Positions 1 to 64,000 of a DNA stretch of 64,000 nt are shown here, one piece after another; the first letter of the stretch is position 1, and every line of letters begins with the position of its first letter. Below the pieces are notes generated by a model. The model saw only the letters and a list, made by a program, of their open reading frames with translations, searched no databases and had not been told where the DNA came from. Made by a program: the position numbers and the translations under genes. Source of the DNA: Bacteroidia bacterium (GTDB lineage: Bacteria > Bacteroidota > Bacteroidia > Bacteroidales > GWA2-32-17); contig JACREQ010000011.1 of NCBI GenBank assembly GCA_016218155.1, forward strand, positions 1 to 64,000. The letters are read 5' to 3'.

Positions 1-37
1 AATTTTAAATCCTTTATTCTTAAACATAATAATTTGT

Positions 38-1072
38 TTAGAAAATATAATTAAATAAATAACCTACTATCATTATTCCAACTCCTACGATACCTATAAA
101 AGTAAATATTAATGGGAGTTTAAGAACTTTTTTAAGTATAATCATTTCGGGCAAAGATAAAGCAATTACTGACATCATAAATGCAAGTGCAGTTCCTAAT
201 GAAGCGCCCTTTTCTATAAGTACAGATACAATAGGAATTATTCCAGCAGCGTTTGAATACAATGGAATTCCAATTAAAACAGAAAGAGGAACAGCATACC
301 ACACGTCTTTACCCATAAGTGAAGCCATGAATTCTGCTGGAACATAACCATGGGCACCAGCACCAACAACAATTCCAAGAGCAACATATAACCAGACTTT
401 TCCAACAATTTCTTTTACTGCATCGTATCCGAATTTAATTCTATCACTAAAATTTAGTTTTTCTTCAAGATTGTTTTGTCCTATTTTTGTTTCAAAAACC
501 CAGGGTTCAATCCATTTTTCGAGTTTAAGTTTACCTATTACCCATCCAGCAAAAATTGCAATAAATAAGCCTGTTCCGATATAAATTAAAGCTACTTTCC
601 ACCCAAACATACCATACAAAAGAACAACTGCAACTTCGTTAATCATTGGAGCAGCTATAAGAAATGAAAAAGTTACTCCCAATGGAACACCGGTTTCAAC
701 AAAACCAAGAAATAAAGGGATTGCAGAACAGGAACAGAATGGTGTAACAATGCCCAATAAAGAAGCCATTACATTTCCTGTAAATGTTTTTTTTCCTTCG
801 AGAGCTTTTCGTGTACGCTCGGGAGTGAAAAAAGTCCTGATTATTCCTACAAAAAATATTATTAAAGTTAGTAATAACAATACTTTTGGGAATTCGAAAA
901 TAAAAAACCAAATAGTTTCTGCTAAATGGTCTCCCTTAGTCATTCCAAAAACTGAAAAAACCAACCAATCTGTAAAAGGTTGTAAATAGTGGTAGATAGT
1001 GTACCAAATAGGAATAAGTAATAAAGGCAAAATAATTTTACCCTTTGAACTATTAATAAAACTCGTTTTCAT
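38..1072 (-). CDS. arsP: ArsP-like organoarsenical efflux permease
   Basis: A 344-residue polytopic membrane protein with about eight to ten hydrophobic segments. Near residues 111-130 it carries the PFCSCSAIPLF signature, with Cys113 and Cys115, typical of the ArsP_1/DUF318 permease family. Characterised ArsP proteins export trivalent organoarsenicals, and the membrane Cys pair is thought to bind the metalloid. It is the last gene of a minus-strand operon headed by a small thioredoxin and an ArsR, and starts 4 nt after the ArsG-like gene. Length is normal for the family. Family assignment is firm; the substrate is inferred from the neighbours. Many family members are annotated only as 'permease'. 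Confidence 0.85.
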   Translation of the reverse strand: MKTSFINSSKGKIILPLLLIPIWYTIYHYLQPFTDWLVFSVFGMTKGDHLAETIWFFIFEFPKVLLLLTLIIFFVGIIRTFFTPERTRKALEGKKTFTGNVMASLLGIVTPFCSCSAIPLFLGFVETGVPLGVTFSFLIAAPMINEVAVVLLYGMFGWKVALIYIGTGLFIAIFAGWVIGKLKLEKWIEPWVFETKIGQNNLEEKLNFSDRIKFGYDAVKEIVGKVWLYVALGIVVGAGAHGYVPAEFMASLMGKDVWYAVPLSVLIGIPLYSNAAGIIPIVSVLIEKGASLGTALAFMMSVIALSLPEMIILKKVLKLPLIFTFIGIVGVGIMIVGYLFNYIF

Positions 1073-1076
1073 TTTG

Positions 1077-1781
1077 CTAAATTTTAAAATAGAAAATGTA
1101 GATATAATATAATCCTACGAGAATAAATATAATAGCTACTACTCTGCGGAACCATTTTTCAAATGTTTTGACTTTACTGTAAAAGCTACCAATACTTGAG
1201 ATACTAAATGCCAAAAGATAGGCAACAATTATTACAGGCAATCCTGTTGCAATTGCAAAAACAAAAGGTAAATATAATCCTGATACGCTTGAAACTGTCA
1301 TTGGAATTAACATTCCAAAATATAAAACACCACTATATGGACAGAAAGCTAAAGCAAACACAACTCCCAATAAAAATGCCGACCACCAATTATTTTTATT
1401 ATTATTTTCGATTTTCTCCGAAAGCTTACTAAACCCGGGGAATTTAATTTTTATAAAATCAAACATCAATATTCCAACAATAATAAGTAATGGGCCAAGA
1501 AATTTTTCTCCGTTTGATTGGAATAGTTTTGCAACTTTAAAAGTACTTGCACCAAAATATAGAATTAAACCTATAGTTGTGTAACTAAAAGCCCTTCCTA
1601 AAGTGTACCATATTCCATTAAAGAAAATTCTTTTTTTATTTTCAATGTCTTTACTTATAAAACCAATTGCAGTAATGTTAGTAGCAAGCGGACAAGGACT
1701 AATAGCTGTCATTATCCCAAGAAGGAAAGCAGATAGAATAGGAATATTAGTATTGTCAATTAAATTCTGTAAAAATTCCAT
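1077..1781 (-). CDS. arsG: ArsG-like aromatic arsenical efflux permease (CcdA/DsbD-fold)
   Basis: A 234-residue membrane protein with six or seven hydrophobic segments. Two buried Cys motifs, SPCPL at Cys30 and FCPYSG at Cys147, resemble the redox Cys pair of the CcdA/DsbD transmembrane domain. This architecture matches the family called ArsG, found with ArsF in Bacteroides arsenic islands, where the locus is linked to reduction of nitroaryl arsenicals and efflux of the products. It lies 6 nt downstream of an ArsF-like gene and 4 nt upstream of the ArsP-like gene. A plain CcdA thiol-electron carrier is the main alternative and would still fit a redox role with the neighbouring CxxC proteins. 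Confidence 0.75.
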   Translation of the reverse strand: MEFLQNLIDNTNIPILSAFLLGIMTAISPCPLATNITAIGFISKDIENKKRIFFNGIWYTLGRAFSYTTIGLILYFGASTFKVAKLFQSNGEKFLGPLLIIVGILMFDFIKIKFPGFSKLSEKIENNNKNNWWSAFLLGVVFALAFCPYSGVLYFGMLIPMTVSSVSGLYLPFVFAIATGLPVIIVAYLLAFSISSIGSFYSKVKTFEKWFRRVVAIIFILVGLYYIYIFYFKI

Positions 1782-1787
1782 ACATGA

Positions 1788-2201
1788 TTATTTAATATAC
1801 TCATTGATTTTATCTTTCAACCCATTAGTAAATATATCTTCTGTGTGAATTTTTGAAAAAGCAAAATTGGTCAAATCATCAATTTTTACTTCTGCTCCAA
1901 ATTCTATTTTAGTAAGTGCTAATGTAGCTCCATAAGCCTGATATTTTTCGCAGATATATTTGTTTTCAGGGTATTCAACATTAAATGTTTTGAACACTAT
2001 AATTTCACTGTCGAGTTCATTTTTATAGTTTTCGTATAATACTTTAGTTGTAACTGCTTCAATATTTCTGCATGTATTGCATCTGTCTGTTATATGAAAA
2101 TAATAAACAAAAAGCTTTGTCTTTTTATTTATATTTTGGGTTTGCGCAAAAATTGTGAACGTTGTTGACAATATGAATAATGTTAATAATATTTTTCTCA
2201 T
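1788..2201 (-). CDS. arsF: ArsF-like exported Cys protein
   Basis: A 137-residue protein with a signal peptide (about residues 1-19, ending FAQ). A thioredoxin-like core follows with the motif YYFHITDRCNTC, in which Cys41 and Cys44 form a CxxC. The pattern FH-x3-RCxTC followed by a KYQAYG segment is characteristic of the family annotated as 'nitrophenyl compound nitroreductase subunit ArsF'. It is probably periplasmic and may pass electrons with the ArsG-like membrane protein directly downstream. The gene 6 nt upstream is a paralogue with the same motif, so this is a tandem duplicate pair. The function is taken from the family, not shown by the sequence. Confidence 0.75.
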   Translation of the reverse strand: MRKILLTLFILSTTFTIFAQTQNINKKTKLFVYYFHITDRCNTCRNIEAVTTKVLYENYKNELDSEIIVFKTFNVEYPENKYICEKYQAYGATLALTKIEFGAEVKIDDLTNFAFSKIHTEDIFTNGLKDKINEYIK

Positions 2202-2207
2202 GATTTG

Positions 2208-2762
2208 TTATTTTAGATATTCAGTAATTTTATTTTTTAATATTTCAATAAATTTTTCTTCTTTGTTTTTGGCGTATTTAAAGCCATCTCCGGTGAAGTC
2301 AGAGGTTGTTTCTTTGCCTTTAAAGACTCTGGTTACGAATAATGCTGATCCAAAAGCCTGATATTTTTCTGCAATTTTAGAATTTGCTTCATCGTCAACT
2401 GAAAGAATAGAAAGTTTTATAATCCCTTTTTGAACTTCAGTTTTAAAATATGCGTCAAGTGTTTTCTTTGTTGCATTTTCAATTGCAATACATGAAGCGC
2501 AACGATTTGTTACATGAAAGTTATAAATAAGTATTTTTGGTTTTTCCTCTTTTTTTATTGTTACCTCAGTATTTTCTTTATTTTCAATACTTGCAGAATC
2601 TGCAATTGGTAATGATTCAGTTAAGGTATCGGTTATTATTGATGTTATCGAATCGGATTGTGTGATGTTTTCTGAACTGTTAGAGTTTGAATTGCATGAA
2701 GTCAAACAAATGGCTACAATCGTTATTAAAGTAGCAAATTTTATTTTTTTAATAATTTTCAT
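2208..2762 (-). CDS. ArsF-like lipoprotein (second copy)
   Basis: A 184-residue lipoprotein with lipobox CLTSC (lipidated Cys23). A Ser/Thr/Glu-rich linker to about residue 72 is followed by an ArsF-like domain with NFHVTNRCASC (Cys88, Cys91) and KYQAFG. It is the lipid-anchored paralogue of the next gene. The tether suggests action at the membrane surface beside the ArsG-like permease. A 61-bp gap separates it from the upstream arsR, and that gap holds a second copy of the putative operator (2789-2808). The domain call is good. The division of labour between the two ArsF-like proteins is unknown. Confidence 0.72.
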   Translation of the reverse strand: MKIIKKIKFATLITIVAICLTSCNSNSNSSENITQSDSITSIITDTLTESLPIADSASIENKENTEVTIKKEEKPKILIYNFHVTNRCASCIAIENATKKTLDAYFKTEVQKGIIKLSILSVDDEANSKIAEKYQAFGSALFVTRVFKGKETTSDFTGDGFKYAKNKEEKFIEILKNKITEYLK

Positions 2763-2788
2763 ATTCTATATATTTTAAAATGTTTTTT

Positions 2789-2808
2789 ATTTCGCGTAAT
2801 AACGAAAC
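2789..2808. promoter_or_regulatory. Second copy of putative ArsR operator
   Basis: Inverted repeat ATTTCG-N8-CGAAAC with the same arms and the same 8-bp spacer as the element at 3390-3409 upstream of the operon. It lies between arsR and the ArsF-like lipoprotein gene. The spacer here is not a good -7 box, so it may be a secondary binding site or drive a weak internal promoter. The repeat is seen directly; the regulator is inferred. Confidence 0.5.
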
Positions 2809-2823
2809 ATCTAAATAATTAAA

Positions 2824-3123
2824 TTATTTCATAAAATTCTTTAAAAGAATTTTGGCAATTTCCCAATTAGCTTTATTTACACAGTATTTAATTTGAGGTG
2901 GTTCAATATTCCCTTGTATCAATCCTGCGTATTTTAACTCTTTTAAATGTTGAGAAAGTGTTGATCTGGCAATTGGAATATCGCCTATCATTTCTCCGCT
3001 TGTACAGCATGCATTTAAGCCAATAAGCTTTTCCATAATGTATACTCTGGCTGGGTGACTCAGTGCTTTTGCAATACGCGCTATTTGTTCTTGCTGTGCT
3101 GTAAATTTTGGTTTAGTTGCCAT
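2824..3123 (-). CDS. arsR: ArsR-family metalloregulator
   Basis: A 99-residue ArsR/SmtB winged-helix repressor. The motif ALSHPARVYIMEKL is typical, the recognition helix is near residues 50-66 (IARSTLSQHLKELK), and a possible thiolate metalloid site is made of Cys39-Cys40 and Cys81. The start ATG lies one sense codon after the stop of the upstream thioredoxin gene, in the same frame. Its ATG is preceded by TAA-GTA, so translational coupling is likely. It presumably represses its own operon through the inverted repeats at 3390-3409 and 2789-2808. A fused homologue lies at 5667-6209. Confidence 0.9.
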   Translation of the reverse strand: MATKPKFTAQQEQIARIAKALSHPARVYIMEKLIGLNACCTSGEMIGDIPIARSTLSQHLKELKYAGLIQGNIEPPQIKYCVNKANWEIAKILLKNFMK

Positions 3124-3126
3124 TAC

Positions 3127-3366
3127 TTAAATACTTTTTTCAATAATTTCTTTTAATTCCTTTGAATTTGGTACCCGTCCGCTAACTACAACTTTTCCGT
3201 TAATAACTAGGCCAGGGGTTTTCATTATTCCGTATGACATTATTTTCTGAATGTCTTCTTCTTTAACAACAGTAGCATTTATATTCATTTCGGCTAAAGT
3301 GTTAATAACTGTTTTTTCTAAGGTTTTACAATTAGCACAACCTGTGCCTAAAACTTTTATTTCCAT
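3127..3366 (-). CDS. Small thioredoxin-like protein (TM0996/MTH895 type)
   Basis: A 79-residue glutaredoxin-like thioredoxin with the redox motif GCANC (Cys10, Cys13) and the cis-Pro loop KTPGLVING near residue 50. These mini-thioredoxins commonly sit beside ArsR, ArsP and permease genes and are thought to keep thiols reduced or deliver metalloid. It is the first gene of the operon. The downstream arsR is in the same frame, separated by only a stop codon (TAA) and one sense codon. In this position it may correspond to the ArsE component of Bacteroides arsenic islands, but I cannot confirm that name. Confidence 0.85.
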   Translation of the reverse strand: MEIKVLGTGCANCKTLEKTVINTLAEMNINATVVKEEDIQKIMSYGIMKTPGLVINGKVVVSGRVPNSKELKEIIEKSI

Positions 3367-3389
3367 TATTGATAAACTTTTATTTTTAT

Positions 3390-3409
3390 ATTTCGCAAAT
3401 ATACGAAAT
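3390..3409 (-). promoter_or_regulatory. Operon promoter -7 box framed by putative ArsR operator
   Basis: The inverted repeat ATTTCG-N8-CGAAAT encloses exactly 8 bp which, on the minus strand, read TATATTTG, a perfect Bacteroidota -7 box (TAnnTTTG). It lies 24 bp upstream of the thioredoxin ATG. A repressor bound to both arms would cover the core promoter. The same arms and spacing recur at 2789-2808. No clear -33 TTG at the usual distance was found. Binding by the adjacent ArsR is inference. Confidence 0.6.
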
Positions 3410-3477
3410 GATTTACAAAAAATTATTTTTAATTTTGAAATTAATTTTAATTAAACAGTTATTACAAAATCTTAATT

Positions 3478-4155
3478 ATGAAAATTATAAATAGTGGAAA
3501 GCATCATTTGCTGTTGTTATGTTTATGTATAATTATTCCTTTTTGTATTAAAGCACAAGCTAAAGATGAAAAACAACAAATCCTTAATGTTGCAATTCTT
3601 ATTTATGATGGGGTATATGTATTAGATTTTACAGGGCCATTAGAAGTATTTTACGATTCATATTCACAAGATGGTAAACATTTGTTTAATGTGTATACGG
3701 TTTCTGCAAAGGAAGAATTAAAAGCACATAGCGGATTAAAAATTACTCCAGATTATAGTATTAATAATTGTCCTAAACCAGATATTTTTATTGTTCCAGG
3801 AGGTGATTTGGGATTGTTAAAAGATCAGCCAAAACTTAAAGATTGGCTTGTTAATACAGCTAAAGAATCAAAAACATTAATTTCTGTTTGCACAGGTGCA
3901 TTTATTTTAGCTGATGCTGGTTTGCTTGATAATCTTAATATAACAACGTGGCATGGAGCATTAGAGAATTTAAAGAAACTAGTTCCAACTGCGAATGTTA
4001 TGAAAGGTGTTCGTTATACTGATAACGGTAAAGTGGTTACTACTGCTGGTGTTTCGGCAGGTATTGATGGTTCGCTGTTTGTAGTTTCAAAATACTTTGG
4101 CAAAGAGGTAGCTGATGAAACAGCAAAGTATATGGATTATGAATATTGGAAATAA
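3478..4155 (+). CDS. Exported DJ-1/PfpI (class I GATase-like) protein
   Basis: A 225-residue protein with an N-terminal signal peptide (about residues 1-27, ending CIKAQA). A DJ-1/PfpI fold follows: Glu56 in GPLEVF, the nucleophile elbow VCTGAF with Cys138, and WHG with His159. The layout resembles isonitrile hydratase and the sensor domains of AraC-type GATase-like regulators, but there is no DNA-binding domain. Relatives are mostly cytosolic, so export to the periplasm is unusual. It is divergent from the arsenical operon, with a 111-bp shared intergenic region, and converges with the NYN gene 5 bp away. The substrate is unknown. Confidence 0.8.
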   Translation: MKIINSGKHHLLLLCLCIIIPFCIKAQAKDEKQQILNVAILIYDGVYVLDFTGPLEVFYDSYSQDGKHLFNVYTVSAKEELKAHSGLKITPDYSINNCPKPDIFIVPGGDLGLLKDQPKLKDWLVNTAKESKTLISVCTGAFILADAGLLDNLNITTWHGALENLKKLVPTANVMKGVRYTDNGKVVTTAGVSAGIDGSLFVVSKYFGKEVADETAKYMDYEYWK

Positions 4156-4160
4156 AAAAT

Positions 4161-4889
4161 TTATTTTCTCTTAACCATTGGGTGATTTAAACTTCCAACC
4201 TTATTTCTTATTACTTCATATTCTGCTAAACTTTCAAAAAGCTGGGTTAGGGTTTTAAACCCATAAGCACGTGGATCAAAACTTGGATTTATTTTTCTGA
4301 TATTTAATCCTACTTGTGAGATATGTGTTTCGGAGCCTTCGCTAACCGACATGTCGTATGCTTTATTAACAAGTTTAATATCTACTTTAGGATTTTGAGG
4401 CTTTTTGGTTTTAGAATGACTTGAGGTTTTAAGAATAATTTCTGTAACAGTTGGTACAATATTTTCACTATATGTAAATATTTCGCATGATTGAACAAAT
4501 GCATTAGGAGTTTTCTTTTCTCCAATACCCATAACAAAAATGCCTTCTTCTCTTATTCTTTTTGCTAATCCGGTATAGTCACTATCGCTTGAGACAATGC
4601 AAAAACCATCAACTATGTTGTCGTGTAAAATATCCATAGCATCTATAATAAGCGAGCTGTCTGTTGAGTTTTTTCCTGTAGTATATGAGAATTTCTGTAT
4701 CGGAGTAAATGATAAATCATTCAATGATTCTTTCCAGCTACCCATTTGTGGTTTCGTCCAATCGCCATATATTCTGCGAATTGTTACTTTTCCATATTTT
4801 GAAACTTCTTCTAAAATTGGTTTTAATAATTTAGCTTGAGCATTATCTCCATCGACTAATATTGCAATTCTTGTAATAGTGTTTTCCAT
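4161..4889 (-). CDS. NYN-domain (LabA-like) PIN-type ribonuclease with LOTUS/OST-HTH tail
   Basis: A 242-residue protein. Residues 5-150 form a NYN domain with the acidic metal-binding set LVDGDN (Asp13, Asp15, Asn16), Asp77 in STDSS, and SSDSDY (Asp102, Asp104). About residues 165-235 resemble an OST-HTH/LOTUS RNA-binding domain, including INPSFDPRAYGFKTLTQLFE. NYN-LOTUS proteins are expected to be RNA endonucleases, though few bacterial ones have been tested. It lies downstream of a lipoprotein gene on the same strand (26-bp gap). The acidic residues are intact, so it should be catalytically competent. Confidence 0.85.
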   Translation of the reverse strand: MENTITRIAILVDGDNAQAKLLKPILEEVSKYGKVTIRRIYGDWTKPQMGSWKESLNDLSFTPIQKFSYTTGKNSTDSSLIIDAMDILHDNIVDGFCIVSSDSDYTGLAKRIREEGIFVMGIGEKKTPNAFVQSCEIFTYSENIVPTVTEIILKTSSHSKTKKPQNPKVDIKLVNKAYDMSVSEGSETHISQVGLNIRKINPSFDPRAYGFKTLTQLFESLAEYEVIRNKVGSLNHPMVKRK

Positions 4890-4915
4890 TGTGTTATTTT
4901 TGTAAAGTATAAAAT

Positions 4916-5518
4916 TTATTCAGCGCTGGCTCCAATAAAAATGCTAGTTACTTTTTTGTTTTCAAATGTAAAAACTATGCCTCCGTATATTGTTCCTGCT
5001 ACAATTTGAAACTCTGTAGTCTGAGATTTGTCTATCTCATTTGAATATTTATTTGTTACATCTGTGATATTGCTTCCTATTCCAATATTTCTTGAAGTTT
5101 TTGCATCACTTGGGGACTTTACATAAATGGAGTTTACTACCTGATTAGAATTTTCTGCACCTATCATATCAAGTTCTACATTTTGGTTTGCGTATGTCCA
5201 CTTCTGATGAATCTGACCATCGGAACCCCATTCTTCTGCAGTTGACTTTTCATCAGGATATCCAATTATTTCAATAACATTATTTGATTGCATGTCTTTT
5301 TTAATTCCCCATATAGATTCATTTTTCATCAGATTATTTCCTATTTCATCAAAAGTTTCCTGAGAGATAGTATTTTCAGAGTTGATAGAAATAGAATCAA
5401 TTATTTTACTATTGAAGTCAGAATTGATTAAAGATTTACTAATATCATTACTATTATTGGTGCATCCCCATAGAAAGATTAAAGAAATGCCAAGAATTAT
5501 ATAAACTTGATTTTTCAT
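4916..5518 (-). CDS. Lipoprotein of unknown function
   Basis: A 200-residue lipoprotein with lipobox LWGC (lipidated Cys19) and a Ser/Asn/Ile-rich linker. The C-terminal half contains IIGYPDEKSTAEEWG and a HQKWTYANQNVELDM strand pattern. This recalls small outer-membrane assembly (SmpA/BamE-like) or DUF-type beta domains in which a GxP turn precedes a Trp/Tyr strand. I do not recognise the family with certainty. It is followed by the NYN gene on the same strand. Confidence 0.6.
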   Translation of the reverse strand: MKNQVYIILGISLIFLWGCTNNSNDISKSLINSDFNSKIIDSISINSENTISQETFDEIGNNLMKNESIWGIKKDMQSNNVIEIIGYPDEKSTAEEWGSDGQIHQKWTYANQNVELDMIGAENSNQVVNSIYVKSPSDAKTSRNIGIGSNITDVTNKYSNEIDKSQTTEFQIVAGTIYGGIVFTFENKKVTSIFIGASAE

Positions 5519-5608
5519 GTTAGAAAATTTAAAAACATTAATTTCTTATTCAAAAATACAATAGTTAATCTAATAACTACATAAAATGGTAATTTAGTTT
5601 TTAATATT

Positions 5609-5642
5609 AAAAAAAAGTCCGGCTCTTTAATTAGAACCGGAC
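5609..5642 (-). terminator. Rho-independent terminator after the thioredoxin-ArsR fusion gene
   Basis: On the minus strand, the 9-bp stem GTCCGGTTC/GAGCCGGAC (one G-U pair) has an 8-nt loop and is followed by a run of eight T. It lies about 25 bp past the stop codon of the fusion gene. Confidence 0.85.
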
Positions 5643-5666
5643 CAGAAAATTATAATAATTGTAGTT

Positions 5667-6209
5667 TTATTTTAAGAAATTTGTTATAAGTATTTTAGCA
5701 ATCTCTACATTAATTCTGTTAAGGCAAAAATTAATTTTTGGTGGAACAATGTCGCCTTGAATTAAACCTGCGCTTTTTAATATTTTTAAATGTTCTGCAA
5801 GTGTATCATGGTCAATAGGTGTGTCGCCAATGCTGTCGCAACTGGTGCAGCATGTGTGCATGGAATTTAAAGTTTCTAATATAAAAATTCTTGCAGGGTG
5901 TGATAATGCCAGTCCGATACGTGCAATTTGTTCCTGATTACTTGTATATTTTACTTTTGGTTCAGCGTTTTTAATAGATTGTTTGATAATATCCTTAATT
6001 TCTTTGTTAGTAGGTATTTTTCCACTTAATACTACTCTATTATCAATTACTAATCCAGGTGTACGGATAATTCCATATGCCATAATTTCGTTAATGTCTT
6101 CAACTTCCTCAACATTTGCATCAATTTTCATTTCTGATAAGGTTTCCTTAACGGCATTTTCAAATACTCTGCAATTATGACATCCAGCTCCTAAAACTTT
6201 AATATTCAT
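5667..6209 (-). CDS. Thioredoxin-ArsR fusion regulator
   Basis: A 180-residue single protein. Residues 1-79 match the small thioredoxin at 3127-3366 (GCHNC with Cys10 and Cys13, and RTPGLVID). Residues 82-180 match the ArsR at 2824-3123 (ALSHPARIFILETL, Cys120-Cys121, Cys162). The split pair plus its stop codon and one linker codon also spans exactly 180 codons, so the two loci align without gaps. Codon 80 is AAA (Lys) here and TAA there. Compared with the split ArsR it gains Cys124 (CCTSC), and its recognition helix reads IDHDTLAEHLK, more acidic than IARSTLSQHLK. It stands alone with its own terminator and an AT-rich upstream region. Redox gating of repression is possible but unproven. Confidence 0.9.
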   Translation of the reverse strand: MNIKVLGAGCHNCRVFENAVKETLSEMKIDANVEEVEDINEIMAYGIIRTPGLVIDNRVVLSGKIPTNKEIKDIIKQSIKNAEPKVKYTSNQEQIARIGLALSHPARIFILETLNSMHTCCTSCDSIGDTPIDHDTLAEHLKILKSAGLIQGDIVPPKINFCLNRINVEIAKILITNFLK

Positions 6210-6492
6210 ATTGGTTTTTAAATATTATTTTAATAAAATATATTTTAATAAAAATTTTATTTGAGTATACACAAATAATCTTTGTAAATTTACAATATAA
6301 CTAACTAGGTAAAACACAAAAAATTATGATTCTTATCAATATTAAAGAACATAATTTTAATAGCATCTTGTTTGAATCATATTAATTATTAGGAATTTTA
6401 GAAAATAAAGTACCTTTAATAATTAATAGTTAAAAAGGATAGTTTTATATTAATTGTAAGAAATTTAATAAAAAATAAAATGCATAATAATT
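6210..6492. other. AT-rich intergenic region with a palindrome
   Basis: 283 bp, very AT-rich, without a convincing ORF (the longest start-to-stop stretch noticed codes for only 19 residues). It holds a perfect 14-bp palindrome TTGTAAATTTACAA at 6282-6295, 73-86 bp upstream of the fusion gene, and a direct repeat of ATTTTAATAAAA. It is probably the promoter and operator region of the fusion gene. No TAnnTTTG box was found in the expected place. Confidence 0.45.
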
Positions 6493-6936
6493 TTAGAACA
6501 AATTATCTGTTTTAAATTCTGTATAAAAATCCATAATTATCTTTTTGTGATCAAATGCTAATTCAGGCAGTTCTTTAATATCGAACCATTTTGCTTTTGA
6601 TGCATCATCACCTGCTGTTGGTGTATCCATCTTTTTTATTTCAGCAAAGTAAACAACAGATATTGTTCTTCCACGAGGGTCTCTTCCCGGATTTCCGTAT
6701 GTTGCAAATTGTTCTACATTTTCTAGTAGAAGTCCTGTTTCTTCTTGTAATTCTCTTAAAGCAGATTTTTCTAATGTTTCTTCCATTTCTATAAATCCAC
6801 CTGGCAATGCCCATGTGTTTTCAAATGGAGGATGCTTTCGTTCAATTAAAAGAATGTGAATTTGATCTTGCTGTTTGTATAAAACAATAATATCCACGCA
6901 CACTGAAGGACGTGGATATTCATATGTATAAGGCAT
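6493..6936 (-). CDS. NUDIX hydrolase
   Basis: A 147-residue NUDIX protein. The box G-x5-E-x7-REUxEExGU is complete from Gly47 to Leu69 (GGFIEMEET then RELQEETGL). The following YGNPGRDPRGRTISVVY segment is common in ADP-ribose pyrophosphatase-like and NrtR-like NUDIX proteins, but no DNA-binding tail is present, so it is most likely a cytosolic hydrolase of a nucleoside diphosphate derivative. It starts 4 bp after tlpA and ends the pcrA-DUF4290-murA-tlpA run. The substrate cannot be read from the sequence. Confidence 0.88.
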   Translation of the reverse strand: MPYTYEYPRPSVCVDIIVLYKQQDQIHILLIERKHPPFENTWALPGGFIEMEETLEKSALRELQEETGLLLENVEQFATYGNPGRDPRGRTISVVYFAEIKKMDTPTAGDDASKAKWFDIKELPELAFDHKKIIMDFYTEFKTDNLF

Positions 6937-6940
6937 ATAT

Positions 6941-7498
6941 TTATTCTTTTAACTGAGAGTCCAGTGCTTGTTCAAGTGCAGCACCTCTAAGATTTGACGC
7001 AACTATTATTCCATCACCGTCAATTAACCAGTTTGTTGGAATTCCTTGTACTTTATAAGTTCTTGCGGCTTCTGAGCTCCAGTATTTAAGATCGCTAACA
7101 TGATTGTCCCATATTAATCCATCTTTTGTTATTGCTGCTTTCCAGCTTTCAGCACTCTGGTCTAAAGATACACTGTAAATTGTAAAACCTTTTCCGTTTT
7201 TATATTTTTTGTCTTTGTATTTATTATATGCTGCAACAACACTGGGGTTTTCTCTACGACAAGGACCGCACCATGAAGCCCAGAAATCTATTAATACCAT
7301 TTTACCTTTTAATGAACTAAGTGCTATTTCTTTACCTTCTGGGTTTTTAAATTTTAGTTCGGGAGCTTTGTTACCAATTGCTAATCCCACATCTGTTTTT
7401 TCACCTCCGTAGGTTACTGTTTTTTTATTATGCGAAATAAAACCATAAGCCAGTATGCTTACTAGTGCTATAATTGAAATTAATCTTATTGTTTTCAT
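6941..7498 (-). CDS. TlpA/ResA-family periplasmic thioredoxin
   Basis: A 185-residue protein with an N-terminal signal or anchor (about residues 5-22). A TlpA-like redoxin domain follows with DFWASWCGPCRREN (Cys77, Cys80) and the cis-Pro loop VQGIPTNWLID. These proteins reduce disulfides outside the cytoplasm, for example in cytochrome maturation, or act as general thiol oxidoreductases in Bacteroidota. It lies 29 bp downstream of murA and 4 bp upstream of the NUDIX gene. The specific partner is unknown. Confidence 0.87.
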   Translation of the reverse strand: MKTIRLISIIALVSILAYGFISHNKKTVTYGGEKTDVGLAIGNKAPELKFKNPEGKEIALSSLKGKMVLIDFWASWCGPCRRENPSVVAAYNKYKDKKYKNGKGFTIYSVSLDQSAESWKAAITKDGLIWDNHVSDLKYWSSEAARTYKVQGIPTNWLIDGDGIIVASNLRGAALEQALDSQLKE

Positions 7499-7527
7499 GA
7501 TTTTTTGGTTTTTGTAAAATTACAATT

Positions 7528-8835
7528 TTAATTTAATCTTTTAATTTGAGCTCCCATCATATTTAAGCGCTCATCAATATTTTGATATCCTCTGTCAATT
7601 TGCTCGATGTTATGAATTGTACTTTTTCCTTTTGCTGACATTGCAGCTATAAGAAGTGCAACTCCTGCCCTGATGTCTGGCGAAGACATTGTAGTGCCGT
7701 GCAATGGGAACCTTCTGTCCATTCCTATTACTGTAGCTCTATGTGGATCACATAGAATTATCTGGGCTCCCATTTCTATTAACTTATCTACAAAAAACAA
7801 ACGGCTTTCAAACATTTTCTGGTGAATTAATACGCTTCCTTTTGCCTGTGTTGCAACAACCAAAAAAACCGATAGTAAATCGGGTGTTAGTCCAGGCCAT
7901 ATAGCATCTGCAATTGTCAAAATAGATCCGTCAATAAATGTATCAATCTCATAACGTTTTTGAGCCGGAATAAAAATATCGTCATCTCGCTTTTCAAGTT
8001 TTATGCCAAGTCTTCTAAAGGCGTCTGGAATTAATCCAAGATTATGATAAGATACGTTTTTAATAGTAATCTCGCTTTGTGTCATTGCTGCCATACCAAT
8101 AAAACTTCCAATCTCAATCATATCAGGAAGAATTTTGTGTTTAGTCCCTTTTAATGACGTTACTCCTTCTATGTTTAATAAATTTGAACCTACTCCTGAG
8201 ATTTTTGCTCCCATATTATTTAGCATAATACAAAGCTGTTGTAAATATGGTTCGCAGGCTGCATTAAAAATTGTTGTTGTTCCTTTTGCTAAGACAGCAG
8301 CCATTATAATATTTGCAGTACCGGTAACAGATGCTTCGTCAAGAAGCATATAACTCCCTTTAAGGTTTTTTCCTTCTACAGTAAAGAAGTTTGTTGATGC
8401 GTCGTAATTAAATTTTGCACCTAGTTTTTCAAAACCAATAAAGTGGGTATCGAGTTTACGGCGACCAATTTTATCCCCACCTGGTTTAGGGATATAGCCT
8501 TTGCCAAATCTGCCAAGTAGTGGACCAACAATCATTATTGAACCTCTGAGTGTTGTTGCTTGTTGGGCAAATTTTTCGGTTTTTAAATATTCAATATTAA
8601 TATTTTTTGCACAGAAGGTGTATTTTCCTGTTCCGATTCTTTTTACTTCAACACCAAGATCAGCAAGAAGCTCAATAAGTTTTGTAACGTCTCTTATTTC
8701 CGGAATATTATCTATTAATATTTCTTCGGAAGTTAAAAGAACGGCACAAAGAACCTGTAATGCTTCATTTTTTGCGCCTTGTGGATGTATTTCACCGGAA
8801 AGACGAAAGCCACCAGTAACTTCAAAAGTTGCCAT
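7528..8835 (-). CDS. murA: UDP-N-acetylglucosamine 1-carboxyvinyltransferase
   Basis: A 435-residue MurA that transfers enolpyruvate from PEP to UDP-GlcNAc, the first committed step of peptidoglycan synthesis, in the cytoplasm. Lys22 in GAKNEAL is the conserved N-terminal residue. The active-site loop reads PKPGGDKIGRRKLD: the position of E. coli Cys115 is Asp121 here. Cys-to-Asp MurA enzymes are known (Mycobacterium, Chlamydia, Borrelia) and are not alkylated by fosfomycin. It starts 5 bp after the DUF4290 gene, so it is likely co-transcribed from pcrA. Length is normal. Confidence 0.96.
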   Translation of the reverse strand: MATFEVTGGFRLSGEIHPQGAKNEALQVLCAVLLTSEEILIDNIPEIRDVTKLIELLADLGVEVKRIGTGKYTFCAKNINIEYLKTEKFAQQATTLRGSIMIVGPLLGRFGKGYIPKPGGDKIGRRKLDTHFIGFEKLGAKFNYDASTNFFTVEGKNLKGSYMLLDEASVTGTANIIMAAVLAKGTTTIFNAACEPYLQQLCIMLNNMGAKISGVGSNLLNIEGVTSLKGTKHKILPDMIEIGSFIGMAAMTQSEITIKNVSYHNLGLIPDAFRRLGIKLEKRDDDIFIPAQKRYEIDTFIDGSILTIADAIWPGLTPDLLSVFLVVATQAKGSVLIHQKMFESRLFFVDKLIEMGAQIILCDPHRATVIGMDRRFPLHGTTMSSPDIRAGVALLIAAMSAKGKSTIHNIEQIDRGYQNIDERLNMMGAQIKRLN

Positions 8836-8840
8836 AAAAA

Positions 8841-9464
8841 TTATCTTTGTTTGCGATTTGTTCTTTTAAAGGGTTTTACTGGCTTTGGTTTTTGATTTCT
8901 GTACAAAATGTCACGTGTTTCATTAAGTCTTATGTGTCCGTTTATAAGTGGAGTGTCACCTGCCATTTCATTTATATCTGCAAAAATCTGTTCATCGCTA
9001 ACAGCTTCTTTATTCCAAACCAGATAAAGTTTTTTCATATGGTTTGCAAGCATTTCTATTAAAACTGTTTTTGATTCGGAATCAGGCATTTCAATAAATT
9101 TCTTTACGAAAGCTTTTGCAATTCCTCCGTAATGCTTATGTCTGATATTGTTTGTAGGGTAGGGAAGGGCATGTGGCCTTTTAAGCAATTCTTCTTCCTT
9201 TGTAATCTCGCAAGGATAATCAATATCGAGTTTATAACCTGCCATTTGGGCTAAGTGATTCCATAGTTTTAGTTTGAACTCAGCATTTTCACGCATTCCA
9301 GGAGTGAAGTTAGACATTACATTAATTAGTCCTTTTGACATTCTGTTTCTTTCATCACGAGATTCTACTGTTAACAGATGATCTACCATTTCCTGCACAT
9401 GGCGTCCATATTCAGGTAAAATCAACTTCTTTCTTTGAGAGTTGTAATATTCGTTAAGATCCAT
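8841..9464 (-). CDS. DUF4290 protein
   Basis: A 207-residue soluble protein matching the Bacteroidota-specific DUF4290 family in its LPEYGRHVQEMV start, NVMSNFTPGMRENAEFKLKLW segment and HYGGIAKAF segment. The last 15 residues are very basic (KRTNRKQR end). There is no signal peptide or membrane segment. It is tightly linked to murA (5 bp downstream), an arrangement I recall as common in the phylum, which hints at a link with envelope synthesis. The biochemical function is unknown. Confidence 0.85.
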   Translation of the reverse strand: MDLNEYYNSQRKKLILPEYGRHVQEMVDHLLTVESRDERNRMSKGLINVMSNFTPGMRENAEFKLKLWNHLAQMAGYKLDIDYPCEITKEEELLKRPHALPYPTNNIRHKHYGGIAKAFVKKFIEMPDSESKTVLIEMLANHMKKLYLVWNKEAVSDEQIFADINEMAGDTPLINGHIRLNETRDILYRNQKPKPVKPFKRTNRKQR

Positions 9465-9480
9465 TAATACAATTATTTAA

Positions 9481-11799
9481 TTAGTTTGATTGTAGAACTT
9501 TTAATTTGGCAAATTTTAATAATAATTGTTTTTCGCCACTTATGTCAAATTGAATCAGCGCTTTTGTATTTGGTTTGTCGCCTTCAATTTTTATAACTAT
9601 TCCTTTGCCAAATCTGTCATGAATTACAGTCATTCCTTCCTCAACATTCATTAAATCAAAATTATTACTTGAGGAGTTTATGTTCTTTTCGGCAATGTTC
9701 AAATGTACTAATTTTTTTTCTTTTAAATTTAAATTAATAGCAGGTTTAAACATTTCGCTTTGTAATGGTTTCACCTTTGGGGTGAATTTATTTTGATATG
9801 TTGCAGGCTCTGACTGTCTTTGAGTTTCTAGTGGCAAATCCAGATAAATACTGTCAATTTCATCCAGAAAACGACTTGGCTGACATGATACAAGATTTCC
9901 CCATTTATAACGATGTTCTGCAAAAGATATGTTTGCAATTTTTTTAGCACGTGTTAATGCTACATAAAACAAACGTCTTTCTTCTTCAATATTTTCGGGA
10001 GAAACTCCGTTAAAATGCAATGGAAAAAGTTCATGCTCGGCTCCAACAATAAACACACAATTATATTCTAATCCTTTTGCAGAGTGAACTGTCATGAGTG
10101 CTACTTTATCGTTATTCTCTTTATCATCATCACTTTCTAGGTCAGTAAGTAACGATACATTTTCGATAAAATTTTCTAAAAATACAGGTGCGTCAGGATT
10201 TTCAGATAAAGTAAAATCGCAAAAATCCTTAATTCCGTTTAAAAGTTCTTCAACATTTTGTTTGCGAGTAATACCTTCCTGAGATTTTTCAGCTTCCAGC
10301 TCGCGCAATATTCCTGTATTGCTAACAATGTAGCTGGCTAATTCAAAAGCATCAATTTCAATTGCTTTCTCTTCAAAATGTTCTATTATAGATTTAAAAT
10401 TTAATAATTTTGAAATAGTACTTTGATTAAGAACTTGAGTCAGCATTGCAGAATTTGAAATAACTTTCCACAAACTGGCTTCGTTATTCATTGCAATAAG
10501 TTCGAGTTTTTCAAATGTGGTTTTTCCTATACCACGTGCTGGAAAATTTATTATTCGCTTTAAAGCTTCGTCGTCGTTATGATTAATGATTAATCTAAAG
10601 TATGCTATAACATCCTTAATCTCTTTGCGTTGGTAGAAAGACAATCCGCCAAATACTTTGTAAGGTATAGCACTTCTACGAAAAGCTTCTTCAAATATTC
10701 TTGATTGTGAATTTATTCTGTAAAGTACAACAAAGTCATTGTAGTTGAAATTATGTTTTTGTTTATAGTCTTTTAAAATACTTGCAACCAGATAACCTTC
10801 TTCAGCATCAGTCAAAGCTTTTTGAACTTTTATTCTTTCGCCATCTTCATTGTCACTCCAGATTGTTTTCGGAATTCTGTCTCGATTCCTGCTTATTAAG
10901 CTATTTGCTGCTTCTACTATAGTTTTTGTTGAGCGGTAATTTTGCTCAAGTTTAAAAAGTTTATAGTCTGGATAATCTTTTTTGAAATTTAAAATATTCT
11001 CAATTTTAGCACCTCTGAAAGAATAAATACTTTGAGAATCATCACCAACAACAGATATATTTTGGGTTGCAGTACTTAATTTTTTAATAATTAAATATTG
11101 AGCATAATTTGTGTCCTGATATTCATCAACCAGAATATATTGGAAATGTTTCTGGTATTTTTCTGTAATGTCAGGATTATCGCGGAACAAAATATTTGTA
11201 TTCATTAACAGATCATCAAAATCCATCGAGTCTGATGTTTTTAATCTGTTTTGATAAATAGTATATATTTTTCCGATTTCGGGTTTTCTTGATTGTAAAT
11301 CTTGTTCCTGAATTACCGGACTATTTAAATATGTAGAAACAGTTATCAGGTTATTTTTTGCCATACTGATTCGATTCTGAACTTCTGATGCTTTGTATTG
11401 TTTATCATCCAGATGTAAATCTTTAATGATAGATTTAATTAAGCTTTTTGAATCATCGGAATCGTAAATTGTAAATTTTGAAGTAAATCCTAAGCGACCA
11501 CATTCAATTCTTAGAATTTTATTAAACAGACTATGAAAGGTTCCCATCCATAAATACCGCGAAGTTTCAAAACCTACCAATGAAGTGATTCTTTCTTTCA
11601 TTTCTTTGGCAGCTTTGTTTGTAAAAGTTAAAGACATGATGTTACCGGCAAACACACCCTGACTAAGAAGATATGCAATGCGATAGGTTAATACACGGGT
11701 TTTTCCGGATCCTGCTCCTGCAATTATAAGGTTTGGTCCTTTGTAATTAACAACAGCAGCGTGTTGAGATGGGTTAAGTTCTTTTAAAAAATTTTTCAC
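9481..11799 (-). CDS. pcrA: UvrD/PcrA-type superfamily 1 DNA helicase
   Basis: A 772-residue SF1A helicase. Walker A GAGSGKTR lies near residues 27-34. Also present are the TFTNKAAKEMKER motif Ia, VDEYQDTN (Walker B), GDDSQSIYSFRGA (motif III), LEQNYRST (motif IV), VALMTVHSAKGLEY (motif V) and EEERRLFYVALTRA (motif VI). The C-terminus has the KVLHxxFGxG-like ending (VIHDRFGKGIVIKIEG) seen in PcrA. It unwinds DNA in repair and replication restart. It is first in the minus-strand run leading into DUF4290 and murA; a TAnnTTTG-like box (read on the minus strand) lies at 11826-11833. Confidence 0.95.
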   Translation of the reverse strand: MKNFLKELNPSQHAAVVNYKGPNLIIAGAGSGKTRVLTYRIAYLLSQGVFAGNIMSLTFTNKAAKEMKERITSLVGFETSRYLWMGTFHSLFNKILRIECGRLGFTSKFTIYDSDDSKSLIKSIIKDLHLDDKQYKASEVQNRISMAKNNLITVSTYLNSPVIQEQDLQSRKPEIGKIYTIYQNRLKTSDSMDFDDLLMNTNILFRDNPDITEKYQKHFQYILVDEYQDTNYAQYLIIKKLSTATQNISVVGDDSQSIYSFRGAKIENILNFKKDYPDYKLFKLEQNYRSTKTIVEAANSLISRNRDRIPKTIWSDNEDGERIKVQKALTDAEEGYLVASILKDYKQKHNFNYNDFVVLYRINSQSRIFEEAFRRSAIPYKVFGGLSFYQRKEIKDVIAYFRLIINHNDDEALKRIINFPARGIGKTTFEKLELIAMNNEASLWKVISNSAMLTQVLNQSTISKLLNFKSIIEHFEEKAIEIDAFELASYIVSNTGILRELEAEKSQEGITRKQNVEELLNGIKDFCDFTLSENPDAPVFLENFIENVSLLTDLESDDDKENNDKVALMTVHSAKGLEYNCVFIVGAEHELFPLHFNGVSPENIEEERRLFYVALTRAKKIANISFAEHRYKWGNLVSCQPSRFLDEIDSIYLDLPLETQRQSEPATYQNKFTPKVKPLQSEMFKPAINLNLKEKKLVHLNIAEKNINSSSNNFDLMNVEEGMTVIHDRFGKGIVIKIEGDKPNTKALIQFDISGEKQLLLKFAKLKVLQSN

Positions 11800-11900
11800 T
11801 AAATATTTTTAATGGAAGGAGAACGCAAAAATAGCTATCTATTTGCTAAAAGAAGAATCAAATTATTCACATTAGCAATGTTGATAAAATAAAAAGCAGA

Positions 11901-12926
11901 TTACAAAAGTCGGCTAGGGTTTGAAGACCTTATGGGAAGATACTTTAATGATATTTCAAAACCACCTCTTCCGGAACTGACTTTTGCTAAAGATGAAATA
12001 TTAATGTCATAGCTTATTCCAAATGCAATTTGTCCGAGCTCACATTGTGCTGCAATAACAACAGCATCTTTTCCTCTGAAAAAACCTCCTAAACTTACTG
12101 TTCTGCTTAATACATAATCAGTATATTTTGAGGATTCCTGCAGCTTATATCTTAAAAAAGAACCTACATATAACATTCTGGCAGGTCCCTGCATTTCATA
12201 TATAAAAAGTGGTGAAATCTGCATGTTGGTGTTTTTAAATCCGTATGAGCCAGTAAAATGAAACATATATCTTAAAGCTCTTTTGTCAACTACCTCATAA
12301 AAACCTGATTTGGGACTATTAACATGAAATACTGAAAGCCCGGCTTGTGCACCAAACATGTCATTTGATGAAAGTGTTCTTTGTCCTTTTCCATAGCTCC
12401 ATTGTATTCCTGTACCAAAGTCACCGTTTAAAAAACTTTCTCCGGAGAAAGTTTCGTTAGATGGTAATGATGAATCGTAAATCAATCCATTATATTGATT
12501 CCCCCATGTTAAATCATTTATCCCAATTTTTCGTTGAACTATACCACCTGAAATACCTAAAGATAAAGTTTGATTTTTTGCAAGAGTTACCTTTCCTGAT
12601 ACTGATGCAATTACCTGGTTAGTGTTAAGGTGCCCACTTCCGGCTACATCATTAAACAGGCTTAGGCCGGCACCAATTGAAGATCCGTTTTTTCCCTGAG
12701 AAAAGACTCTTCCATCAACTCCGGCTGCAATTGTTCTGAATGGAGATGTTACTGACCTCCATTGTAATCTGTAGTTTGCAGTAGCTCTTAAATTATATTG
12801 TGCGCCGGCATTTGCAGGATTTAGTAATAATGGTGCTTCGTTTGGTTGAGAGAATAAAATATCCTGTCCAAACATTGATGCAGGAATTAATAAGGTAATT
12901 ATTGCGATAATTGTTGTTTTTTTCAT
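11901..12926 (-). CDS. PorP/SprF-family type IX secretion outer-membrane protein
   Basis: A 341-residue protein with signal peptide (about 1-20, ASMFGQ). The family opening DILFSQPNEAPLLLNPANAGAQYNLRA is followed by many amphipathic beta strands ending in FEISLKYLP. PorP/SprF proteins form barrels that cooperate with the T9SS and attach specific type B cargo to the cell surface; SprF is needed for SprB in Flavobacterium johnsoniae. It lies 12 bp downstream of the giant type B cargo gene, a pairing typical of cargo and its dedicated anchor. Confidence 0.9.
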   Translation of the reverse strand: MKKTTIIAIITLLIPASMFGQDILFSQPNEAPLLLNPANAGAQYNLRATANYRLQWRSVTSPFRTIAAGVDGRVFSQGKNGSSIGAGLSLFNDVAGSGHLNTNQVIASVSGKVTLAKNQTLSLGISGGIVQRKIGINDLTWGNQYNGLIYDSSLPSNETFSGESFLNGDFGTGIQWSYGKGQRTLSSNDMFGAQAGLSVFHVNSPKSGFYEVVDKRALRYMFHFTGSYGFKNTNMQISPLFIYEMQGPARMLYVGSFLRYKLQESSKYTDYVLSRTVSLGGFFRGKDAVVIAAQCELGQIAFGISYDINISSLAKVSSGRGGFEISLKYLPIRSSNPSRLL

Positions 12927-12938
12927 GTTGTGATCCTC

Positions 12939-15900
12939 CTATCGCATTAAAGTTATATTTCCTTTTGTTTCTACTTTTGAGCCAATGAAGTACTCTGCTT
13001 TCAGATAATAAACGAAAACGTCAGTATCTGCTTCTTTTCCTCTGTAAATTCCATCCCATCCAATGGAAGGATCTGTTGTCTCAAATACTTTTTCTCCCCA
13101 TCTGTTAAACACTCTGAACTCCATAGATTTTATACATTTTCCATAAACATAAAAAATGTCATTTTGTCCGTCACCATTCGGGCTAAAGCCAGAAGGCACA
13201 AAAACTTCACCGCATTCTGTGTCGACTGTTATGTTAATACAGGCTGTGTCGCTGCATTCATAAGCATTACTTCCAATAACACAATACTCAATTGTTGAGA
13301 ATGGTCTTGCTACAGGATTGGGGCAGTTAATGCACGTCAGGTCATTAATCGGACTCCAGTCATAAAAATCAGCTCCGGTTACATGTAACGGAACATCTTG
13401 ACCGATAATCAATGTAGTGTCATGTGTTAAAGTTAAAACAGGTTTCGGGTCAACTGTAAGTTGAAATGTTGTGGTGTCATAACATATTGTAGAATTTGCA
13501 ATCAATGTATAAATGAAAGTTCCAGCAGAATCCGGAGTAACAGTATGTGTTGGATTTGTGCTATTACCTGGTTGCCATAAGAAACTTGAACCTCCTGACG
13601 CCTGTAAGTCGATTGTTGCGCCATAACAAATAGGAGTAATTCCTGTAATGTTAGCTATTGGTAAAGTGTCAACAATTATTTCAAAACTTACAGTAAAATG
13701 ACAAGTATTAGTATCGGTACCTGTAACAAAATATCTTGTAGTGTCTTGTGGAGATAAGGTGACTGAATTTCCGGTTAGATTACCAGGCATCCATAAGTAT
13801 GTATTAGAATTATTAAAAGCACTATCAATGCTAAAAACTGTACTATTTCCTTTACAAATTGTATCAATGCCTATTACATTGAATTTTGGTAAAGAGTATA
13901 CAGTAATGTCAACACTTGAAGTATCCTTACAAAATTCAGTAGATGTTCCAATTAATGTATATGTTGTATTTCCATTAGGTGAAATAATAAGGTTTTGAGT
14001 TGTAGCAACTGTATCTGATCCTATAAGCCATTCGTATGTGTTTCCTCCATGAGCATTTAATGTTATACTATCTAATAAACAAATTGCAGTATCTGTTGGT
14101 GTTATAGAAACATTAATTGAAGGATACACAACAACAAAAGTGGATGCAGTATCTTTACAATTATTGGGAGTTGTTCCATAAAGTGTAAAAGCATAAGTTG
14201 TATCAGAAGTGCCAGGATGGAAAACTATAAATGAATCGGTGCTATTTGTTGGTGTCCATAAATATGAAACAGGTATTGAACTTGAACCGGTTAGTGTTAT
14301 TGTTTCATAAGGGCAGATTAAATTTAAACCATTCAAATTTAATACAGGTTTGTCATTTACAAATACTGAGACTGAATCCAGATTTTTACAACCGTGAATA
14401 CTATCTATAGCATGGGCAATGTAATTATATGTATATCCAACCGAATCAGGGTATAATATGGCACCAGCATTTTGAATTGTATCAGGTATTGTCCAGAATA
14501 AATTTGATGGCATGTTAGATGTAATGTTAATATTTACAGGTTGACCAAAACAAATTGCAGTATCATTAGGTGTGATATTTACATCAGGGATTGGAAATGT
14601 GGTAATTGTAGTTGTTGCGGTGTCTTTACAACCTTGTGGTGTAACAACATATACGGTGTCAAAATATGTCATGTTTGGAGTGTTAAGTACAAATGTGATT
14701 ATTGAATCAGGCACATTTGTTGGATGCCAATCGTATGTTAATGGTAAATGGTAAATATCATGAACCTGAATGTTAATAATTGTATCGGGACAGAATGATC
14801 CTGCTCCTGTAATGTATATATCAGGCTTTCCATTTACAAAGATTGAAGTTGAGGCAGTATCTTTACACCCATATATTGTATCAGTAACAATTACAGAATA
14901 ATTAAATGTATTTCCAACTGTGTCTGGACTAACAATATATAATGAATCGGTACCTAAGCCTGGACTCCATTGATATGAAGATGGTAAATCGCTTGTAACA
15001 AGAAGAGCAAAAGGGGTGCCGTAGCATGTTGAATCTGGCGGCGAAATCTGTAGTTGTGGCAAAGGGTTTATGTATATTGAAGTTGATATTGAACTTTTAC
15101 AACCGTTTAAAGTGTCGGTAACAAGAACTGAGTATGTAAACAAGTGACTTGCAGTATCAGGATGAATAAGTAATGTAGAGTCAATGCTGTTTACTGGTGT
15201 CCATAAATAATATGCAGGTAAATCACTTGTTACGTGAAATGTTAAGCTGTCACCAAAACAAAGATCATGATTCCCTGAAATATAAATTGAAGGAAGTGGA
15301 TTAACAATAACTGTAGTAGTGTCAATAAATTTACATCCATTAGTATCGGTACCTAAAACAATATACATAGAAGTTGTATCAGGGTGAACGGCAATAGCAG
15401 TGTCGGCTGCAAATCCAGGAAACCAAACATATGTTAAAGCACCATTACCAAAAAGTGATATTGTGTCTCCAAAGCAAATAGGGTGAGTTCCAGAAATTGT
15501 AACATTTGGTAGTGGGTAAACAATAACAGTAGTTGTATCAATGTTTTTGCAATTATTAGTGTCAGTTCCAATAACAATGTAATCTGCTGTAACGGGAGGT
15601 GTAATTGTCAGAAATGTGTCTGTTGTTAAAAGTGGAAGCCATTGATATGTGTTAGCTCCATTTGCAAAAATGGTTATTGTATCTAAAAAACAAATTGGAT
15701 GTGCTCCTGTTATACTCACATTTGGTAATGGGTTTACTGTAACAGTTGTATTTGCTGTATTAATACAGTTCATGTCATCAGTACCTGTAACAATATAATT
15801 TGCTGTTAATGGCGGGGTAAGTGAAAGCGTATCATTTAATAAAGATGGTAACAACCACTGGTAGGTTAATGCGCCACCAGCTACTAGTGTAGCAGTGTCG

Positions 15901-18149
15901 CCAAAACAAATAACAGGGGTTAAATTATTAATTGTAACATCTGGTTTTATACAAGCATCAAACTTTAAGATCAAAGCTTCTGCACCACCATTATTTGCGG
16001 GTTGCCAATATGCTCCGCTTCCATGGTCAACTGTAGTAATAACTGTTGAATTACTATAACCAGCAACCCAAACATTAGTATTATCAGAGAAAATATGAGT
16101 TCCATCTTCATTTAAAATTCCTCCGTAATAGGTTGCCCATTGTCTGATACCATTCTGCCTAAATTTAAGGATAAATGCATCTTGACCACCGCCTCTGGTA
16201 GCCTGAAAGAATGATCCCATTAAAGGATTCAAAACAGGTAAATTTGTTGAAAAAGTTTTCCCAGATACCCAGAGACTATTATTATCGGAATGTAAAGCAC
16301 TAACCCAGTCGTTACCATTTCCGCCATATATTGTTCCCCAATTATACTCATTGGTATTATTAAATGCTGCAATATACGCATCAAAACCGCCGGCATTTAC
16401 TGATTGATAAAATGCACCATTATTGGGGTTAACTAATGGAATGTTTGTGGAACTTGAGAATCCTCCTATCCATACATTGTTATTAATTCCCCAAACAGAT
16501 CTAACAGCTTCGTCACCTGTGCCACCAATATATGTTGACCAGTTTAATACACCCCCGGTTGAGAATCTGGAAATAGTAATATCTTTTGCTCCAGCATTTG
16601 TCGGTTGAAAAAAAGCAGTACCTCCAGGGTTTAATAATGGAAAATTAGTTGATTTTGTTCCACCTACTAAATAAACACTTCCATTAAACTCACCTATTGA
16701 AGGGAATGCTTCTTCGTCATCAGAACCACCAAAATATGTTCCCCATATTGGTACGCCTGAAGTGTTAAATTGTAAAATGTAATTATCGTTAACACCGTTC
16801 ATTGTATTTTGAATATAAGCTCCTCCTCCAGGATTAAATATTGGCATGTCAGTTGAACCTGATGTAATTGCAACATAAACAAAATTATCATTACAAAATA
16901 TTGAATATCCTGCATCCCAGAAACTGCCACCTAAGTATGTTGACCAGATACGACTTCCTGATTTATCAAATCTTACAATAAATGCCTCAGAAGCAGTCGC
17001 AAAACTATTGGTAGGTTGATAGTAAGTTCCGCCCCCAGGGTTTAATGTTGGAAAATCGTTAGATGAAGTTTGTCCGGTCAGGTAAATTGAATTGGTGTTT
17101 ATTGCAATTGTTTCGCGTCCATCATCACCGGTTCCTCCGTAATAAGTAGCCCACTCTCTTACTCCTAAAGTATTAAATCTCATAACAAATGCATCGTTTC
17201 CGGCACCGCCGGTATATGTGCCCTGAAAAAATGCACCGCTACCAGGATCTTGTGTTGGAAAATTATTTGATGCCATAGCGCCAGAAACAAATAATGAAGT
17301 ACCATCACTTTTTATACTATAGCCAAAATCGTTTGCACTTCCACCATAATATGTAGCCCAGATAATTATTGGGTCTATTGTTAAATCTTTTGATAAATCA
17401 TAATTGTCAGTTTTTATTTTTAATGTTCCATTCTGATTAATTAACCAGGCTGAATTTATTTCATTGGTGCCTTGTGTTACGAATGGAGCTTTTTCAGTAA
17501 TGTTTCCTAAAGGTCCATTTATTAAAACACTTCCATCTGTATTTAAAATAGGTGTATTTGCCCAGTTATATTTAATTTTAATGTCGTCAGGATTTCCACC
17601 TGGGTGAATTATAAAATCATATTTGAGTTCATTTTTTTCTGTATAATAAATGACCCAATCAATGTTTGGATAAAGATTTTTATAAGTAATTTTTTTATTG
17701 CTTCTAACTTTTGTTATACCATCTGGACAATGTGCTAAGTAGAAATTTTCATAATAATCTATAGTTTCTGATTTTTCTATTTCTGGGGTGGTATTGCAAT
17801 CAATAAATTGCATATCGATTCTTTCCCATTCTCCATTATAAGAGGTTTTATAAGAAGAGTATGGATCGTTAGGGTCGATTTCTGGTAAAAATATTTTGTA
17901 GAAAACATATGAAATACCATCATTTCTTAAATATACATTTGATGATTTTCCTGAAGAATAGAATAGAACAGATGGAACAGGTGAGTTATTTTCTAGACTT
18001 GCAATCTGACCTTTATTTTCAGTAAAATATTTTCCTCCTGATTGTATACCCGCTATTAGTTCGCAATTTGCCTCCTGATTCTGAGCTCTAATAATTGAGG
18101 AGCTGGTAATCATGCAAATAAGCAGAAAATAGTATTTTATTTTATGCAT
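12939..18149 (-). CDS. Giant T9SS type B surface protein with SBBP propeller and Ig-like repeats
   Basis: About 1736 residues from the ATG at 18149, chosen because it gives a clean signal peptide (MHKIKYYFLLIC... IIRAQ); an ATG 8 codons upstream is possible. Residues about 35-260 form an N-terminal beta domain (ENKGQI start). Residues 260-700 carry seven SBBP-like propeller repeats marked by W-x-T-x-YGG. Residues 710-1640 carry about twelve Ig-like repeats of 75-90 residues, most with a CFGDT-like Cys and a second Cys (NC/GC), perhaps disulfides. The last 90 residues are the type B C-terminal domain (VPSGFSPNGDGQND, FNRWGEKVFE). It is presumably exported by the T9SS and held at the surface as an adhesin; ligand unknown. 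Confidence 0.9.
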   Translation of the reverse strand: MHKIKYYFLLICMITSSSIIRAQNQEANCELIAGIQSGGKYFTENKGQIASLENNSPVPSVLFYSSGKSSNVYLRNDGISYVFYKIFLPEIDPNDPYSSYKTSYNGEWERIDMQFIDCNTTPEIEKSETIDYYENFYLAHCPDGITKVRSNKKITYKNLYPNIDWVIYYTEKNELKYDFIIHPGGNPDDIKIKYNWANTPILNTDGSVLINGPLGNITEKAPFVTQGTNEINSAWLINQNGTLKIKTDNYDLSKDLTIDPIIIWATYYGGSANDFGYSIKSDGTSLFVSGAMASNNFPTQDPGSGAFFQGTYTGGAGNDAFVMRFNTLGVREWATYYGGTGDDGRETIAINTNSIYLTGQTSSNDFPTLNPGGGTYYQPTNSFATASEAFIVRFDKSGSRIWSTYLGGSFWDAGYSIFCNDNFVYVAITSGSTDMPIFNPGGGAYIQNTMNGVNDNYILQFNTSGVPIWGTYFGGSDDEEAFPSIGEFNGSVYLVGGTKSTNFPLLNPGGTAFFQPTNAGAKDITISRFSTGGVLNWSTYIGGTGDEAVRSVWGINNNVWIGGFSSSTNIPLVNPNNGAFYQSVNAGGFDAYIAAFNNTNEYNWGTIYGGNGNDWVSALHSDNNSLWVSGKTFSTNLPVLNPLMGSFFQATRGGGQDAFILKFRQNGIRQWATYYGGILNEDGTHIFSDNTNVWVAGYSNSTVITTVDHGSGAYWQPANNGGAEALILKFDACIKPDVTINNLTPVICFGDTATLVAGGALTYQWLLPSLLNDTLSLTPPLTANYIVTGTDDMNCINTANTTVTVNPLPNVSITGAHPICFLDTITIFANGANTYQWLPLLTTDTFLTITPPVTADYIVIGTDTNNCKNIDTTTVIVYPLPNVTISGTHPICFGDTISLFGNGALTYVWFPGFAADTAIAVHPDTTSMYIVLGTDTNGCKFIDTTTVIVNPLPSIYISGNHDLCFGDSLTFHVTSDLPAYYLWTPVNSIDSTLLIHPDTASHLFTYSVLVTDTLNGCKSSISTSIYINPLPQLQISPPDSTCYGTPFALLVTSDLPSSYQWSPGLGTDSLYIVSPDTVGNTFNYSVIVTDTIYGCKDTASTSIFVNGKPDIYITGAGSFCPDTIINIQVHDIYHLPLTYDWHPTNVPDSIITFVLNTPNMTYFDTVYVVTPQGCKDTATTTITTFPIPDVNITPNDTAICFGQPVNINITSNMPSNLFWTIPDTIQNAGAILYPDSVGYTYNYIAHAIDSIHGCKNLDSVSVFVNDKPVLNLNGLNLICPYETITLTGSSSIPVSYLWTPTNSTDSFIVFHPGTSDTTYAFTLYGTTPNNCKDTASTFVVVYPSINVSITPTDTAICLLDSITLNAHGGNTYEWLIGSDTVATTQNLIISPNGNTTYTLIGTSTEFCKDTSSVDITVYSLPKFNVIGIDTICKGNSTVFSIDSAFNNSNTYLWMPGNLTGNSVTLSPQDTTRYFVTGTDTNTCHFTVSFEIIVDTLPIANITGITPICYGATIDLQASGGSSFLWQPGNSTNPTHTVTPDSAGTFIYTLIANSTICYDTTTFQLTVDPKPVLTLTHDTTLIIGQDVPLHVTGADFYDWSPINDLTCINCPNPVARPFSTIEYCVIGSNAYECSDTACINITVDTECGEVFVPSGFSPNGDGQNDIFYVYGKCIKSMEFRVFNRWGEKVFETTDPSIGWDGIYRGKEADTDVFVYYLKAEYFIGSKVETKGNITLMR

Positions 18150-18264
18150 AAGTTTATTTTTGAGATAATACAAAGCTAAATAATCTGATGTAATTTCGAA
18201 ATGATTGACGTTATTTTGTTGTAAAAGGCTGCTTTTGGAATTATGATAATTATTTAGCTCAGAA

Positions 18265-19278
18265 TTACAGGAAGTTAACTTCAGTTTCTAATGATACCCC
18301 AAATGTGTCAAAAACTGATGCTTTTATGTTTTCGGAAAGACTAATAATTTCTTCACCTTTTGCATGCCCGTAGTTAACAAGTACAAGAGCCTGGTTTTTA
18401 TGTGCCCCAACATTTCCAATTTGTTTACCTTTCCAACCGCATCTTTCAATTAACCATCCTGCTGCTAATTTAGATTCTGATTCATTAAATTTATATACAG
18501 GAATGTCGGGATATAATGTTTTTAATTCTTGAGCTTTAGCAATATTAACGATAGGGTTTTTAAAAAAACTGCCTGCATTTCCAAATTCTTTTGGATCAGG
18601 TAATTTAGAGGTTCTGATATTAATTATAGATTCTCTAATACTTTTTAGGTTAACTTCTGTATATTTTTTTAATTCATCGTTTAGAGTGCCATAATTTATT
18701 TGGAAATTATAATCACTAGTTTTTAATTTATAAGTTGTTGATATAATAAGCCAGTTGTGTTTGAGTTTATTTTTGAAAATACTGGTTCTGTAACCAAAAT
18801 CACATTCATTATTGTATAAAATTCTTTCTTCTCCTGTTTCTATATTTGTTATTTCAAGAGAATACAGGCAGTCTTTAATTTCAACACCAAATGCTCCAAT
18901 ATTTTGAACTGGTGCAGCACCGCAATTGCCTGGAATTAATGAGAGATTTTCTATCCCTCCTAAATTATTTGTTACGCAAAAATTAACAAAATCGTCCCAT
19001 ATTTCACCTGCAAATACTTTAACAAAAGCGAAATCTTTATTTTTCTCAATAATTTCTATCCCTTTAAAAGTGGGATGAATAATAACTCCCTCAAAATTTT
19101 TTGTAAATAAAATATTGGACCCTCCACCAAGAATAAAAAATATGTTTGACTTTAATATGTCAGATTTATAAAGCTTTGTTAGGTCGTCGATATCGGAAAT
19201 TTTAATATAAAGCTTCGCAAATGCTTCAATTCCAAATGTGTTTAAATGCTTTAATGATATATTAGGTGATATATTCAT
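18265..19278 (-). CDS. murB: UDP-N-acetylmuramate dehydrogenase
   Basis: A 337-residue FAD-dependent enzyme that reduces UDP-GlcNAc-enolpyruvate to UDP-MurNAc in the cytoplasm, the step after MurA. The FAD-binding motif FILGGGSNIL, the SLIPGNCGAAPVQNIGAFGVE stretch, FGYRTSIFK (type I, E. coli-like substrate loop) and GNAGSFFKNP with the proton-donating Ser are all present. A candidate -7 box TAACTTTG (minus strand, 19291-19298) lies 12 bp upstream of the start. murA is 10 kb away on the same strand, not in the same operon. Confidence 0.96.
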   Translation of the reverse strand: MNISPNISLKHLNTFGIEAFAKLYIKISDIDDLTKLYKSDILKSNIFFILGGGSNILFTKNFEGVIIHPTFKGIEIIEKNKDFAFVKVFAGEIWDDFVNFCVTNNLGGIENLSLIPGNCGAAPVQNIGAFGVEIKDCLYSLEITNIETGEERILYNNECDFGYRTSIFKNKLKHNWLIISTTYKLKTSDYNFQINYGTLNDELKKYTEVNLKSIRESIINIRTSKLPDPKEFGNAGSFFKNPIVNIAKAQELKTLYPDIPVYKFNESESKLAAGWLIERCGWKGKQIGNVGAHKNQALVLVNYGHAKGEEIISLSENIKASVFDTFGVSLETEVNFL

Positions 19279-19369
19279 ATAAATTTATGGCAAAGTTAAA
19301 TTTTTCTAAATATTAAGCGTTTCTTAGTTGCTCGAATAATATATTTATTTTTACACAAAATTTACTCTG

Positions 19370-20473
19370 TTGAAAAAGGTAATAGTTTCAGTTACTAACG
19401 ATTTAGTGTCAGATAACCGTGTTCATAAGGTTTGTACAAGCCTTGAGTCAATGGGTTACCATGTTTTGCTAGTGGGTAGAAGGCAATTTAATTCTCTTTC
19501 TGTAAATAGAAATTATAAAACAAAACGATTTAGGTTATTATTTAATAAAGGTCCACTTTTTTATGCAGAGTATAATTTCAGACTTTTTCATTTTCTGTTG
19601 TTTTCAAAAGCAAATATTTTTTTAGCTAATGATTTAGATAGTCTCTATGCAAATTATTTAGCTTCAAAAATCAGAAAAAAAATATTGGTTTATGATAGTC
19701 ATGAATATTTTACTGAGGTGCCTGAACTTATTGGAAGAAATTTTGCAAGAAATTTCTTGTTAAGAATAGAAAAAAGAATAGTTCCTAAATTAAAGTATTG
19801 TTATACTGTTTGTCAGTCATTGTCTGACGAATATTTTAACAGATATAAAGTCAGATTCTCTGTTGTAAGAAATGTTCCAACAAAATATACTAATAGTATA
19901 AAATTAAATAAAAAAATATTTCCTGAAGGAAAAAAAATAATTATTTACCAAGGCGCATTAAATATTGGGCGGGGAATAGAAACGGTTATTAAAGCAGTAA
20001 AATTTATAGAAAATGTTTATTTTGTTATAATCGGAGATGGTGATATTCGCGAACATTTAAAGGAATTAGTTTTAAGTGAAGATGTAAGTGAGAAAGTTTT
20101 TTTTACAGGAAAAATTCCTCTTGAAGAACTACGTGAATATACTATGTCTGCAAACCTTGGTATTTCGTTAGAAGAAAATATGGGACTAAATTATTATTAT
20201 TCATTGCCTAATAAAATATTTGATTATATACAGGCGGGTATTCCTGTTCTTGCCTCCGATTTTCCAGAAATGAAAAGAATAGTTGAGAATTATAATGTGG
20301 GAAAATGCACTTTAGAAAAAGATCCTAAAATGCTTGCATTAATAATTAATACTATGCTTTTTGACGATAAGGCAATAGCTGTTTGGAAAGAAAATCTGAA
20401 AAAAGCAGCAACTGAATTAAATTGGGAAAATGAAGAAAAGTTTTTAAAAGGAATTTTTGAAAAGTTTACTTAA
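19370..20473 (+). CDS. GT4-type glycosyltransferase
   Basis: A 367-residue GT-B glycosyltransferase starting at TTG, with no ATG nearby that keeps the conserved N-terminus [20 protein letters not shown]. The C-terminal donor domain shows [42 protein letters not shown] and the acceptor-side [24 protein letters not shown] (EX7E-like region). It probably builds a surface polysaccharide or glycan. It stands alone and overlaps the 3' end of the convergent fur-type gene by 8 bp. Sugar and acceptor are unknown. Confidence 0.87.
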
Positions 20474-20924
20474 TTTCTTTTTTACAATCAACACAAGTTC
20501 CGTATATATAAAGTGAGTGAAACACTGGTTCAAAATTAGTGTTTTCCTGAACTGACTTAATAATTTCGTGTAATCTTGGGTCGCAGAATTCAGTAACTTT
20601 TGAACATTTAATACAAATTAAATGGTCATGTTGCCGGCATGCATAAGCCTTTTCGAATTGTGCAATGTTTTTTCCAAATTGGTGTTTAATTACTAAGTTA
20701 GAGTCTAATAAAAGTTCGATAGTATTATATAAAGTTGCACGACTAACACGATAATTTTTATTTTTCATAAAAATATAAAGTGTTTCAATATCGAAATGTC
20801 CGCTTTGTGAATAAATCTCTTCTAAAATAGCGTAACGTTCAGGTGTTTTGCGGTGACCCTTTTTTTCAAGGTAGCTGGTAAATAGCTGTACAACTGTAGA
20901 TTTAATATTTTTTGTATTGGTCAT
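20466..20924 (-). CDS. fur: Fur-family metalloregulator
   Basis: A 152-residue Fur/PerR/Zur-family repressor. Residues 20-85 form the winged helix ([20 protein letters not shown]). The dimerisation half has [15 protein letters not shown] (His99, His101, Cys104, Cys107) and a second CxxC at Cys144/Cys147, giving a structural Cys4 zinc site. Iron is the most likely effector, but PerR- or Zur-type sensing cannot be excluded. A 9-bp inverted repeat with an 11-bp spacer lies 42-70 bp upstream (20966-20994) and could be an autoregulatory site. Confidence 0.88.
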
Positions 20925-20965
20925 TTTAATACTTGATTTATTACTGCTAAATTAATTAAAATTTT

Positions 20966-20994
20966 CTATTTATACAAATTCTAAATATAAATAG
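20966..20994. promoter_or_regulatory. Inverted repeat between fur and gpsA
   Basis: Perfect 9-bp arms CTATTTATA and TATAAATAG with an 11-bp spacer, in the 229-bp divergent region between the fur-type gene and gpsA. Size and position suit a dimeric regulator site, but the repeat does not closely match the classical Fur box. Seen in the sequence; the role is inferred. Confidence 0.4.
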
Positions 20995-21153
20995 CGTATT
21001 GGTAATTATTTAAATCACTTAATATATAAGGCTATATAGTTGATTTTTTTTTCTGCTTATAAAAATATTAGCAAGGTTAATTTCTTTTTAAAACTTATTT
21101 TATTCAATAAATTAAAAATATGTAGGTTTAACGTTTGTTTAAATAATTTTTAT

Positions 21154-22152
21154 ATGTTTGAAAATCTTAAAATTGGAGTTATAGGAGAGGGTAGTTGGGC
21201 TACTGCAATTGTTAAAATACTTCAGCATAACATTAATGGTTTATTTTGGGTTATTCGCGAAGAGGAGATGGCATCTCAGATAAAAGAAACTGGTCATAAT
21301 CCTTTATATTTATCTGATGTAGAAATAGACAATAAGGTTATTAGCATTGTGCCAACAGTAAAGGAAGCAATTCAAAAGTCGGATATATTATTTATGGTTC
21401 TTCCTGCCGCTTTTATTGAATCAAGTCTTGAAGGTATTTCGGAAAGTGATTTAAAAAACAAGTATATCTTTTCTGCAACAAAGGGTATGATACCTTCATG
21501 CCATAAAACAGTATGTAATTATTTTCATGAAAATTTTAACATTCCTTTTAGTCGTTTAGGTTTTATTTCAGGTCCGTCTCATGCAGAAGAAGTAGCATTA
21601 GAGAGATTGACATTCTTAACAGTACTTTCTTCAAATGCTGAAATGGCAAAATATATTGGCGATATGTTTAACTGTCGCTTTATTAAAACAATTGTTTCTG
21701 ATGATGTACTGGGTGCAGAATATGTAACTGTTCTGAAAAATGTTATGGCAATTGCAACCGGTGTATGCCATGGACTGGGCTATGGTGATAATTATATTTC
21801 TGTTCTGGTTTCAAATGCGATTCGGGAAATTGAGCATTTCTTATCAATAGTTGCTCCGTCAAACCGAAATCTTCTGAATTATGTTTATTTAGGTGACCTA
21901 ATGGTAACAAGTTACTCGCAATTTAGTAGAAACAGAACATTTGGTGCAATGTTAGGGAAAGGATATACTGTTAAATCTGCTCAGTTGGAAATGAGTATGG
22001 TTGCCGAAGGGTATTATGCAGCAAACAGTATTAATGAAATTTGTATCGAGAAAAAAATTGAAATGCCAATAGTGCAGGCTTTATACAGAATATTATATGA
22101 AAAATATTCACCTTCAGTAGAAATGAAACTTTTAACCGACAAACTAAAATAA
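21154..22152 (+). CDS. gpsA: NAD(P)H-dependent glycerol-3-phosphate dehydrogenase
   Basis: 332 residues from the ATG at 21154, which directly precedes the Rossmann motif IGVIGEGSWATAI. The frame is open upstream to a TTG at 21040, but that extension is Lys/Phe-rich, not conserved-looking, and is rejected. Further family motifs are SATKGMIP, GFISGPSHAEEVA (usual form GPS/T-xA-E), VLKNVMAIATGVCHGLGYGDN and the GDLMVTSYSQFSRNRTFG block. It makes sn-glycerol-3-phosphate for phospholipids. Its stop codon abuts the ATG of pgi, so the two are an operon. Confidence 0.94.
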   Translation: MFENLKIGVIGEGSWATAIVKILQHNINGLFWVIREEEMASQIKETGHNPLYLSDVEIDNKVISIVPTVKEAIQKSDILFMVLPAAFIESSLEGISESDLKNKYIFSATKGMIPSCHKTVCNYFHENFNIPFSRLGFISGPSHAEEVALERLTFLTVLSSNAEMAKYIGDMFNCRFIKTIVSDDVLGAEYVTVLKNVMAIATGVCHGLGYGDNYISVLVSNAIREIEHFLSIVAPSNRNLLNYVYLGDLMVTSYSQFSRNRTFGAMLGKGYTVKSAQLEMSMVAEGYYAANSINEICIEKKIEMPIVQALYRILYEKYSPSVEMKLLTDKLK

Positions 22153-23511
22153 ATGGAACCAATAATTCTTAGTATCGATCAGGTTTTTGAAACAGCTCCA
22201 GAAAGCGAAATTTTAAGCTTAAAAGAAGATGTAAAAAAACACATTAATGCACTTTATCAGAAAACCGGAAAGGGGAATGACTTTCTTGGATGGGTAGATT
22301 TACCTACAAGAACTTCTGATCATTTGTTAAAAGAAATTCAGGAAGCTGCGAATGCTTTACGCGAAAAAATTGAAGTGCTAGTTGTTGTTGGTATTGGTGG
22401 TTCGTATCTGGGTGCAAAATCAGTTATAGATATTTTGTCTCATAATTTTAATGCTTTGTTACCTGATAGAAAAAGACCAATAGTTTTATATGCTGGTCAG
22501 AATATTGGCGAAGATTATTTGTATGAACTTCTTGAAGTTCTTGGAAATTATGAATACGGTATTACTGTAATTTCAAAATCTGGTACAACTACAGAACCGG
22601 CAATTGCTTTCAGGTTGTTACGTCATCATCTTGAAACAAAATACGGAAAAGAAGAAGCTAAAACACGTATTGTAGCAATTACAGATGAGAGAAAAGGCGC
22701 ATTACTAGATTTAGCAAGAAAAGAGGGTTATAAGACATTTGTAATTCCTGATGATGTTGGTGGAAGATATTCAGTTTTAACTCCTGTAGGTTTGTTTCCG
22801 ATAGCTGTTGCCGGTGGCGATATTTTTGCAATTATAAAGGGTGCAAAACATATGATGGAGCTTACTAACTCGAAGGTGCCATTTGAAGAAAATCCCGCAG
22901 CTTTATATGCTGCCGCCCGTTATTGCTTGTCTAACAAAGGAAAGAATGTAGAGATAATGGTAAATTTTACACCACGAATGCATAACTTTTCTGAATGGTG
23001 GAAACAACTTTATGGCGAAAGTGAAGGAAAACAAGGTAAAGGTATTTTTCCTGCAAGTGTTGATTTTACTACCGATTTACATTCAATGGGACAATATATT
23101 CAGGATGGTCAAAGAAACCTTTTTGAAACAGTATTATCAGTTTCCGAACCCAGAAACAGTTTAGCAATTCCTCATGAAAATGACGATTCTGATGGCCTGA
23201 ATTTTATTAGCTATAAGCCTTTAAGTTATGTTAATAAAATGGCTCAATTGGGTACTTTGTTAGCACATGTTGATGGTGGTGTTCCAAATATACTTATCGA
23301 AATTCCAAAATTAAATGAGAATTACATCGGACAGCTTATTTATATGTTTGAAATGGCATGTGGAATAAGTGGTTATTTGCTCGATGTTAATCCTTTTGAT
23401 CAGCCCGGAGTTGAGGAATACAAACGTAATATGTTTGCATTGCTAGGCAAACCTGGTTGCGAAGAAGAATCGGAAAAAATAAGGAACAGAATTAATAAAA
23501 TGTTTAAATAG
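22153..23511 (+). CDS. pgi: Glucose-6-phosphate isomerase
   Basis: A 452-residue cytosolic PGI of the short bacterial type. It shows GIGGSYLGAKSV, the sugar-phosphate-binding SKSGTTTEPAIAFR, VGGRYSVLTPVG, and ESEGKQGKGIFPASVDFTTDLHSMGQ. It interconverts glucose-6-P and fructose-6-P in glycolysis and gluconeogenesis. It starts at the base after the gpsA stop. An inverted repeat without a T-tail follows the gene at 23536-23559. Confidence 0.96.
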   Translation: MEPIILSIDQVFETAPESEILSLKEDVKKHINALYQKTGKGNDFLGWVDLPTRTSDHLLKEIQEAANALREKIEVLVVVGIGGSYLGAKSVIDILSHNFNALLPDRKRPIVLYAGQNIGEDYLYELLEVLGNYEYGITVISKSGTTTEPAIAFRLLRHHLETKYGKEEAKTRIVAITDERKGALLDLARKEGYKTFVIPDDVGGRYSVLTPVGLFPIAVAGGDIFAIIKGAKHMMELTNSKVPFEENPAALYAAARYCLSNKGKNVEIMVNFTPRMHNFSEWWKQLYGESEGKQGKGIFPASVDFTTDLHSMGQYIQDGQRNLFETVLSVSEPRNSLAIPHENDDSDGLNFISYKPLSYVNKMAQLGTLLAHVDGGVPNILIEIPKLNENYIGQLIYMFEMACGISGYLLDVNPFDQPGVEEYKRNMFALLGKPGCEEESEKIRNRINKMFK

Positions 23512-23535
23512 TTTTTTTGCAACATTTTTTTCTCC

Positions 23536-23559
23536 TTGTTTCGTGACATCACGAAACAA
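23536..23559. repeat. Perfect extragenic inverted repeat after pgi
   Basis: The 11-bp arms TTGTTTCGTGA and TCACGAAACAA are separated by 2 bp. There is no T-run after it on the plus strand (a T-run precedes it), so it is not a classical plus-strand terminator. The GTTTCGTGA core recalls the small palindromes at 23579 and 30123. Confidence 0.7.
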
Positions 23560-23578
23560 AATATTATTTGATTTAGAA

Positions 23579-23599
23579 AGGTTTGTGAGACACAAACCT
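23579..23599. repeat. Small palindrome AGGTTTGTG-AGA-CACAAACCT
   Basis: Perfect 9-bp arms with a 3-bp loop, 14 bp upstream of the EamA gene start. It is nearly the same motif as the terminator hairpin at 30123-30145 (AAGGTTCGTG, loop TCT). It may form a hairpin in the 5' leader of the transporter mRNA. Confidence 0.65.
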
Positions 23600-23612
23600 A
23601 GGAAAATGGTGT

Positions 23613-24506
23613 ATGATTAAAAGTCCGCAAACCAAAGGTTATTTATTTGCAATGATTGCGGCATTTACTGCTACAAATACTTATTTTTCAAGTAAGCATA
23701 TTTTAAGCTTTGTTACAGTTTTTCAGTTTGGCATTTTATGGTATGGTTTCGGACTTTTTTACAACTCTGTATATTTAACTGTTACCGGAAAAGTTAGGGA
23801 AACATTTACGTTTTCTTTTAATGCATTTTTAATGCTACTGGTTTTTGCTGTTTTAGAAGTTATTTCAACTACTTGCTTTTTTTCGGCTATTAAACTAGTC
23901 GATAATCCCGCTATAGTTTCATTTCTTGTGAATTTATCGCCTGCTTTGGTCACGTTGTTAGGAATGTTATTACTTAAAGAACGATTTAGTTTAAAAGAAG
24001 GGTTAGGAATAATATTGGCAATTACAGGAGCATTCTTAATAAGTTTTAAATGGAGTCTTAAGTTAAATTCTCTTTTTGTTGATGGAAGTGAACTTGTTTT
24101 AATATCTGTACTATGTTTGTCATTGAATGTTATTATAGCAAAAAGATATATAAGTCAATTGAAGCCTGAATTATTAGCAATAACAAGGGTTATAGGTTTA
24201 CTGTTGTTTTCATTAGTCGCATTATCTTTTTCAAACGACAGTTTCAGTTTTCCTAAAGAAGCTGTTTTGTTTGCTATGTATGGCGCACTTGTAGGTCCGT
24301 TTTTAGGTGCCTATGCACAATATTTTGCTTTAAAATATATACCTGCTTCAAAAGCAATGATAATTCAATCATCAAAAAGTTTTTTGATTTTGTTTATGGC
24401 TTTTATGCTTTTAGGATTATGGCCATTATGGATACAGGTTGTAGGAGGTGTGCTTACTGTAACCGGAATAATATTAGTAACGATTAAATTCGAAAAAAGA
24501 AACTGA
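23613..24506 (+). CDS. EamA/DMT-family transporter
   Basis: A 297-residue membrane protein with ten hydrophobic segments arranged as two EamA repeats of five (about residues 8-140 and 150-293). It has the usual conserved end of the first repeat (LVNLSPALVTLLGMLLLKERFSL) and of the second (KAMIIQSSKSFLILFMAF...LLG). Drug/metabolite transporters move amino acids, sugars or drugs; the substrate cannot be predicted. It converges on the PorV-like gene 22 bp away. Confidence 0.88.
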   Translation: MIKSPQTKGYLFAMIAAFTATNTYFSSKHILSFVTVFQFGILWYGFGLFYNSVYLTVTGKVRETFTFSFNAFLMLLVFAVLEVISTTCFFSAIKLVDNPAIVSFLVNLSPALVTLLGMLLLKERFSLKEGLGIILAITGAFLISFKWSLKLNSLFVDGSELVLISVLCLSLNVIIAKRYISQLKPELLAITRVIGLLLFSLVALSFSNDSFSFPKEAVLFAMYGALVGPFLGAYAQYFALKYIPASKAMIIQSSKSFLILFMAFMLLGLWPLWIQVVGGVLTVTGIILVTIKFEKRN

Positions 24507-24528
24507 TAAAGTAATCTGAAAATTATTG

Positions 24529-25596
24529 TTATTTCTTATCCAGACTATAATAAACCGAGAATACATTTGAGTAAAGTGCAATAGATTGATCACCAATATC
24601 TGTTAATGCGTAATCTAAGCCAAATCGTTTATAACGAATACCAATACCGATATTTGGTTGGAAAGTAGTTTCATCTTTGCCATCAATGCTGGGAACCTTT
24701 TGAATATTTCCCAAACCCATTCTGAGATAAACAATTTTATTATAAGAAAATTCAAAACCAATATGTGGATCGATACTTATTGGATCTGATTTAACCAGCA
24801 CATCACGTTTACCGTCAAATGTCATGTCAGCATTAAGTTCAGCTAATCCATCAAATTTTTTATAAATATTGAAATGATATGCAGTACCTAATATTAATTT
24901 AGGCATAGTAATCTCCAAACCGTTTTTTGGAATTTCGTTTCCGGTTTTATTAAATGCCTCTTCAAATGTTGAAGTATTAAATTTCCAAGCATTAAATGTT
25001 GTGGTAATATCCCTTGCCATTGCGCCAAAAGACCATTTGCCTTTATCGTATTGTGCACTAGCATCTAGCCCAAACCCCCATGCTGATGCAAATTTTCCAG
25101 CAATTCTTCTTATTACTTTTGCATTTGCTCCATAGCGTAATCCCGGAATAGTAGATTTACGTGCATAGCTAAACATAAATGCATAATCGGCAATAGAAAA
25201 ACTTGAAATTTTATCGTAGTTTATATTTCCATTATTGTCAACTAAATCCAAAGTGTTTGGGATATCATCAACACCAAAACGAACTAATGTAAAGCCTATT
25301 GCTGATGAATCTGAGTTTTTAAATGCAACAGCACCATAATCAAGTTTTGCAATACCTGCAAAATATTCAGCATGCATAACACCCATATTAAGGTTGTGTT
25401 CTAAATTTAAAAGACCAGAAGGATTCCAGTAACCTGCTGTTACATCATTAACTGAAGCAACAGATGAATTAGCCATTGCTAATGAACGTGCTCCAACGCC
25501 TACAGATAAAAATTCGTTACTATATTTTGGAGCCTGAGCAAAACTGCCGGATACAAAAACAAGTAATGCAATAACTATCAGAATATTCTTTGGCAT
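24529..25596 (-). CDS. PorV/PorQ-family outer-membrane protein
   Basis: A 355-residue protein with signal peptide (about 1-20, GSFAQA) and the family opening FLSVGVGARSLAMANSSVA followed by AGYWNPSGL. Alternating strands predict a FadL-like 14-strand barrel. PorV shuttles T9SS cargo to the attachment complex, and PorQ-like paralogues are common in the phylum. It sits alone, divergent from pssA. Whether this is PorV itself or a PorQ-like paralogue is undecided. Confidence 0.85.
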   Translation of the reverse strand: MPKNILIVIALLVFVSGSFAQAPKYSNEFLSVGVGARSLAMANSSVASVNDVTAGYWNPSGLLNLEHNLNMGVMHAEYFAGIAKLDYGAVAFKNSDSSAIGFTLVRFGVDDIPNTLDLVDNNGNINYDKISSFSIADYAFMFSYARKSTIPGLRYGANAKVIRRIAGKFASAWGFGLDASAQYDKGKWSFGAMARDITTTFNAWKFNTSTFEEAFNKTGNEIPKNGLEITMPKLILGTAYHFNIYKKFDGLAELNADMTFDGKRDVLVKSDPISIDPHIGFEFSYNKIVYLRMGLGNIQKVPSIDGKDETTFQPNIGIGIRYKRFGLDYALTDIGDQSIALYSNVFSVYYSLDKK

Positions 25597-25641
25597 AATT
25601 TGATTTTTCCTATAATTGTAAAAATAATAATTTTTAAGCTA

Positions 25642-25673
25642 TTGTAAAAGCATTGTAAATTAACTTATTTTTG
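25642..25673 (+). promoter_or_regulatory. Candidate pssA promoter
   Basis: TTG (25642-25644) and TATTTTTG (25666-25673) match the Bacteroidota -33 and -7 boxes with a 21-bp spacer, leaving a leader of about 75 nt before pssA. Confidence 0.45.
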
Positions 25674-25754
25674 TTCGGATTATTGCATAAATAAAATAAA
25701 AATTGAAACTAAGTTAAAATTCTGAATTACTATTTTTTATAAAATTTTAAAATA

Positions 25755-26519
25755 ATGAATCCTCTTAAGCATATACCAAATTTTATCACTTCACTTAATG
25801 TGTTAGCTGGTTGCCTTTCTATTGTGGCATCTGTTGAAGGCTTTCCGGTACTTGCTGCTTTTTTTATTTTAGCAGCTGCAGTTCTTGATTTTTTTGATGG
25901 CTTTTTTGCACGGCTTTTAAAAGCATATTCTGATATTGGTAAAGAACTTGATTCGTTAGCAGATGTAATAAGTTTTGGTGTTGCACCTGCATTTATTATT
26001 TATAATTTACTTAAGTCGGTATTAATTATTAATGAGATATCATTTGAAACAGTTTCAATTGAAGATGGTCTTTTGCTTATTTCTCCATTTTTATTAGTGA
26101 TTTTTTCAGCATTGCGACTTGCAAAATTTAATGTTGATACTCGTCAGACTTCGTCGTTTATTGGATTGCCAACTCCTGCAAATGCAATATTAATAGCATC
26201 TTTGCCGATGGTAATGGCTTATACAGGAAGTATGAAATATTTTTTCATTTTTTTAAATTTAAAATTCTTAATACCACTAATTTTTATTCAATGTTTTCTT
26301 TTGGTTAGTCCAATTCCAATGTTTGCACTTAAATTTAAAAATTTTGCATTAAAAGAAAATCTTGTACGTTATATTTTCATAATACTTGTTATTGTATTAA
26401 TTATTGCATTCAAGATAGTTGCAATGCCATTAATAATTGTACTTTATGTTATATTAAGTATAATAAATGCAATAGTTTGTAAATTCTTTTGCAAAAAACA
26501 CAAAACAGGAACTGTTTAA
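25755..26519 (+). CDS. pssA: CDP-diacylglycerol-serine O-phosphatidyltransferase
   Basis: A 254-residue integral membrane enzyme with the full CDP-alcohol phosphatidyltransferase motif D-G-x2-A-R-x8-G-x3-D-x3-D from Asp48 to Asp70, an N-terminus HIPNFITSLNVLAGC and about seven membrane segments. It joins serine to CDP-diacylglycerol to make phosphatidylserine, the precursor of phosphatidylethanolamine. The gene stands alone. Distinguishing it from a phosphatidylglycerol or archaetidylserine synthase rests on overall likeness to type II PssA. Confidence 0.9.
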   Translation: MNPLKHIPNFITSLNVLAGCLSIVASVEGFPVLAAFFILAAAVLDFFDGFFARLLKAYSDIGKELDSLADVISFGVAPAFIIYNLLKSVLIINEISFETVSIEDGLLLISPFLLVIFSALRLAKFNVDTRQTSSFIGLPTPANAILIASLPMVMAYTGSMKYFFIFLNLKFLIPLIFIQCFLLVSPIPMFALKFKNFALKENLVRYIFIILVIVLIIAFKIVAMPLIIVLYVILSIINAIVCKFFCKKHKTGTV

Positions 26520-26543
26520 TTTTAAAGCATATTTTGAAACAAT

Positions 26544-26565
26544 TTGCTGTGGCGAACAAAATGAC
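26544..26565 (-). repeat. Degenerate copy of GTCAT-GTTCGCC extragenic element
   Basis: Read on the minus strand it begins GTCATTTTGTTCGCC and ends GCAA. It aligns with GTCATGCTGTTCGCC of the element at 29500-29557, so related elements flank polA on both sides. It is short and imperfect. Confidence 0.45.
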
Positions 26566-26642
26566 GAGAAGGCGTTTGTTTAAACCATTTTAAATTTTTA
26601 ATTAAATTACTTTGTAGGCTATATAATTAATAAATTTTAGGC

Positions 26643-26692
26643 ACTTTAAACTTTAAGTACTTTAGGCACTTTTTTATTTTCTATATTTACAA
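26643..26692 (+). promoter_or_regulatory. Upstream element shared by polA and mutS (polA copy)
   Basis: 35 bp (26643-26677) beginning ACTTTAAAC and ending GGCACTTTTTTAT are identical to 36672-36706 upstream of mutS, in the same orientation to the gene. ATATTTACAA follows in both (here after a 5-bp insertion). The element is built of ACTTTAA/ACTTTAGGC-like units, and TTTAGGCACTTT also occurs at 26636-26647. It lies 11-61 bp upstream of the polA ATG. It could be a shared regulatory site or a dispersed repeat. Confidence 0.6.
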
Positions 26693-26703
26693 AAAATCCT
26701 TTT

Positions 26704-29496
26704 ATGTCGAAAAAACTTTTTCTTCTCGATGCTTATGCCCTTATTTTTAGAGCACATTATGCTTTTATTAAAAATCCAAGAATAACTTCGAAAGGCTTAA
26801 ATACTTCCGCAATATTTGGTTTTCTAAATGCTTTAGTGGATATTTTACAAAAAGAAAAACCTACGCACCTTGCTGTTGCTTTTGATTCAGGAGCAAAAAC
26901 TTTTCGACATGATAAATTCCCTGCATATAAAGCTAATCGTGATGCCACTCCTGAGGATATTAAATTATCAGTTCCGTATATTAAAAGTTTATTAGATGCA
27001 TTTAATATTCCAATTTATGAGGTGCCGGGTTTTGAGGCTGATGATGTGATTGGTACTCTTGCAAAGCAAGCATCAGAGCAAGATTTTATAACTTATATGA
27101 TGACTCCTGATAAGGATTTTTGTCAGTTAGTTTCTCAAAATGTTTTTATGTACAAACCAAGCCGTTCCGGTAATGGTGTTGAAATATGGGGAATACCCGA
27201 AGTTAAAAAGAATTTCGAAGTTGATTATCCTAGTCAGGTTATTGATATTCTTGGATTGTGGGGAGATGCATCAGATAATATACCCGGAGCACCTGGTATT
27301 GGTGAAAAAACTGCAAAAAAACTTATTAAAGAATACGGAAGCATTGAGGCAATACTGCATAATGTTAGTAAACTTCAGGGAAAGGTAAAGGAAACACTTC
27401 AGAATAATACTGAACAGGTTTTATTATCAAAAGAACTAGCAACAATATGTACTGAAGTACCAATTAAAGTTCATGATGAGGAAATGAAATTGAGCGATCC
27501 AGATATCCCTAAACTTACTGCTTTGCTTGATGAGCTTGAATTTAAAACAATCGCACCGCGAATTTTGAGAATGAGACCAGCCTCTGGTGATGTTGTAAAT
27601 GTAGAACCTGCAAAAGTTCATAACAAAATGCAGCCTTCGCTTTGGGATTTGCCAGTGCCAGATCAGATTCCTCAGAAAGATTATAAAACAATTAAAGATA
27701 TTGAGCATAATTATCAATTGGTAAACACTAATGAAAAGATTGATGAACTAATTTCAATGCTCGAAAAATCTGAATCGTTTTGTTTTGATACTGAAACAAC
27801 CGGTTTAGATCCTTTGCAGAGCGATATAGTTGGTCTGGCAATTTCTATAAAACCTCATGAAGCATTTTACGTCCCTTTTTCACATAATCGTGATGAGGCA
27901 ATTTTACGATTAGAAAAATTTAGAAATATTTTAGAGAATTCAAATAAAGAGAAAATTGGTCAGAACATTAAGTACGATATTCTTGTTTTAAGTACTTATA
28001 ATATTGTTGTAAAAGGTAAACTGTTTGATACAATGATTGCGCATTACCTTATGCAGCCAGATTTACGTCACAATATGGATTTTTTAGCCAGAACATATTT
28101 AAATTATTTACCGGTTCCGATTGAAGATTTGATTGGGAAAAAAGGAGTAAATCAGTTAAATATGCGTTTGGTTGATGTCGAAAAAATTAAAGAATATTCA
28201 GGCGAAGATGCAGATATAACATTGCAACTAAAAGAAATATTTGAACCTAAATTAAAAGAACTTGGTTTGTATACTTTGTTTACAGATATGGAAATGCCGT
28301 TAATTCATGTGCTTGCTGCTATTGAAAAAACCGGTGTTAAAGTTGATGAAAAAGTTCTTAAAGATTATTCGGTAATATTAAAAGGTGAATTGCAGAAGTT
28401 CGAAAGTGAGATATATGCAATGGCTGGTTCGCAGTTTAATATTAATTCTCCTAAGCAACTTGGCGAAATACTTTTCGATAAAATGAAAATTTCAGATGAT
28501 GCCAAGCTAACAAAGACAAAACAATATTCAACAGGCGAGGAGGAGTTAGTTAAATATGCAGGCAAACATGAAATAATTAACAAAATACTCGAATATCGTT
28601 CTGTGCAGAAATTATTAAGTACTTATGTTGATGCTTTGCCATTATTAATTAATCACAAAACGCGTCGTTTGCATACTTCTTTTAATCAGGCTGTGACTGC
28701 AACAGGGAGACTAAGTTCTAATAACCCAAATTTGCAAAATATTCCAATTAAAGAAATTAGAGGTAGAGAAATTCGCAAAGCATTTATTCCGGGACAAAAA
28801 GATTTTGTTTTTCTATCTGCCGATTATTCGCAGATTGAATTGAGGTTAATGGCACATCTTAGTCAGGATGCTGCAATGATGGAAGCTTTTGTGCAGAATG
28901 AGGATATCCACACCGCAACTGCTGCGAAAATTTATAAAATATCAAATGCTGAGGTAACCCGCGAACAACGTTCACGTGCAAAGACTGCAAACTTTGGAAT
29001 TATTTATGGTATTTCTGCATTCGGACTTTCGCAACGATTAAATATTTCCCGCACTGATGCAAAGCAATTAATTGATCAGTATTTTGAGACCTATCCGCGC
29101 GTAAAAGCATATATGGAAGAATGTATTTTACTTGCCAGAAATAATGGTTATGTTGAAACATTGTATGGTCGACGCAGAATGTTGACAGATATAAATTCTA
29201 AAAACGGAATGGAGCGTGGAATGGCAGAACGTAATGCTATAAATGCACCAATACAAGGCTCTGCTGCTGATATTATCAAAATTGCTATGATTAAGGTTTA
29301 TAAAGCATTTCAGGAAAAACAACTTTGTTCAAGAATGTTGTTACAGGTTCATGATGAGTTGGATTTTGAAGTTGCCCCAAATGAAATTGAAGCCGTAACA
29401 ACGATTGTAAAATACGAAATGGAGAATGCAATTAACCTCTCAGTTCCTTTACTTGTTGAGGTTGGCACAGGGGTTAACTGGATGGATGCGCATTAG
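26704..29496 (+). CDS. polA: DNA polymerase I
   Basis: 930 residues with all three domains. The 5'-3' nuclease is at about 1-290 (LLDAYALIFRAHYAF, AFDSGAKTFRH, GFEADDVIGTLA). The 3'-5' exonuclease is at about 330-520 with intact catalytic motifs FDTETTGLDP, QNIKYD and YSGEDAD, so proofreading is expected. The family A polymerase is C-terminal, with motif A DYSQIELRLMAH, motif B RAKTANFGIIYG and motif C QVHDELDFE. It fills gaps in repair and removes RNA primers. Length is typical. The shared polA/mutS element and a TATATTTAC stretch lie just upstream. Confidence 0.97.
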   Translation: MSKKLFLLDAYALIFRAHYAFIKNPRITSKGLNTSAIFGFLNALVDILQKEKPTHLAVAFDSGAKTFRHDKFPAYKANRDATPEDIKLSVPYIKSLLDAFNIPIYEVPGFEADDVIGTLAKQASEQDFITYMMTPDKDFCQLVSQNVFMYKPSRSGNGVEIWGIPEVKKNFEVDYPSQVIDILGLWGDASDNIPGAPGIGEKTAKKLIKEYGSIEAILHNVSKLQGKVKETLQNNTEQVLLSKELATICTEVPIKVHDEEMKLSDPDIPKLTALLDELEFKTIAPRILRMRPASGDVVNVEPAKVHNKMQPSLWDLPVPDQIPQKDYKTIKDIEHNYQLVNTNEKIDELISMLEKSESFCFDTETTGLDPLQSDIVGLAISIKPHEAFYVPFSHNRDEAILRLEKFRNILENSNKEKIGQNIKYDILVLSTYNIVVKGKLFDTMIAHYLMQPDLRHNMDFLARTYLNYLPVPIEDLIGKKGVNQLNMRLVDVEKIKEYSGEDADITLQLKEIFEPKLKELGLYTLFTDMEMPLIHVLAAIEKTGVKVDEKVLKDYSVILKGELQKFESEIYAMAGSQFNINSPKQLGEILFDKMKISDDAKLTKTKQYSTGEEELVKYAGKHEIINKILEYRSVQKLLSTYVDALPLLINHKTRRLHTSFNQAVTATGRLSSNNPNLQNIPIKEIRGREIRKAFIPGQKDFVFLSADYSQIELRLMAHLSQDAAMMEAFVQNEDIHTATAAKIYKISNAEVTREQRSRAKTANFGIIYGISAFGLSQRLNISRTDAKQLIDQYFETYPRVKAYMEECILLARNNGYVETLYGRRRMLTDINSKNGMERGMAERNAINAPIQGSAADIIKIAMIKVYKAFQEKQLCSRMLLQVHDELDFEVAPNEIEAVTTIVKYEMENAINLSVPLLVEVGTGVNWMDAH

Positions 29497-29499
29497 CAT

Positions 29500-29557
29500 T
29501 TTGTCATGCTGTTCGCCGTGGCGAATTGATTCAACATCTCCTTAAAAGTATGACAAA
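29500..29557. repeat. Extragenic palindromic element with TTTGTCAT ends
   Basis: Inverted ends TTTGTCAT (29500-29507) and ATGACAAA (29550-29557) enclose the perfect hairpin TTCGCC-GT-GGCGAA (29512-29525). The left end TTTTGTCATxCTG is shared with the element at 32586-32656. It lies 4 bp after the polA stop and may serve as its 3' hairpin. Confidence 0.6.
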
Positions 29558-29669
29558 TCCCTATTTCATAGTTAGTGTCTTACAAACATTATTTATTAAA
29601 TTAAATTTTGTAATGAAATATTAATAGTTATTTTTATACTATGAAATATTATTTAATAATTACAAAAAC

Positions 29670-30083
29670 ATGAAATACTTTGTTATATTTTCTTTAATAA
29701 TAATTATATTAAATGCTTGTACAAGCCCTGATTTTACTGAAACTGGCATGAAAGTAATGGAAAAATTCGAAGAAAAGTATCATTGTTGGAGGGTTAATTT
29801 TGCTACTGTTATTGATAATAATTCATCTAATAAACCAGATATTCCAATTGAGATTTATGAGTGTGAAGGTAGACTTGCATTTGATTCAATATCGGAAGAA
29901 GATACTGTATTTTTCAAAAATTTTGCGGAGGAGTTGCTTAAAGAATGCAAAAATATGAATAAATTTAATGGTATTGCGTTGACTCTTCATCCTGATGAAG
30001 AATCTATGCATTCTAAAAGCTTTAATTTCATAATAAACAATGCAAATGAAATTATATTTGTTGATTATTATTATTATTATTAA
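29670..30083 (+). CDS. Small lipoprotein, unknown
   Basis: A 137-residue lipoprotein with lipobox LNACT (lipidated Cys17) and a mainly polar mature part. No family was recognised. The protein ends in five Tyr encoded by a run of TAT codons before TAA. It is flanked by extragenic palindromes and followed by a strong terminator at 30123-30149. It is likely real given the signal sequence and the terminator, but the function is unknown. Confidence 0.6.
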   Translation: MKYFVIFSLIIIILNACTSPDFTETGMKVMEKFEEKYHCWRVNFATVIDNNSSNKPDIPIEIYECEGRLAFDSISEEDTVFFKNFAEELLKECKNMNKFNGIALTLHPDEESMHSKSFNFIINNANEIIFVDYYYYY

Positions 30084-30122
30084 CAAAAAAATAATAGTAA
30101 AATGCTGAATAACACCTCTTCC

Positions 30123-30149
30123 AAGGTTCGTGTCTCACGAACCTTTTTT
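30123..30149 (+). terminator. Terminator after the small lipoprotein gene
   Basis: The 10-bp arms AAGGTTCGTG and CACGAACCTT with loop TCT are followed by six T, about 40 bp past the stop. The hairpin belongs to the same palindrome type as 23579-23599. Confidence 0.85.
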
Positions 30150-30199
30150 ATTTCATGTTGTTTTATGGGGAAACGAAACAATATGAAAGTGTTAAAATA

Positions 30200-30230
30200 A
30201 AATAGCCATACAAAATTTGTATGGCTATTT
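30200..30230. terminator. Bidirectional terminator after AOR
   Basis: The 15-bp perfect arms AAATAGCCATACAAA and TTTGTATGGCTATTT are separated by one base (functionally a loop of AT pairs). It lies about 20 bp past the AOR stop, with T-rich sequence following on the minus strand (TTTTATTTTAA). Confidence 0.75.
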
Positions 30231-30250
30231 GTTATATTGATTAATTTAGG

Positions 30251-32404
30251 TTACTGCAATGGTGTAACAATTTCCAAAAGTTCCGGTAAATCCATTCCAA
30301 TAGATTTTAAACGTTCAATTGTTGGAATTCCGTTTGGTGTCCATCCACGGCGGAAATAAACAGCATCTAAAAGTTTTTCATATTGTTCTTCACGGAATTT
30401 TCTGGTGATAGCTACTTTTTCTTTTGTAGATTTTCCGGTTGGATCAATACCAATTTTTTCTTTCATCTGTTTGTCATAACGCTCTGCACGTGATTCGTAT
30501 TCTTCTTCGGTAACCGGACCAGCAGCACGGTATGGTTGTGCATCATGTTTACGTAAACCATATCCTCTACGAATATTAAAAATTCTCTGGAATTGATATA
30601 CTCTTTCAGATTGAACTATGATAGAATCTTTATCAACTTCAATTCCTGTAACAGCTTTGAATATTGTTACATAATTATCAACATGCTCAGGAACTTTTGC
30701 AGGTTCTTTTTGTTCGTGGTTATCTGCAGGCTCAACATCGTTCCATGGAAGTTTACATAATCCGTTTAATCCAAACCATGTACGGAACATAGGGAAATAA
30801 TACAAAGCTTCGGCTTTCTTTTCGAATGTAGGAATCTGGTTATTTACCATATCCATAAAAATAAGCCATGCTTCATCATGTTGTGGTCCTTTGTTAGTCA
30901 TTGCATATCCACCTTGTTGAGCCAAAGATTCTTTAGAAACATATTGTGAATATTCAAGACCTTTATTTTCCATTGCAATATCAAAAATGAACTGAGGATC
31001 GCCCCAGCCTTTTTCGATAAAATAATTTTTCATCCAGCGAACACCCATTCCAGCTATCTTACCAAAACCTTCGCCTCTTGAACATTGGTGTAATAGTTCC
31101 ATTGCTCCATCTGAGTTTCCGAAGTTTAATTTTAATCCACCGGTACGTTCGTCGTTAAGAATTCCATTTTCGTAGCATTCCATAACAAATCCCAAAATTG
31201 TTCCCCAACTGATAGTACAAATACCGTATGTGTCGCAATAGAAGTTAGCTTCAATAGTAAAATCAGGATCAAATATTCCAGCACATGAACCTAGTGATGC
31301 AGCTGTTTCATATTCTGGTCCGTCAACAATTACCAAATCATCTTTGTATGGTCCGGTGCGTAGTTTATAGTTATCTACACCTTTTGCACATGACATATTA
31401 CAACCTATCCAACAACCGTCAGGAACATTTTGTGTAAAACGGGCTTTATAAACATCAGCATGAACATTTATAGCATCTTTATGACTTCCGTATTTAAAGT
31501 TATTTGTTGGGAACAAATCATAGTCATTCATAATATGAGTAAGATGTGCAGTTCCTATTTTACGCATCTGGCATTGTGAATCGTCGAGTTCGCGCATCTC
31601 TTTATTGAAACGTTTACCACGTTCCATAATAGGAGCAAGGTCAACAACATTATTCAGATTTCCAGTAACACCAGCAACTTTACACACTATAGCTTTAATT
31701 CTTTTATCTCTGAAAACAGTACCAATACCACCACGACCCGCTTGTTTCAATCTTACTTTTTTACGTTTCATGTCAAAAAACGTAAAGTTTAGCATACCTA
31801 TAAGTGAATGATCGGCTGCAGTACCTGCTGAAACAACTGCAACGTTTTTCATGTCTCTTTCATCATTGGCGTACATTTCGTGAAGTTGTTCACCTAAAAC
31901 ATGACTGTCAATTGCTTCTAGTGGTGCATCTAAAACTTCAACTTTTCCATTTACTGCATCAATGAAAATAATTACGTCTTTTTCAGCCTTCCCTTGAATT
32001 TCAAAAGAATCGAAACCTGCGATTTTAAGAAACGGACCAAAATATCCTCCAACATTACTGTCTATAGGAATATCGGTTTGAGGAGAAAGGCTTACAACCA
32101 ATGATTTTCCAGTTCCTGAATATTGAGTAACTCCGCAAATTGGACCAGTGTTAATAATTATTTCGTTTTCAGGATCATTCCATTTTGTGTCTGGCTTTGT
32201 AGCATCCCATAATAATTTAAGACCGTAACCTCTTCCGCCGGTAAATTTTTCTTTCATTTCCTGAGGAACGTCTTTTATTTTTATGTCGTTATTGGATAAA
32301 TTTAAATATAAGATTTTGTCGGCATAACCTTTTTGTACAGGAGTAATAGTATACTTGAACTCTTTCAGTAGTTTATGCGAAGCTTTTAAATCTTGAATGT
32401 TCAT
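30251..32404 (-). CDS. aor: Aldehyde:ferredoxin oxidoreductase family protein
   Basis: A 717-residue member of the tungsten/molybdenum-pterin AOR family. The N-terminal pterin-binding motif is FTGGRGYGLKLLW (about 54-66), then TGPICGVTQYSGTGK and QAGRGGIGTVFRDKRIKAI. The cluster-binding cysteines read DGCWIGCNMSC, giving Cys331-x3-Cys335-x3-Cys339, with a further Cys in GLNGLCKL. The crystallised Pyrococcus enzyme has Cx2Cx3C, so the spacing here is one longer. Such enzymes oxidise aldehydes to acids with ferredoxin, in strict or facultative anaerobes. No cofactor or partner gene is nearby. A good promoter precedes it and a terminator follows, so it is monocistronic. The substrate is unknown. 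Confidence 0.9.
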   Translation of the reverse strand: MNIQDLKASHKLLKEFKYTITPVQKGYADKILYLNLSNNDIKIKDVPQEMKEKFTGGRGYGLKLLWDATKPDTKWNDPENEIIINTGPICGVTQYSGTGKSLVVSLSPQTDIPIDSNVGGYFGPFLKIAGFDSFEIQGKAEKDVIIFIDAVNGKVEVLDAPLEAIDSHVLGEQLHEMYANDERDMKNVAVVSAGTAADHSLIGMLNFTFFDMKRKKVRLKQAGRGGIGTVFRDKRIKAIVCKVAGVTGNLNNVVDLAPIMERGKRFNKEMRELDDSQCQMRKIGTAHLTHIMNDYDLFPTNNFKYGSHKDAINVHADVYKARFTQNVPDGCWIGCNMSCAKGVDNYKLRTGPYKDDLVIVDGPEYETAASLGSCAGIFDPDFTIEANFYCDTYGICTISWGTILGFVMECYENGILNDERTGGLKLNFGNSDGAMELLHQCSRGEGFGKIAGMGVRWMKNYFIEKGWGDPQFIFDIAMENKGLEYSQYVSKESLAQQGGYAMTNKGPQHDEAWLIFMDMVNNQIPTFEKKAEALYYFPMFRTWFGLNGLCKLPWNDVEPADNHEQKEPAKVPEHVDNYVTIFKAVTGIEVDKDSIIVQSERVYQFQRIFNIRRGYGLRKHDAQPYRAAGPVTEEEYESRAERYDKQMKEKIGIDPTGKSTKEKVAITRKFREEQYEKLLDAVYFRRGWTPNGIPTIERLKSIGMDLPELLEIVTPLQ

Positions 32405-32427
32405 TTTTGTAAGTATTTATTTTTTTA

Positions 32428-32457
32428 CAAATATAACTTTTTGCCTTGATCAAACAA
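32428..32457 (-). promoter_or_regulatory. AOR gene promoter
   Basis: On the minus strand, TTG (32457-32455), a 19-bp spacer and TATATTTG (32435-32428) match the Bacteroidota -33/-7 consensus. The -7 box lies 23 bp upstream of the ATG. Confidence 0.65.
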
Positions 32458-32585
32458 TATGATTTCTATCAATATGCAGTTGTTTACATAACGGTTTATA
32501 ACCTTTTTGTTTTGGTACGATTAATTAAAATGATGTTTTTTATATTTGCTACTGAGTAAATTATTTTTGTGAATTATAGACAGTT

Positions 32586-32656
32586 TTGTCATACTGAACA
32601 GAGTGAAGTATCTAATTATGTTGAGACCAGATTCTTCGTTATACTCAGAATGACAA
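32586..32656. repeat. 71-bp extragenic palindromic element
   Basis: The ends TTGTCATACTGA and TCAGAATGACAA are inverted repeats with 11 of 12 matches. The interior contains GAACAGAGTGAAGTATCT and ATTCTTCGTTAT. This layout resembles dispersed extragenic repeats widely seen in Bacteroidota genomes. It lies in the 284-bp gap upstream of the phosphoesterase gene. A relative is at 29500-29557. Confidence 0.65.
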
Positions 32657-32688
32657 TAAAGAAATAGTTTAAAATATTAAAATTTGAG

Positions 32689-33609
32689 ATGGAGTTAAGC
32701 GGAAGAGAAAAACTGGATTTTGTGGGTGATATTCACGCCAATAGTAGAAAGTTGCTGATTTTATTAGAAAAACTTGGGTACGAAAATACTGAAACAGGCT
32801 GGAAACATCCTGATAACAGGCAGCTTGTAGTGCTTGGTGATTTTATTAATGTTGGGTCAGATAATCGCCAGACTTTAGAAATTTTATATAAAATGTGGAT
32901 GAACAAATCTGCATTTATTATTTTGGGTAATCATGAATATTTTTTAGCGTGGTACTTTTTTAAACATGGAAGTAGTGCATTTACTTCTCCAAAATCTCCA
33001 TTATTGCCCGATTATGAAACTTTACTTGTGGAGTTTTCAAAAAATATTGATGAATTATGTGTATACGCTGAATGGTTAATGTGTTTGCCGCTATATATCA
33101 AAAATACTAAATTTAGAGCTGTGCATGCTTACTGGTCAGAAGAATTAATTGAACAACTTGCAAAATATAAAAACCTGAACGAAATATTTGCTTCATTTAA
33201 TGGCGAAAAACCTAAAAAGGAAAAGAAAATAAAAAGAGCTATAAATGAAATTGTTGAAGGAAGAAAGTTGTCATTATATATTAATGGTAAAACTGAAAAG
33301 CCAGTTAAGCTAAGAGTAAAATGGTGGCAAAATATTTATAATAAGCCTTTGCCACAAAGTATAATGACAAATAAGCCTGTGAAATACCCCAGTGTGACTG
33401 TAACTCCTGAATTATTTCCTGACTTTAAGCCTTATGAGGAAACAGAAAAACCTATATTTTTCGGACATTACTGGTTTCAGTCATTACCATATTTATTGAA
33501 AAATAATGCATGTTGTTTGGACTTTGGTGCAGCTAAAGGTGGGTATTTGTCGGCTTATAAGTGGGATGGAGAAATGCAGTTAGATGCAGCAAAGATTGTT
33601 TATGTATAA
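32689..33609 (+). CDS. Calcineurin-like metallophosphoesterase
   Basis: A 306-residue protein with the PPP-type motifs FVGDIHAN (Asp14, His16), VVLGDFINVG (Asp of the second motif), and ILGNHEYF. Late His residues occur in AVHAYW and FFGHYW. The second motif lacks the usual DRG, so it resembles bacterial bis(5'-nucleosyl)-tetraphosphatase/PrpE relatives only partly. It is probably a cytosolic phosphatase with two metal ions; the substrate is unknown. It is a single gene between AOR and the MutS block. Confidence 0.82.
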   Translation: MELSGREKLDFVGDIHANSRKLLILLEKLGYENTETGWKHPDNRQLVVLGDFINVGSDNRQTLEILYKMWMNKSAFIILGNHEYFLAWYFFKHGSSAFTSPKSPLLPDYETLLVEFSKNIDELCVYAEWLMCLPLYIKNTKFRAVHAYWSEELIEQLAKYKNLNEIFASFNGEKPKKEKKIKRAINEIVEGRKLSLYINGKTEKPVKLRVKWWQNIYNKPLPQSIMTNKPVKYPSVTVTPELFPDFKPYEETEKPIFFGHYWFQSLPYLLKNNACCLDFGAAKGGYLSAYKWDGEMQLDAAKIVYV

Positions 33610-33642
33610 ATGAAACTAAATTAATCTGTTACCTTTAGCGTC

Positions 33643-33658
33643 CTACGCCGCGGCGTAG
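33643..33658. repeat. GC-rich 16-bp perfect palindrome
   Basis: CTACGCCG followed by its exact complement CGGCGTAG, in the 87-bp gap between two convergent genes. It stands out in very AT-rich surroundings and could be a terminator stem, though no T-run follows on either side. Confidence 0.55.
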
Positions 33659-33696
33659 CGAAAGTATAGTTTCTGAACTTGATAAAATTTAATATT

Positions 33697-34035
33697 TTAA
33701 TGCTCTAATTCAACAGTTCCTTCAGTTTTGTTAACTTCTGATTTGTGTTGATATCCGCTTTTATCGTATTCCATATAAAAATCCCATTTTCTCATACTTA
33801 AGCCATATCCAATCATTTCATCTCTAATAAACTTTCCTGCAGAATCTGTATAACCTTGCAAGTTATAAGCAGATTTTTCTTTTTTCCCGGCTTTAACAAT
33901 AACCTTTACTAATACGCTATCTATTGGTTTTTTTGTTTGTTTGTCAACAACAGTTACAGCAAAATATTTCGGGCCTTCACAGGAGAATAAAATAAATCCA
34001 AGAAATAATGATATTGAAAACATTAATTTTTTCAT
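33697..34035 (-). CDS. Small lipoprotein downstream of mutS
   Basis: A 112-residue lipoprotein with lipobox FSCEG (lipidated Cys19). The mature part, [21 protein letters not shown] then [14 protein letters not shown], looks like a carboxypeptidase-regulatory-like (transthyretin-type) beta sandwich. The start overlaps the mutS stop by 4 bp (ATGA-type), so it is probably translated from the mutS message. The pairing seems incidental to mismatch repair. Confidence 0.65.
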
Positions 34036-36638
34036 ATCCCTGTTATCCTTTTAATCTCATTTAATTTGTTAAGTGCATCAACCGGAGTTAAGTTATTTAT
34101 GTCAAGATTTTTTATTTCGTCACGAATTTGTTTTAATACAGGATCATCTAGTTGGAAAAATGAAAGCTGTAATCCTTCTCTATGATCGGCAATTTCGTTA
34201 ATGGGTTTTGAAAGTGAATTTTTCTTATGTGATTTTTCTAAATCTTTTAATATTTCAGCACTTCTTTTTACTACAGATTTTGGCATACCTGCCATTTCAG
34301 CCACATGAATACCAAAGCTATGCTCGGTACCACCTGGTTGAAGTGTGCGCATAAAAATTACTTTATTGCCAACTTCTTTTACACTTACATGAAAATTTTT
34401 AATTCTTTTAAAAGAATTTGCCATTTCGTTAAGTTCATGGTAATGTGTTGCGAAAAGTGTTTTAGCTTTTGTTAGCGAATGTTCATGTATGTATTCTGAG
34501 ATTGCCCATGCAATGGAAATTCCATCGTAGGTACTTGTTCCGCGACCAATTTCATCGAGAAGGATTAAACTTTTTGCTGAAATATTATTTAAAATACTTG
34601 CAGTTTCAATCATTTCAACCATAAAGGTAGATTCTCCCTGCGAAATGTTATCAGATGCACCAACACGTGTAAATATTTTGTCAACTAATCCTATTTTAGC
34701 ATTAGATGCAGGAACATAACTTCCAATTTGTGCAAGTAAAACAATAAGTGCAGTTTGTCTTAGCAATGCTGATTTACCAGACATATTTGGTCCGGTAATT
34801 ATCATTATTTGCTGGTTGTCGGAATCTAATAAAACATCATTTGCAATATAAGGCTGATCAGGTGGTAATTGTTTTTCAATTACAGGATGTCTTCCTGCTT
34901 TTATGTCAATAATATTTGAGTTGTTAAGTTCGGGTTTGCAATAACTGTTTTCGGTAGCAAGCTTCGTAAACGAAAGAAAACAATCCAATCGTGCAATTAA
35001 TGCGGCATTTAATTGAAGTGTTTGAATAAATTCAGCAATTGCAGCAACCAGATTATTAAAAAGAGTAGTTTCTAAAAGTAGAATTTTATCTTCGGCACCA
35101 AATATTTTTTCTTCGTACTCTTTTAATTCAGCTGTAATATATCTTTCTGCGCTGACAAGTGTTTGTTTTCTAATCCAGTCAGTAGGAACTTTATCTTTGT
35201 GAGTATTTCTTACTTCAATATAATATCCGAACACGTTGTTAAAACTTATCTTCAATGAAGGAATTTGTGTTCTTTCTGCTTCACGTTGTTGTAATTGGAG
35301 TAGGTAATCTTTCCCTGAATGAGCAATATTTCTTAAGTCGTCAAGTTCTTTTGAAATACCGCTTGAAATAACACCACCTTTTGATACCTGTACCGGAGGG
35401 TCAGGTTTTATCTCATTTGAGATTCTTTCAAGGATTGATAAACATGGGTTTAATTGTTCTGCAATATGTTTTAGGTTAGTTTCATTGCTTTTGTTACAAA
35501 TTTCTTTAATTGGTATTATTACATCAAGAGCAACTTTAAGCTGAACAACTTCTCTTGGTGTTACTTTAGCTACAGCAACCTTTGATACTAGTCTCTCAAG
35601 ATCTCCAACCTGCTTTACAAGGGTAATTAATTCTGAAGTTGTATCAGGGAAATTTGTTAAATGTTCAACAGAATTCTGGCGGTGATGAATAGCATCAAGA
35701 TCTTTTAACGGAAAGGCGATCCATCTGCGAAGCATACGTGTTCCCATGGGTGTTAGTGTATGATCAATAACATCCATCAGAGTTTTTGCATTCTCGTTGG
35801 CAGAGCGGAAAAGCTCTAGGTTTCGAACAGTAAATTTATCAAGCCATACAAATTCTTCATGATCTATTCGTGAAAGGCTTGTTATGTGCTGTAGTTTATC
35901 GTGTTGTGTTACGTCAAGATATTGCATTATAGCACCTGCTGCAACAATTCCTGCATTTAAATCGTGAACCCCAAAGCCTTTTAAGGAAGCGGTTCCAAAA
36001 TGTTTCATTAAACGTTCGCTAGCTGTTTCTTTATGAAACATCCATTCGTCAAGTTTGTAAATGTAAAATTTATTACCAAAAAGCTCATTTATCTCTTGAT
36101 GTTTAGATCGTTCGTATAGAACTTCTTTTGGTTGTATGCTTTGTAAAAGTTTTTCAGCTTGTTCTATTGTTCCTTCAGAAGCCATAAACTCACCTGTAGA
36201 GATATCAAGAAAGGCAACTCCTGCTATCTTTTTTTCAATATGTATGCAGGCAAGAAAATTATTCTCACGATGTGTTAAAACATTATCGTGTGTTGTTACA
36301 CCTGGTGTTACGAGTTCTGTAACGCCTCTCTTTACAATATTTTTTGTAAGTTTTGGATCTTCGAGTTGGTCGCAAATTGCAACTCTTTGTCCTGCTCTTA
36401 CTAATTTAGGTAAGTATGTATCTAATGCATGATAAGGAAAACCAGCCAATGGCGATTCTGAAGCGTAACCACTATTGCGACTTGTTAGGGTTATTCCTAA
36501 AATGCCTGAGGCTTTAATAGCATCGTCACCAAATGTTTCGTAAAAATCGCCAACTCTGAAAAGAAGAATAGCATCCGGATATTTTGCTTTGATGCTATTA
36601 TATTGCTTCATTAAAGGAGTATTCTCGTTGGCTGCCAT
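34032..36638 (-). CDS. mutS: DNA mismatch repair protein MutS
   Basis: An 868-residue MutS that recognises mismatches and small loops in DNA. The mismatch-reading FYE (Phe32-Tyr33-Glu34) lies in [12 protein letters not shown]. The ATPase has Walker [29 protein letters not shown] (Walker B and signature) and [10 protein letters not shown]. The C-terminal helix-turn-helix region is present, with the usual length. The MutL gene is not in the window. The upstream region shares a 35-bp element with polA, which may link the two genes' control. Confidence 0.97.
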
Positions 36639-36661
36639 TATAAATATTTTCTTTTTTGGAG

Positions 36662-36706
36662 TTGTAAATATATAAAAAAGTGCCTAAAGTACTTAAAGTT
36701 TAAAGT
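36662..36706 (-). promoter_or_regulatory. Upstream element shared by polA and mutS (mutS copy)
   Basis: On the minus strand, a 35-bp stretch identical to 26643-26677 (begins ACTTTAAAC, ends GGCACTTTTTTAT) is followed directly by ATATTTACAA. It ends 23 bp before the mutS ATG. Further out, another ACTTTAAGT unit extends it. See the polA copy. Confidence 0.6.
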
Positions 36707-36772
36707 ACTTAAAGTTAAATAAAATGATGTTTTCGTGAGATTTTGTATATGTGTGCTTTATGGGTAAAAGAA

Positions 36773-37429
36773 TTACATTATTCTTATCATTTCTTTTATA
36801 ACATTCTCGGCACCTTCTGCAATTTGTACTATGCTTGAATCTAACATGTAACAAGGATTTGTGACAATTTTATTTTTGCTGTCAACAACAACTTCGCATT
36901 GTTTTGTTTGAATATGTGTAGCACCCATTTTTTTTATGTTAGCCACAGAACTTTCGTCATTTCCGATAGTAAGCGAAATATCACCAAGAACTTTTGCCAG
37001 AAGGGTAGGAGCAATGCATAATGCGCCAATTGGTTTGTTTGCTGAAGCCATATCGGTAATCGCTTTTTTTACTTCGACATTTACTTTTGTGTCTGATCCC
37101 TTAAAAGCATAGTCAGATAAATTTTTTGCAGCGCCAAATCCACCAGGGAAAACAAGTCCATCAAAATCTGAGGCTTTAAAATTCTGAAGTGGTTTTATTT
37201 TACCACGTGCAATGCGTGCAGACTCAACCAATACATTTCTTGTTTCGTTCATCTCTTTGCCGGTAAGATGATTAATTACATGATGCTGATCGATGTCCGG
37301 GGCGAAAATCTCATATTCTGCACCTTGTTTTTTTATTGCTAATAAAGTAAGTGTGGCTTCATGTATTTCAGCACCATCATAAACTCCGCATCCGGACAGA
37401 ATTACGGCAATTTTCTTTGGATGAGTCAT
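36773..37429 (-). CDS. elbB: ElbB-type class I GATase-like glyoxalase
   Basis: A 218-residue DJ-1-superfamily protein with the ElbB opening ILSGCGVYDGAEIHEATLTLLAI, the FAPDIDQHHVINHLTGKEM segment and the nucleophile region PIGALCIAPTLLA. The E. coli homologue is described as a glyoxalase linked to isoprenoid synthesis, but its physiological role is not settled. Stand-alone gene, cytosolic. Length is normal. Confidence 0.9.
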   Translation of the reverse strand: MTHPKKIAVILSGCGVYDGAEIHEATLTLLAIKKQGAEYEIFAPDIDQHHVINHLTGKEMNETRNVLVESARIARGKIKPLQNFKASDFDGLVFPGGFGAAKNLSDYAFKGSDTKVNVEVKKAITDMASANKPIGALCIAPTLLAKVLGDISLTIGNDESSVANIKKMGATHIQTKQCEVVVDSKNKIVTNPCYMLDSSIVQIAEGAENVIKEMIRIM

Positions 37430-37548
37430 GTAATTAAATTGTATAGTTAAGTATACGAAAGTATAAAAAAAATCTTATATAATATACAAATCAATTTTTT
37501 GAGCTGTAAATATCTGAAAATAAAAAGAAGTTGGGTTTGATTAGAATT

Positions 37549-38964
37549 TTATTTTCCGCTGCGCTGTAAAATAATTTTTACAGTATAAATCATAATTTTG
37601 AAGTCAATATAAAGAGACATATTTTCTATGTAAATTAAATCGTATTTTAATCTCTCAATCATTTCTTCAACATTTTCTGCATAACCAAATTTTACTTGTC
37701 CCCATGATGTAATACCCGGTCTTACTTTTTGTAAATGTGAATAGTGAGGAGCTTCTTTAATTATCTGGTCAATAAAATACTGTCTTTCTGGTCGTGGTCC
37801 GACTAATGACATATCACCAAAAATAACATTAAAGAATTGTGGCACTTCGTCTAATCGAATTTTTCTCATGAATTTACCGAATTTTGTAATTCGGCTATCA
37901 TTATCACTTGATAATGCAGGCCCGTTTTTTTCGGCATTTACATACATTGACCTGAATTTGTAAATCTTAAAGGGCTTGCCGTAACGACCTATTCTTTCGT
38001 GAGTATATAAAATTGGTCCTGATGAAGATAATTTTACTCCTATAACAAGAAAAATATAAACCGGAATTAAAATAATAATAGCAATAATTGAAAATAAAAT
38101 ATCTAATAATCTTTTGATATTAAGCTGCCACTCGGGCATTAGATCTCGTGAAATTTGTATTAATGGTGCCGAGTAAAGTGAAGTCATCCTTACACTTCCA
38201 GTAAGAATATCATAAAGAGTAGGAATTACTTTAACTACCAAATTTTTATTGTCAATTTTATTAATGATGAAATTAATCTGATCGTGTTCAGATGTTTCAA
38301 TTGCAATTATTACTTCTTCAATTTTATATTCATCAATTATTTTCGGAAGATTATTAATATTACCAAGGCATTTTAAATTTTTATCGAGTAAATATTTTGA
38401 TTTTTCTGTAACGCTAACGAAGCCTATAAATCTATTTCCTGCTGACTTTTTCTCGGCTTCCATTTCTTCATACAAATCCAATGCTTTTCTATTACTTCCA
38501 ATTAATAAGGTATTAAAACCAAATTTTCTGTTTTGAATTCTATGAACTATTCTTGTTGTTAAAAAAAGGCGGGGCAAATATGTAATTGTGAATTGAAGAC
38601 CAAACAACATTAATATTGATCGGTAATAATTTTTATATGAAAAAATATAATCGTCTAGTATTACAACAAAGAAAATTATTACGACTCCAACAATAGAAAT
38701 GGTAATAGTCTGTCCCAATTCTTTTAATCGTGATCTTCTGTATATATCTTTATAATAACCTGAAAGATAATTTAGTAAAACCCAGAAAAATGGTATAAAA
38801 ATTAACCCTAAATAAAATTGTTTGTCGTATACTATCTCAATCTGGTAGCCAAAGAATGCCGATTCTATAAATACCTTTCTAAGAATATAGAATAGAGCCC
38901 AACTTATGCTGCCTGCAATAAAATCGGAAATAATATATGTTGTAGTTTGTAAACGTTTATTCAT
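37549..38964 (-). CDS. Polyprenyl-phosphate hexose-1-phosphate transferase (WbaP/WcaJ type)
   Basis: A 471-residue polyisoprenyl-phosphate sugar-1-phosphotransferase. It has four N-terminal membrane helices, a CoA-binding-like middle domain (NTLLIGSNRKALDLYEEM), and a C-terminal catalytic domain with a re-entrant helix. The last carries FKIYKFRSMYVNAE, RLDEVPQFFNVIFGDMSLVGPRPE and VRPGITSWGQVKFGYA. It starts exopolysaccharide or O-antigen repeat-unit assembly at the inner membrane. Its ATG overlaps the stop of the upstream lipoprotein by one base. A Gfo/Idh dehydrogenase precedes them, consistent with a small polysaccharide operon. Confidence 0.92.
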   Translation of the reverse strand: MNKRLQTTTYIISDFIAGSISWALFYILRKVFIESAFFGYQIEIVYDKQFYLGLIFIPFFWVLLNYLSGYYKDIYRRSRLKELGQTITISIVGVVIIFFVVILDDYIFSYKNYYRSILMLFGLQFTITYLPRLFLTTRIVHRIQNRKFGFNTLLIGSNRKALDLYEEMEAEKKSAGNRFIGFVSVTEKSKYLLDKNLKCLGNINNLPKIIDEYKIEEVIIAIETSEHDQINFIINKIDNKNLVVKVIPTLYDILTGSVRMTSLYSAPLIQISRDLMPEWQLNIKRLLDILFSIIAIIILIPVYIFLVIGVKLSSSGPILYTHERIGRYGKPFKIYKFRSMYVNAEKNGPALSSDNDSRITKFGKFMRKIRLDEVPQFFNVIFGDMSLVGPRPERQYFIDQIIKEAPHYSHLQKVRPGITSWGQVKFGYAENVEEMIERLKYDLIYIENMSLYIDFKIMIYTVKIILQRSGK

Positions 38965-39830
38965 TAAAAGTGAATTAGCTTAATATTATCAATTTTAATC
39001 TCGCCTTTAGTATATTCATCTGTGTAAAGGGATGAGCCGAAAAATATATTATAGTTAATTGCGTCAGAGTTTTGTGAGACAATATAAGTCAGATCAATAT
39101 ATATGTGGTTAAATGAATTTGCATGTGGGTTAATATATATTATTGGAGTTTTAACACTTTGTTGTAATTTGTTAATATATACACCAACCAGAAAAGGATG
39201 GGTACATTGGTAATCAAGTTCAAGGAAAATATTTGATCCGTTTGAAGGTAAAACAAATTTTTCTGTTGATTTATATTCAAATTTCTGTCTTATTGCGTCA
39301 ATGTAAAAAACACCATACTTTTGATTAGTGTTAATGCTGTCACTCTCTAAGTTTAACAATGTGTCACTTAAAGTACCTCTGTCAAGTGAAAATCCATTTC
39401 CCTGAAAATTTTCAAGCCAAGCAAAAACTGATGAGGAGAGGTATGTGAATACAGGATTAAATACAAGTTGATTTTCAGGGGTTAAAACGGTGTCAATATT
39501 TATAGCATTGTAAAAAGGGTAAATAATTCTACTCGATGCTATTCCATTTGCTTTAATTCCAGCTCTTAAAGTTATTCTTTTATTTCCGTTTTCAACAACT
39601 GGAAAATTTACAGGAACTTCATAAGTACCCTGTCTGTTTTCGTTAATATTAACCCAAACGTCTGAAATATTACTTCTAGTACTTCCCTGTAATATACTGT
39701 CACAAGAGAGCGTACATTTAGGGATTCTAATATAAGAAGGAATTGGCTCTTCTTCATTAAATTTCTTGCAACTTGAACATAAAATTGAAGTCGCTGATAG
39801 TAAGTATATTAGAATTTTAATTTTTGTCAT
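38964..39830 (-). CDS. Lipoprotein in the polysaccharide operon
   Basis: 288 residues from the ATG at 39830, chosen because it gives a clean lipoprotein signal (YLLSATSILCSSCKKF); the upstream in-frame ATG at 39866 adds an unlikely leader. The mature protein is beta-rich, with segments such as VWVNINENRQGTYEVPVNFP and IRQKFEYKSTEKFVLP. No family was identified with confidence. It overlaps the sugar transferase gene by one base and follows the Gfo/Idh gene by 53 bp, so a role in the surface polysaccharide pathway is possible. Confidence 0.65.
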   Translation of the reverse strand: MTKIKILIYLLSATSILCSSCKKFNEEEPIPSYIRIPKCTLSCDSILQGSTRSNISDVWVNINENRQGTYEVPVNFPVVENGNKRITLRAGIKANGIASSRIIYPFYNAINIDTVLTPENQLVFNPVFTYLSSSVFAWLENFQGNGFSLDRGTLSDTLLNLESDSINTNQKYGVFYIDAIRQKFEYKSTEKFVLPSNGSNIFLELDYQCTHPFLVGVYINKLQQSVKTPIIYINPHANSFNHIYIDLTYIVSQNSDAINYNIFFGSSLYTDEYTKGEIKIDNIKLIHF

Positions 39831-39883
39831 GATACAATAAACGTTCGTTAAACGAAAAGGACGCAAATTTATTGTATCAAAAG

Positions 39884-40831
39884 TTAAAAATCGTTAGAAA
39901 GTTTAATTTTTTCAATAATTTCATTTGCAACTTTTAATGCTTTAAAGCCATCGTCAAGTGTAACAGATGGTTTGAAATTATTATTTATGCAATTAAAAAA
40001 TGAAATAAATTCTTCTTTTAAAGAATTTGAGTTTAATTTCTCTGAGCTTTCAATATGAATATCTTTTAATACTTGTTCTTTATTGGTTTTATCTTCTTTA
40101 AAAATAGAAACTTCGGCTTTTCTGTTAAGGAAATCAATAAAAATATATTTTTCTTTTTGAAAAATTTTATATTCAATAATATTTTTAGGAGAGACTATAC
40201 TTGATGTAATATTTGCAACACATCCATTATCAAATTCTAATCTGGCATTTGCAATACTGGTAATTCCATTAATCAATTTAACTCCAGTAGCATTAATTTT
40301 TTTTATGTTAGAATTAATGGTACTAATTACAATATCTATGTCGTGAATCATCAGCTTTAAAATAATAGACTCATCATAAGCATGATCATTCATAGTTTGT
40401 AATCTATGAATTTCAATATAGCTGGGATTAAAAATTAATGGGAGAGCAGCTTTAAAAGCGGGGTTAAACCTTTCGATATGTCCAACTTGAACCTTTACTG
40501 AAGCTTCTTCAGCAAGTTTTATAAGATTTTGTGCATCTTCAACAGTAATTGTTACTGGTTTTTCAATAAAAACATGTTTTTGTTTTTTTATTGCTTCGGT
40601 TGCACAATTAAAATGCATGTTTGTGGGTACGGCAATATCTATTATATCTATTTCGTCTAAAAGTGCTTCGTATGATGTGAAAGGTTTAATGCCAAATTCT
40701 GTCTGTATTGTTTTAGATGTTTCGGGATTAATATCATAAAAACCAATAAGATCAAACTCATGTATTTTTATTAATTCTTTTACATGAAATTTGCCAAAAT
40801 GCCCAACCCCAACTATACCAATTCTTCGCAT
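39884..40831 (-). CDS. Gfo/Idh/MocA-family oxidoreductase
   Basis: A 315-residue NAD(P)-dependent dehydrogenase. The Rossmann motif IGIVGVGHFGKFHV leads, followed by DIAVPTNMHF and the family signature VFIEKPVTITVEDA with the catalytic-region EKP. HDIDIVIS carries the conserved Asp/His. Members oxidise or epimerise sugars and nucleotide sugars; with a phosphoglycosyl transferase downstream, a UDP-sugar is a reasonable guess. It is the first gene of the three-gene minus-strand group. Confidence 0.87.
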   Translation of the reverse strand: MRRIGIVGVGHFGKFHVKELIKIHEFDLIGFYDINPETSKTIQTEFGIKPFTSYEALLDEIDIIDIAVPTNMHFNCATEAIKKQKHVFIEKPVTITVEDAQNLIKLAEEASVKVQVGHIERFNPAFKAALPLIFNPSYIEIHRLQTMNDHAYDESIILKLMIHDIDIVISTINSNIKKINATGVKLINGITSIANARLEFDNGCVANITSSIVSPKNIIEYKIFQKEKYIFIDFLNRKAEVSIFKEDKTNKEQVLKDIHIESSEKLNSNSLKEEFISFFNCINNNFKPSVTLDDGFKALKVANEIIEKIKLSNDF

Positions 40832-40946
40832 TTACTTGTGTTTGTGCAAAATTATAGCAATTTAGAGCTGTCATTTTATTTTTGTTTTCATTTTATTAAC
40901 ATTTTAAGTTTGATAAAGCTATTTTTGCAATTACATATTTTTATTG

Positions 40947-41594
40947 ATGGAAGATTCATACGTACATAAAGGTTTAAGAAGAAAATTAGTTCAGGAATTA
41001 ACAGCTCGAAATCTGTTTTCTAGTGAATTAATGGATGCTTTTATGCGTGTACCACGACATTTATTTATGGCAAAGGGGCTCGAAAAAATGGCATATAAAG
41101 ATCAAGCTTTGCCTATTGCTTCAGGTCAAACAATTTCTCAACCTTTTACAGTAGCATTTCAAACTCATTTATTAGAAATAAAGCAAGGTGATAAGATACT
41201 TGAAATTGGCACTGGAAGCGGATATCAGACTGCTATTTTGCTTGAAATGGGTGCAAAGGTTTTTTCAATTGAAAGGCAAAAAGAATTATTTGATGTAACT
41301 CAGGTTCTATTAGCAAAATTAAATTACCGTCCTCAGTTATTTTATGGTGATGGTTACTTAGGACAGCCAACATATAGTCCTTTTGATAAAATTATTATTA
41401 CTGCAGGTGCACCTTATATTCCCGAACCATTAAAACAACAGTTAAAAATTGGCGGAAGAATGGTTGTTCCTGTTGGCGATAAAGCTCAAAAGATGATATT
41501 ACTAATTAAGAAAGATGAAAATAATTTTGAGGTAACAGAACATGGTGTTTTTCAATTTGTGCCGTTACTTCAAGGAAAATCGCAAAACAAATGA
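40947..41594 (+). CDS. pcm: Protein-L-isoaspartate O-methyltransferase
   Basis: 215 residues from the ATG at 40947 (a TTG one codon earlier is in frame). The class I methyltransferase motif ILEIGTGSGYQTAILLEMGAKVFSIER and the PIMT-specific RVPRHLFM and ASGQTISQPFTVA are intact. It methylates damaged isoaspartyl residues for repair. Its stop overlaps the ATG of the following metallo-hydrolase (4-bp overlap), so the two are co-translated. Confidence 0.94.
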   Translation: MEDSYVHKGLRRKLVQELTARNLFSSELMDAFMRVPRHLFMAKGLEKMAYKDQALPIASGQTISQPFTVAFQTHLLEIKQGDKILEIGTGSGYQTAILLEMGAKVFSIERQKELFDVTQVLLAKLNYRPQLFYGDGYLGQPTYSPFDKIIITAGAPYIPEPLKQQLKIGGRMVVPVGDKAQKMILLIKKDENNFEVTEHGVFQFVPLLQGKSQNK

Positions 41595-42232
41595 TAAAAG
41601 TTAAAGATTTTGTATTTAACCCAATACAAGTAAATTCTTACGTGATTTACGCTGAAAATAAAGATTGTTTAATTGTTGATCCGGGATGTAATTCTGAGTC
41701 AGAATTTCAAAAATTATTTAGCTTTATTGATGAAAATGAACTTAAACCTAAAGGAATAATTATTACACATTTTCATTTTGATCATGTAATGGGCTGTGCT
41801 GGAGTTGTTAGGAAATATAGCCTTTCAATATCAGGTCATGCTGATTATAAGTTATTGTTTAAGCATATGGATGTTAAGATGCAAGCACAGTTATTTAATT
41901 TTGATTTTGAAATGCCTCCTTTGCCGAAAAATGAATTAAAACATGATGATGAAATATTATTAGGTAATAATGTTATTAAAATTATTCATGTACCTGGTCA
42001 TAGTCCTTGTGGTATTGCATTGTATTCAGAAGCCGATAAGTTTGTTATTGTTGGTGATATACTATTTGAAGGTAGTATAGGGAGGACAGATTTGTATATG
42101 GGTGATACAGGTCTTTTAGTAGGAGGTATTCAAAAGAAACTTTTTTGTCTTGATGATGAAACAAAGGTTTATTCTGGTCATGGTTATACTACAACTATTG
42201 GAAAAGAGAAAAGAACAAATCCTTTTTTCTGA
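41591..42232 (+). CDS. MBL-fold metallo-hydrolase (glyoxalase II-like)
   Basis: A 213-residue metallo-beta-lactamase-fold hydrolase with THFHFDH (HxHxDH), PGHSPCGIALY, VGDILFEGSIGRTDL and the final SGHG. This layout matches the short glyoxalase II-like (YcbL-type) group that hydrolyses thioesters such as lactoylglutathione analogues. It is co-translated with pcm. The substrate is not defined; glutathione is absent from many anaerobes, so another thiol is likely. Confidence 0.88.
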   Translation: MIKVKDFVFNPIQVNSYVIYAENKDCLIVDPGCNSESEFQKLFSFIDENELKPKGIIITHFHFDHVMGCAGVVRKYSLSISGHADYKLLFKHMDVKMQAQLFNFDFEMPPLPKNELKHDDEILLGNNVIKIIHVPGHSPCGIALYSEADKFVIVGDILFEGSIGRTDLYMGDTGLLVGGIQKKLFCLDDETKVYSGHGYTTTIGKEKRTNPFF

Positions 42233-42334
42233 AACTAGTTTTTATTTTATTATAGTATATTGTTGCTAATTTTTTATTGTAAACGTAACGAAAACCCCAT
42301 TTTACAAGTATAAATCTAAGTTAAATGAAAATTT

Positions 42335-43033
42335 ATGGTTAGTAGAATACTTATTTTATTTATTTGCTTATGTTCTGTTATTCCTGCTTTTACACAGGAG
42401 GCAGATTCGTCAAAATCAAAATGGAGTTTTAATGTTTCTGCTGATATTGTTAGTCGTTATGTTTGGCGTGGGAGTGATTTTGGTAATTCGCCTGCAATAC
42501 AACCTGATTTAGAAATATCGTATGGGAATTTTACATTAGGAACATGGGGATCTGCAACTTTTTCTTCTTTTAGTTTACAGGAAACCGATTTATTTGTAAG
42601 TTTTGAGTTTTGGAAATTTAAATTTTCGTGTTGGGACTATTTTTATATGAATATGGATACTGTAGGCAATAGTTACTTTAAATATTCAGAAAAGGAAACG
42701 GGACATGATTTTAGTTTTGATACAGAATTTAAATTATCTGAAAAAATTCCATTAAAGCTTTTGTTGTCATATAATTTCTATGGTGCAGATACATTACATA
42801 CTTCATATTTCGAATTGTCTTATTCATTAAAAAAGAAAATTCCTCTTGAAATTCTTGCTGGATTTACACCTTCTGAGGGTTGGTATGGTAATGGACCTGG
42901 TTTTGTAAATCTTGGATTTTCAATGAAAAAAGAATGTAAAATCTCAGATGATTATTCGCTTCCTGTATATTGTAAAATAATATTTAACCCTCAAAAAGAG
43001 AACATTCATTTGGTTGCTGGAATTACATTTTAG
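42335..43033 (+). CDS. Outer-membrane beta-barrel (TorF/Gcw_chp-like)
   Basis: A 232-residue protein with signal peptide (about 1-20, PAFTQE) and the opening SWKFNVSADIVSRYVWRGSDFG followed by AIQPDLEISYGNFTLGTWGSA. This pattern is typical of the TorF/Gcw_chp putative porin family. Alternating strands continue to a C-terminal Phe (LVAGITF), the usual end of an outer-membrane barrel. Single gene; the solute is unknown. Confidence 0.75.
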   Translation: MVSRILILFICLCSVIPAFTQEADSSKSKWSFNVSADIVSRYVWRGSDFGNSPAIQPDLEISYGNFTLGTWGSATFSSFSLQETDLFVSFEFWKFKFSCWDYFYMNMDTVGNSYFKYSEKETGHDFSFDTEFKLSEKIPLKLLLSYNFYGADTLHTSYFELSYSLKKKIPLEILAGFTPSEGWYGNGPGFVNLGFSMKKECKISDDYSLPVYCKIIFNPQKENIHLVAGITF

Positions 43034-43081
43034 TATTTAAACTTTTTTTTATTTTAGTAAAATGGCTACTTTTACCTTGCA

Positions 43082-44185
43082 ATGAATAAGAAAACTAAAT
43101 ATATTTTAATAGCAGCAATTGTTTTAATTGTTGGATTATGCGTGTGGTTTCTTGGTAACATTATAGCTTATATATTAGTTGGCCTTGTATTGTCATTAAT
43201 TTTACAGCCTATAACAAGATTGCTGAATAAGATTAGAATAAAGAAATTTGTTTTACCAAAATTTGTTAGTGCCATAATTACATTGATTCTTTTCTGGGCT
43301 GTTGTAATTCTGTTTTTCAGATTAATGGTTCCGCTTATTGCTTCAGAAGCTCAACAAATTTCCTCTATAGATCCGAATAAAATTGTTGCAAATCTCGATC
43401 AGCCAATTCAGCAGGTAACCAAAGTGTTATCGGATTTAAATATATATACTAATACAGAGAAAAGTTTAACAGATGAGGTAGTAAATAAGATAATGGGAAT
43501 TGTGAACTTCTCTGATTTTTCTGTTTTCTTTAGTTCTATAGCAAATACTTTGGGAAGCATTTTGGTAGCTTTTTTTGCAATTACTTTTATTACTTTCTTT
43601 TTTTTATTGGACGACAGGTTATTTATTAAACTTTTTCTTGCATTTGCTACTGTTGAATATGAATCAGAAGTAAAGCACGCAATTTTATCTATTAAGAAAC
43701 TTTTATTACGGTATTTCTTAGGAATTATTTTCGATATGTTTGTTGTTTTTGTACTTACTACTATTGGAATGACTATTCTAGGATTAGGGTTTGAACATGC
43801 CTTAGTTTTAGGTTTAGTAGGAGGATTATTTAACATTATCCCATATGTGGGTCCAATTATTTCAATAATTTTTGGAATGTTAATTGGAATATTAACAAAT
43901 GTTGATGCTAATTTTTATACTGAAACACTTCCTTTGCTACAATGGATGTTTATTGTATATGTTATTATTAATATTCTTGATGCAACTTTAGTGCAGCCAT
44001 TTATCTTTTCTAACAGCGTAAAAGCACATCCACTTGAGGTTTTTCTTGTGATATTATCAGCAGGAACATTAGCAGGTATACCTGGGATGATATTGGCAAT
44101 ACCGTCATATACAGTACTTAGAGTTATTGCTAAAGAGTTTTTTTATAACTTTAAAATTGTTAAAAAATTAACTAAAAACATTTAA
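43082..44185 (+). CDS. AI-2E-family permease
   Basis: A 367-residue membrane protein with about eight hydrophobic segments and the family-specific LGLGFEHALVLGLVGGLFNIIPYVGPIIS block and VQPFIFSNSVKAHPLEVFLVILSAGTLAGIPGMILAIP end. The AI-2E (UPF0118) family includes the TqsA autoinducer-2 exporter and Na+/H+ antiporters, so the name says little about the substrate. Single gene. Confidence 0.9.
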   Translation: MNKKTKYILIAAIVLIVGLCVWFLGNIIAYILVGLVLSLILQPITRLLNKIRIKKFVLPKFVSAIITLILFWAVVILFFRLMVPLIASEAQQISSIDPNKIVANLDQPIQQVTKVLSDLNIYTNTEKSLTDEVVNKIMGIVNFSDFSVFFSSIANTLGSILVAFFAITFITFFFLLDDRLFIKLFLAFATVEYESEVKHAILSIKKLLLRYFLGIIFDMFVVFVLTTIGMTILGLGFEHALVLGLVGGLFNIIPYVGPIISIIFGMLIGILTNVDANFYTETLPLLQWMFIVYVIINILDATLVQPFIFSNSVKAHPLEVFLVILSAGTLAGIPGMILAIPSYTVLRVIAKEFFYNFKIVKKLTKNI

Positions 44186-44238
44186 AATAAAAGAAATTAG
44201 CAAGTGCATAATTTATATTTTTGCATATTATAAGTAAA

Positions 44239-45072
44239 ATGAATAAGTATATAATCATATTAGTGTTTTCATTTTTTACGATTTCAAATTCTCTATTTGC
44301 ACAAATTGAGGTAAATTTTAAATCTGACACTACGGTTATATGTGAAGGTGGCTCAATTGTATTTACCGATTTATCTGTAGGAGATACAGTTAAAAACTGG
44401 CATTGGAGTTTTGGTGATGGAGGTATTGATTCAATACAAAACCCAATACATACATACTTAAATTCAGGAGTTTATTCTGTCTCTTTAACAGCTTCAAGCT
44501 CAAATGCAACTCAAACAAAAACAAAAACAAATTTTATTTTTGTAAGAAAATTTCCTGAGGCAAATTTTAGTTTTACAGATACAATGTATCTTCCTTCATA
44601 TATTTTTTATTTTCAAGGAACAGTATTAAATAGAGACACATTACCATATAATTATTACTGGAATTTTAATCAGACTTCTTTTGATTTAGGTGATAGTATT
44701 GCTATATACACATTTCCAGCTGCTGGAAGTTACGTTGTAAATTTTATTGTAGAAGCAGGCTTAGGATGTACTGATACAATTACAGATACAGTTATGGTAA
44801 ATGATTTACTTGAAGCGCCAAATATTTTTTCACCAAATGGTGATGGAATAAATGATGTTTTTATAGTGAAATCAAATGGTGTTAATAATTTCGTATTAGA
44901 TGTTTTTAATAGATGGGGTGCCATAGTATATTCTCAAACTGCAAAAAGATTACAGTGGGATGGGCGTTCATCTGCAGGAGTTCAATTACCATGTGGAACA
45001 TATTTTTATAATATTACCTCATCTGAAGCAAGTGGATATAAAAAATCCGGAGTTTTACTTCTTGTTAAATAA
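44239..45072 (+). CDS. PKD-domain protein with T9SS type B C-terminal domain
   Basis: 277 residues from the ATG at 44239, which gives a signal peptide ending SLFAQ; a TTG at 44221 is in frame but worse. Residues about 25-110 form a PKD domain (WSFGDGGIDSIQNPIHTYLNSGVYSVSLTA). A second PKD-like domain carries YYWNFNQTS. The last 85 residues are a type B sorting domain (IFSPNGDGINDVF, VFNRWGAIVYS, YFYNITSSEASG). It is likely a small surface-attached adhesive or scaffold protein exported by the T9SS. A TAnnTTTG box (TATTTTTG, 44216-44223) lies 15 bp before the ATG. Confidence 0.88.
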   Translation: MNKYIIILVFSFFTISNSLFAQIEVNFKSDTTVICEGGSIVFTDLSVGDTVKNWHWSFGDGGIDSIQNPIHTYLNSGVYSVSLTASSSNATQTKTKTNFIFVRKFPEANFSFTDTMYLPSYIFYFQGTVLNRDTLPYNYYWNFNQTSFDLGDSIAIYTFPAAGSYVVNFIVEAGLGCTDTITDTVMVNDLLEAPNIFSPNGDGINDVFIVKSNGVNNFVLDVFNRWGAIVYSQTAKRLQWDGRSSAGVQLPCGTYFYNITSSEASGYKKSGVLLLVK

Positions 45073-45080
45073 TTCTAGTT

Positions 45081-46109
45081 TTGAAACGTATTCTAATAAG
45101 CCGTATTGATAAAATCGGAGATGTTGTTCTTACTTTACCTTTAGCTGGATATTTAAAATCGATTTTTCCTGATTGTTATATTATTTTTCTTGGAAGAAAA
45201 TACACTAAACCAATTATAAATGCATGTACAAATATTGATGAGTTTGCCGATTGGGATAATATTTGTGACATGTCATTTTCTAATCAAAAAAGGATTTTTT
45301 GTAAGTTTAAAGCAGATATTATAATTCATGTATATCCAAATGCCAAAGTTGCAAGGCTTGCATTTTTAGCGAAAATCCCAATTAGAATAGGCACAAACAG
45401 AAGAATTTTTCATTGGTTTTATGCCAATAAACAAGTAAAACTCAGTAGAAAAAAATCTGATTTACATGAGGCTCAATTAAATTTGATTTTAACAGAACCA
45501 TTGTTTGGTAATTTTGTAGTTCCAGATTTAAAGGAAATTATTGGACTCTATGGTTTCTCTAATTTTGAAATGTTAGAGAATGATTTACATTTTGTAATTA
45601 ACAATAAGAAATTTAATATCATTCTTCATCCTAAATCAAAAGGAAGTGCGAGAGAGTGGGGATTAGACAGATATTCAGAATTGATAAGATTATTATCTCC
45701 TGAAAAATTTAATATAATAGTTGCCGGTACTGATGATGAAGCCAACCAGATGGAGCAATTGTTAAAAGTTTATAGAAATAATATTATAGATATTACTGGA
45801 AAGTTAACATTAAGCCAATATATTAGTTTGATTAACCATGCTGATGGATTAGTAGCATGCAGTACAGGTCCTTTACATATTGCTTCTGCAGCAGGAAAAT
45901 TTGCTATAGGATTATATGCACCAATGAAACCCATTTTTCCTCAGAGATGGGCACCAATTGGTAAAAAGGCAAAATATTTTGTGTTAAATAAAACTTGTGA
46001 AAAGTGTCGCAAGTCATTTAACTGTGAATGTATAAGAAGTATTACAGCAAATGAAATTGCTGAATATTTAGAAAATTGTTATCAAGAGAAATTTGGTTTA
46101 CTCAATTGA
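45081..46109 (+). CDS. Glycosyltransferase family 9 (heptosyltransferase-like)
   Basis: 342 residues from a TTG start that keeps the conserved N-terminus KRILISRIDKIGDVVLTLPLAGYL. The donor domain shows ILHPKSKGSAREWGLDRYSELI and GLVACSTGPLHIASAAGKFAIGLYAP (GxSTG-x2-H-x-A), both GT9 hallmarks. It probably adds a heptose or similar sugar to the lipopolysaccharide core in the cytoplasm. The C-terminus has clustered Cys (CEKCRKSFNCEC) that could bind metal. It converges with the next gene and overlaps it by 12 bp. Confidence 0.88.
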   Translation: MKRILISRIDKIGDVVLTLPLAGYLKSIFPDCYIIFLGRKYTKPIINACTNIDEFADWDNICDMSFSNQKRIFCKFKADIIIHVYPNAKVARLAFLAKIPIRIGTNRRIFHWFYANKQVKLSRKKSDLHEAQLNLILTEPLFGNFVVPDLKEIIGLYGFSNFEMLENDLHFVINNKKFNIILHPKSKGSAREWGLDRYSELIRLLSPEKFNIIVAGTDDEANQMEQLLKVYRNNIIDITGKLTLSQYISLINHADGLVACSTGPLHIASAAGKFAIGLYAPMKPIFPQRWAPIGKKAKYFVLNKTCEKCRKSFNCECIRSITANEIAEYLENCYQEKFGLLN

Positions 46110-46613
46110 AAATTCAAAGTCGTCAACAAAAAAGGTTAATTTATTAGGATTCCATACGAAAGCCCTTAATTCAGTATCAAGTGTAATATTCTTAGGTAAG
46201 TCAAATGAAGCAGTTATTTCTGTCCATTCATTTGCTTTAGTTACTATGGTTTTAAAATCGTAGTTTTTCCAATCAACAACCTGAGAATTTAGTAAAGGAT
46301 TACAAACTATTGATGCGTCAAGGTTTGGAACAGTTGAATACACCCAACATTTTATTGTGATTTTTTTAGGTAACTTATCTGAAATATTTTTAAGTATTGG
46401 ATTAATTCCTATTCCATATTCAGCAGCAGTATCAAGTTTACTGGAATACAAACCTGAATGTGCATTTCCTTTAAATATAGTATTGGTATTTAACCAAAGA
46501 TTATTCGCATCTAAATTATTTGATGTACTAAATATTTCGTTTCCTTTTTCTTCTTTTTTTCCGCATCCAAATATTAATACGGAAGCAATGATAAATAAAA
46601 TAAAGTTTCTCAT
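46098..46613 (-). CDS. Lipoprotein with carbohydrate-binding-like beta sandwich
   Basis: 171 residues from the ATG at 46613, preferred because it yields lipobox IFGCG (lipidated Cys18); an ATG 13 codons upstream adds a spurious leader. The mature part, with KITIKCWVYSTVPNL, NEWTEITASFDLPKN and FVDDFEFSI, resembles small jelly-roll carbohydrate-binding domains in strand rhythm. No family is certain. It lies 47 bp downstream of the very large protein gene on the same strand. Confidence 0.6.
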   Translation of the reverse strand: MRNFILFIIASVLIFGCGKKEEKGNEIFSTSNNLDANNLWLNTNTIFKGNAHSGLYSSKLDTAAEYGIGINPILKNISDKLPKKITIKCWVYSTVPNLDASIVCNPLLNSQVVDWKNYDFKTIVTKANEWTEITASFDLPKNITLDTELRAFVWNPNKLTFFVDDFEFSIE

Positions 46614-46660
46614 AATGAATGTATCAATTTTTTTTACAAAAGTAAAAATCAAATTTAAAT

Positions 46661-49600
46661 TTATTGTCCTTCTTCCTTATTTTTATTTTCGTTCTCTTTA
46701 TCATTTTCTGTTTCATCAGGTTCATTTAGCACCTCATTTTCTTTTAAAGCACGCATTCTTTTTAAGAATTTATTTTTAACAGTAGGGGCTGCCGGATAAT
46801 AAGAATAAGGTTTTTGTCCCTTGTCCGTATCAACTTTTCTTTGATCTGGCTTAAGTGTTTTAATAACTGTATTGAATTCTTCGTTGCTTGAAACAACCTG
46901 CATTACTCCACGAGCATATGAGAAATAATACCATACGGTTTCGTTAAGTTCAAAATAAACAGAGAAAATATCGCCACTTCGTTTTTTTATAATTTCCATA
47001 TAACCCGGAATTATTTTGTTAACATATTCTTTACCAATGCTTCCAACTCCTAAAAGTGTGTCGGCAACATAAGATTTTGTTGTGGTATTCCAGTTTAATT
47101 TTAAATCAGTAAACATTATTGTATGTTCAAGTTCTTTTGGCATTTTTTTGAATTTTCCCAGACTGTATTCAGAAATAAGATCGTTAGCTTTTTCGCGACC
47201 AAGAATTTCTGCAATACCTTTCTCAAAAACTTTTCTTGATAAATCAATTGGTTCAAGACCGCTGTATGTGTTTAAATCTTTTGCAAATATTTCCATGCAT
47301 TTTCCGTCAATAAAAAAGTCAATGCCTAATAACAGGTCAATAAAAATAGAAGATTTTACCAAATCTTCGTTTACATTTCCAACAGTATTTATTGTGCATT
47401 GACCAAAATCAACCCCAAGGTTTAATTTACCTTCGCCATACATATTACAAGCTGAACGATGAATACTCAGGTAATCTCCTGGAAGATTAAACTCAACTAA
47501 TTTTTCTTTATTTGAGATTTTATATTTACTGTCTGTCTTGTCAAATGTTAGGAATCCTTTTGCATTAAATACTGCTATATCACTATAATTTTTACGCTTT
47601 GTTAAGAATGCTGGATAAATGTGTGTTGAGTCATTTGTTATATAAAAGCCATTACATACTTTGTTATTGTTAATTTCTTTAAGCGAGTCTCCCATAGGGA
47701 TGTAAATCTCAGTCGGGTTAATTGTTGATTTAAAGTTAATCCAGTATCTGGATAAGTTTTGACATTCGTGAGAGATTTTTACTGATCCTTCGAACATTAA
47801 AAATTGCTCATTTGCATGAAGTATAACATCACCGGTATAACCAAAATTTGGACTCAGTGTAAAGCCCTCTGTAATTCCAATTTTACCTTTGGCGTAAGTT
47901 TGATAAGTAGAATCAACGCTAACAACATCCAATTTAATTACCTGTTTGTTCTTTGTTTCATCAACATAATCATATGATCCTGATGAAGAATAATTCTTTC
48001 GTCCATATATATTTGTTGTAGCTCCATAAATAGTATGATAACGATTTGTGTTATTTGCAATAATTTTTGATTCTTTTAAAGTTTGCATTGCAGCTTGTTT
48101 TTCTATAACAACCTTACCATCTCCAGGATAAATAGTAGCATCTGCTACTCTAATAAATTTTACTTCGTTTGCAGCTATAATATATTTTTTCAGATTATAT
48201 TTAGCCGAAGGTGCAACAAAAGTTAGAGAATCCTGATTTGGATGGGTAGATATAAACTGTGATCCTTTTAACTGAACATCCTCAAGTTCTGTAGGGCTCA
48301 TGTTTGCACTGTTTTCAGGTAAAGTAGCTAATGCTTTTTTACTTGCACTCATTTCAATCTCATCTTTATCCATAAACCATGTAAATTGATCCATATAACA
48401 GATGTATTGATTTTTTGGAAATTCTACGAATGAAGCTTCTCCATTAGATTGAAATTCTCCTTTTCTTTCTTTAAAATCAATATGTGAGTTTACATTGTTA
48501 GTTTTAAATGCAAAATCAGTCATATCTGCAGTTTTAAGATTAAAATTAGATGTGTCAGCATCTACTATATGTTCCTTGAAATTGAACATTTTTGAAGTAA
48601 GTTCTGCAGTAGAAAAATCAAGTTTTCCCCAACCCGAGAGACCAGTTGGTTCAATTTGTATAGTACCTGTAAATGTTGCTTGATCATCATACATTTTGAA
48701 TGGTTTAGTAGTATTTGTAATAAACATTCTATCGTTATTTGGCATCCAATGAACATATATATTTTCACCTTTTACTGAAGCATATTCAACTCCTTTTGCC
48801 TGCTTTTCAATTTCAAATATTTTTGCTGTAGTGTTCATTGAATCGGGGAAGAAAAGAAAATTGTCTGATGTAGCTTTAGCTGTTAAGAATTTTAATTCAC
48901 CATCACCTCTTAAGCCTTTGTTACTAAGGAAAATTTCTTTTTTGTAATTTCCTTTTCCTCCATATGTTTGAAACCCTTCTATTGGAGTTTGACGTTTAAA
49001 ACCAAGAGAATAGTCAGGTTGCACACTTATGGTTTCATCAAATGGTGGAAATATACCTGCTGAAACAAAGTGCCCCTTAAACAGTAAATTTTTCTTAGTA
49101 AGTATACCTATACTGTCAATTGTATAAGGATAAATCTGGAAATAAAAATTATCCCTTTTATATACACCAGTTTGAATAGAGTTATCATCATAAAAAACAT
49201 AAGAATCTTTTTTACTGTTAAAAACAGGGAATTGTGGGTATTTTTTAACTCCTGATTTATTTGTCATGTCATCAATTAATAATTCGCCTGTTGCATTTTC
49301 AATTACAGAAATTAAATCCTTTTGAACAACAGCACCATATTGATCTAATTCGTCGGTTCTGACTCGCATCTTAATTGTTTTAATATCTGTCAGATTAAGT
49401 TTAAATTTGTTATAACTAAATGAAAAATTAGAACCTATAAATAAAAATAATCCAGCTCTTACTTTACCGTCAAAAACAAAATCTCTGTTTCTTTTTATTG
49501 TAATTTCCTGATCTTTAGGAAAAATAGCAACATTTTGAGAATCAGAAAGATATATTTCCTGCACTCCTTTCATTTTTAAATTAAAATCCAAAAGACTTAA

Positions 49601-51244
49601 CATTGCATTATTGTCATTTTCTTCAACTGTAGACATAAAACTTATTGCATCATAATCTCTTTGCCCAACACTGCATTTAAGATAGTTAAAAGTTTTTTCC
49701 ATCACTGTAACCTGACCAGTTACAATTGAGTATGAGATAAATCCCTTAAATGCAAGGTTTAACAGATATTGTTTTGTTGCAGGTATCGATGCTTTTATGA
49801 AATCTGCAAATTGAGAGTCTGTAAATTTTCTGGAATTAATTTTTTTACTTAGATTTCTTAAATTTTGAAGTGGGTTTACTATATCCATTCCTTGTAATTC
49901 AAGGTATCTGTTTCTGCTAAAAAAATCGACTGATTCAAATTTTGCAATTTTGTTAGTTGTTTTTGGAATTGGTTTAAAATTTATTTTTGGGTCACCAAGT
50001 TTCCATGTTAAATATGGGAAGTCTAGTTCTAAATTATGATATGTGTCAAAGTAAGGACTTCTTGACATTCCTTCATCGTTTCTAATCAGTGATACTTCTT
50101 TTCGTTCTTCGCTATACTTAAATAAAAGACCAGGATGATAAATAGAATCGGTATCTAATCTAAATGTTATAGCTGCATTCTGACCAATAATACCATCGTT
50201 ATTAAATACAAATGTTTTGGTGGCTGCTATAAAAAATAATGTATCATTTCTTAATATTTTTATCATTGCAAGATCATCATCTGTACCCTCACCAATAAAT
50301 TTAGAACCTTTCATTGTAAAACCTCCATCATAGTTCATCCCCGGATAAATATTATTTATTTTATATCTTTTAGAATATGAAATAAACTGTGGGTAATTCG
50401 CATTGGTTGAATCTGCATCTGCCATTACTTTTTCACGTAGCTTTCCTAAAAGTGGATCTTTAAAATAACGTGTATTTATAAAAATAACAGAGTCTGCTTC
50501 AAAAGAAGATTTTGTCATATCTATACTATAATTTTGAAAATTAGCATAGACTTCATTTTCTTTGAAACCTGTTCTTACCCAGTTTAGTTTTCCACCTTGT
50601 CCTTTCCAATTACGTGTTAATGCATTGTAAATCCCTTGAGTGTTGTATATATTTGAGCTATCTTTTTTTGCATAACAAGTTAAATTTGAGGGGCCTATTG
50701 TAATAATAATATTTTCTCCATCGAAATAATATTTAATGTCTTTTGTATTTGTTTTCCATTTTGTTGTTAAGGATTTGTAAATATTGCCTTTGCTAATTAA
50801 TCCTGCAGAATTTTCTAAAAAAATATCAATTGAATTTAGAGTAATATTTTTTTTCTGACACATATATACTAATCCTTTATCCCAGTTTTCATAACTGGAT
50901 TTATTATGGTTGGCAGTACTAAATGCCATCAAACTCTGTAAGTATTCTTGAAAGTGAGGGAATGCTAATGCACGTTTTTTTAATAATTCATTAGAAGTTT
51001 GAATTATGTTTTTCTTTTCGTTTTCATTAAAATAAGAACCATTAAATGTTAAAGTAAATATTTCAATTAATTCTTTGCCTTCTTTTTTATCTTTTGCTTC
51101 TAAAAAATCTTTCATGTCTGCAAGATAGCCTGGAAAATCGCTTCTGAAATTTTTTAATTGCTGAGCACAAGTATTATTAAAACTAAAAACTAAACCTGCA
51201 CACAAAAAAAGAAATAATAGTTTCTGCATATTATTATTTTTCAT
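46661..51244 (-). CDS. Very large exported protein of unknown function
   Basis: 1527 residues from the ATG at 51244, one base after the prmA stop; it gives a signal peptide (LLFLFLCAGLVFSFNNTCAQ). An in-frame ATG at 51271 inside prmA is rejected. No enzyme motif is visible. The chain is rich in short alternating beta strands with recurrent phrases such as FDGKVRAGLF, FKGHFVSAGIF and GYTGDVILHANEQFLMFEGSVKI, suggesting stacked beta units of the LptA/OstA or beta-helix kind. The C-terminus is a charged Glu/Asn/Lys tail after an Arg/Lys-rich segment. It probably sits in the periplasm or outer membrane. Similar unnamed giants occur in Bacteroidota, but I cannot name a family. Confidence 0.75.
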   Translation of the reverse strand: MKNNNMQKLLFLFLCAGLVFSFNNTCAQQLKNFRSDFPGYLADMKDFLEAKDKKEGKELIEIFTLTFNGSYFNENEKKNIIQTSNELLKKRALAFPHFQEYLQSLMAFSTANHNKSSYENWDKGLVYMCQKKNITLNSIDIFLENSAGLISKGNIYKSLTTKWKTNTKDIKYYFDGENIIITIGPSNLTCYAKKDSSNIYNTQGIYNALTRNWKGQGGKLNWVRTGFKENEVYANFQNYSIDMTKSSFEADSVIFINTRYFKDPLLGKLREKVMADADSTNANYPQFISYSKRYKINNIYPGMNYDGGFTMKGSKFIGEGTDDDLAMIKILRNDTLFFIAATKTFVFNNDGIIGQNAAITFRLDTDSIYHPGLLFKYSEERKEVSLIRNDEGMSRSPYFDTYHNLELDFPYLTWKLGDPKINFKPIPKTTNKIAKFESVDFFSRNRYLELQGMDIVNPLQNLRNLSKKINSRKFTDSQFADFIKASIPATKQYLLNLAFKGFISYSIVTGQVTVMEKTFNYLKCSVGQRDYDAISFMSTVEENDNNAMLSLLDFNLKMKGVQEIYLSDSQNVAIFPKDQEITIKRNRDFVFDGKVRAGLFLFIGSNFSFSYNKFKLNLTDIKTIKMRVRTDELDQYGAVVQKDLISVIENATGELLIDDMTNKSGVKKYPQFPVFNSKKDSYVFYDDNSIQTGVYKRDNFYFQIYPYTIDSIGILTKKNLLFKGHFVSAGIFPPFDETISVQPDYSLGFKRQTPIEGFQTYGGKGNYKKEIFLSNKGLRGDGELKFLTAKATSDNFLFFPDSMNTTAKIFEIEKQAKGVEYASVKGENIYVHWMPNNDRMFITNTTKPFKMYDDQATFTGTIQIEPTGLSGWGKLDFSTAELTSKMFNFKEHIVDADTSNFNLKTADMTDFAFKTNNVNSHIDFKERKGEFQSNGEASFVEFPKNQYICYMDQFTWFMDKDEIEMSASKKALATLPENSANMSPTELEDVQLKGSQFISTHPNQDSLTFVAPSAKYNLKKYIIAANEVKFIRVADATIYPGDGKVVIEKQAAMQTLKESKIIANNTNRYHTIYGATTNIYGRKNYSSSGSYDYVDETKNKQVIKLDVVSVDSTYQTYAKGKIGITEGFTLSPNFGYTGDVILHANEQFLMFEGSVKISHECQNLSRYWINFKSTINPTEIYIPMGDSLKEINNNKVCNGFYITNDSTHIYPAFLTKRKNYSDIAVFNAKGFLTFDKTDSKYKISNKEKLVEFNLPGDYLSIHRSACNMYGEGKLNLGVDFGQCTINTVGNVNEDLVKSSIFIDLLLGIDFFIDGKCMEIFAKDLNTYSGLEPIDLSRKVFEKGIAEILGREKANDLISEYSLGKFKKMPKELEHTIMFTDLKLNWNTTTKSYVADTLLGVGSIGKEYVNKIIPGYMEIIKKRSGDIFSVYFELNETVWYYFSYARGVMQVVSSNEEFNTVIKTLKPDQRKVDTDKGQKPYSYYPAAPTVKNKFLKRMRALKENEVLNEPDETENDKENENKNKEEGQ

Positions 51245-51245
51245 T

Positions 51246-52082
51246 TTATTTTTTTTCGAAAATTGCTGCAACCCAATTGTTTTTATTAACTGTTTTAATT
51301 GGAAATAATTGAAATTTTTCGGCTTTTTTCCAAAGAATATCTATATCTGATTCTAAAAACCCACTTATAACCAAATTACTATTTTGTTTTAGATGTTTAT
51401 TATATGTGCCAATATCTTCTAATAATACATTCCTGTTAATATTTGCAAAAATGATATCATATGTTTCATAAGGAATATTAGCAGCTGTACCTTTTATTAC
51501 ATCAATATTTATACAATTATTTTTTTTAGAGTTTTCAATTGAGTTTTCATATGCCCATTCATCAAAATCTATTGCAGTAATCTTTTTGGCATTTTTCAAT
51601 GAAGAAAGAATTGCTAGAATGCCCGTTCCGCAGCCCATATCAAGAATAATCTTATTTGTTATTTCCATTTCAAGAATAAGTTCAACCATTAACGAAGTAG
51701 TTGAATGATGACCTGTACCAAATGACATTTTTGGCTCAATAACAATATCGAAATCTGTTTTTGGAGTATTTGTATGAAATGGTGCTCTTATCAGACATTT
51801 ATCTGAAATAATTGTAAAGGGATATGATTTTTCCCATTCTTCGTTCCAGTTTTTTTCTGGAAGTGAACATAATTTTGTTTCAACAGTAAGGTTGTTCTGA
51901 AATGAATTGCAAATACTTTGTAAGTTCTCGATTGAAAATAAACTTTCAGGAATATATGCTTTTAATTCGTTTTCAGTTTGCCAATACGAGTCAAAATTAT
52001 TTTCATTTAAAACAGCAATTAATAATTCCTCATTTTCTGTTGAATAAGGTTTTATGATAAATGATACTTCTATATATTTCAT
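51246..52082 (-). CDS. prmA: Ribosomal protein L11 methyltransferase
   Basis: A 278-residue class I methyltransferase. The N-terminal substrate-binding part (about 1-95) is followed by IEPKMSFGTGHHSTTSLMVELIL, the hallmark of PrmA, ILDMGCGTGILAILSSLKNA (SAM motif I) and YDIIFANINRNVLLEDI. It trimethylates L11 in the cytoplasm. Its stop is one base from the start of the giant exported protein gene, so that protein is probably read from the same message. Confidence 0.94.
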   Translation of the reverse strand: MKYIEVSFIIKPYSTENEELLIAVLNENNFDSYWQTENELKAYIPESLFSIENLQSICNSFQNNLTVETKLCSLPEKNWNEEWEKSYPFTIISDKCLIRAPFHTNTPKTDFDIVIEPKMSFGTGHHSTTSLMVELILEMEITNKIILDMGCGTGILAILSSLKNAKKITAIDFDEWAYENSIENSKKNNCINIDVIKGTAANIPYETYDIIFANINRNVLLEDIGTYNKHLKQNSNLVISGFLESDIDILWKKAEKFQLFPIKTVNKNNWVAAIFEKK

Positions 52083-52243
52083 TTGTTATTTAGTTCTGCG
52101 AGCATAAAGATAAAAATAATTAATTAATGTGTTGGGGAACTTTTTAAACATCCTTTTACTAAATTAATACGTCTGTTAAAATAAATGAGAGATTAATTGC
52201 GAATTAAAAAAATAACTACTTTTAAAAACTTAAACTTACAAAA

Positions 52244-52498
52244 GTGAAAACTATTTCATTTAATGAATTAAGGCGTATAAAAGATCGTTTGCCAAACGGA
52301 AGTATGCAAATAATAGCAGACACTCTTGATATTAGTCTGGAAACTGTTCGTAACTATTTTGGTGGTACCGATTACGAAAAAGGAGAAATTGTAGGTATTC
52401 ATACCGAAAAAGGTCCAGATGGCGGAATAGTGATTCTGGATGATACTACAATATTAGAAGTTGCAATGAAAATTTTAAAGGAAAAAAATTTAAATTAA
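52244..52498 (+). CDS. Small helix-turn-helix DNA-binding protein
   Basis: 84 residues from a GTG start. The segment MQIIADTLDISLETVRNYFGGTDY (about 21-44) is a helix-turn-helix of the kind found in small conserved Bacteroidota DNA-binding proteins. The C-terminal half (GPDGGIVILDDTTILEVAMKIL) may dimerise. It precedes the serine acetyltransferase gene by 8 bp, so it may regulate it or merely share the operon. The function is unproven. Confidence 0.7.
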   Translation: MKTISFNELRRIKDRLPNGSMQIIADTLDISLETVRNYFGGTDYEKGEIVGIHTEKGPDGGIVILDDTTILEVAMKILKEKNLN

Positions 52499-52506
52499 AG
52501 TTTGTT

Positions 52507-53409
52507 GTGGAAAAGAAGGAAGTAAATGCAAGTGTGAGTGATATTTTACTTGATACTACATCAAAATTAGCGCAGCCAGAGTCGTATGAAACTGTTTATA
52601 AAATTCCATTACATGGCATGCCAATGCCAGATTCTGAAGTCTTAGTCGAAATTGTAAATACTCTTCGTCAGATTATTTTTCCTGGATATTTTGGAACCTC
52701 TAATGTAAATGCTGGAAATATTAGCTTTTATACAGGTGTAAATATCGATAAGGTTCATAAATTACTTTCCCAGCAAATATTAAGAGGGTTATGCTTTGAT
52801 TGTGGTCAGGAGAATAAAAATAGTTGTAAGGATTGTGAAGATAAAGCTGAAAGATTATCGGCAAAATTTATTTCTCTATTACCAAAAATAAGAGAAAAAC
52901 TTTCTACTGATGTTAAGGCAATGTATGATGGAGATCCTGCAGCTAAGAGCTTTGGCGAAATTATTTATTGTTATCCTGCTATTAGAGCTATTACCAATTA
53001 TAGGTTAGCACACGAACTTTTAAAACTTGAAGTTCCTTTGATACCTAGAATAATCTCCGAACTTGCGCATTCAGAAACTGGAATTGATATTCATCCGGGT
53101 GCAACAATTGGAGGATATTTTGCAATCGACCATGGAACGGGTGTTGTAATTGGTGAAACCTGTGTTATTGGTAATAATGTAAAAATTTATCAGGGTGTAA
53201 CCTTAGGGGCAAAAAGTTTTCCGCTTGATGAAAATGGTAATCCTATTAAGGGAATTCCTCGCCATCCTATTGTAGAGGATAATGTTGTAATTTATGCAGA
53301 AGCTACAATTTTAGGTAGAATTTGTATTGGTAAAAATGCAATTATTAGCGGAAATATGTGGATTACACAGGATGTGCCTGCCAACTCTAGAATGACCCCA
53401 ACTACTTAG
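52507..53409 (+). CDS. cysE: Serine O-acetyltransferase
   Basis: 300 residues from a GTG start. The C-terminal left-handed beta-helix has hexapeptide repeats DIHPGATIGGYFAIDHGTGVVIGETCVIG and GVTLGAKSFP, matching SAT (CysE/EpsC), which makes O-acetylserine for cysteine synthesis. The N-terminal helical domain holds an extra CFDCGQENKNSCKDC motif (Cys96, Cys99, Cys107, Cys110) that looks like a zinc or cluster site. The chain ends MTPTT without the Ile tail that CysE uses to bind cysteine synthase. Confidence 0.88.
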   Translation: MEKKEVNASVSDILLDTTSKLAQPESYETVYKIPLHGMPMPDSEVLVEIVNTLRQIIFPGYFGTSNVNAGNISFYTGVNIDKVHKLLSQQILRGLCFDCGQENKNSCKDCEDKAERLSAKFISLLPKIREKLSTDVKAMYDGDPAAKSFGEIIYCYPAIRAITNYRLAHELLKLEVPLIPRIISELAHSETGIDIHPGATIGGYFAIDHGTGVVIGETCVIGNNVKIYQGVTLGAKSFPLDENGNPIKGIPRHPIVEDNVVIYAEATILGRICIGKNAIISGNMWITQDVPANSRMTPTT

Positions 53410-53442
53410 TTTATTTAGTGAAAAAAACATTTTAAATATTTA

Positions 53443-53472
53443 TTGTTTTTGATTAAAAATATTTTAACTTTG
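53443..53472 (+). promoter_or_regulatory. Promoter of the exported hydrolase
   Basis: TTG (53443-53445), a 19-bp spacer and TAACTTTG (53465-53472) match the Bacteroidota -33/-7 consensus. The -7 box lies 41 bp upstream of the ATG at 53514. Confidence 0.6.
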
Positions 53473-53513
53473 AACCGATATGTTAAAATATTCAAAAACA
53501 TAAATCGCTTAAT

Positions 53514-54689
53514 ATGAAAAACACTAGCATGATTATTTTCAGCATTTCAACTATTTTATTATTGTTGCAAACAATTGTCGGTAAATCACAAGTTTATTCT
53601 ATAGGTCATAAATCTATTACATATACCGATCCTGCAAGAAGTAACAGAAGTGTTCCCTGCGAAATTTATTATCCTTCGAATACCGCTGGTGAAAACACGC
53701 CAATTGCAAATGGACAGTTTCCATTAGTTGTTTTCGGACACGGATTTGTAATGGGCTTTGATGCGTATCAAATATACTGGGATTCAATAGTTCCTAAAGG
53801 TTATATTATGGTTTTTCCAACTACTGAAGGTTCTATCTTTCCAACTCCAAATCACTTAACATTTGGACTAGATTTAGCATTTGCAGTAACAAAAATGCAA
53901 ACAGAAGGTAATTTAAGTTCATCATTTTTTTATCAGAAAATAGCTACTACATCCGCAATACTTGGTCACTCAATGGGGGGTAAATGTTCAGTTATTGCTT
54001 CATCAAATAATACAAATATAACTACTACTGTTTCTTTTGGAATGTCAAATAGTAATTCTCCGGATGCTATCTTAAATTATGCTCCATCTGTAACTGTTCC
54101 TGCAATTGTTTTTTCAGGAGCAAACGATTGTGTTGCTGTTCCTGCAGATAATCAGGTGCCATTATATAATGCACTTGGCTCACAATGTAAAACTTTTATT
54201 AGTGTTACAGGCGGAAGCCATTGCCAGTTTGCTGAATCAAATTTCAATTGTAATTTTGGTGAATCTACCTGTTCTCCAAGCCCTACTATTACAAGAGACG
54301 AACAATATGCAGAAGTTTTTTCGTTGCTTTTACCATATTTAGATTTTATGCTAAAAAATAATTCATCTGCTGAAGCACTTTTTATAAATAGATTATCAAC
54401 TAATACAGGTATTACATATTTAAGAAATTGCTTAACTTCTACAAATAATATTAAAAATATAGATAACCAAAATTTTACTTTTAATCCAAATCCGGTAGAA
54501 AATTTTGTAAAATTTGAAATGCTTAATATTAAATTGCCCATACAATTAATTATTACTGATATGACAGGTAGAAAAATTTTATCAGATTTAATTAATTACA
54601 CACATGAAATTGTAAATTTGTTGGTATTAGAATCTGGAACTTACCTGGTTCATATAGATAATGTTACTAGAATTTTAATTAAAAGGTAA
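53514..54689 (+). CDS. T9SS-exported alpha/beta hydrolase (cutinase/chlorophyllase-like)
   Basis: A 391-residue protein with a signal peptide (about 1-25). An alpha/beta hydrolase domain carries Ser153 in GHSMGG, Asp205 in SGANDC and His236 in GGSHCQF as the likely triad. The last 75 residues are a type A T9SS sorting tail (FNPNPVENFVKFEM... LVHIDN). The GGSH end and the GHSMGG elbow resemble cutinase-like polyesterases and plant chlorophyllases. Cys pairs around 206-256 could form disulfides. It probably acts outside the cell on ester substrates. A TetR gene follows 14 bp later. Confidence 0.82.
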   Translation: MKNTSMIIFSISTILLLLQTIVGKSQVYSIGHKSITYTDPARSNRSVPCEIYYPSNTAGENTPIANGQFPLVVFGHGFVMGFDAYQIYWDSIVPKGYIMVFPTTEGSIFPTPNHLTFGLDLAFAVTKMQTEGNLSSSFFYQKIATTSAILGHSMGGKCSVIASSNNTNITTTVSFGMSNSNSPDAILNYAPSVTVPAIVFSGANDCVAVPADNQVPLYNALGSQCKTFISVTGGSHCQFAESNFNCNFGESTCSPSPTITRDEQYAEVFSLLLPYLDFMLKNNSSAEALFINRLSTNTGITYLRNCLTSTNNIKNIDNQNFTFNPNPVENFVKFEMLNIKLPIQLIITDMTGRKILSDLINYTHEIVNLLVLESGTYLVHIDNVTRILIKR

Positions 54690-54703
54690 AATATTTTATT
54701 AAT

Positions 54704-55294
54704 ATGGAAGTAAATAATAAAGATAAGGCTAGAGATAATATAATTAAGGCTGCGATAGTTGTTTTTGGTAAATATGGTTATAAAAAAGCTACATTAGATG
54801 ATATCGGGAATGTAGTAGGGAAGGGTAAAACAGGATTGTATTATTATTTTAAAAATAAAGAAGATGTTTTTAAAGCTGTTATTGAGAAGGAAGCTAACGA
54901 ACTTGCCTTAGCAATTAATAATGCAGTTAATAATAGTTTAACTCCATCAGAAAAATTAAAAGCATATTTTTTTACAAGAATGAATACTTTATTAAAAGTG
55001 TCTATATTTTATGATGCTATGAAAAATGAATTATTAGACAATCTGCAATTTATTAATCAAACAAGATTAATGTATGATAAAGCAGAATTGCAATTAGTAA
55101 AACAAATTTTATTAGATGGAGTTAAACAGAATTATTTTGATATTGAAAATTTGGAAATAACTGCAAATACTATTGTTACAGCATTAAAAGGGCTTGAAAT
55201 TCCATTTTTTGTGCAAAATGGAAATGCTGATTTTGAAAAAAACATTGAAAATTTATTTAATCTGATTTGCTTTGGTTTAGTAAAAAGAAATTGA
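54704..55294 (+). CDS. TetR/AcrR-family regulator
   Basis: A 196-residue repressor. Residues 8-55 form the TetR helix-turn-helix (IIKAAIVVFGKYGYKKATLDDIGNVVGKGKTGLYYYFKNKEDVF); the rest is the helical ligand domain. It lies 14 bp downstream of the exported hydrolase gene and ends at a strong terminator (55328-55357), so it is probably co-transcribed with the hydrolase and may control it. The ligand is unknown. Confidence 0.88.
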   Translation: MEVNNKDKARDNIIKAAIVVFGKYGYKKATLDDIGNVVGKGKTGLYYYFKNKEDVFKAVIEKEANELALAINNAVNNSLTPSEKLKAYFFTRMNTLLKVSIFYDAMKNELLDNLQFINQTRLMYDKAELQLVKQILLDGVKQNYFDIENLEITANTIVTALKGLEIPFFVQNGNADFEKNIENLFNLICFGLVKRN

Positions 55295-55327
55295 TTTAGT
55301 GTAATATGTTTTTATTAATTTAGGTAG

Positions 55328-55357
55328 GGTTGGTTATTTAATAGCCAACCTTTTTTT
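55328..55357 (+). terminator. Rho-independent terminator after tetR
   Basis: The 9-bp stem GGTTGGTTA/TAGCCAACC (one G-U pair) has a 5-nt loop and is followed by seven T. It lies 34 bp past the TetR stop. Confidence 0.9.
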
Positions 55358-55381
55358 ATCTTTAAGCAAAAAATAACAAAT

Positions 55382-55858
55382 ATGCATATAAGAGATAAGG
55401 CAATTAAAGATATTACTTTGCAAACAGAATTATTTGAAGTAATTAGTAAATGTAATGTATGTCATGTTGGTTTTGTAGATGGTAATAAGCCATATGTTTT
55501 GGGTTTTAATTTCGGTTTTGATGGGAAATCAATTTATTTGCATTGTGCAAAAGAGGGTTATAAATTGGATATTTTAGCAAAAAACAATCAGGTTTGTGTT
55601 GAGTTTGATACTGATCACGATGTTTTTGCAAGGCATAAAGAAGTTGCATGTAGTTGGAGAATGCGTTACAGAAGTGTTGTTGCATGGGGAAAAGCTGAGA
55701 TAATAACAGATTATAATGAAAAAGTAGAAGGACTAAAGATTTTTATGAAGAATTATTCAGATTTAAATTTTGATTTTTCAGTTCCTTCAATAAATAACAT
55801 TAACGTAATTAAGATACAGGTTGATAAAATGACTGGAAGAAAGTTTGAATATTTATAA
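55382..55858 (+). CDS. NimA-like flavin-binding (PNPOx-fold) protein
   Basis: A 158-residue split-barrel FMN-binding protein of the pyridoxamine 5'-phosphate oxidase-like group. CHVGFVDGNKPYVLGFNFGFDGKSIYLHCAKEGYKLDIL and the later CSWRMRYRSVVAWGKAEII match proteins related to 5-nitroimidazole resistance NimA. It may reduce nitro groups or scavenge oxidants, but the family is broad. It is separated from tetR by a terminator and is a single gene. Confidence 0.85.
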   Translation: MHIRDKAIKDITLQTELFEVISKCNVCHVGFVDGNKPYVLGFNFGFDGKSIYLHCAKEGYKLDILAKNNQVCVEFDTDHDVFARHKEVACSWRMRYRSVVAWGKAEIITDYNEKVEGLKIFMKNYSDLNFDFSVPSINNINVIKIQVDKMTGRKFEYL

Positions 55859-55899
55859 AAATTTAATGTAATAATGCTTTTATTTACATTATATTTTAA

Positions 55900-55907
55900 T
55901 AGTTTTG
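55900..55907 (+). promoter_or_regulatory. Candidate -7 box of siaB
   Basis: TAGTTTTG fits the Bacteroidota -7 consensus and ends 22 bp upstream of the GTG start. No clear -33 TTG at the standard distance. Confidence 0.4.
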
Positions 55908-55929
55908 AAATAATAAATTTTAATATTTT

Positions 55930-56481
55930 GTGATTATTTCTTCAAACACTAATTTTAATTTAGAGCAGTGGCTTAAAGTAGGGCAGCAAGGTAATGTACT
56001 TCTGTCATTTAGTGGTGAGATCACTTCTGATATAATTACAGGATTAGTAGAGAAAATAGAAACTGTATTTACTGAAAATATTTCTTATGAATCGTTAAGG
56101 AAAGTAACAATACATGTTTTTGTTGAATGTGTTCAGAATTTATTTCATCATGCTTTACCTGCCGAAGAAGGAAAATCTAAGTTTGGGGCTTGTTATTTAG
56201 TTTATTTCGAAAATTCTATTAAAATTATTACAGGTAATTTTATTCTGAAAGAGAAGTTACAAATGATAAGTGATAGAATAAATCAGATTAATTCTTTGTC
56301 GAAAGATGAATTAAAAGCACTTTATAAATTAATTCTTAACAACGATGAATTTTCTGAAAAAGGTGGCGGAGGTCTTGGTATGATTGACATTGCTCGCAAG
56401 ACAGGTACTAAAATGGAGTATGAATTTATACCAGTTAATGAAAAAGTTTTATTCTACGTTTTGAAAATTAATATAATTTAG
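55930..56481 (+). CDS. siaB: SiaB-family protein kinase
   Basis: 183 residues from a GTG start. The fold is that of a GHKL/HATPase anti-sigma-like kinase: the N-box helix reads TIHVFVECVQNLFHHA and the G-box region is GGGGLGMIDIARKTG. In Pseudomonas SiaB phosphorylates SiaC, and the unphosphorylated SiaC activates the diguanylate cyclase SiaD. Here the next gene encodes the SiaC homologue. No SiaA phosphatase or GGDEF gene is in the window. Confidence 0.88.
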   Translation: MIISSNTNFNLEQWLKVGQQGNVLLSFSGEITSDIITGLVEKIETVFTENISYESLRKVTIHVFVECVQNLFHHALPAEEGKSKFGACYLVYFENSIKIITGNFILKEKLQMISDRINQINSLSKDELKALYKLILNNDEFSEKGGGGLGMIDIARKTGTKMEYEFIPVNEKVLFYVLKINII

Positions 56482-56515
56482 CATATCTTTAAACTCTAAA
56501 AATAAATAAAGGCTT

Positions 56516-56896
56516 ATGGATCCAATAATAATTGAAGGAACACCAAAAACACCAACTGTGAATTTTGATGCAACCACAGGAAAGATAGAAATAAAAGGAA
56601 GATCCATTCCCGAAAATTCTATTGAATTTTATAAACCACTTGTTGATTGGTTAGAGACTTATGGTGGAGCACCTCTTGCTAATACTGTTGTTAATATTCA
56701 GCTTGAATATTTTAATACAAGTTCATCAAAATGTATTTTGGATATTTTTAAAAAATTAGAAAATATATCAAAAGCAGGTAGTGCAGTTATAATTAATTGG
56801 TACTACGAAGAAGATGATGAAGATATGTTAGAAGCTGGTGAAGATTATCAGTCTATTATTAAAGTTCCATTTAAAATGATTGAAATAGAAGAATAA
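56516..56896 (+). CDS. siaC: SiaC-family phosphoprotein (DUF1987)
   Basis: A 126-residue protein of the DUF1987/SiaC family: IIIEGTPKTPTVNFDATTGKIEIKGRSIPENSIEFYKPLVDWL, then FNTSSSKCILDIF with the likely phospho-acceptor Ser/Thr cluster, and an acidic YYEEDDEDMLEAGEDYQ segment. It acts as the switch protein toggled by SiaB. It lies 34 bp downstream of siaB and ends just before a bidirectional terminator. Its target in Bacteroidota, where c-di-GMP signalling is rare, is not known. Confidence 0.9.
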   Translation: MDPIIIEGTPKTPTVNFDATTGKIEIKGRSIPENSIEFYKPLVDWLETYGGAPLANTVVNIQLEYFNTSSSKCILDIFKKLENISKAGSAVIINWYYEEDDEDMLEAGEDYQSIIKVPFKMIEIEE

Positions 56897-56913
56897 TTTA
56901 TTTCACAATAATA

Positions 56914-56948
56914 AAAAAAGCCGGGTAATTATTTTATCCGGCTTTTTT
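56914..56948. terminator. Bidirectional terminator between siaC and the ABC gene
   Basis: AAAAAAGCCGG and CCGGCTTTTTT form an 11-bp stem with a 13-nt loop. It serves both converging genes. The stop codon of the ABC transporter gene (56929-56931) lies in the loop, so its last codons form part of the stem. Confidence 0.9.
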
Positions 56949-59900
56949 GTTTTCTTATCTGTTTATTCTTTTTATACCTTTCTGATGTCCATTCGCCTAA
57001 TTCTAATAATTTTCTAAGAAGATTAAAGTACAGGCAAATGAAAAGTGTGATTGACATTAACCAAATAATTACAATATTTACCCAGTAAGTGTCAAAATAT
57101 GTCCCAAATACTTTTTTGCGGGGTGCATAAAAATGAGCATCAAGTATTCCGCCCTGAGGATCAAAAAATATAGGGTCAGCTTTTTGGTATAAACGATGAT
57201 CATATTCAATAATCTTTACCATTTCATTTTCGTTTCTAACAAATTCCTTTAGGTTTTCGTTATGGTAATCTTTTTTTAGTTGTATGAAATTTTTATTCAG
57301 TTTATCTGTACTTGTAAGTTTTGCAAAAAGTCTGTCTTTTGCTTCACTTGCTTTTTTGTATTTTTGAATATAGTATTTATTTAATTCGTCGTAGTAAAAA
57401 TTTAATTTATCTATCACATTATTTGTGACTTTACCATTTACTAAATTCGAGACTTTAACAGGAAGAAGAACTTTTTTATTCAATTTAATTTCTAATGAAA
57501 GCTCATTTCTTAAAAGTTCTAAAGCATCATTTATAATTTGTTTATTGCCTTTTTCGCCAAGTTCTCTTTTTACATCTGATGTTTTGTTACGAATAGATCT
57601 TAACCAGAAATCTTTTTTAAAATTAGCAGAACTCATTATTTTGTCATAGGTGTAAAACTGCTTTTCGTATTTGTTTTCACGGAATTGATAAACCGCAAGT
57701 GCTTCATAAGCCCATCTTGCAGTAATAATTTGTCCGTATAATGGAATATGACTTGGACTGCTAATATCTGGGTTTAACTTATCAAATTTAAAAATAATAC
57801 CACTTAAAATTAGTTGAGGAATTACAAGAAAAGGTATTAATATGTAAATGGTAACTGCAGAATTAAACGCATCTGAAATATTAAGTCCTAAAATATTAGA
57901 AAATACCCAGGCGCTAAATAAAACAAGCCAATATTGCCAGTACATTCCCTGAATTTCCAAAACAGTATTTCCAATGACAACAAAAATAGCAGCTTGAATT
58001 GCTGATAATACAGTTAGAATGGCAACTTTAGAAAATAAGTAACTACCCCAACTTAAATTTAGATATTTTTCGCGTTTTCTGATTTTTCTGTCTCTGAAAA
58101 TTTCTTCGGCACTTACTGTTAAACCAATAAAAATTGAAATAATAACTGCCATGAAGATGAAAATAGAAATATTACTGTTATCACTAAATGAATAGCCTGT
58201 TTCATTTGCAGCATCTACATTATAATATTTAATAATATAAGAAAGTAGCAACGCCAGTAATGGAGCTTCTAATAAATTAATCAGTAAATATTGTGTATTT
58301 GATAACTTTGAAAGTACATCTCTGATAACAAATACCTTAAATTGTTTTATTATTCCGGGTACTTTAAAGAAAATCTCGGGAAGCTTGTAATGTAATTTTT
58401 CTTCTTTTGTTTTTTCTTCTGGTTTAACATGGTATTTATCATAACTATCCAGCCATTCGTTTGGTGAGAATTTGCGCGTGTGAGTCATGTTTCCATACTC
58501 GTCAAGAACATTTGCTTCAACTATATTAAAAATCTGCTCAGGATTAACGTTACCGCAAGTAGGGCATTCGCTTTCGCTCCAGTTAGCCTGATGTGTTCTT
58601 GATTTAAAATAAATAATTGAATCTACTGGATCGCCATCGTAAATAAGATATCCACCTGTATCGAGTATTAATAATTTGTCAAACATTTTAAAAATATCTG
58701 ACGATGGTTGGTGAATTACAACAAATACTAATTTTCCTTTTAAAGTAAGGTCTTTTAAAAGGTCAAGAATGTTTTCTGAGTCTCTTGAAGATAATCCCGA
58801 TGTTGGTTCATCAAGAAATAAAATAGAGGGTTCGCGAATTAATTCCAGAGCAATATTTAAACGTTTTCGTTGGCCTCCACTGATTTTTTTATTCATTGGA
58901 CTACCAACTTTCATGTGTTTAATCTTATACAAACCTAAATTCTGCAAGGTTTTAAGTACAATCCTTAAAATCTGAAAGTGACTAAGGTTATCAAAGCAGA
59001 GTTTAGCATTATAATATAAGTTTTGAAAAACAGTCAAATCTTCAATAAGTAGGTCGTCCTGAGAAACATATCCTATTAATCCTTCGGTAGCTTCATCCTT
59101 AGAGTAAATATTAATATCATTTATTAAAATTTCTCCACTGGTTGGCGGGTATGAACCATTTAAAACGTTTAATAAAGTTGTTTTTCCAGCCCCACTGGCA
59201 CCCATTATTCCAACAAGATGTCCCGATTCTTCCTGAAAATTCATGTTGTGAAGTCCAATGCCACCACCCTTAAAAGCGAATTCTATATTTCTAGCTTCAA
59301 AAACGATTTTTGACTTTATTTTGTCTTCATTAAAAATGCTGAGAATATCAGAATAGTATATAGGAGCAATTTTGGCAGAACGTATGGAACTTCCGGTTGT
59401 AAGTACATAAACTTTCTGAAGGTGAATTAGCTGACCATTTAAATATAATTCCTTTTCGCCTAAATACTTCAAAAGGAACATATTTGCAGTTCTTACATGG
59501 AATAAGCGTAGTTGCCCTTCTAATCCGGCACGGAACAGATGTTTTACTTTTTGATGACTAAATTCTTTTTGACTGTCAACAAGTAACATCCTGGTAGAAT
59601 TGGGTATTTCATCAAAAGTATAAAGTATAAACGCTTTTAACCTAACGTATTCTTCTGAAACAATATGAAAAGTATCTGCAACAGTTTCAACAAATTCTTG
59701 TTCCTGTTCAGAGATTTCTTCAGAATCGGATTTAATAAATTCGAGTAAACGTACAACAACAATAATTTTTTGTTTTTGTGTTAGTTCCTCATTAATTTCA
59801 GTACAAATCTTTAAAACTTTAACAGAGCTTCCTGCAATTCTTTTCTTTCTTAAAGTACTATCTGATTGTTTCGCCTGATATTGTTCGTAGTAATTATTAA

Positions 59901-60048
59901 ATACTTTTAAATATTCATTAACCAGCTCGCTGTTTAATTGTTGTAATAAGAATGAGCCTACAATAGACCTGCGTTCTTCGGCATTGCTCTCTGGTCGGGC
60001 AATGATTGCAAACAATTGCATCAGGGCTTTTAGTATTCTTTCGCTCAT
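56929..60048 (-). CDS. ABCG-like transporter fused to a TerB-like N-terminal domain
   Basis: 1039 residues. Residues 1-130 are helical and TerB-like (ALMQLFAIIARPESNAEERRSI). Residues 130-250 may include a degenerate FHA-like beta domain (LYLNGQLIHLQKVYVLTTGSSI). Residues 255-500 are an ABCG-type ATPase: Walker A GASGAGKT, signature KISGGQRKR, Walker B SILFLDEPTSGLSS, H-loop VIHQPS. A CPTC pair follows near 525. Membrane segments start about residue 600, then comes a long extracytoplasmic insert (about 790-980) and a last helix near 990-1015. Half-transporters of this order probably dimerise. Two exported proteins are encoded upstream on the same strand. The cargo is unknown. Confidence 0.85.
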   Translation of the reverse strand: MSERILKALMQLFAIIARPESNAEERRSIVGSFLLQQLNSELVNEYLKVFNNYYEQYQAKQSDSTLRKKRIAGSSVKVLKICTEINEELTQKQKIIVVVRLLEFIKSDSEEISEQEQEFVETVADTFHIVSEEYVRLKAFILYTFDEIPNSTRMLLVDSQKEFSHQKVKHLFRAGLEGQLRLFHVRTANMFLLKYLGEKELYLNGQLIHLQKVYVLTTGSSIRSAKIAPIYYSDILSIFNEDKIKSKIVFEARNIEFAFKGGGIGLHNMNFQEESGHLVGIMGASGAGKTTLLNVLNGSYPPTSGEILINDINIYSKDEATEGLIGYVSQDDLLIEDLTVFQNLYYNAKLCFDNLSHFQILRIVLKTLQNLGLYKIKHMKVGSPMNKKISGGQRKRLNIALELIREPSILFLDEPTSGLSSRDSENILDLLKDLTLKGKLVFVVIHQPSSDIFKMFDKLLILDTGGYLIYDGDPVDSIIYFKSRTHQANWSESECPTCGNVNPEQIFNIVEANVLDEYGNMTHTRKFSPNEWLDSYDKYHVKPEEKTKEEKLHYKLPEIFFKVPGIIKQFKVFVIRDVLSKLSNTQYLLINLLEAPLLALLLSYIIKYYNVDAANETGYSFSDNSNISIFIFMAVIISIFIGLTVSAEEIFRDRKIRKREKYLNLSWGSYLFSKVAILTVLSAIQAAIFVVIGNTVLEIQGMYWQYWLVLFSAWVFSNILGLNISDAFNSAVTIYILIPFLVIPQLILSGIIFKFDKLNPDISSPSHIPLYGQIITARWAYEALAVYQFRENKYEKQFYTYDKIMSSANFKKDFWLRSIRNKTSDVKRELGEKGNKQIINDALELLRNELSLEIKLNKKVLLPVKVSNLVNGKVTNNVIDKLNFYYDELNKYYIQKYKKASEAKDRLFAKLTSTDKLNKNFIQLKKDYHNENLKEFVRNENEMVKIIEYDHRLYQKADPIFFDPQGGILDAHFYAPRKKVFGTYFDTYWVNIVIIWLMSITLFICLYFNLLRKLLELGEWTSERYKKNKQIRKQKSRIK

Positions 60049-60066
60049 TTCTTTTTTTCAAATGAA

Positions 60067-60096
60067 AGAGGCATTATCATTGTAAATAATGCCTCT
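60067..60096 (-). terminator. Hairpin after the 142-aa exported protein gene
   Basis: Perfect 11-bp arms AGAGGCATTAT and ATAATGCCTCT with an 8-nt loop lie 28 bp past the stop of the upstream gene and 19 bp before the ABC gene start. The T-tail on the minus strand is weak (TTTCATTTG), so it may attenuate rather than stop transcription. Confidence 0.55.
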
Positions 60097-60124
60097 CTTT
60101 ATAAGATAATTCTACATCAATTAA

Positions 60125-60553
60125 TTATTGTTTAAATCCAATAAGCATAATTGCAAAACCTGAAGCGTTTTTGTCGGAACCATCAAGTTCAGCTTCAATA
60201 ATACAATCAATAGTTGAAGTAAATTTAAAATCCCAATAAGGTGAGTTCTGGTAATCGCGGTTTGTGAATAAAAGATTTCTTTCTTTGTCGTAAAGTGAGA
60301 AAACTATATTACCTTCTGTTTGTCCGGAAGCTGCAATTATTCTGTATGTTGTTCCACCGTAAAAAGTAGCGTGAAATTCTGCAATTTCTTCACCGTTTAA
60401 TAGTGCTTTATATTGCTGTCCATCAGAAATAAATGGAGATACAATGTACTTTGTACATAAAGCAGTAGTAACATCGGCCTGAGCCATGGTTTTATTAGAA
60501 TAAAAAACCAATGCTACTATTGAAGCTAAAATGACAGTTGTTATCTTTTTCAT
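60125..60553 (-). CDS. Small exported beta-rich protein, unknown
   Basis: A 142-residue protein with signal peptide (about 1-24, NKTMAQ). The mature part alternates beta strands (EEIAEFHATFYGGTTYRIIAASGQTEGNIVFSLYD, then YWDFKFTSTIDCIIEAELDG) and ends FAIMLIGFKQ. The pattern recalls small periplasmic beta-sandwich proteins that bind lipids or metabolites. It sits between a lipoprotein gene (12 bp upstream) and the ABCG-like gene, suggesting that the three act together. No family was recognised. Confidence 0.65.
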   Translation of the reverse strand: MKKITTVILASIVALVFYSNKTMAQADVTTALCTKYIVSPFISDGQQYKALLNGEEIAEFHATFYGGTTYRIIAASGQTEGNIVFSLYDKERNLLFTNRDYQNSPYWDFKFTSTIDCIIEAELDGSDKNASGFAIMLIGFKQ

Positions 60554-60565
60554 TATTAATACTTT

Positions 60566-61480
60566 TTATTCTACTATCTTTTTTCTAATTGCAGTTATTT
60601 TTTCTGAAATAGTTTTAATCTGTTGATCGGTCATTATTAATTCAGATTTACTATTTATTACTGTTAATTTATTTTTTACGTCAACAGTTGGTGCTGCATA
60701 AGTGTAATTTATATCAATACCATCAAAATCATAAGCTAAGTCAATAAGTGCGTCAATTAATTCACCGTATTCTTTTGATTGATTATAGAATGGAGATAAA
60801 ATTTTAATTAAATTATCCAAAGGATGTTTTTGTTCTCCAATTCGGGTAAGTATCTCTTTGCTCTTATTTGTTTTAGCAAGTTCAGTCATCATATATGTGC
60901 TTTCTAACCAGCCACCTGCTAATACTAAAACTCCAACATCATTTCTGTTATTGTCTTTCAAATACTGATCGGCTTTACGATAGGAGTTAGAAATAATAAA
61001 CATTAATGAATCTTTATTTCCTAAATTTCCTTCAATACGATTTACAGTTTGTTTATCAAAAGCATTTTCGATTCCAAGTTCCTGAGAAAGAATTTTTATT
61101 ACCGAGAAATATTGAATTGCTTCTGAATTTTGTTCAAAAACATTTAAATAACCAAGGTTAGCACCATAAATACCAAGGTTTAAAGCTTTCTGGTAACTAC
61201 TTGTATAATTGTGAGACTTATTATATGGGTTTAAAAGGTTCTTATCAAAATCAGCTTTTGAGTTTTTAATTAAAAAAGCAACTTCGTAAGGTGAAGGAAT
61301 ACTAAAAAGTGTATTGTCAAATTTAATTAATGTGCTTGAAGTTGAATCTATCTTTGATTCAATATTTTCCTCAATACTTTCCTCGCTATTTCCATTAGAA
61401 TTACAACCATTTATGGCGAATACCATAAAAATTATTGCTGGAATGAATTTTATTTGTGTGTGTAATTTATTGCTTAACAT
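60566..61480 (-). CDS. Lipoprotein of the ABC cluster
   Basis: A 304-residue lipoprotein with lipobox AINGCN (lipidated Cys26) and a Glu/Ser-rich linker. The mostly helical body opens with TLFSIPSPYEVAFLIKNS and contains repeated TPR-like helices (NLGIYGANLGYLNVFEQNSEAIQYFSV). I recall similar unnamed lipoproteins with the SPYE phrase in the phylum. It is first in the group lipoprotein, 142-aa protein, ABCG-like transporter. The role is unknown. Confidence 0.68.
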   Translation of the reverse strand: MLSNKLHTQIKFIPAIIFMVFAINGCNSNGNSEESIEENIESKIDSTSSTLIKFDNTLFSIPSPYEVAFLIKNSKADFDKNLLNPYNKSHNYTSSYQKALNLGIYGANLGYLNVFEQNSEAIQYFSVIKILSQELGIENAFDKQTVNRIEGNLGNKDSLMFIISNSYRKADQYLKDNNRNDVGVLVLAGGWLESTYMMTELAKTNKSKEILTRIGEQKHPLDNLIKILSPFYNQSKEYGELIDALIDLAYDFDGIDINYTYAAPTVDVKNKLTVINSKSELIMTDQQIKTISEKITAIRKKIVE

Positions 61481-61613
61481 GATAATCCATATAATTAATT
61501 TGAATATGCAAGTAAGAAAAAAAAAGTTGAATTATCAAAAGTTTTGATCCTACTTTCAATAATTTTATTGAATATTTTTTTTGACTACATATGTAAATAT
61601 GTGAAATACAGTC

Positions 61614-62816
61614 TTATTGTAGTAGTTCAGATGCGTCTTTTATTCCAATTCTTTCATTCTTATTAAATGCAACTACAAATGCATCAGAGAATCCATCATT
61701 TCTAATCTTACTTAACTGAATTAAGGCATCTTCAAGCGTTTTGTATTTTCCGTAGGTGTATTTATATAAACCTTTATGAATGTATTCATCAACTTTTTTG
61801 CCTTTAAGTATTGTTGATGAAGGGTTTAATTTCTTCTCAGAAGTCATTATCTGTATCCTGAAGTTTATATCGTTTGCTTTAGGTTCCTTTATCTCTTTTA
61901 TTGTGTTATTTGTTATAGGCGTAATCGAAAAAGCCGGATTATCAGCTAATATATGCGAAACAATTAATGAATAATGCTTTTTTGCATAGTTTCTTGAGCA
62001 TGCATTAAAATGCCACCATTCTGTTGAAATACTCGAAAATCCTGCAAAAGCCATAGCAGATCTTAAGATTAACCTGTTATTTATTTGTAATGGTGAAAGT
62101 TTTCCCTGTTTTAAAAATTCAGGTTCCAGTGATGGATAGGCGAGATCGTCAAAAGAATCAAAACCTGTTCCCATATCTAGCCAATTACCTGCTGTATCAG
62201 AGAGTGTTATGTCAACTGCTGCGCCATAATTATGAAGACTATGATAAATTGGATTTGCTATAAATTTATCTTTATCATTCTCGGGAACCTGAGCTTCATT
62301 CCACATTATTTGTTGTAAAGATAGTGGTCTTGCGGCATCTAAAACTACAATGCGATATTGAGGCATTAATTTAATTAAGTTATTTGAAGCTATTACTAAC
62401 TTTGCAGCAACATCTTTTTGAAGATAGGCATGTGTTAAACTGCCATATATGTTTTTTTTAAGAAAGTTTGAAGTCGTAGCATATTGCAGACTAACAATAA
62501 TATTTGAATCGATACTGCTAATATCAACCAATCCATAATGTTGCATAATCTGCTCGATTTCGCCTATGTTTCTTTTGAAGTATTTAGTTTTAGTATTTTT
62601 AAAACTGATTGTTTTGTTACCTTTTATACAATCAGATAAAAAATAATTGTTTTTTTTATTCTCAGTATTATGAAAATTAACAACGTGAACAGGTAAACTA
62701 ATTAAAAATTTAAATAATGATAAAACTATTAAAAAGTTTTTACTTAAAAAGTATATCTTTGAAATTATAACTAACACGGCTTTGGCTTTGGGCGTGAAAA
62801 TAGAATAATTAGTCAA
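61614..62816 (-). CDS. D-Ala-D-Ala dipeptidase (M15, VanX/DdpX-like) with SPOR-like tail
   Basis: 400 residues as read from the ATG at 62816. The M15D catalytic domain (about 95-290) has all zinc and catalytic residues: Arg163 in DAARPLS, SLHNYGAAVD (His195, Asp202) and EWWH (Glu266, His269). The C-terminal 75 residues (KGLYKYTYGKYKTLEDALIQL) look like a SPOR peptidoglycan-binding domain. It likely trims peptidoglycan peptides or recycles D-Ala-D-Ala in the periplasm. The start is uncertain: only 20 bp separate it from the divergent peptidase start, and a TAnnTTTG box for that gene lies inside this reading frame. Confidence 0.85.
   Translation of the reverse strand: MTNYSIFTPKAKAVLVIISKIYFLSKNFLIVLSLFKFLISLPVHVVNFHNTENKKNNYFLSDCIKGNKTISFKNTKTKYFKRNIGEIEQIMQHYGLVDISSIDSNIIVSLQYATTSNFLKKNIYGSLTHAYLQKDVAAKLVIASNNLIKLMPQYRIVVLDAARPLSLQQIMWNEAQVPENDKDKFIANPIYHSLHNYGAAVDITLSDTAGNWLDMGTGFDSFDDLAYPSLEPEFLKQGKLSPLQINNRLILRSAMAFAGFSSISTEWWHFNACSRNYAKKHYSLIVSHILADNPAFSITPITNNTIKEIKEPKANDINFRIQIMTSEKKLNPSSTILKGKKVDEYIHKGLYKYTYGKYKTLEDALIQLSKIRNDGFSDAFVVAFNKNERIGIKDASELLQ
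62754..62761 (+). promoter_or_regulatory. Possible -7 box for the dipeptidyl peptidase gene
   Basis: TATCTTTG fits TAnnTTTG and lies 75 bp upstream of the ATG at 62837, inside the annotated N-terminus of the divergent dipeptidase. No -33 TTG at the standard distance. Confidence 0.3.
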
Positions 62817-62836
62817 TAAATCAAAACAATTTGTAT

Positions 62837-64000
62837 ATGAAAAAAATTTCTATTTTGTTTATCTTTCAGATAATCTGTTTTGTAACTTTGTTTTCGCAAA
62901 CAAGATTACTTACAATTGATGAAGCAACAATTGGACAATATCGTCAATTTTATCCTCAATCGATATATTCTCCAGAATGGCGACCTGGTGGCGAAAATTA
63001 CACATTTATTAAAAAAGGTGGTTTGTTTCAAAGTTCTGCAAAAGATAATTCCGAAAAGGAAGTATTAACAAAAAAAGAATTTACTACTGCATTTGAAGAA
63101 GTTAAAGTAACTGATGTTACCGGATTCGGAGCTTTTTCATGGATATTTCCATCAATGTTAAAAGTTGAAAGACCTGATGGTGTTGCTTTATTTAATGTGG
63201 ATACTAAAAAAATTGAATCATATATTAAAATAGATGACTCTATAGAAAATCAGGACTTCTCTGTGGAAAGTAAAATGCTTGCTTTTACAAAAGCAAACAA
63301 CTTGTATGTTGCAGATGTAAATTCAAAAATAACTGCAGTATCAAATGAAAAAAATACAGGAATTGTATATGGAAAAACGGTTCATCGTAATGAATTTGGA
63401 ATAGAAAAAGGAACATTCTGGAGTCCATCAGGAAAAAAGCTTGCATTTTATCGAATGGATGAAAGTATGATAACTCAATATCCATTAGTAGATATTGAAC
63501 CAAGAATTGCAGAATTACGAAACTTGCGTTATCCAATGGCAGGAATGCAAAGTCACGAAGTTACCGTTGGAGTTTTTTCTGTTGATAACGGGAAAATAAT
63601 TTATTTAAAAACTGGTGAACCTAAAGTACAATATCTTACAAGTATTTCATGGAGTAATGATGAGAAATATATTTTTATTGCTGTGCTTAATCCTCAGCAG
63701 AATCATATGAAATTTAATCAGTATGATGCTGTTACAGGTGACTATATTAAGACTCTTTTTGAGGAAAAGAACGATAAATATGTAGAGCCGTTAAAACCTG
63801 CTGTATTTCTAAAAAAATCATCCGGAAAATTTATTTGGGAAAGTCAGCGTGATGGATATAATCATTTATATTTATATGATATCAATGGTAAATTGTTAAA
63901 ACAAATTACAAAAGGTAATTGGGCTGTTATAGAATTTAAAGGTTTTAATGATTCAGAAACTGAATTGTTTTATGTATCAACAGAAAAAAGTCCGTTGGAA
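62837..64000 (+). CDS. Dipeptidyl-peptidase IV-like S9 peptidase (5' part)
   Basis: The ATG at 62837 opens a frame that stays open to the window edge (388 codons). It has a signal peptide (about 1-21, TLFSQT), then the eight-bladed propeller of the DPP4_N type: SIYSPEWRPGGENYTFIKK, FWSPSGKKLAFYRMDES, YPMAGMQSHEVTVGVF, ISWSNDEKYIFIAVLNP, WESQRDGYNHLYLYD. Bacteroidota DPP IV removes Xaa-Pro dipeptides in the periplasm during peptide feeding. The catalytic alpha/beta hydrolase domain with its Ser-Asp-His triad lies beyond the window. Confidence 0.9.
   Translation, partial: MKKISILFIFQIICFVTLFSQTRLLTIDEATIGQYRQFYPQSIYSPEWRPGGENYTFIKKGGLFQSSAKDNSEKEVLTKKEFTTAFEEVKVTDVTGFGAFSWIFPSMLKVERPDGVALFNVDTKKIESYIKIDDSIENQDFSVESKMLAFTKANNLYVADVNSKITAVSNEKNTGIVYGKTVHRNEFGIEKGTFWSPSGKKLAFYRMDESMITQYPLVDIEPRIAELRNLRYPMAGMQSHEVTVGVFSVDNGKIIYLKTGEPKVQYLTSISWSNDEKYIFIAVLNPQQNHMKFNQYDAVTGDYIKTLFEEKNDKYVEPLKPAVFLKKSSGKFIWESQRDGYNHLYLYDINGKLLKQITKGNWAVIEFKGFNDSETELFYVSTEKSPLE

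Follow-up and report, generated by a model that had tools for sequence, protein, structure and literature searches.

SqrR belongs to the ArsR family of repressors. In Rhodobacter capsulatus it is bound by the thioredoxin TrxC, which reduces a polysulfide link and restores repression (PMC10044876). Redox-responsive ArsR repressors have also been reported for an ars operon (PMC9137774). RexT and the other redox-sensing ArsR repressors cited in the latter source have the winged-helix ArsR fold, and Cys-based sensing has been proposed for them. ArsE-type thioredoxins accompany arsenic operons, and the literature searched gave no paper settling their role. Repressors joined to a functional domain are known as well, among them the rhodanese-ArsR fusions. 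In ArsRM (PMC10190100) the repressor is joined to a functional domain that elsewhere is encoded next to it, as is the case in the gene described here.

The locus studied stems from a genus of uncultured lake bacteria and encodes an ArsE-type thioredoxin and an ArsR repressor twice, as two adjacent genes (the split pair) and as a single gene (the fused gene). Both lie in the window, i.e. the whole stretch of 64,000 nucleotides that was analysed (Table 1).

Table 1. Positions of genes, sites and predicted control elements in the window
Feature	Position	Strand	Remarks
ArsP_1 family permease	38..1072	-	profile match
ArsG-family DsbD-like permease	1077..1781	-	profile match
ArsF-family protein 2	1788..2201	-	profile match
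ArsF-family protein 1	2208..2762	-	thioredoxin-like, lipoprotein-type signal
Split ArsR repressor	2824..3123	-	99 aa; ATG one codon past the thioredoxin TAA
Split thioredoxin (ArsE/MTH895 family)	3127..3366	-	79 aa; stop TAA at 3127-3129
Predicted operator	3390..3409	-	ATTTCG-TATATTTG-CGAAAT; overlaps TAnnTTTG-type -7 element
Intrinsic terminator	5608..5643	-	directly 3' of the fused gene; fold z = -5.2
Fused gene	5667..6209	-	Thioredoxin_3/ArsE-like domain aa 1-79, linker about 80-88, ArsR-type winged helix about 89-180
Recognition-helix region of fused gene (aa 132-146)	5772..5816	-	DHDTLAEHLKILK versus ARSTLSQHLKELK, the latter invariant in split ArsRs
Cys site of fused ArsR half	5838..5852	-	C120-C121-T-S-C124; third Cys gained relative to CCTSG of the split form
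Codon 80 of fused gene	5970..5972	-	AAA; stop TAA in the split pair
Thioredoxin-type CxxC active site	6171..6182	-	C10-H-N-C13
Conserved upstream block of fused gene	6270..6390		ATGTTCTT-N10-AAGAATCAT plus FNR-like TTGATAAGAATCAT (6326-6339)

The split pair and its operon

The split pair stands at the head of an operon that extends on the minus strand from 3366 to 38 and contains, in this order, the genes of the thioredoxin, ArsR, two ArsF proteins, ArsG and ArsP_1. Judged by its profile matches, the pair with its operon belongs to the arsEFG-type operons (TIGR00412, ArsF NF040494, ArsG NF040495). The two ArsF genes are arranged in tandem (1788-2762), and the copy number and divergence of ArsF differ among related operons. 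Translation of 3366-2824 yields the thioredoxin of 79 aa, TAA, GTA, ATG and the ArsR of 99 aa in a single frame, a stretch of 180 codons with the stop and the spacer codon included.

Upstream of the pair, the predicted operator ATTTCG-N8-CGAAAT occurs 35-47 nt before the thioredoxin start in the 11 split operons compared, and once per genome in all four genomes of the genus that have the split operon. Its inner bases form a TAnnTTTG-type -7 element, a promoter type of the Bacteroidota, and the split operon shows the anatomy expected of an autorepressed operon. A divergent DJ-1/PfpI gene lies at 3478; the operator is located upstream of this gene too and might control both.

The fused gene

The fused gene encodes 180 aa without interruption (translation of 6209-5667, minus strand), with the domains in the order of the split pair. 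Its thioredoxin half retains CxxC and the cis-Pro (TP) loop, with TPG at residues 50-52, and scores 95.8 bits against TIGR00412 (cut-off 62; split thioredoxin 108.3) and 90.4 against PF13192 (cut-off 24.8; split thioredoxin 98.1). The ArsR half contains the Cys residues C120, C121, C124 and C162. With 14.8 bits against PF01022 (cut-off 22; split ArsR 28.5) and 28.5 against NF033788 (cut-off 55; split ArsR 43.3) it remains under both cut-offs, and from the low score against Pfam HTH_5 it follows that DNA binding might be weakened. In a structure model based on an alignment of proteins from the window and related loci, each domain folds well (pLDDT 87) and the mutual placement of the domains is not confident (pTM 0.53). 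The first half matches the fold of the MtH895 thioredoxin (1ilo, TMt 0.79), the second half the folds of the ArsR proteins SrnR (7p6f, TMt 0.67-0.70) and oxidised RexT (7txm). According to the model, the second half is a winged-helix fold with the helices in ArsR order.

Aligned without gaps, the split and the fused form are identical at 104 of 181 positions in register, as compared with 8-18 at offsets of 1-3, which is far beyond chance. Identity amounts to 57% in the thioredoxin half and 60% in the ArsR half, likewise without gaps, and to 65% overall at the nucleotide level. These results bear out several observations of the first-pass annotation, which was made from the sequence alone: a same-frame split pair of 180 codons and a fused gene of 180 codons coexist in one genome, they align without gaps, and codon 80 is TAA in the one (3127-3129) and AAA in the other (5970-5972). 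Its further claim, that a single base change switches between the forms, holds for the stop codon, which differs by one base, but does not extend to the codons that follow, nor to sequences with 65% nucleotide identity. Codons 81 (GTA split, AAC fused) and 82 (ATG split, GCT fused) each differ in all three bases, so that the ArsR start ATG of the split pair is absent from the fused gene. The two forms are one stop codon apart in reading frame, not in history.

Occurrence and selection

A search of the family, the order and the phylum to which the window genome belongs (about 800 Bacteroidota genomes) revealed unbroken full-length fused matches solely in the window genome and in two others of the same genus, G008 (87% identity) and G009 (86%); no fused form was found outside the genus among these genomes. 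Only two full-length relatives (87% and 86%) came out of a pattern scan of 84,980 species genomes, a scan limited in its reach to close relatives, and no plasmid record covers 80% of the fused protein. The locus order NUDIX - fused - NYN - divergent DJ-1 - split ars operon is common to the three fused-bearing genomes. G006, a genus member with 95% completeness, has the split operon but no fused gene and no NYN gene; the fifth member, G007 (74% complete), shows neither the split pair nor the fused gene. The interval that separates the fused gene from the ars operon includes a gene (4161-4889) for an NYN plus OST-HTH/LOTUS protein, which among six related genomes is present only in those two that carry the fused gene.

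At codon 80, the fused genes of the two other genomes have AGA or AAA. Over its whole length the gene has a dN/dS (Nei-Gojobori, three genomes) of 0.06-0.08, and each half taken alone gives 0.05-0.12, at a dS of about 1, which means that the open junction was kept while silent sites became nearly saturated. The fusion is real and is maintained by selection. A sequencing error at codon 80, against which the first-pass annotation had cautioned, and an assembly error in the fused gene are rejected by the frame being open in all three genomes; the split form is equally sound since its relatives have independent stops, TAA or TGA. Interpretation as a decaying gene is rejected by the dN/dS of 0.06-0.08.

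Reading frame at the split junction

It had also been suggested that occasional readthrough of the TAA provides fused protein from the split locus. The split pair of the window would be suited to this, as its genes are in frame with one codon between the stop and the ATG. In a survey of 25 thioredoxin-first split pairs, a sample biased to in-frame pairs through their longer matches, the ArsR frames 0, 1 and 2, counted from that of the thioredoxin, were distributed 12:10:3, and the excess of frame 0 is not significant (12/25, p = 0.09; 8/20 in a narrower set, p = 0.34). Within the genus, two of four members (G008 and G006) have an out-of-frame overlapping ATAATG junction despite ArsR proteins that are 90-100% identical to that of the window, and in G009 the stop is TGA. 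Readthrough as a conserved feature of the split locus is rejected by this survey, and the formation of even a little fused protein by this route is very improbable. Most split pairs keep ArsR close to the thioredoxin stop, at a distance of about -1 to +6 nt, and conservation of the spacing, but not of the frame, argues for translational coupling rather than a shared reading frame.

Origin of the fusion

Maximum-likelihood trees were calculated for each half alone, and a joined alignment was added for topology tests. The three fused sequences form one clade in the trees of both halves (100/100 and 98/100), and the ArsR half is nested in an 18-row group of thioredoxin-first split pairs (support 98/98); the tree of the thioredoxin half, a short sequence, is poorly resolved. 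Trees of the two halves had been named in the first-pass annotation as a check on its proposal, and they place both with the split thioredoxin-ArsR pairs, which implies that both derive from one kind of split pair by a single fusion event. In many Bacteroidota loci examined (L050-L088) the order is mostly ArsR first, then thioredoxin. Thioredoxin-first pairs with near-zero spacing are common in part of the window's order, and the split state is therefore regarded as ancestral. Measured from the first codon of the thioredoxin, the ArsR anchor lies 252 nt away in the fused gene, as it does in most frame-0 split pairs. This agrees with an in-frame pair having lost its stop codon with no insertion or deletion.

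We propose that a translationally coupled thioredoxin-ArsR pair, of the type found at the head of arsEFG-type operons in the order, was copied no later than in the ancestor of the genus. In the copy, the in-frame stop would have become a sense codon, creating a product with the ArsE-type thioredoxin at the N terminus and the ArsR winged helix at the C terminus. Copying and stop loss resulting in one chain are supported by anatomy, synteny and trees, and a split pair, its copy, stop-codon loss at unchanged length and subsequent divergence form the likely sequence of events. The locus would then show a protein fusion before and after the loss of a single stop codon, the two forms being present in one genome.

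The trees do not support a fused gene nested within the genus's own split pairs: grouping the fused sequences with these pairs is disfavoured by the joined alignment (p-AU 0.036) but is not rejected with either half by itself (0.35 and 0.24), and a slightly wider grouping with split pairs was not rejected (p-AU 0.20). The stems of the fused clade measure 0.47-0.85 changes per site, 0.80 for the ArsR half and 0.47 for the thioredoxin half. A long stem and the lack of a near relationship to the split pair of the genus would also be expected if an already fused gene had been transferred into the genus from an unsampled lineage, the fusion event having taken place outside the genus, and G006, devoid of the fused gene and of the adjoining NYN gene, agrees with such an import. 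Arguing against it is the lack of any fused relative outside the genus, both in the approximately 800 genomes and in the close-relative scan of 84,980, and we regard transfer as rather unlikely. Transfer bears on the history alone and would not conflict with the redox mechanism proposed below.

Divergence and control of the fused gene

Among 15 split relatives, 71 columns of ArsR are near-invariant; divergence was determined for these, a change being scored if it occurred in all three fused proteins. Twenty-two columns are changed: 7 of 16 in the recognition-helix region, where ARSTLSQHLKEL is replaced by DHDTLAEHLKIL, 6 of 24 in a1-a2 and 1 of 6 in a5, the last helix. The thioredoxin half has 8 of 43 near-invariant columns changed. 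At the Cys site, CCTSG of the split form is replaced by CCTSC or CCTDC. The split ArsR of another genome (G115; L102, pair at 3054-3594) has CYTSG for CCTSG and has thus lost a Cys that its near relatives keep. The view that the two forms toggle easily, in either direction, is not supported, given the single origin of the fused clade on a long stem and the differences in helix, Cys site and operator.

The operator ATTTCG-N8-CGAAAT was not found upstream of the fused gene; its sole copy in the genome is that of the split operon, and an operator common to both genes is rejected since the exact pattern occurs once per genome. What precedes the fused gene is a conserved block (about 100 nt, at roughly -190 to -70) that occurs once in each of the three genomes; the other two match the window there at 87-88% identity. 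This block is a candidate control site of the fused gene. The 20-nt form of its motif occurs at the fused gene alone, and near-matches to it are no more frequent than those to a reversed control. Assignment of the block to an FNR-like regulon (TTGAT-N4-ATCAT) was rejected, the 14-nt match being within chance for the window. The terminator 3' of the fused gene has equivalents in both orthologues, and this strong element makes the gene its own unit at the 3' end. No Rfam match to an RNA element was obtained at 2500-7500.

The location of the fused gene near the ars operon in all three genomes raises the question of whether its product modifies the split ArsR, pairing with it via the conserved dimer helices into mixed dimers that, owing to the altered recognition helix, weaken or redox-tune repression at the ars operator. 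The presumed dimer regions are indeed better kept (6/24 in a1-a2 and 1/6 in a5) than the recognition helix (7/16). However, six of the 22 ArsR changes reside in a1-a2, and an upstream block that is conserved and unique is in keeping with a separate site for the fused protein; mixed dimers are unlikely.

Proposed function

We favor a different model, in which the fused copy came to stand alone as a single gene with a diverged recognition helix and Cys site and the original pair retained the operator of the ars operon, an arrangement apparent in the sequences compared. The tethered CxxC would reduce the CC-x2-C site of the ArsR half or relay thiol exchange to it, and DNA binding would thereby follow thiol redox or stress by thiophilic agents, with a quick reset. 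Given the changed helix and the absence of the ars operator upstream of the fused gene, the target is probably not that operator but the gene's own promoter or some other site. The fused protein is, in our judgement, probably a diverged, stand-alone single-chain thiol-redox regulator.

The fusion further suggests a direct action of the thioredoxin on the repressor, a reasonable conclusion in light of domain-fusion logic, the tight coupling of the split pairs and the precedent of TrxC and SqrR. It is a more tentative proposal, and on balance a doubtful one, that the fused protein works as a redox sensor by itself, its tethered thioredoxin setting the thiol state of the attached repressor domain, and that the split ArsE likewise sets the thiol state of ArsR in arsEFG operons throughout the order. 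Were it true, ArsE would be a partner of the regulator and not only a detoxification enzyme.

Alternatively, the thioredoxin half might serve as an acceptor of metalloids or organoarsenicals, its CxxC binding trivalent arsenic and passing it to the ArsR half in a two-site sensor. Affiliation with the MTH895/ArsE family, occurrence of the split form within an arsEFG-type operon and the third Cys gained in the fused ArsR half are in accord with this function, as is a weak resemblance of the thioredoxin to the ArsD chaperone profile. The latter is far under the cut-off and may only mirror the shared thioredoxin fold, and we consider an arsenic acceptor distinctly unlikely.

Relation to known systems

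Unlike the arsEFG-type operons, to which the split pair belongs, the fused gene is situated outside the operon as a single gene with ArsE and ArsR in one chain. RexT-type repressor chains are not known to contain a thioredoxin domain, in contrast to the fused protein. In comparison with ArsRM and the rhodanese-ArsR fusions, the partner here is N-terminal and is an ArsE-type thioredoxin. No thioredoxin-ArsR fusion was encountered in the literature searched, mainly freely accessible papers, and as far as these searches go the protein represents a new domain arrangement of known families. A natural, selected fusion to the neighbouring repressor points to direct contact between thioredoxin and repressor, and the fused protein offers a compact subject for testing redox control of an ArsR. 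In mode of action the fused protein would resemble SqrR and TrxC, where a thioredoxin acts on Cys of an ArsR-family repressor and resets it, as is proposed for the fused protein; there, the two are separate proteins and the thioredoxin is a general one, whereas in the fused protein the repressor is preceded, in one chain, by a dedicated thioredoxin.
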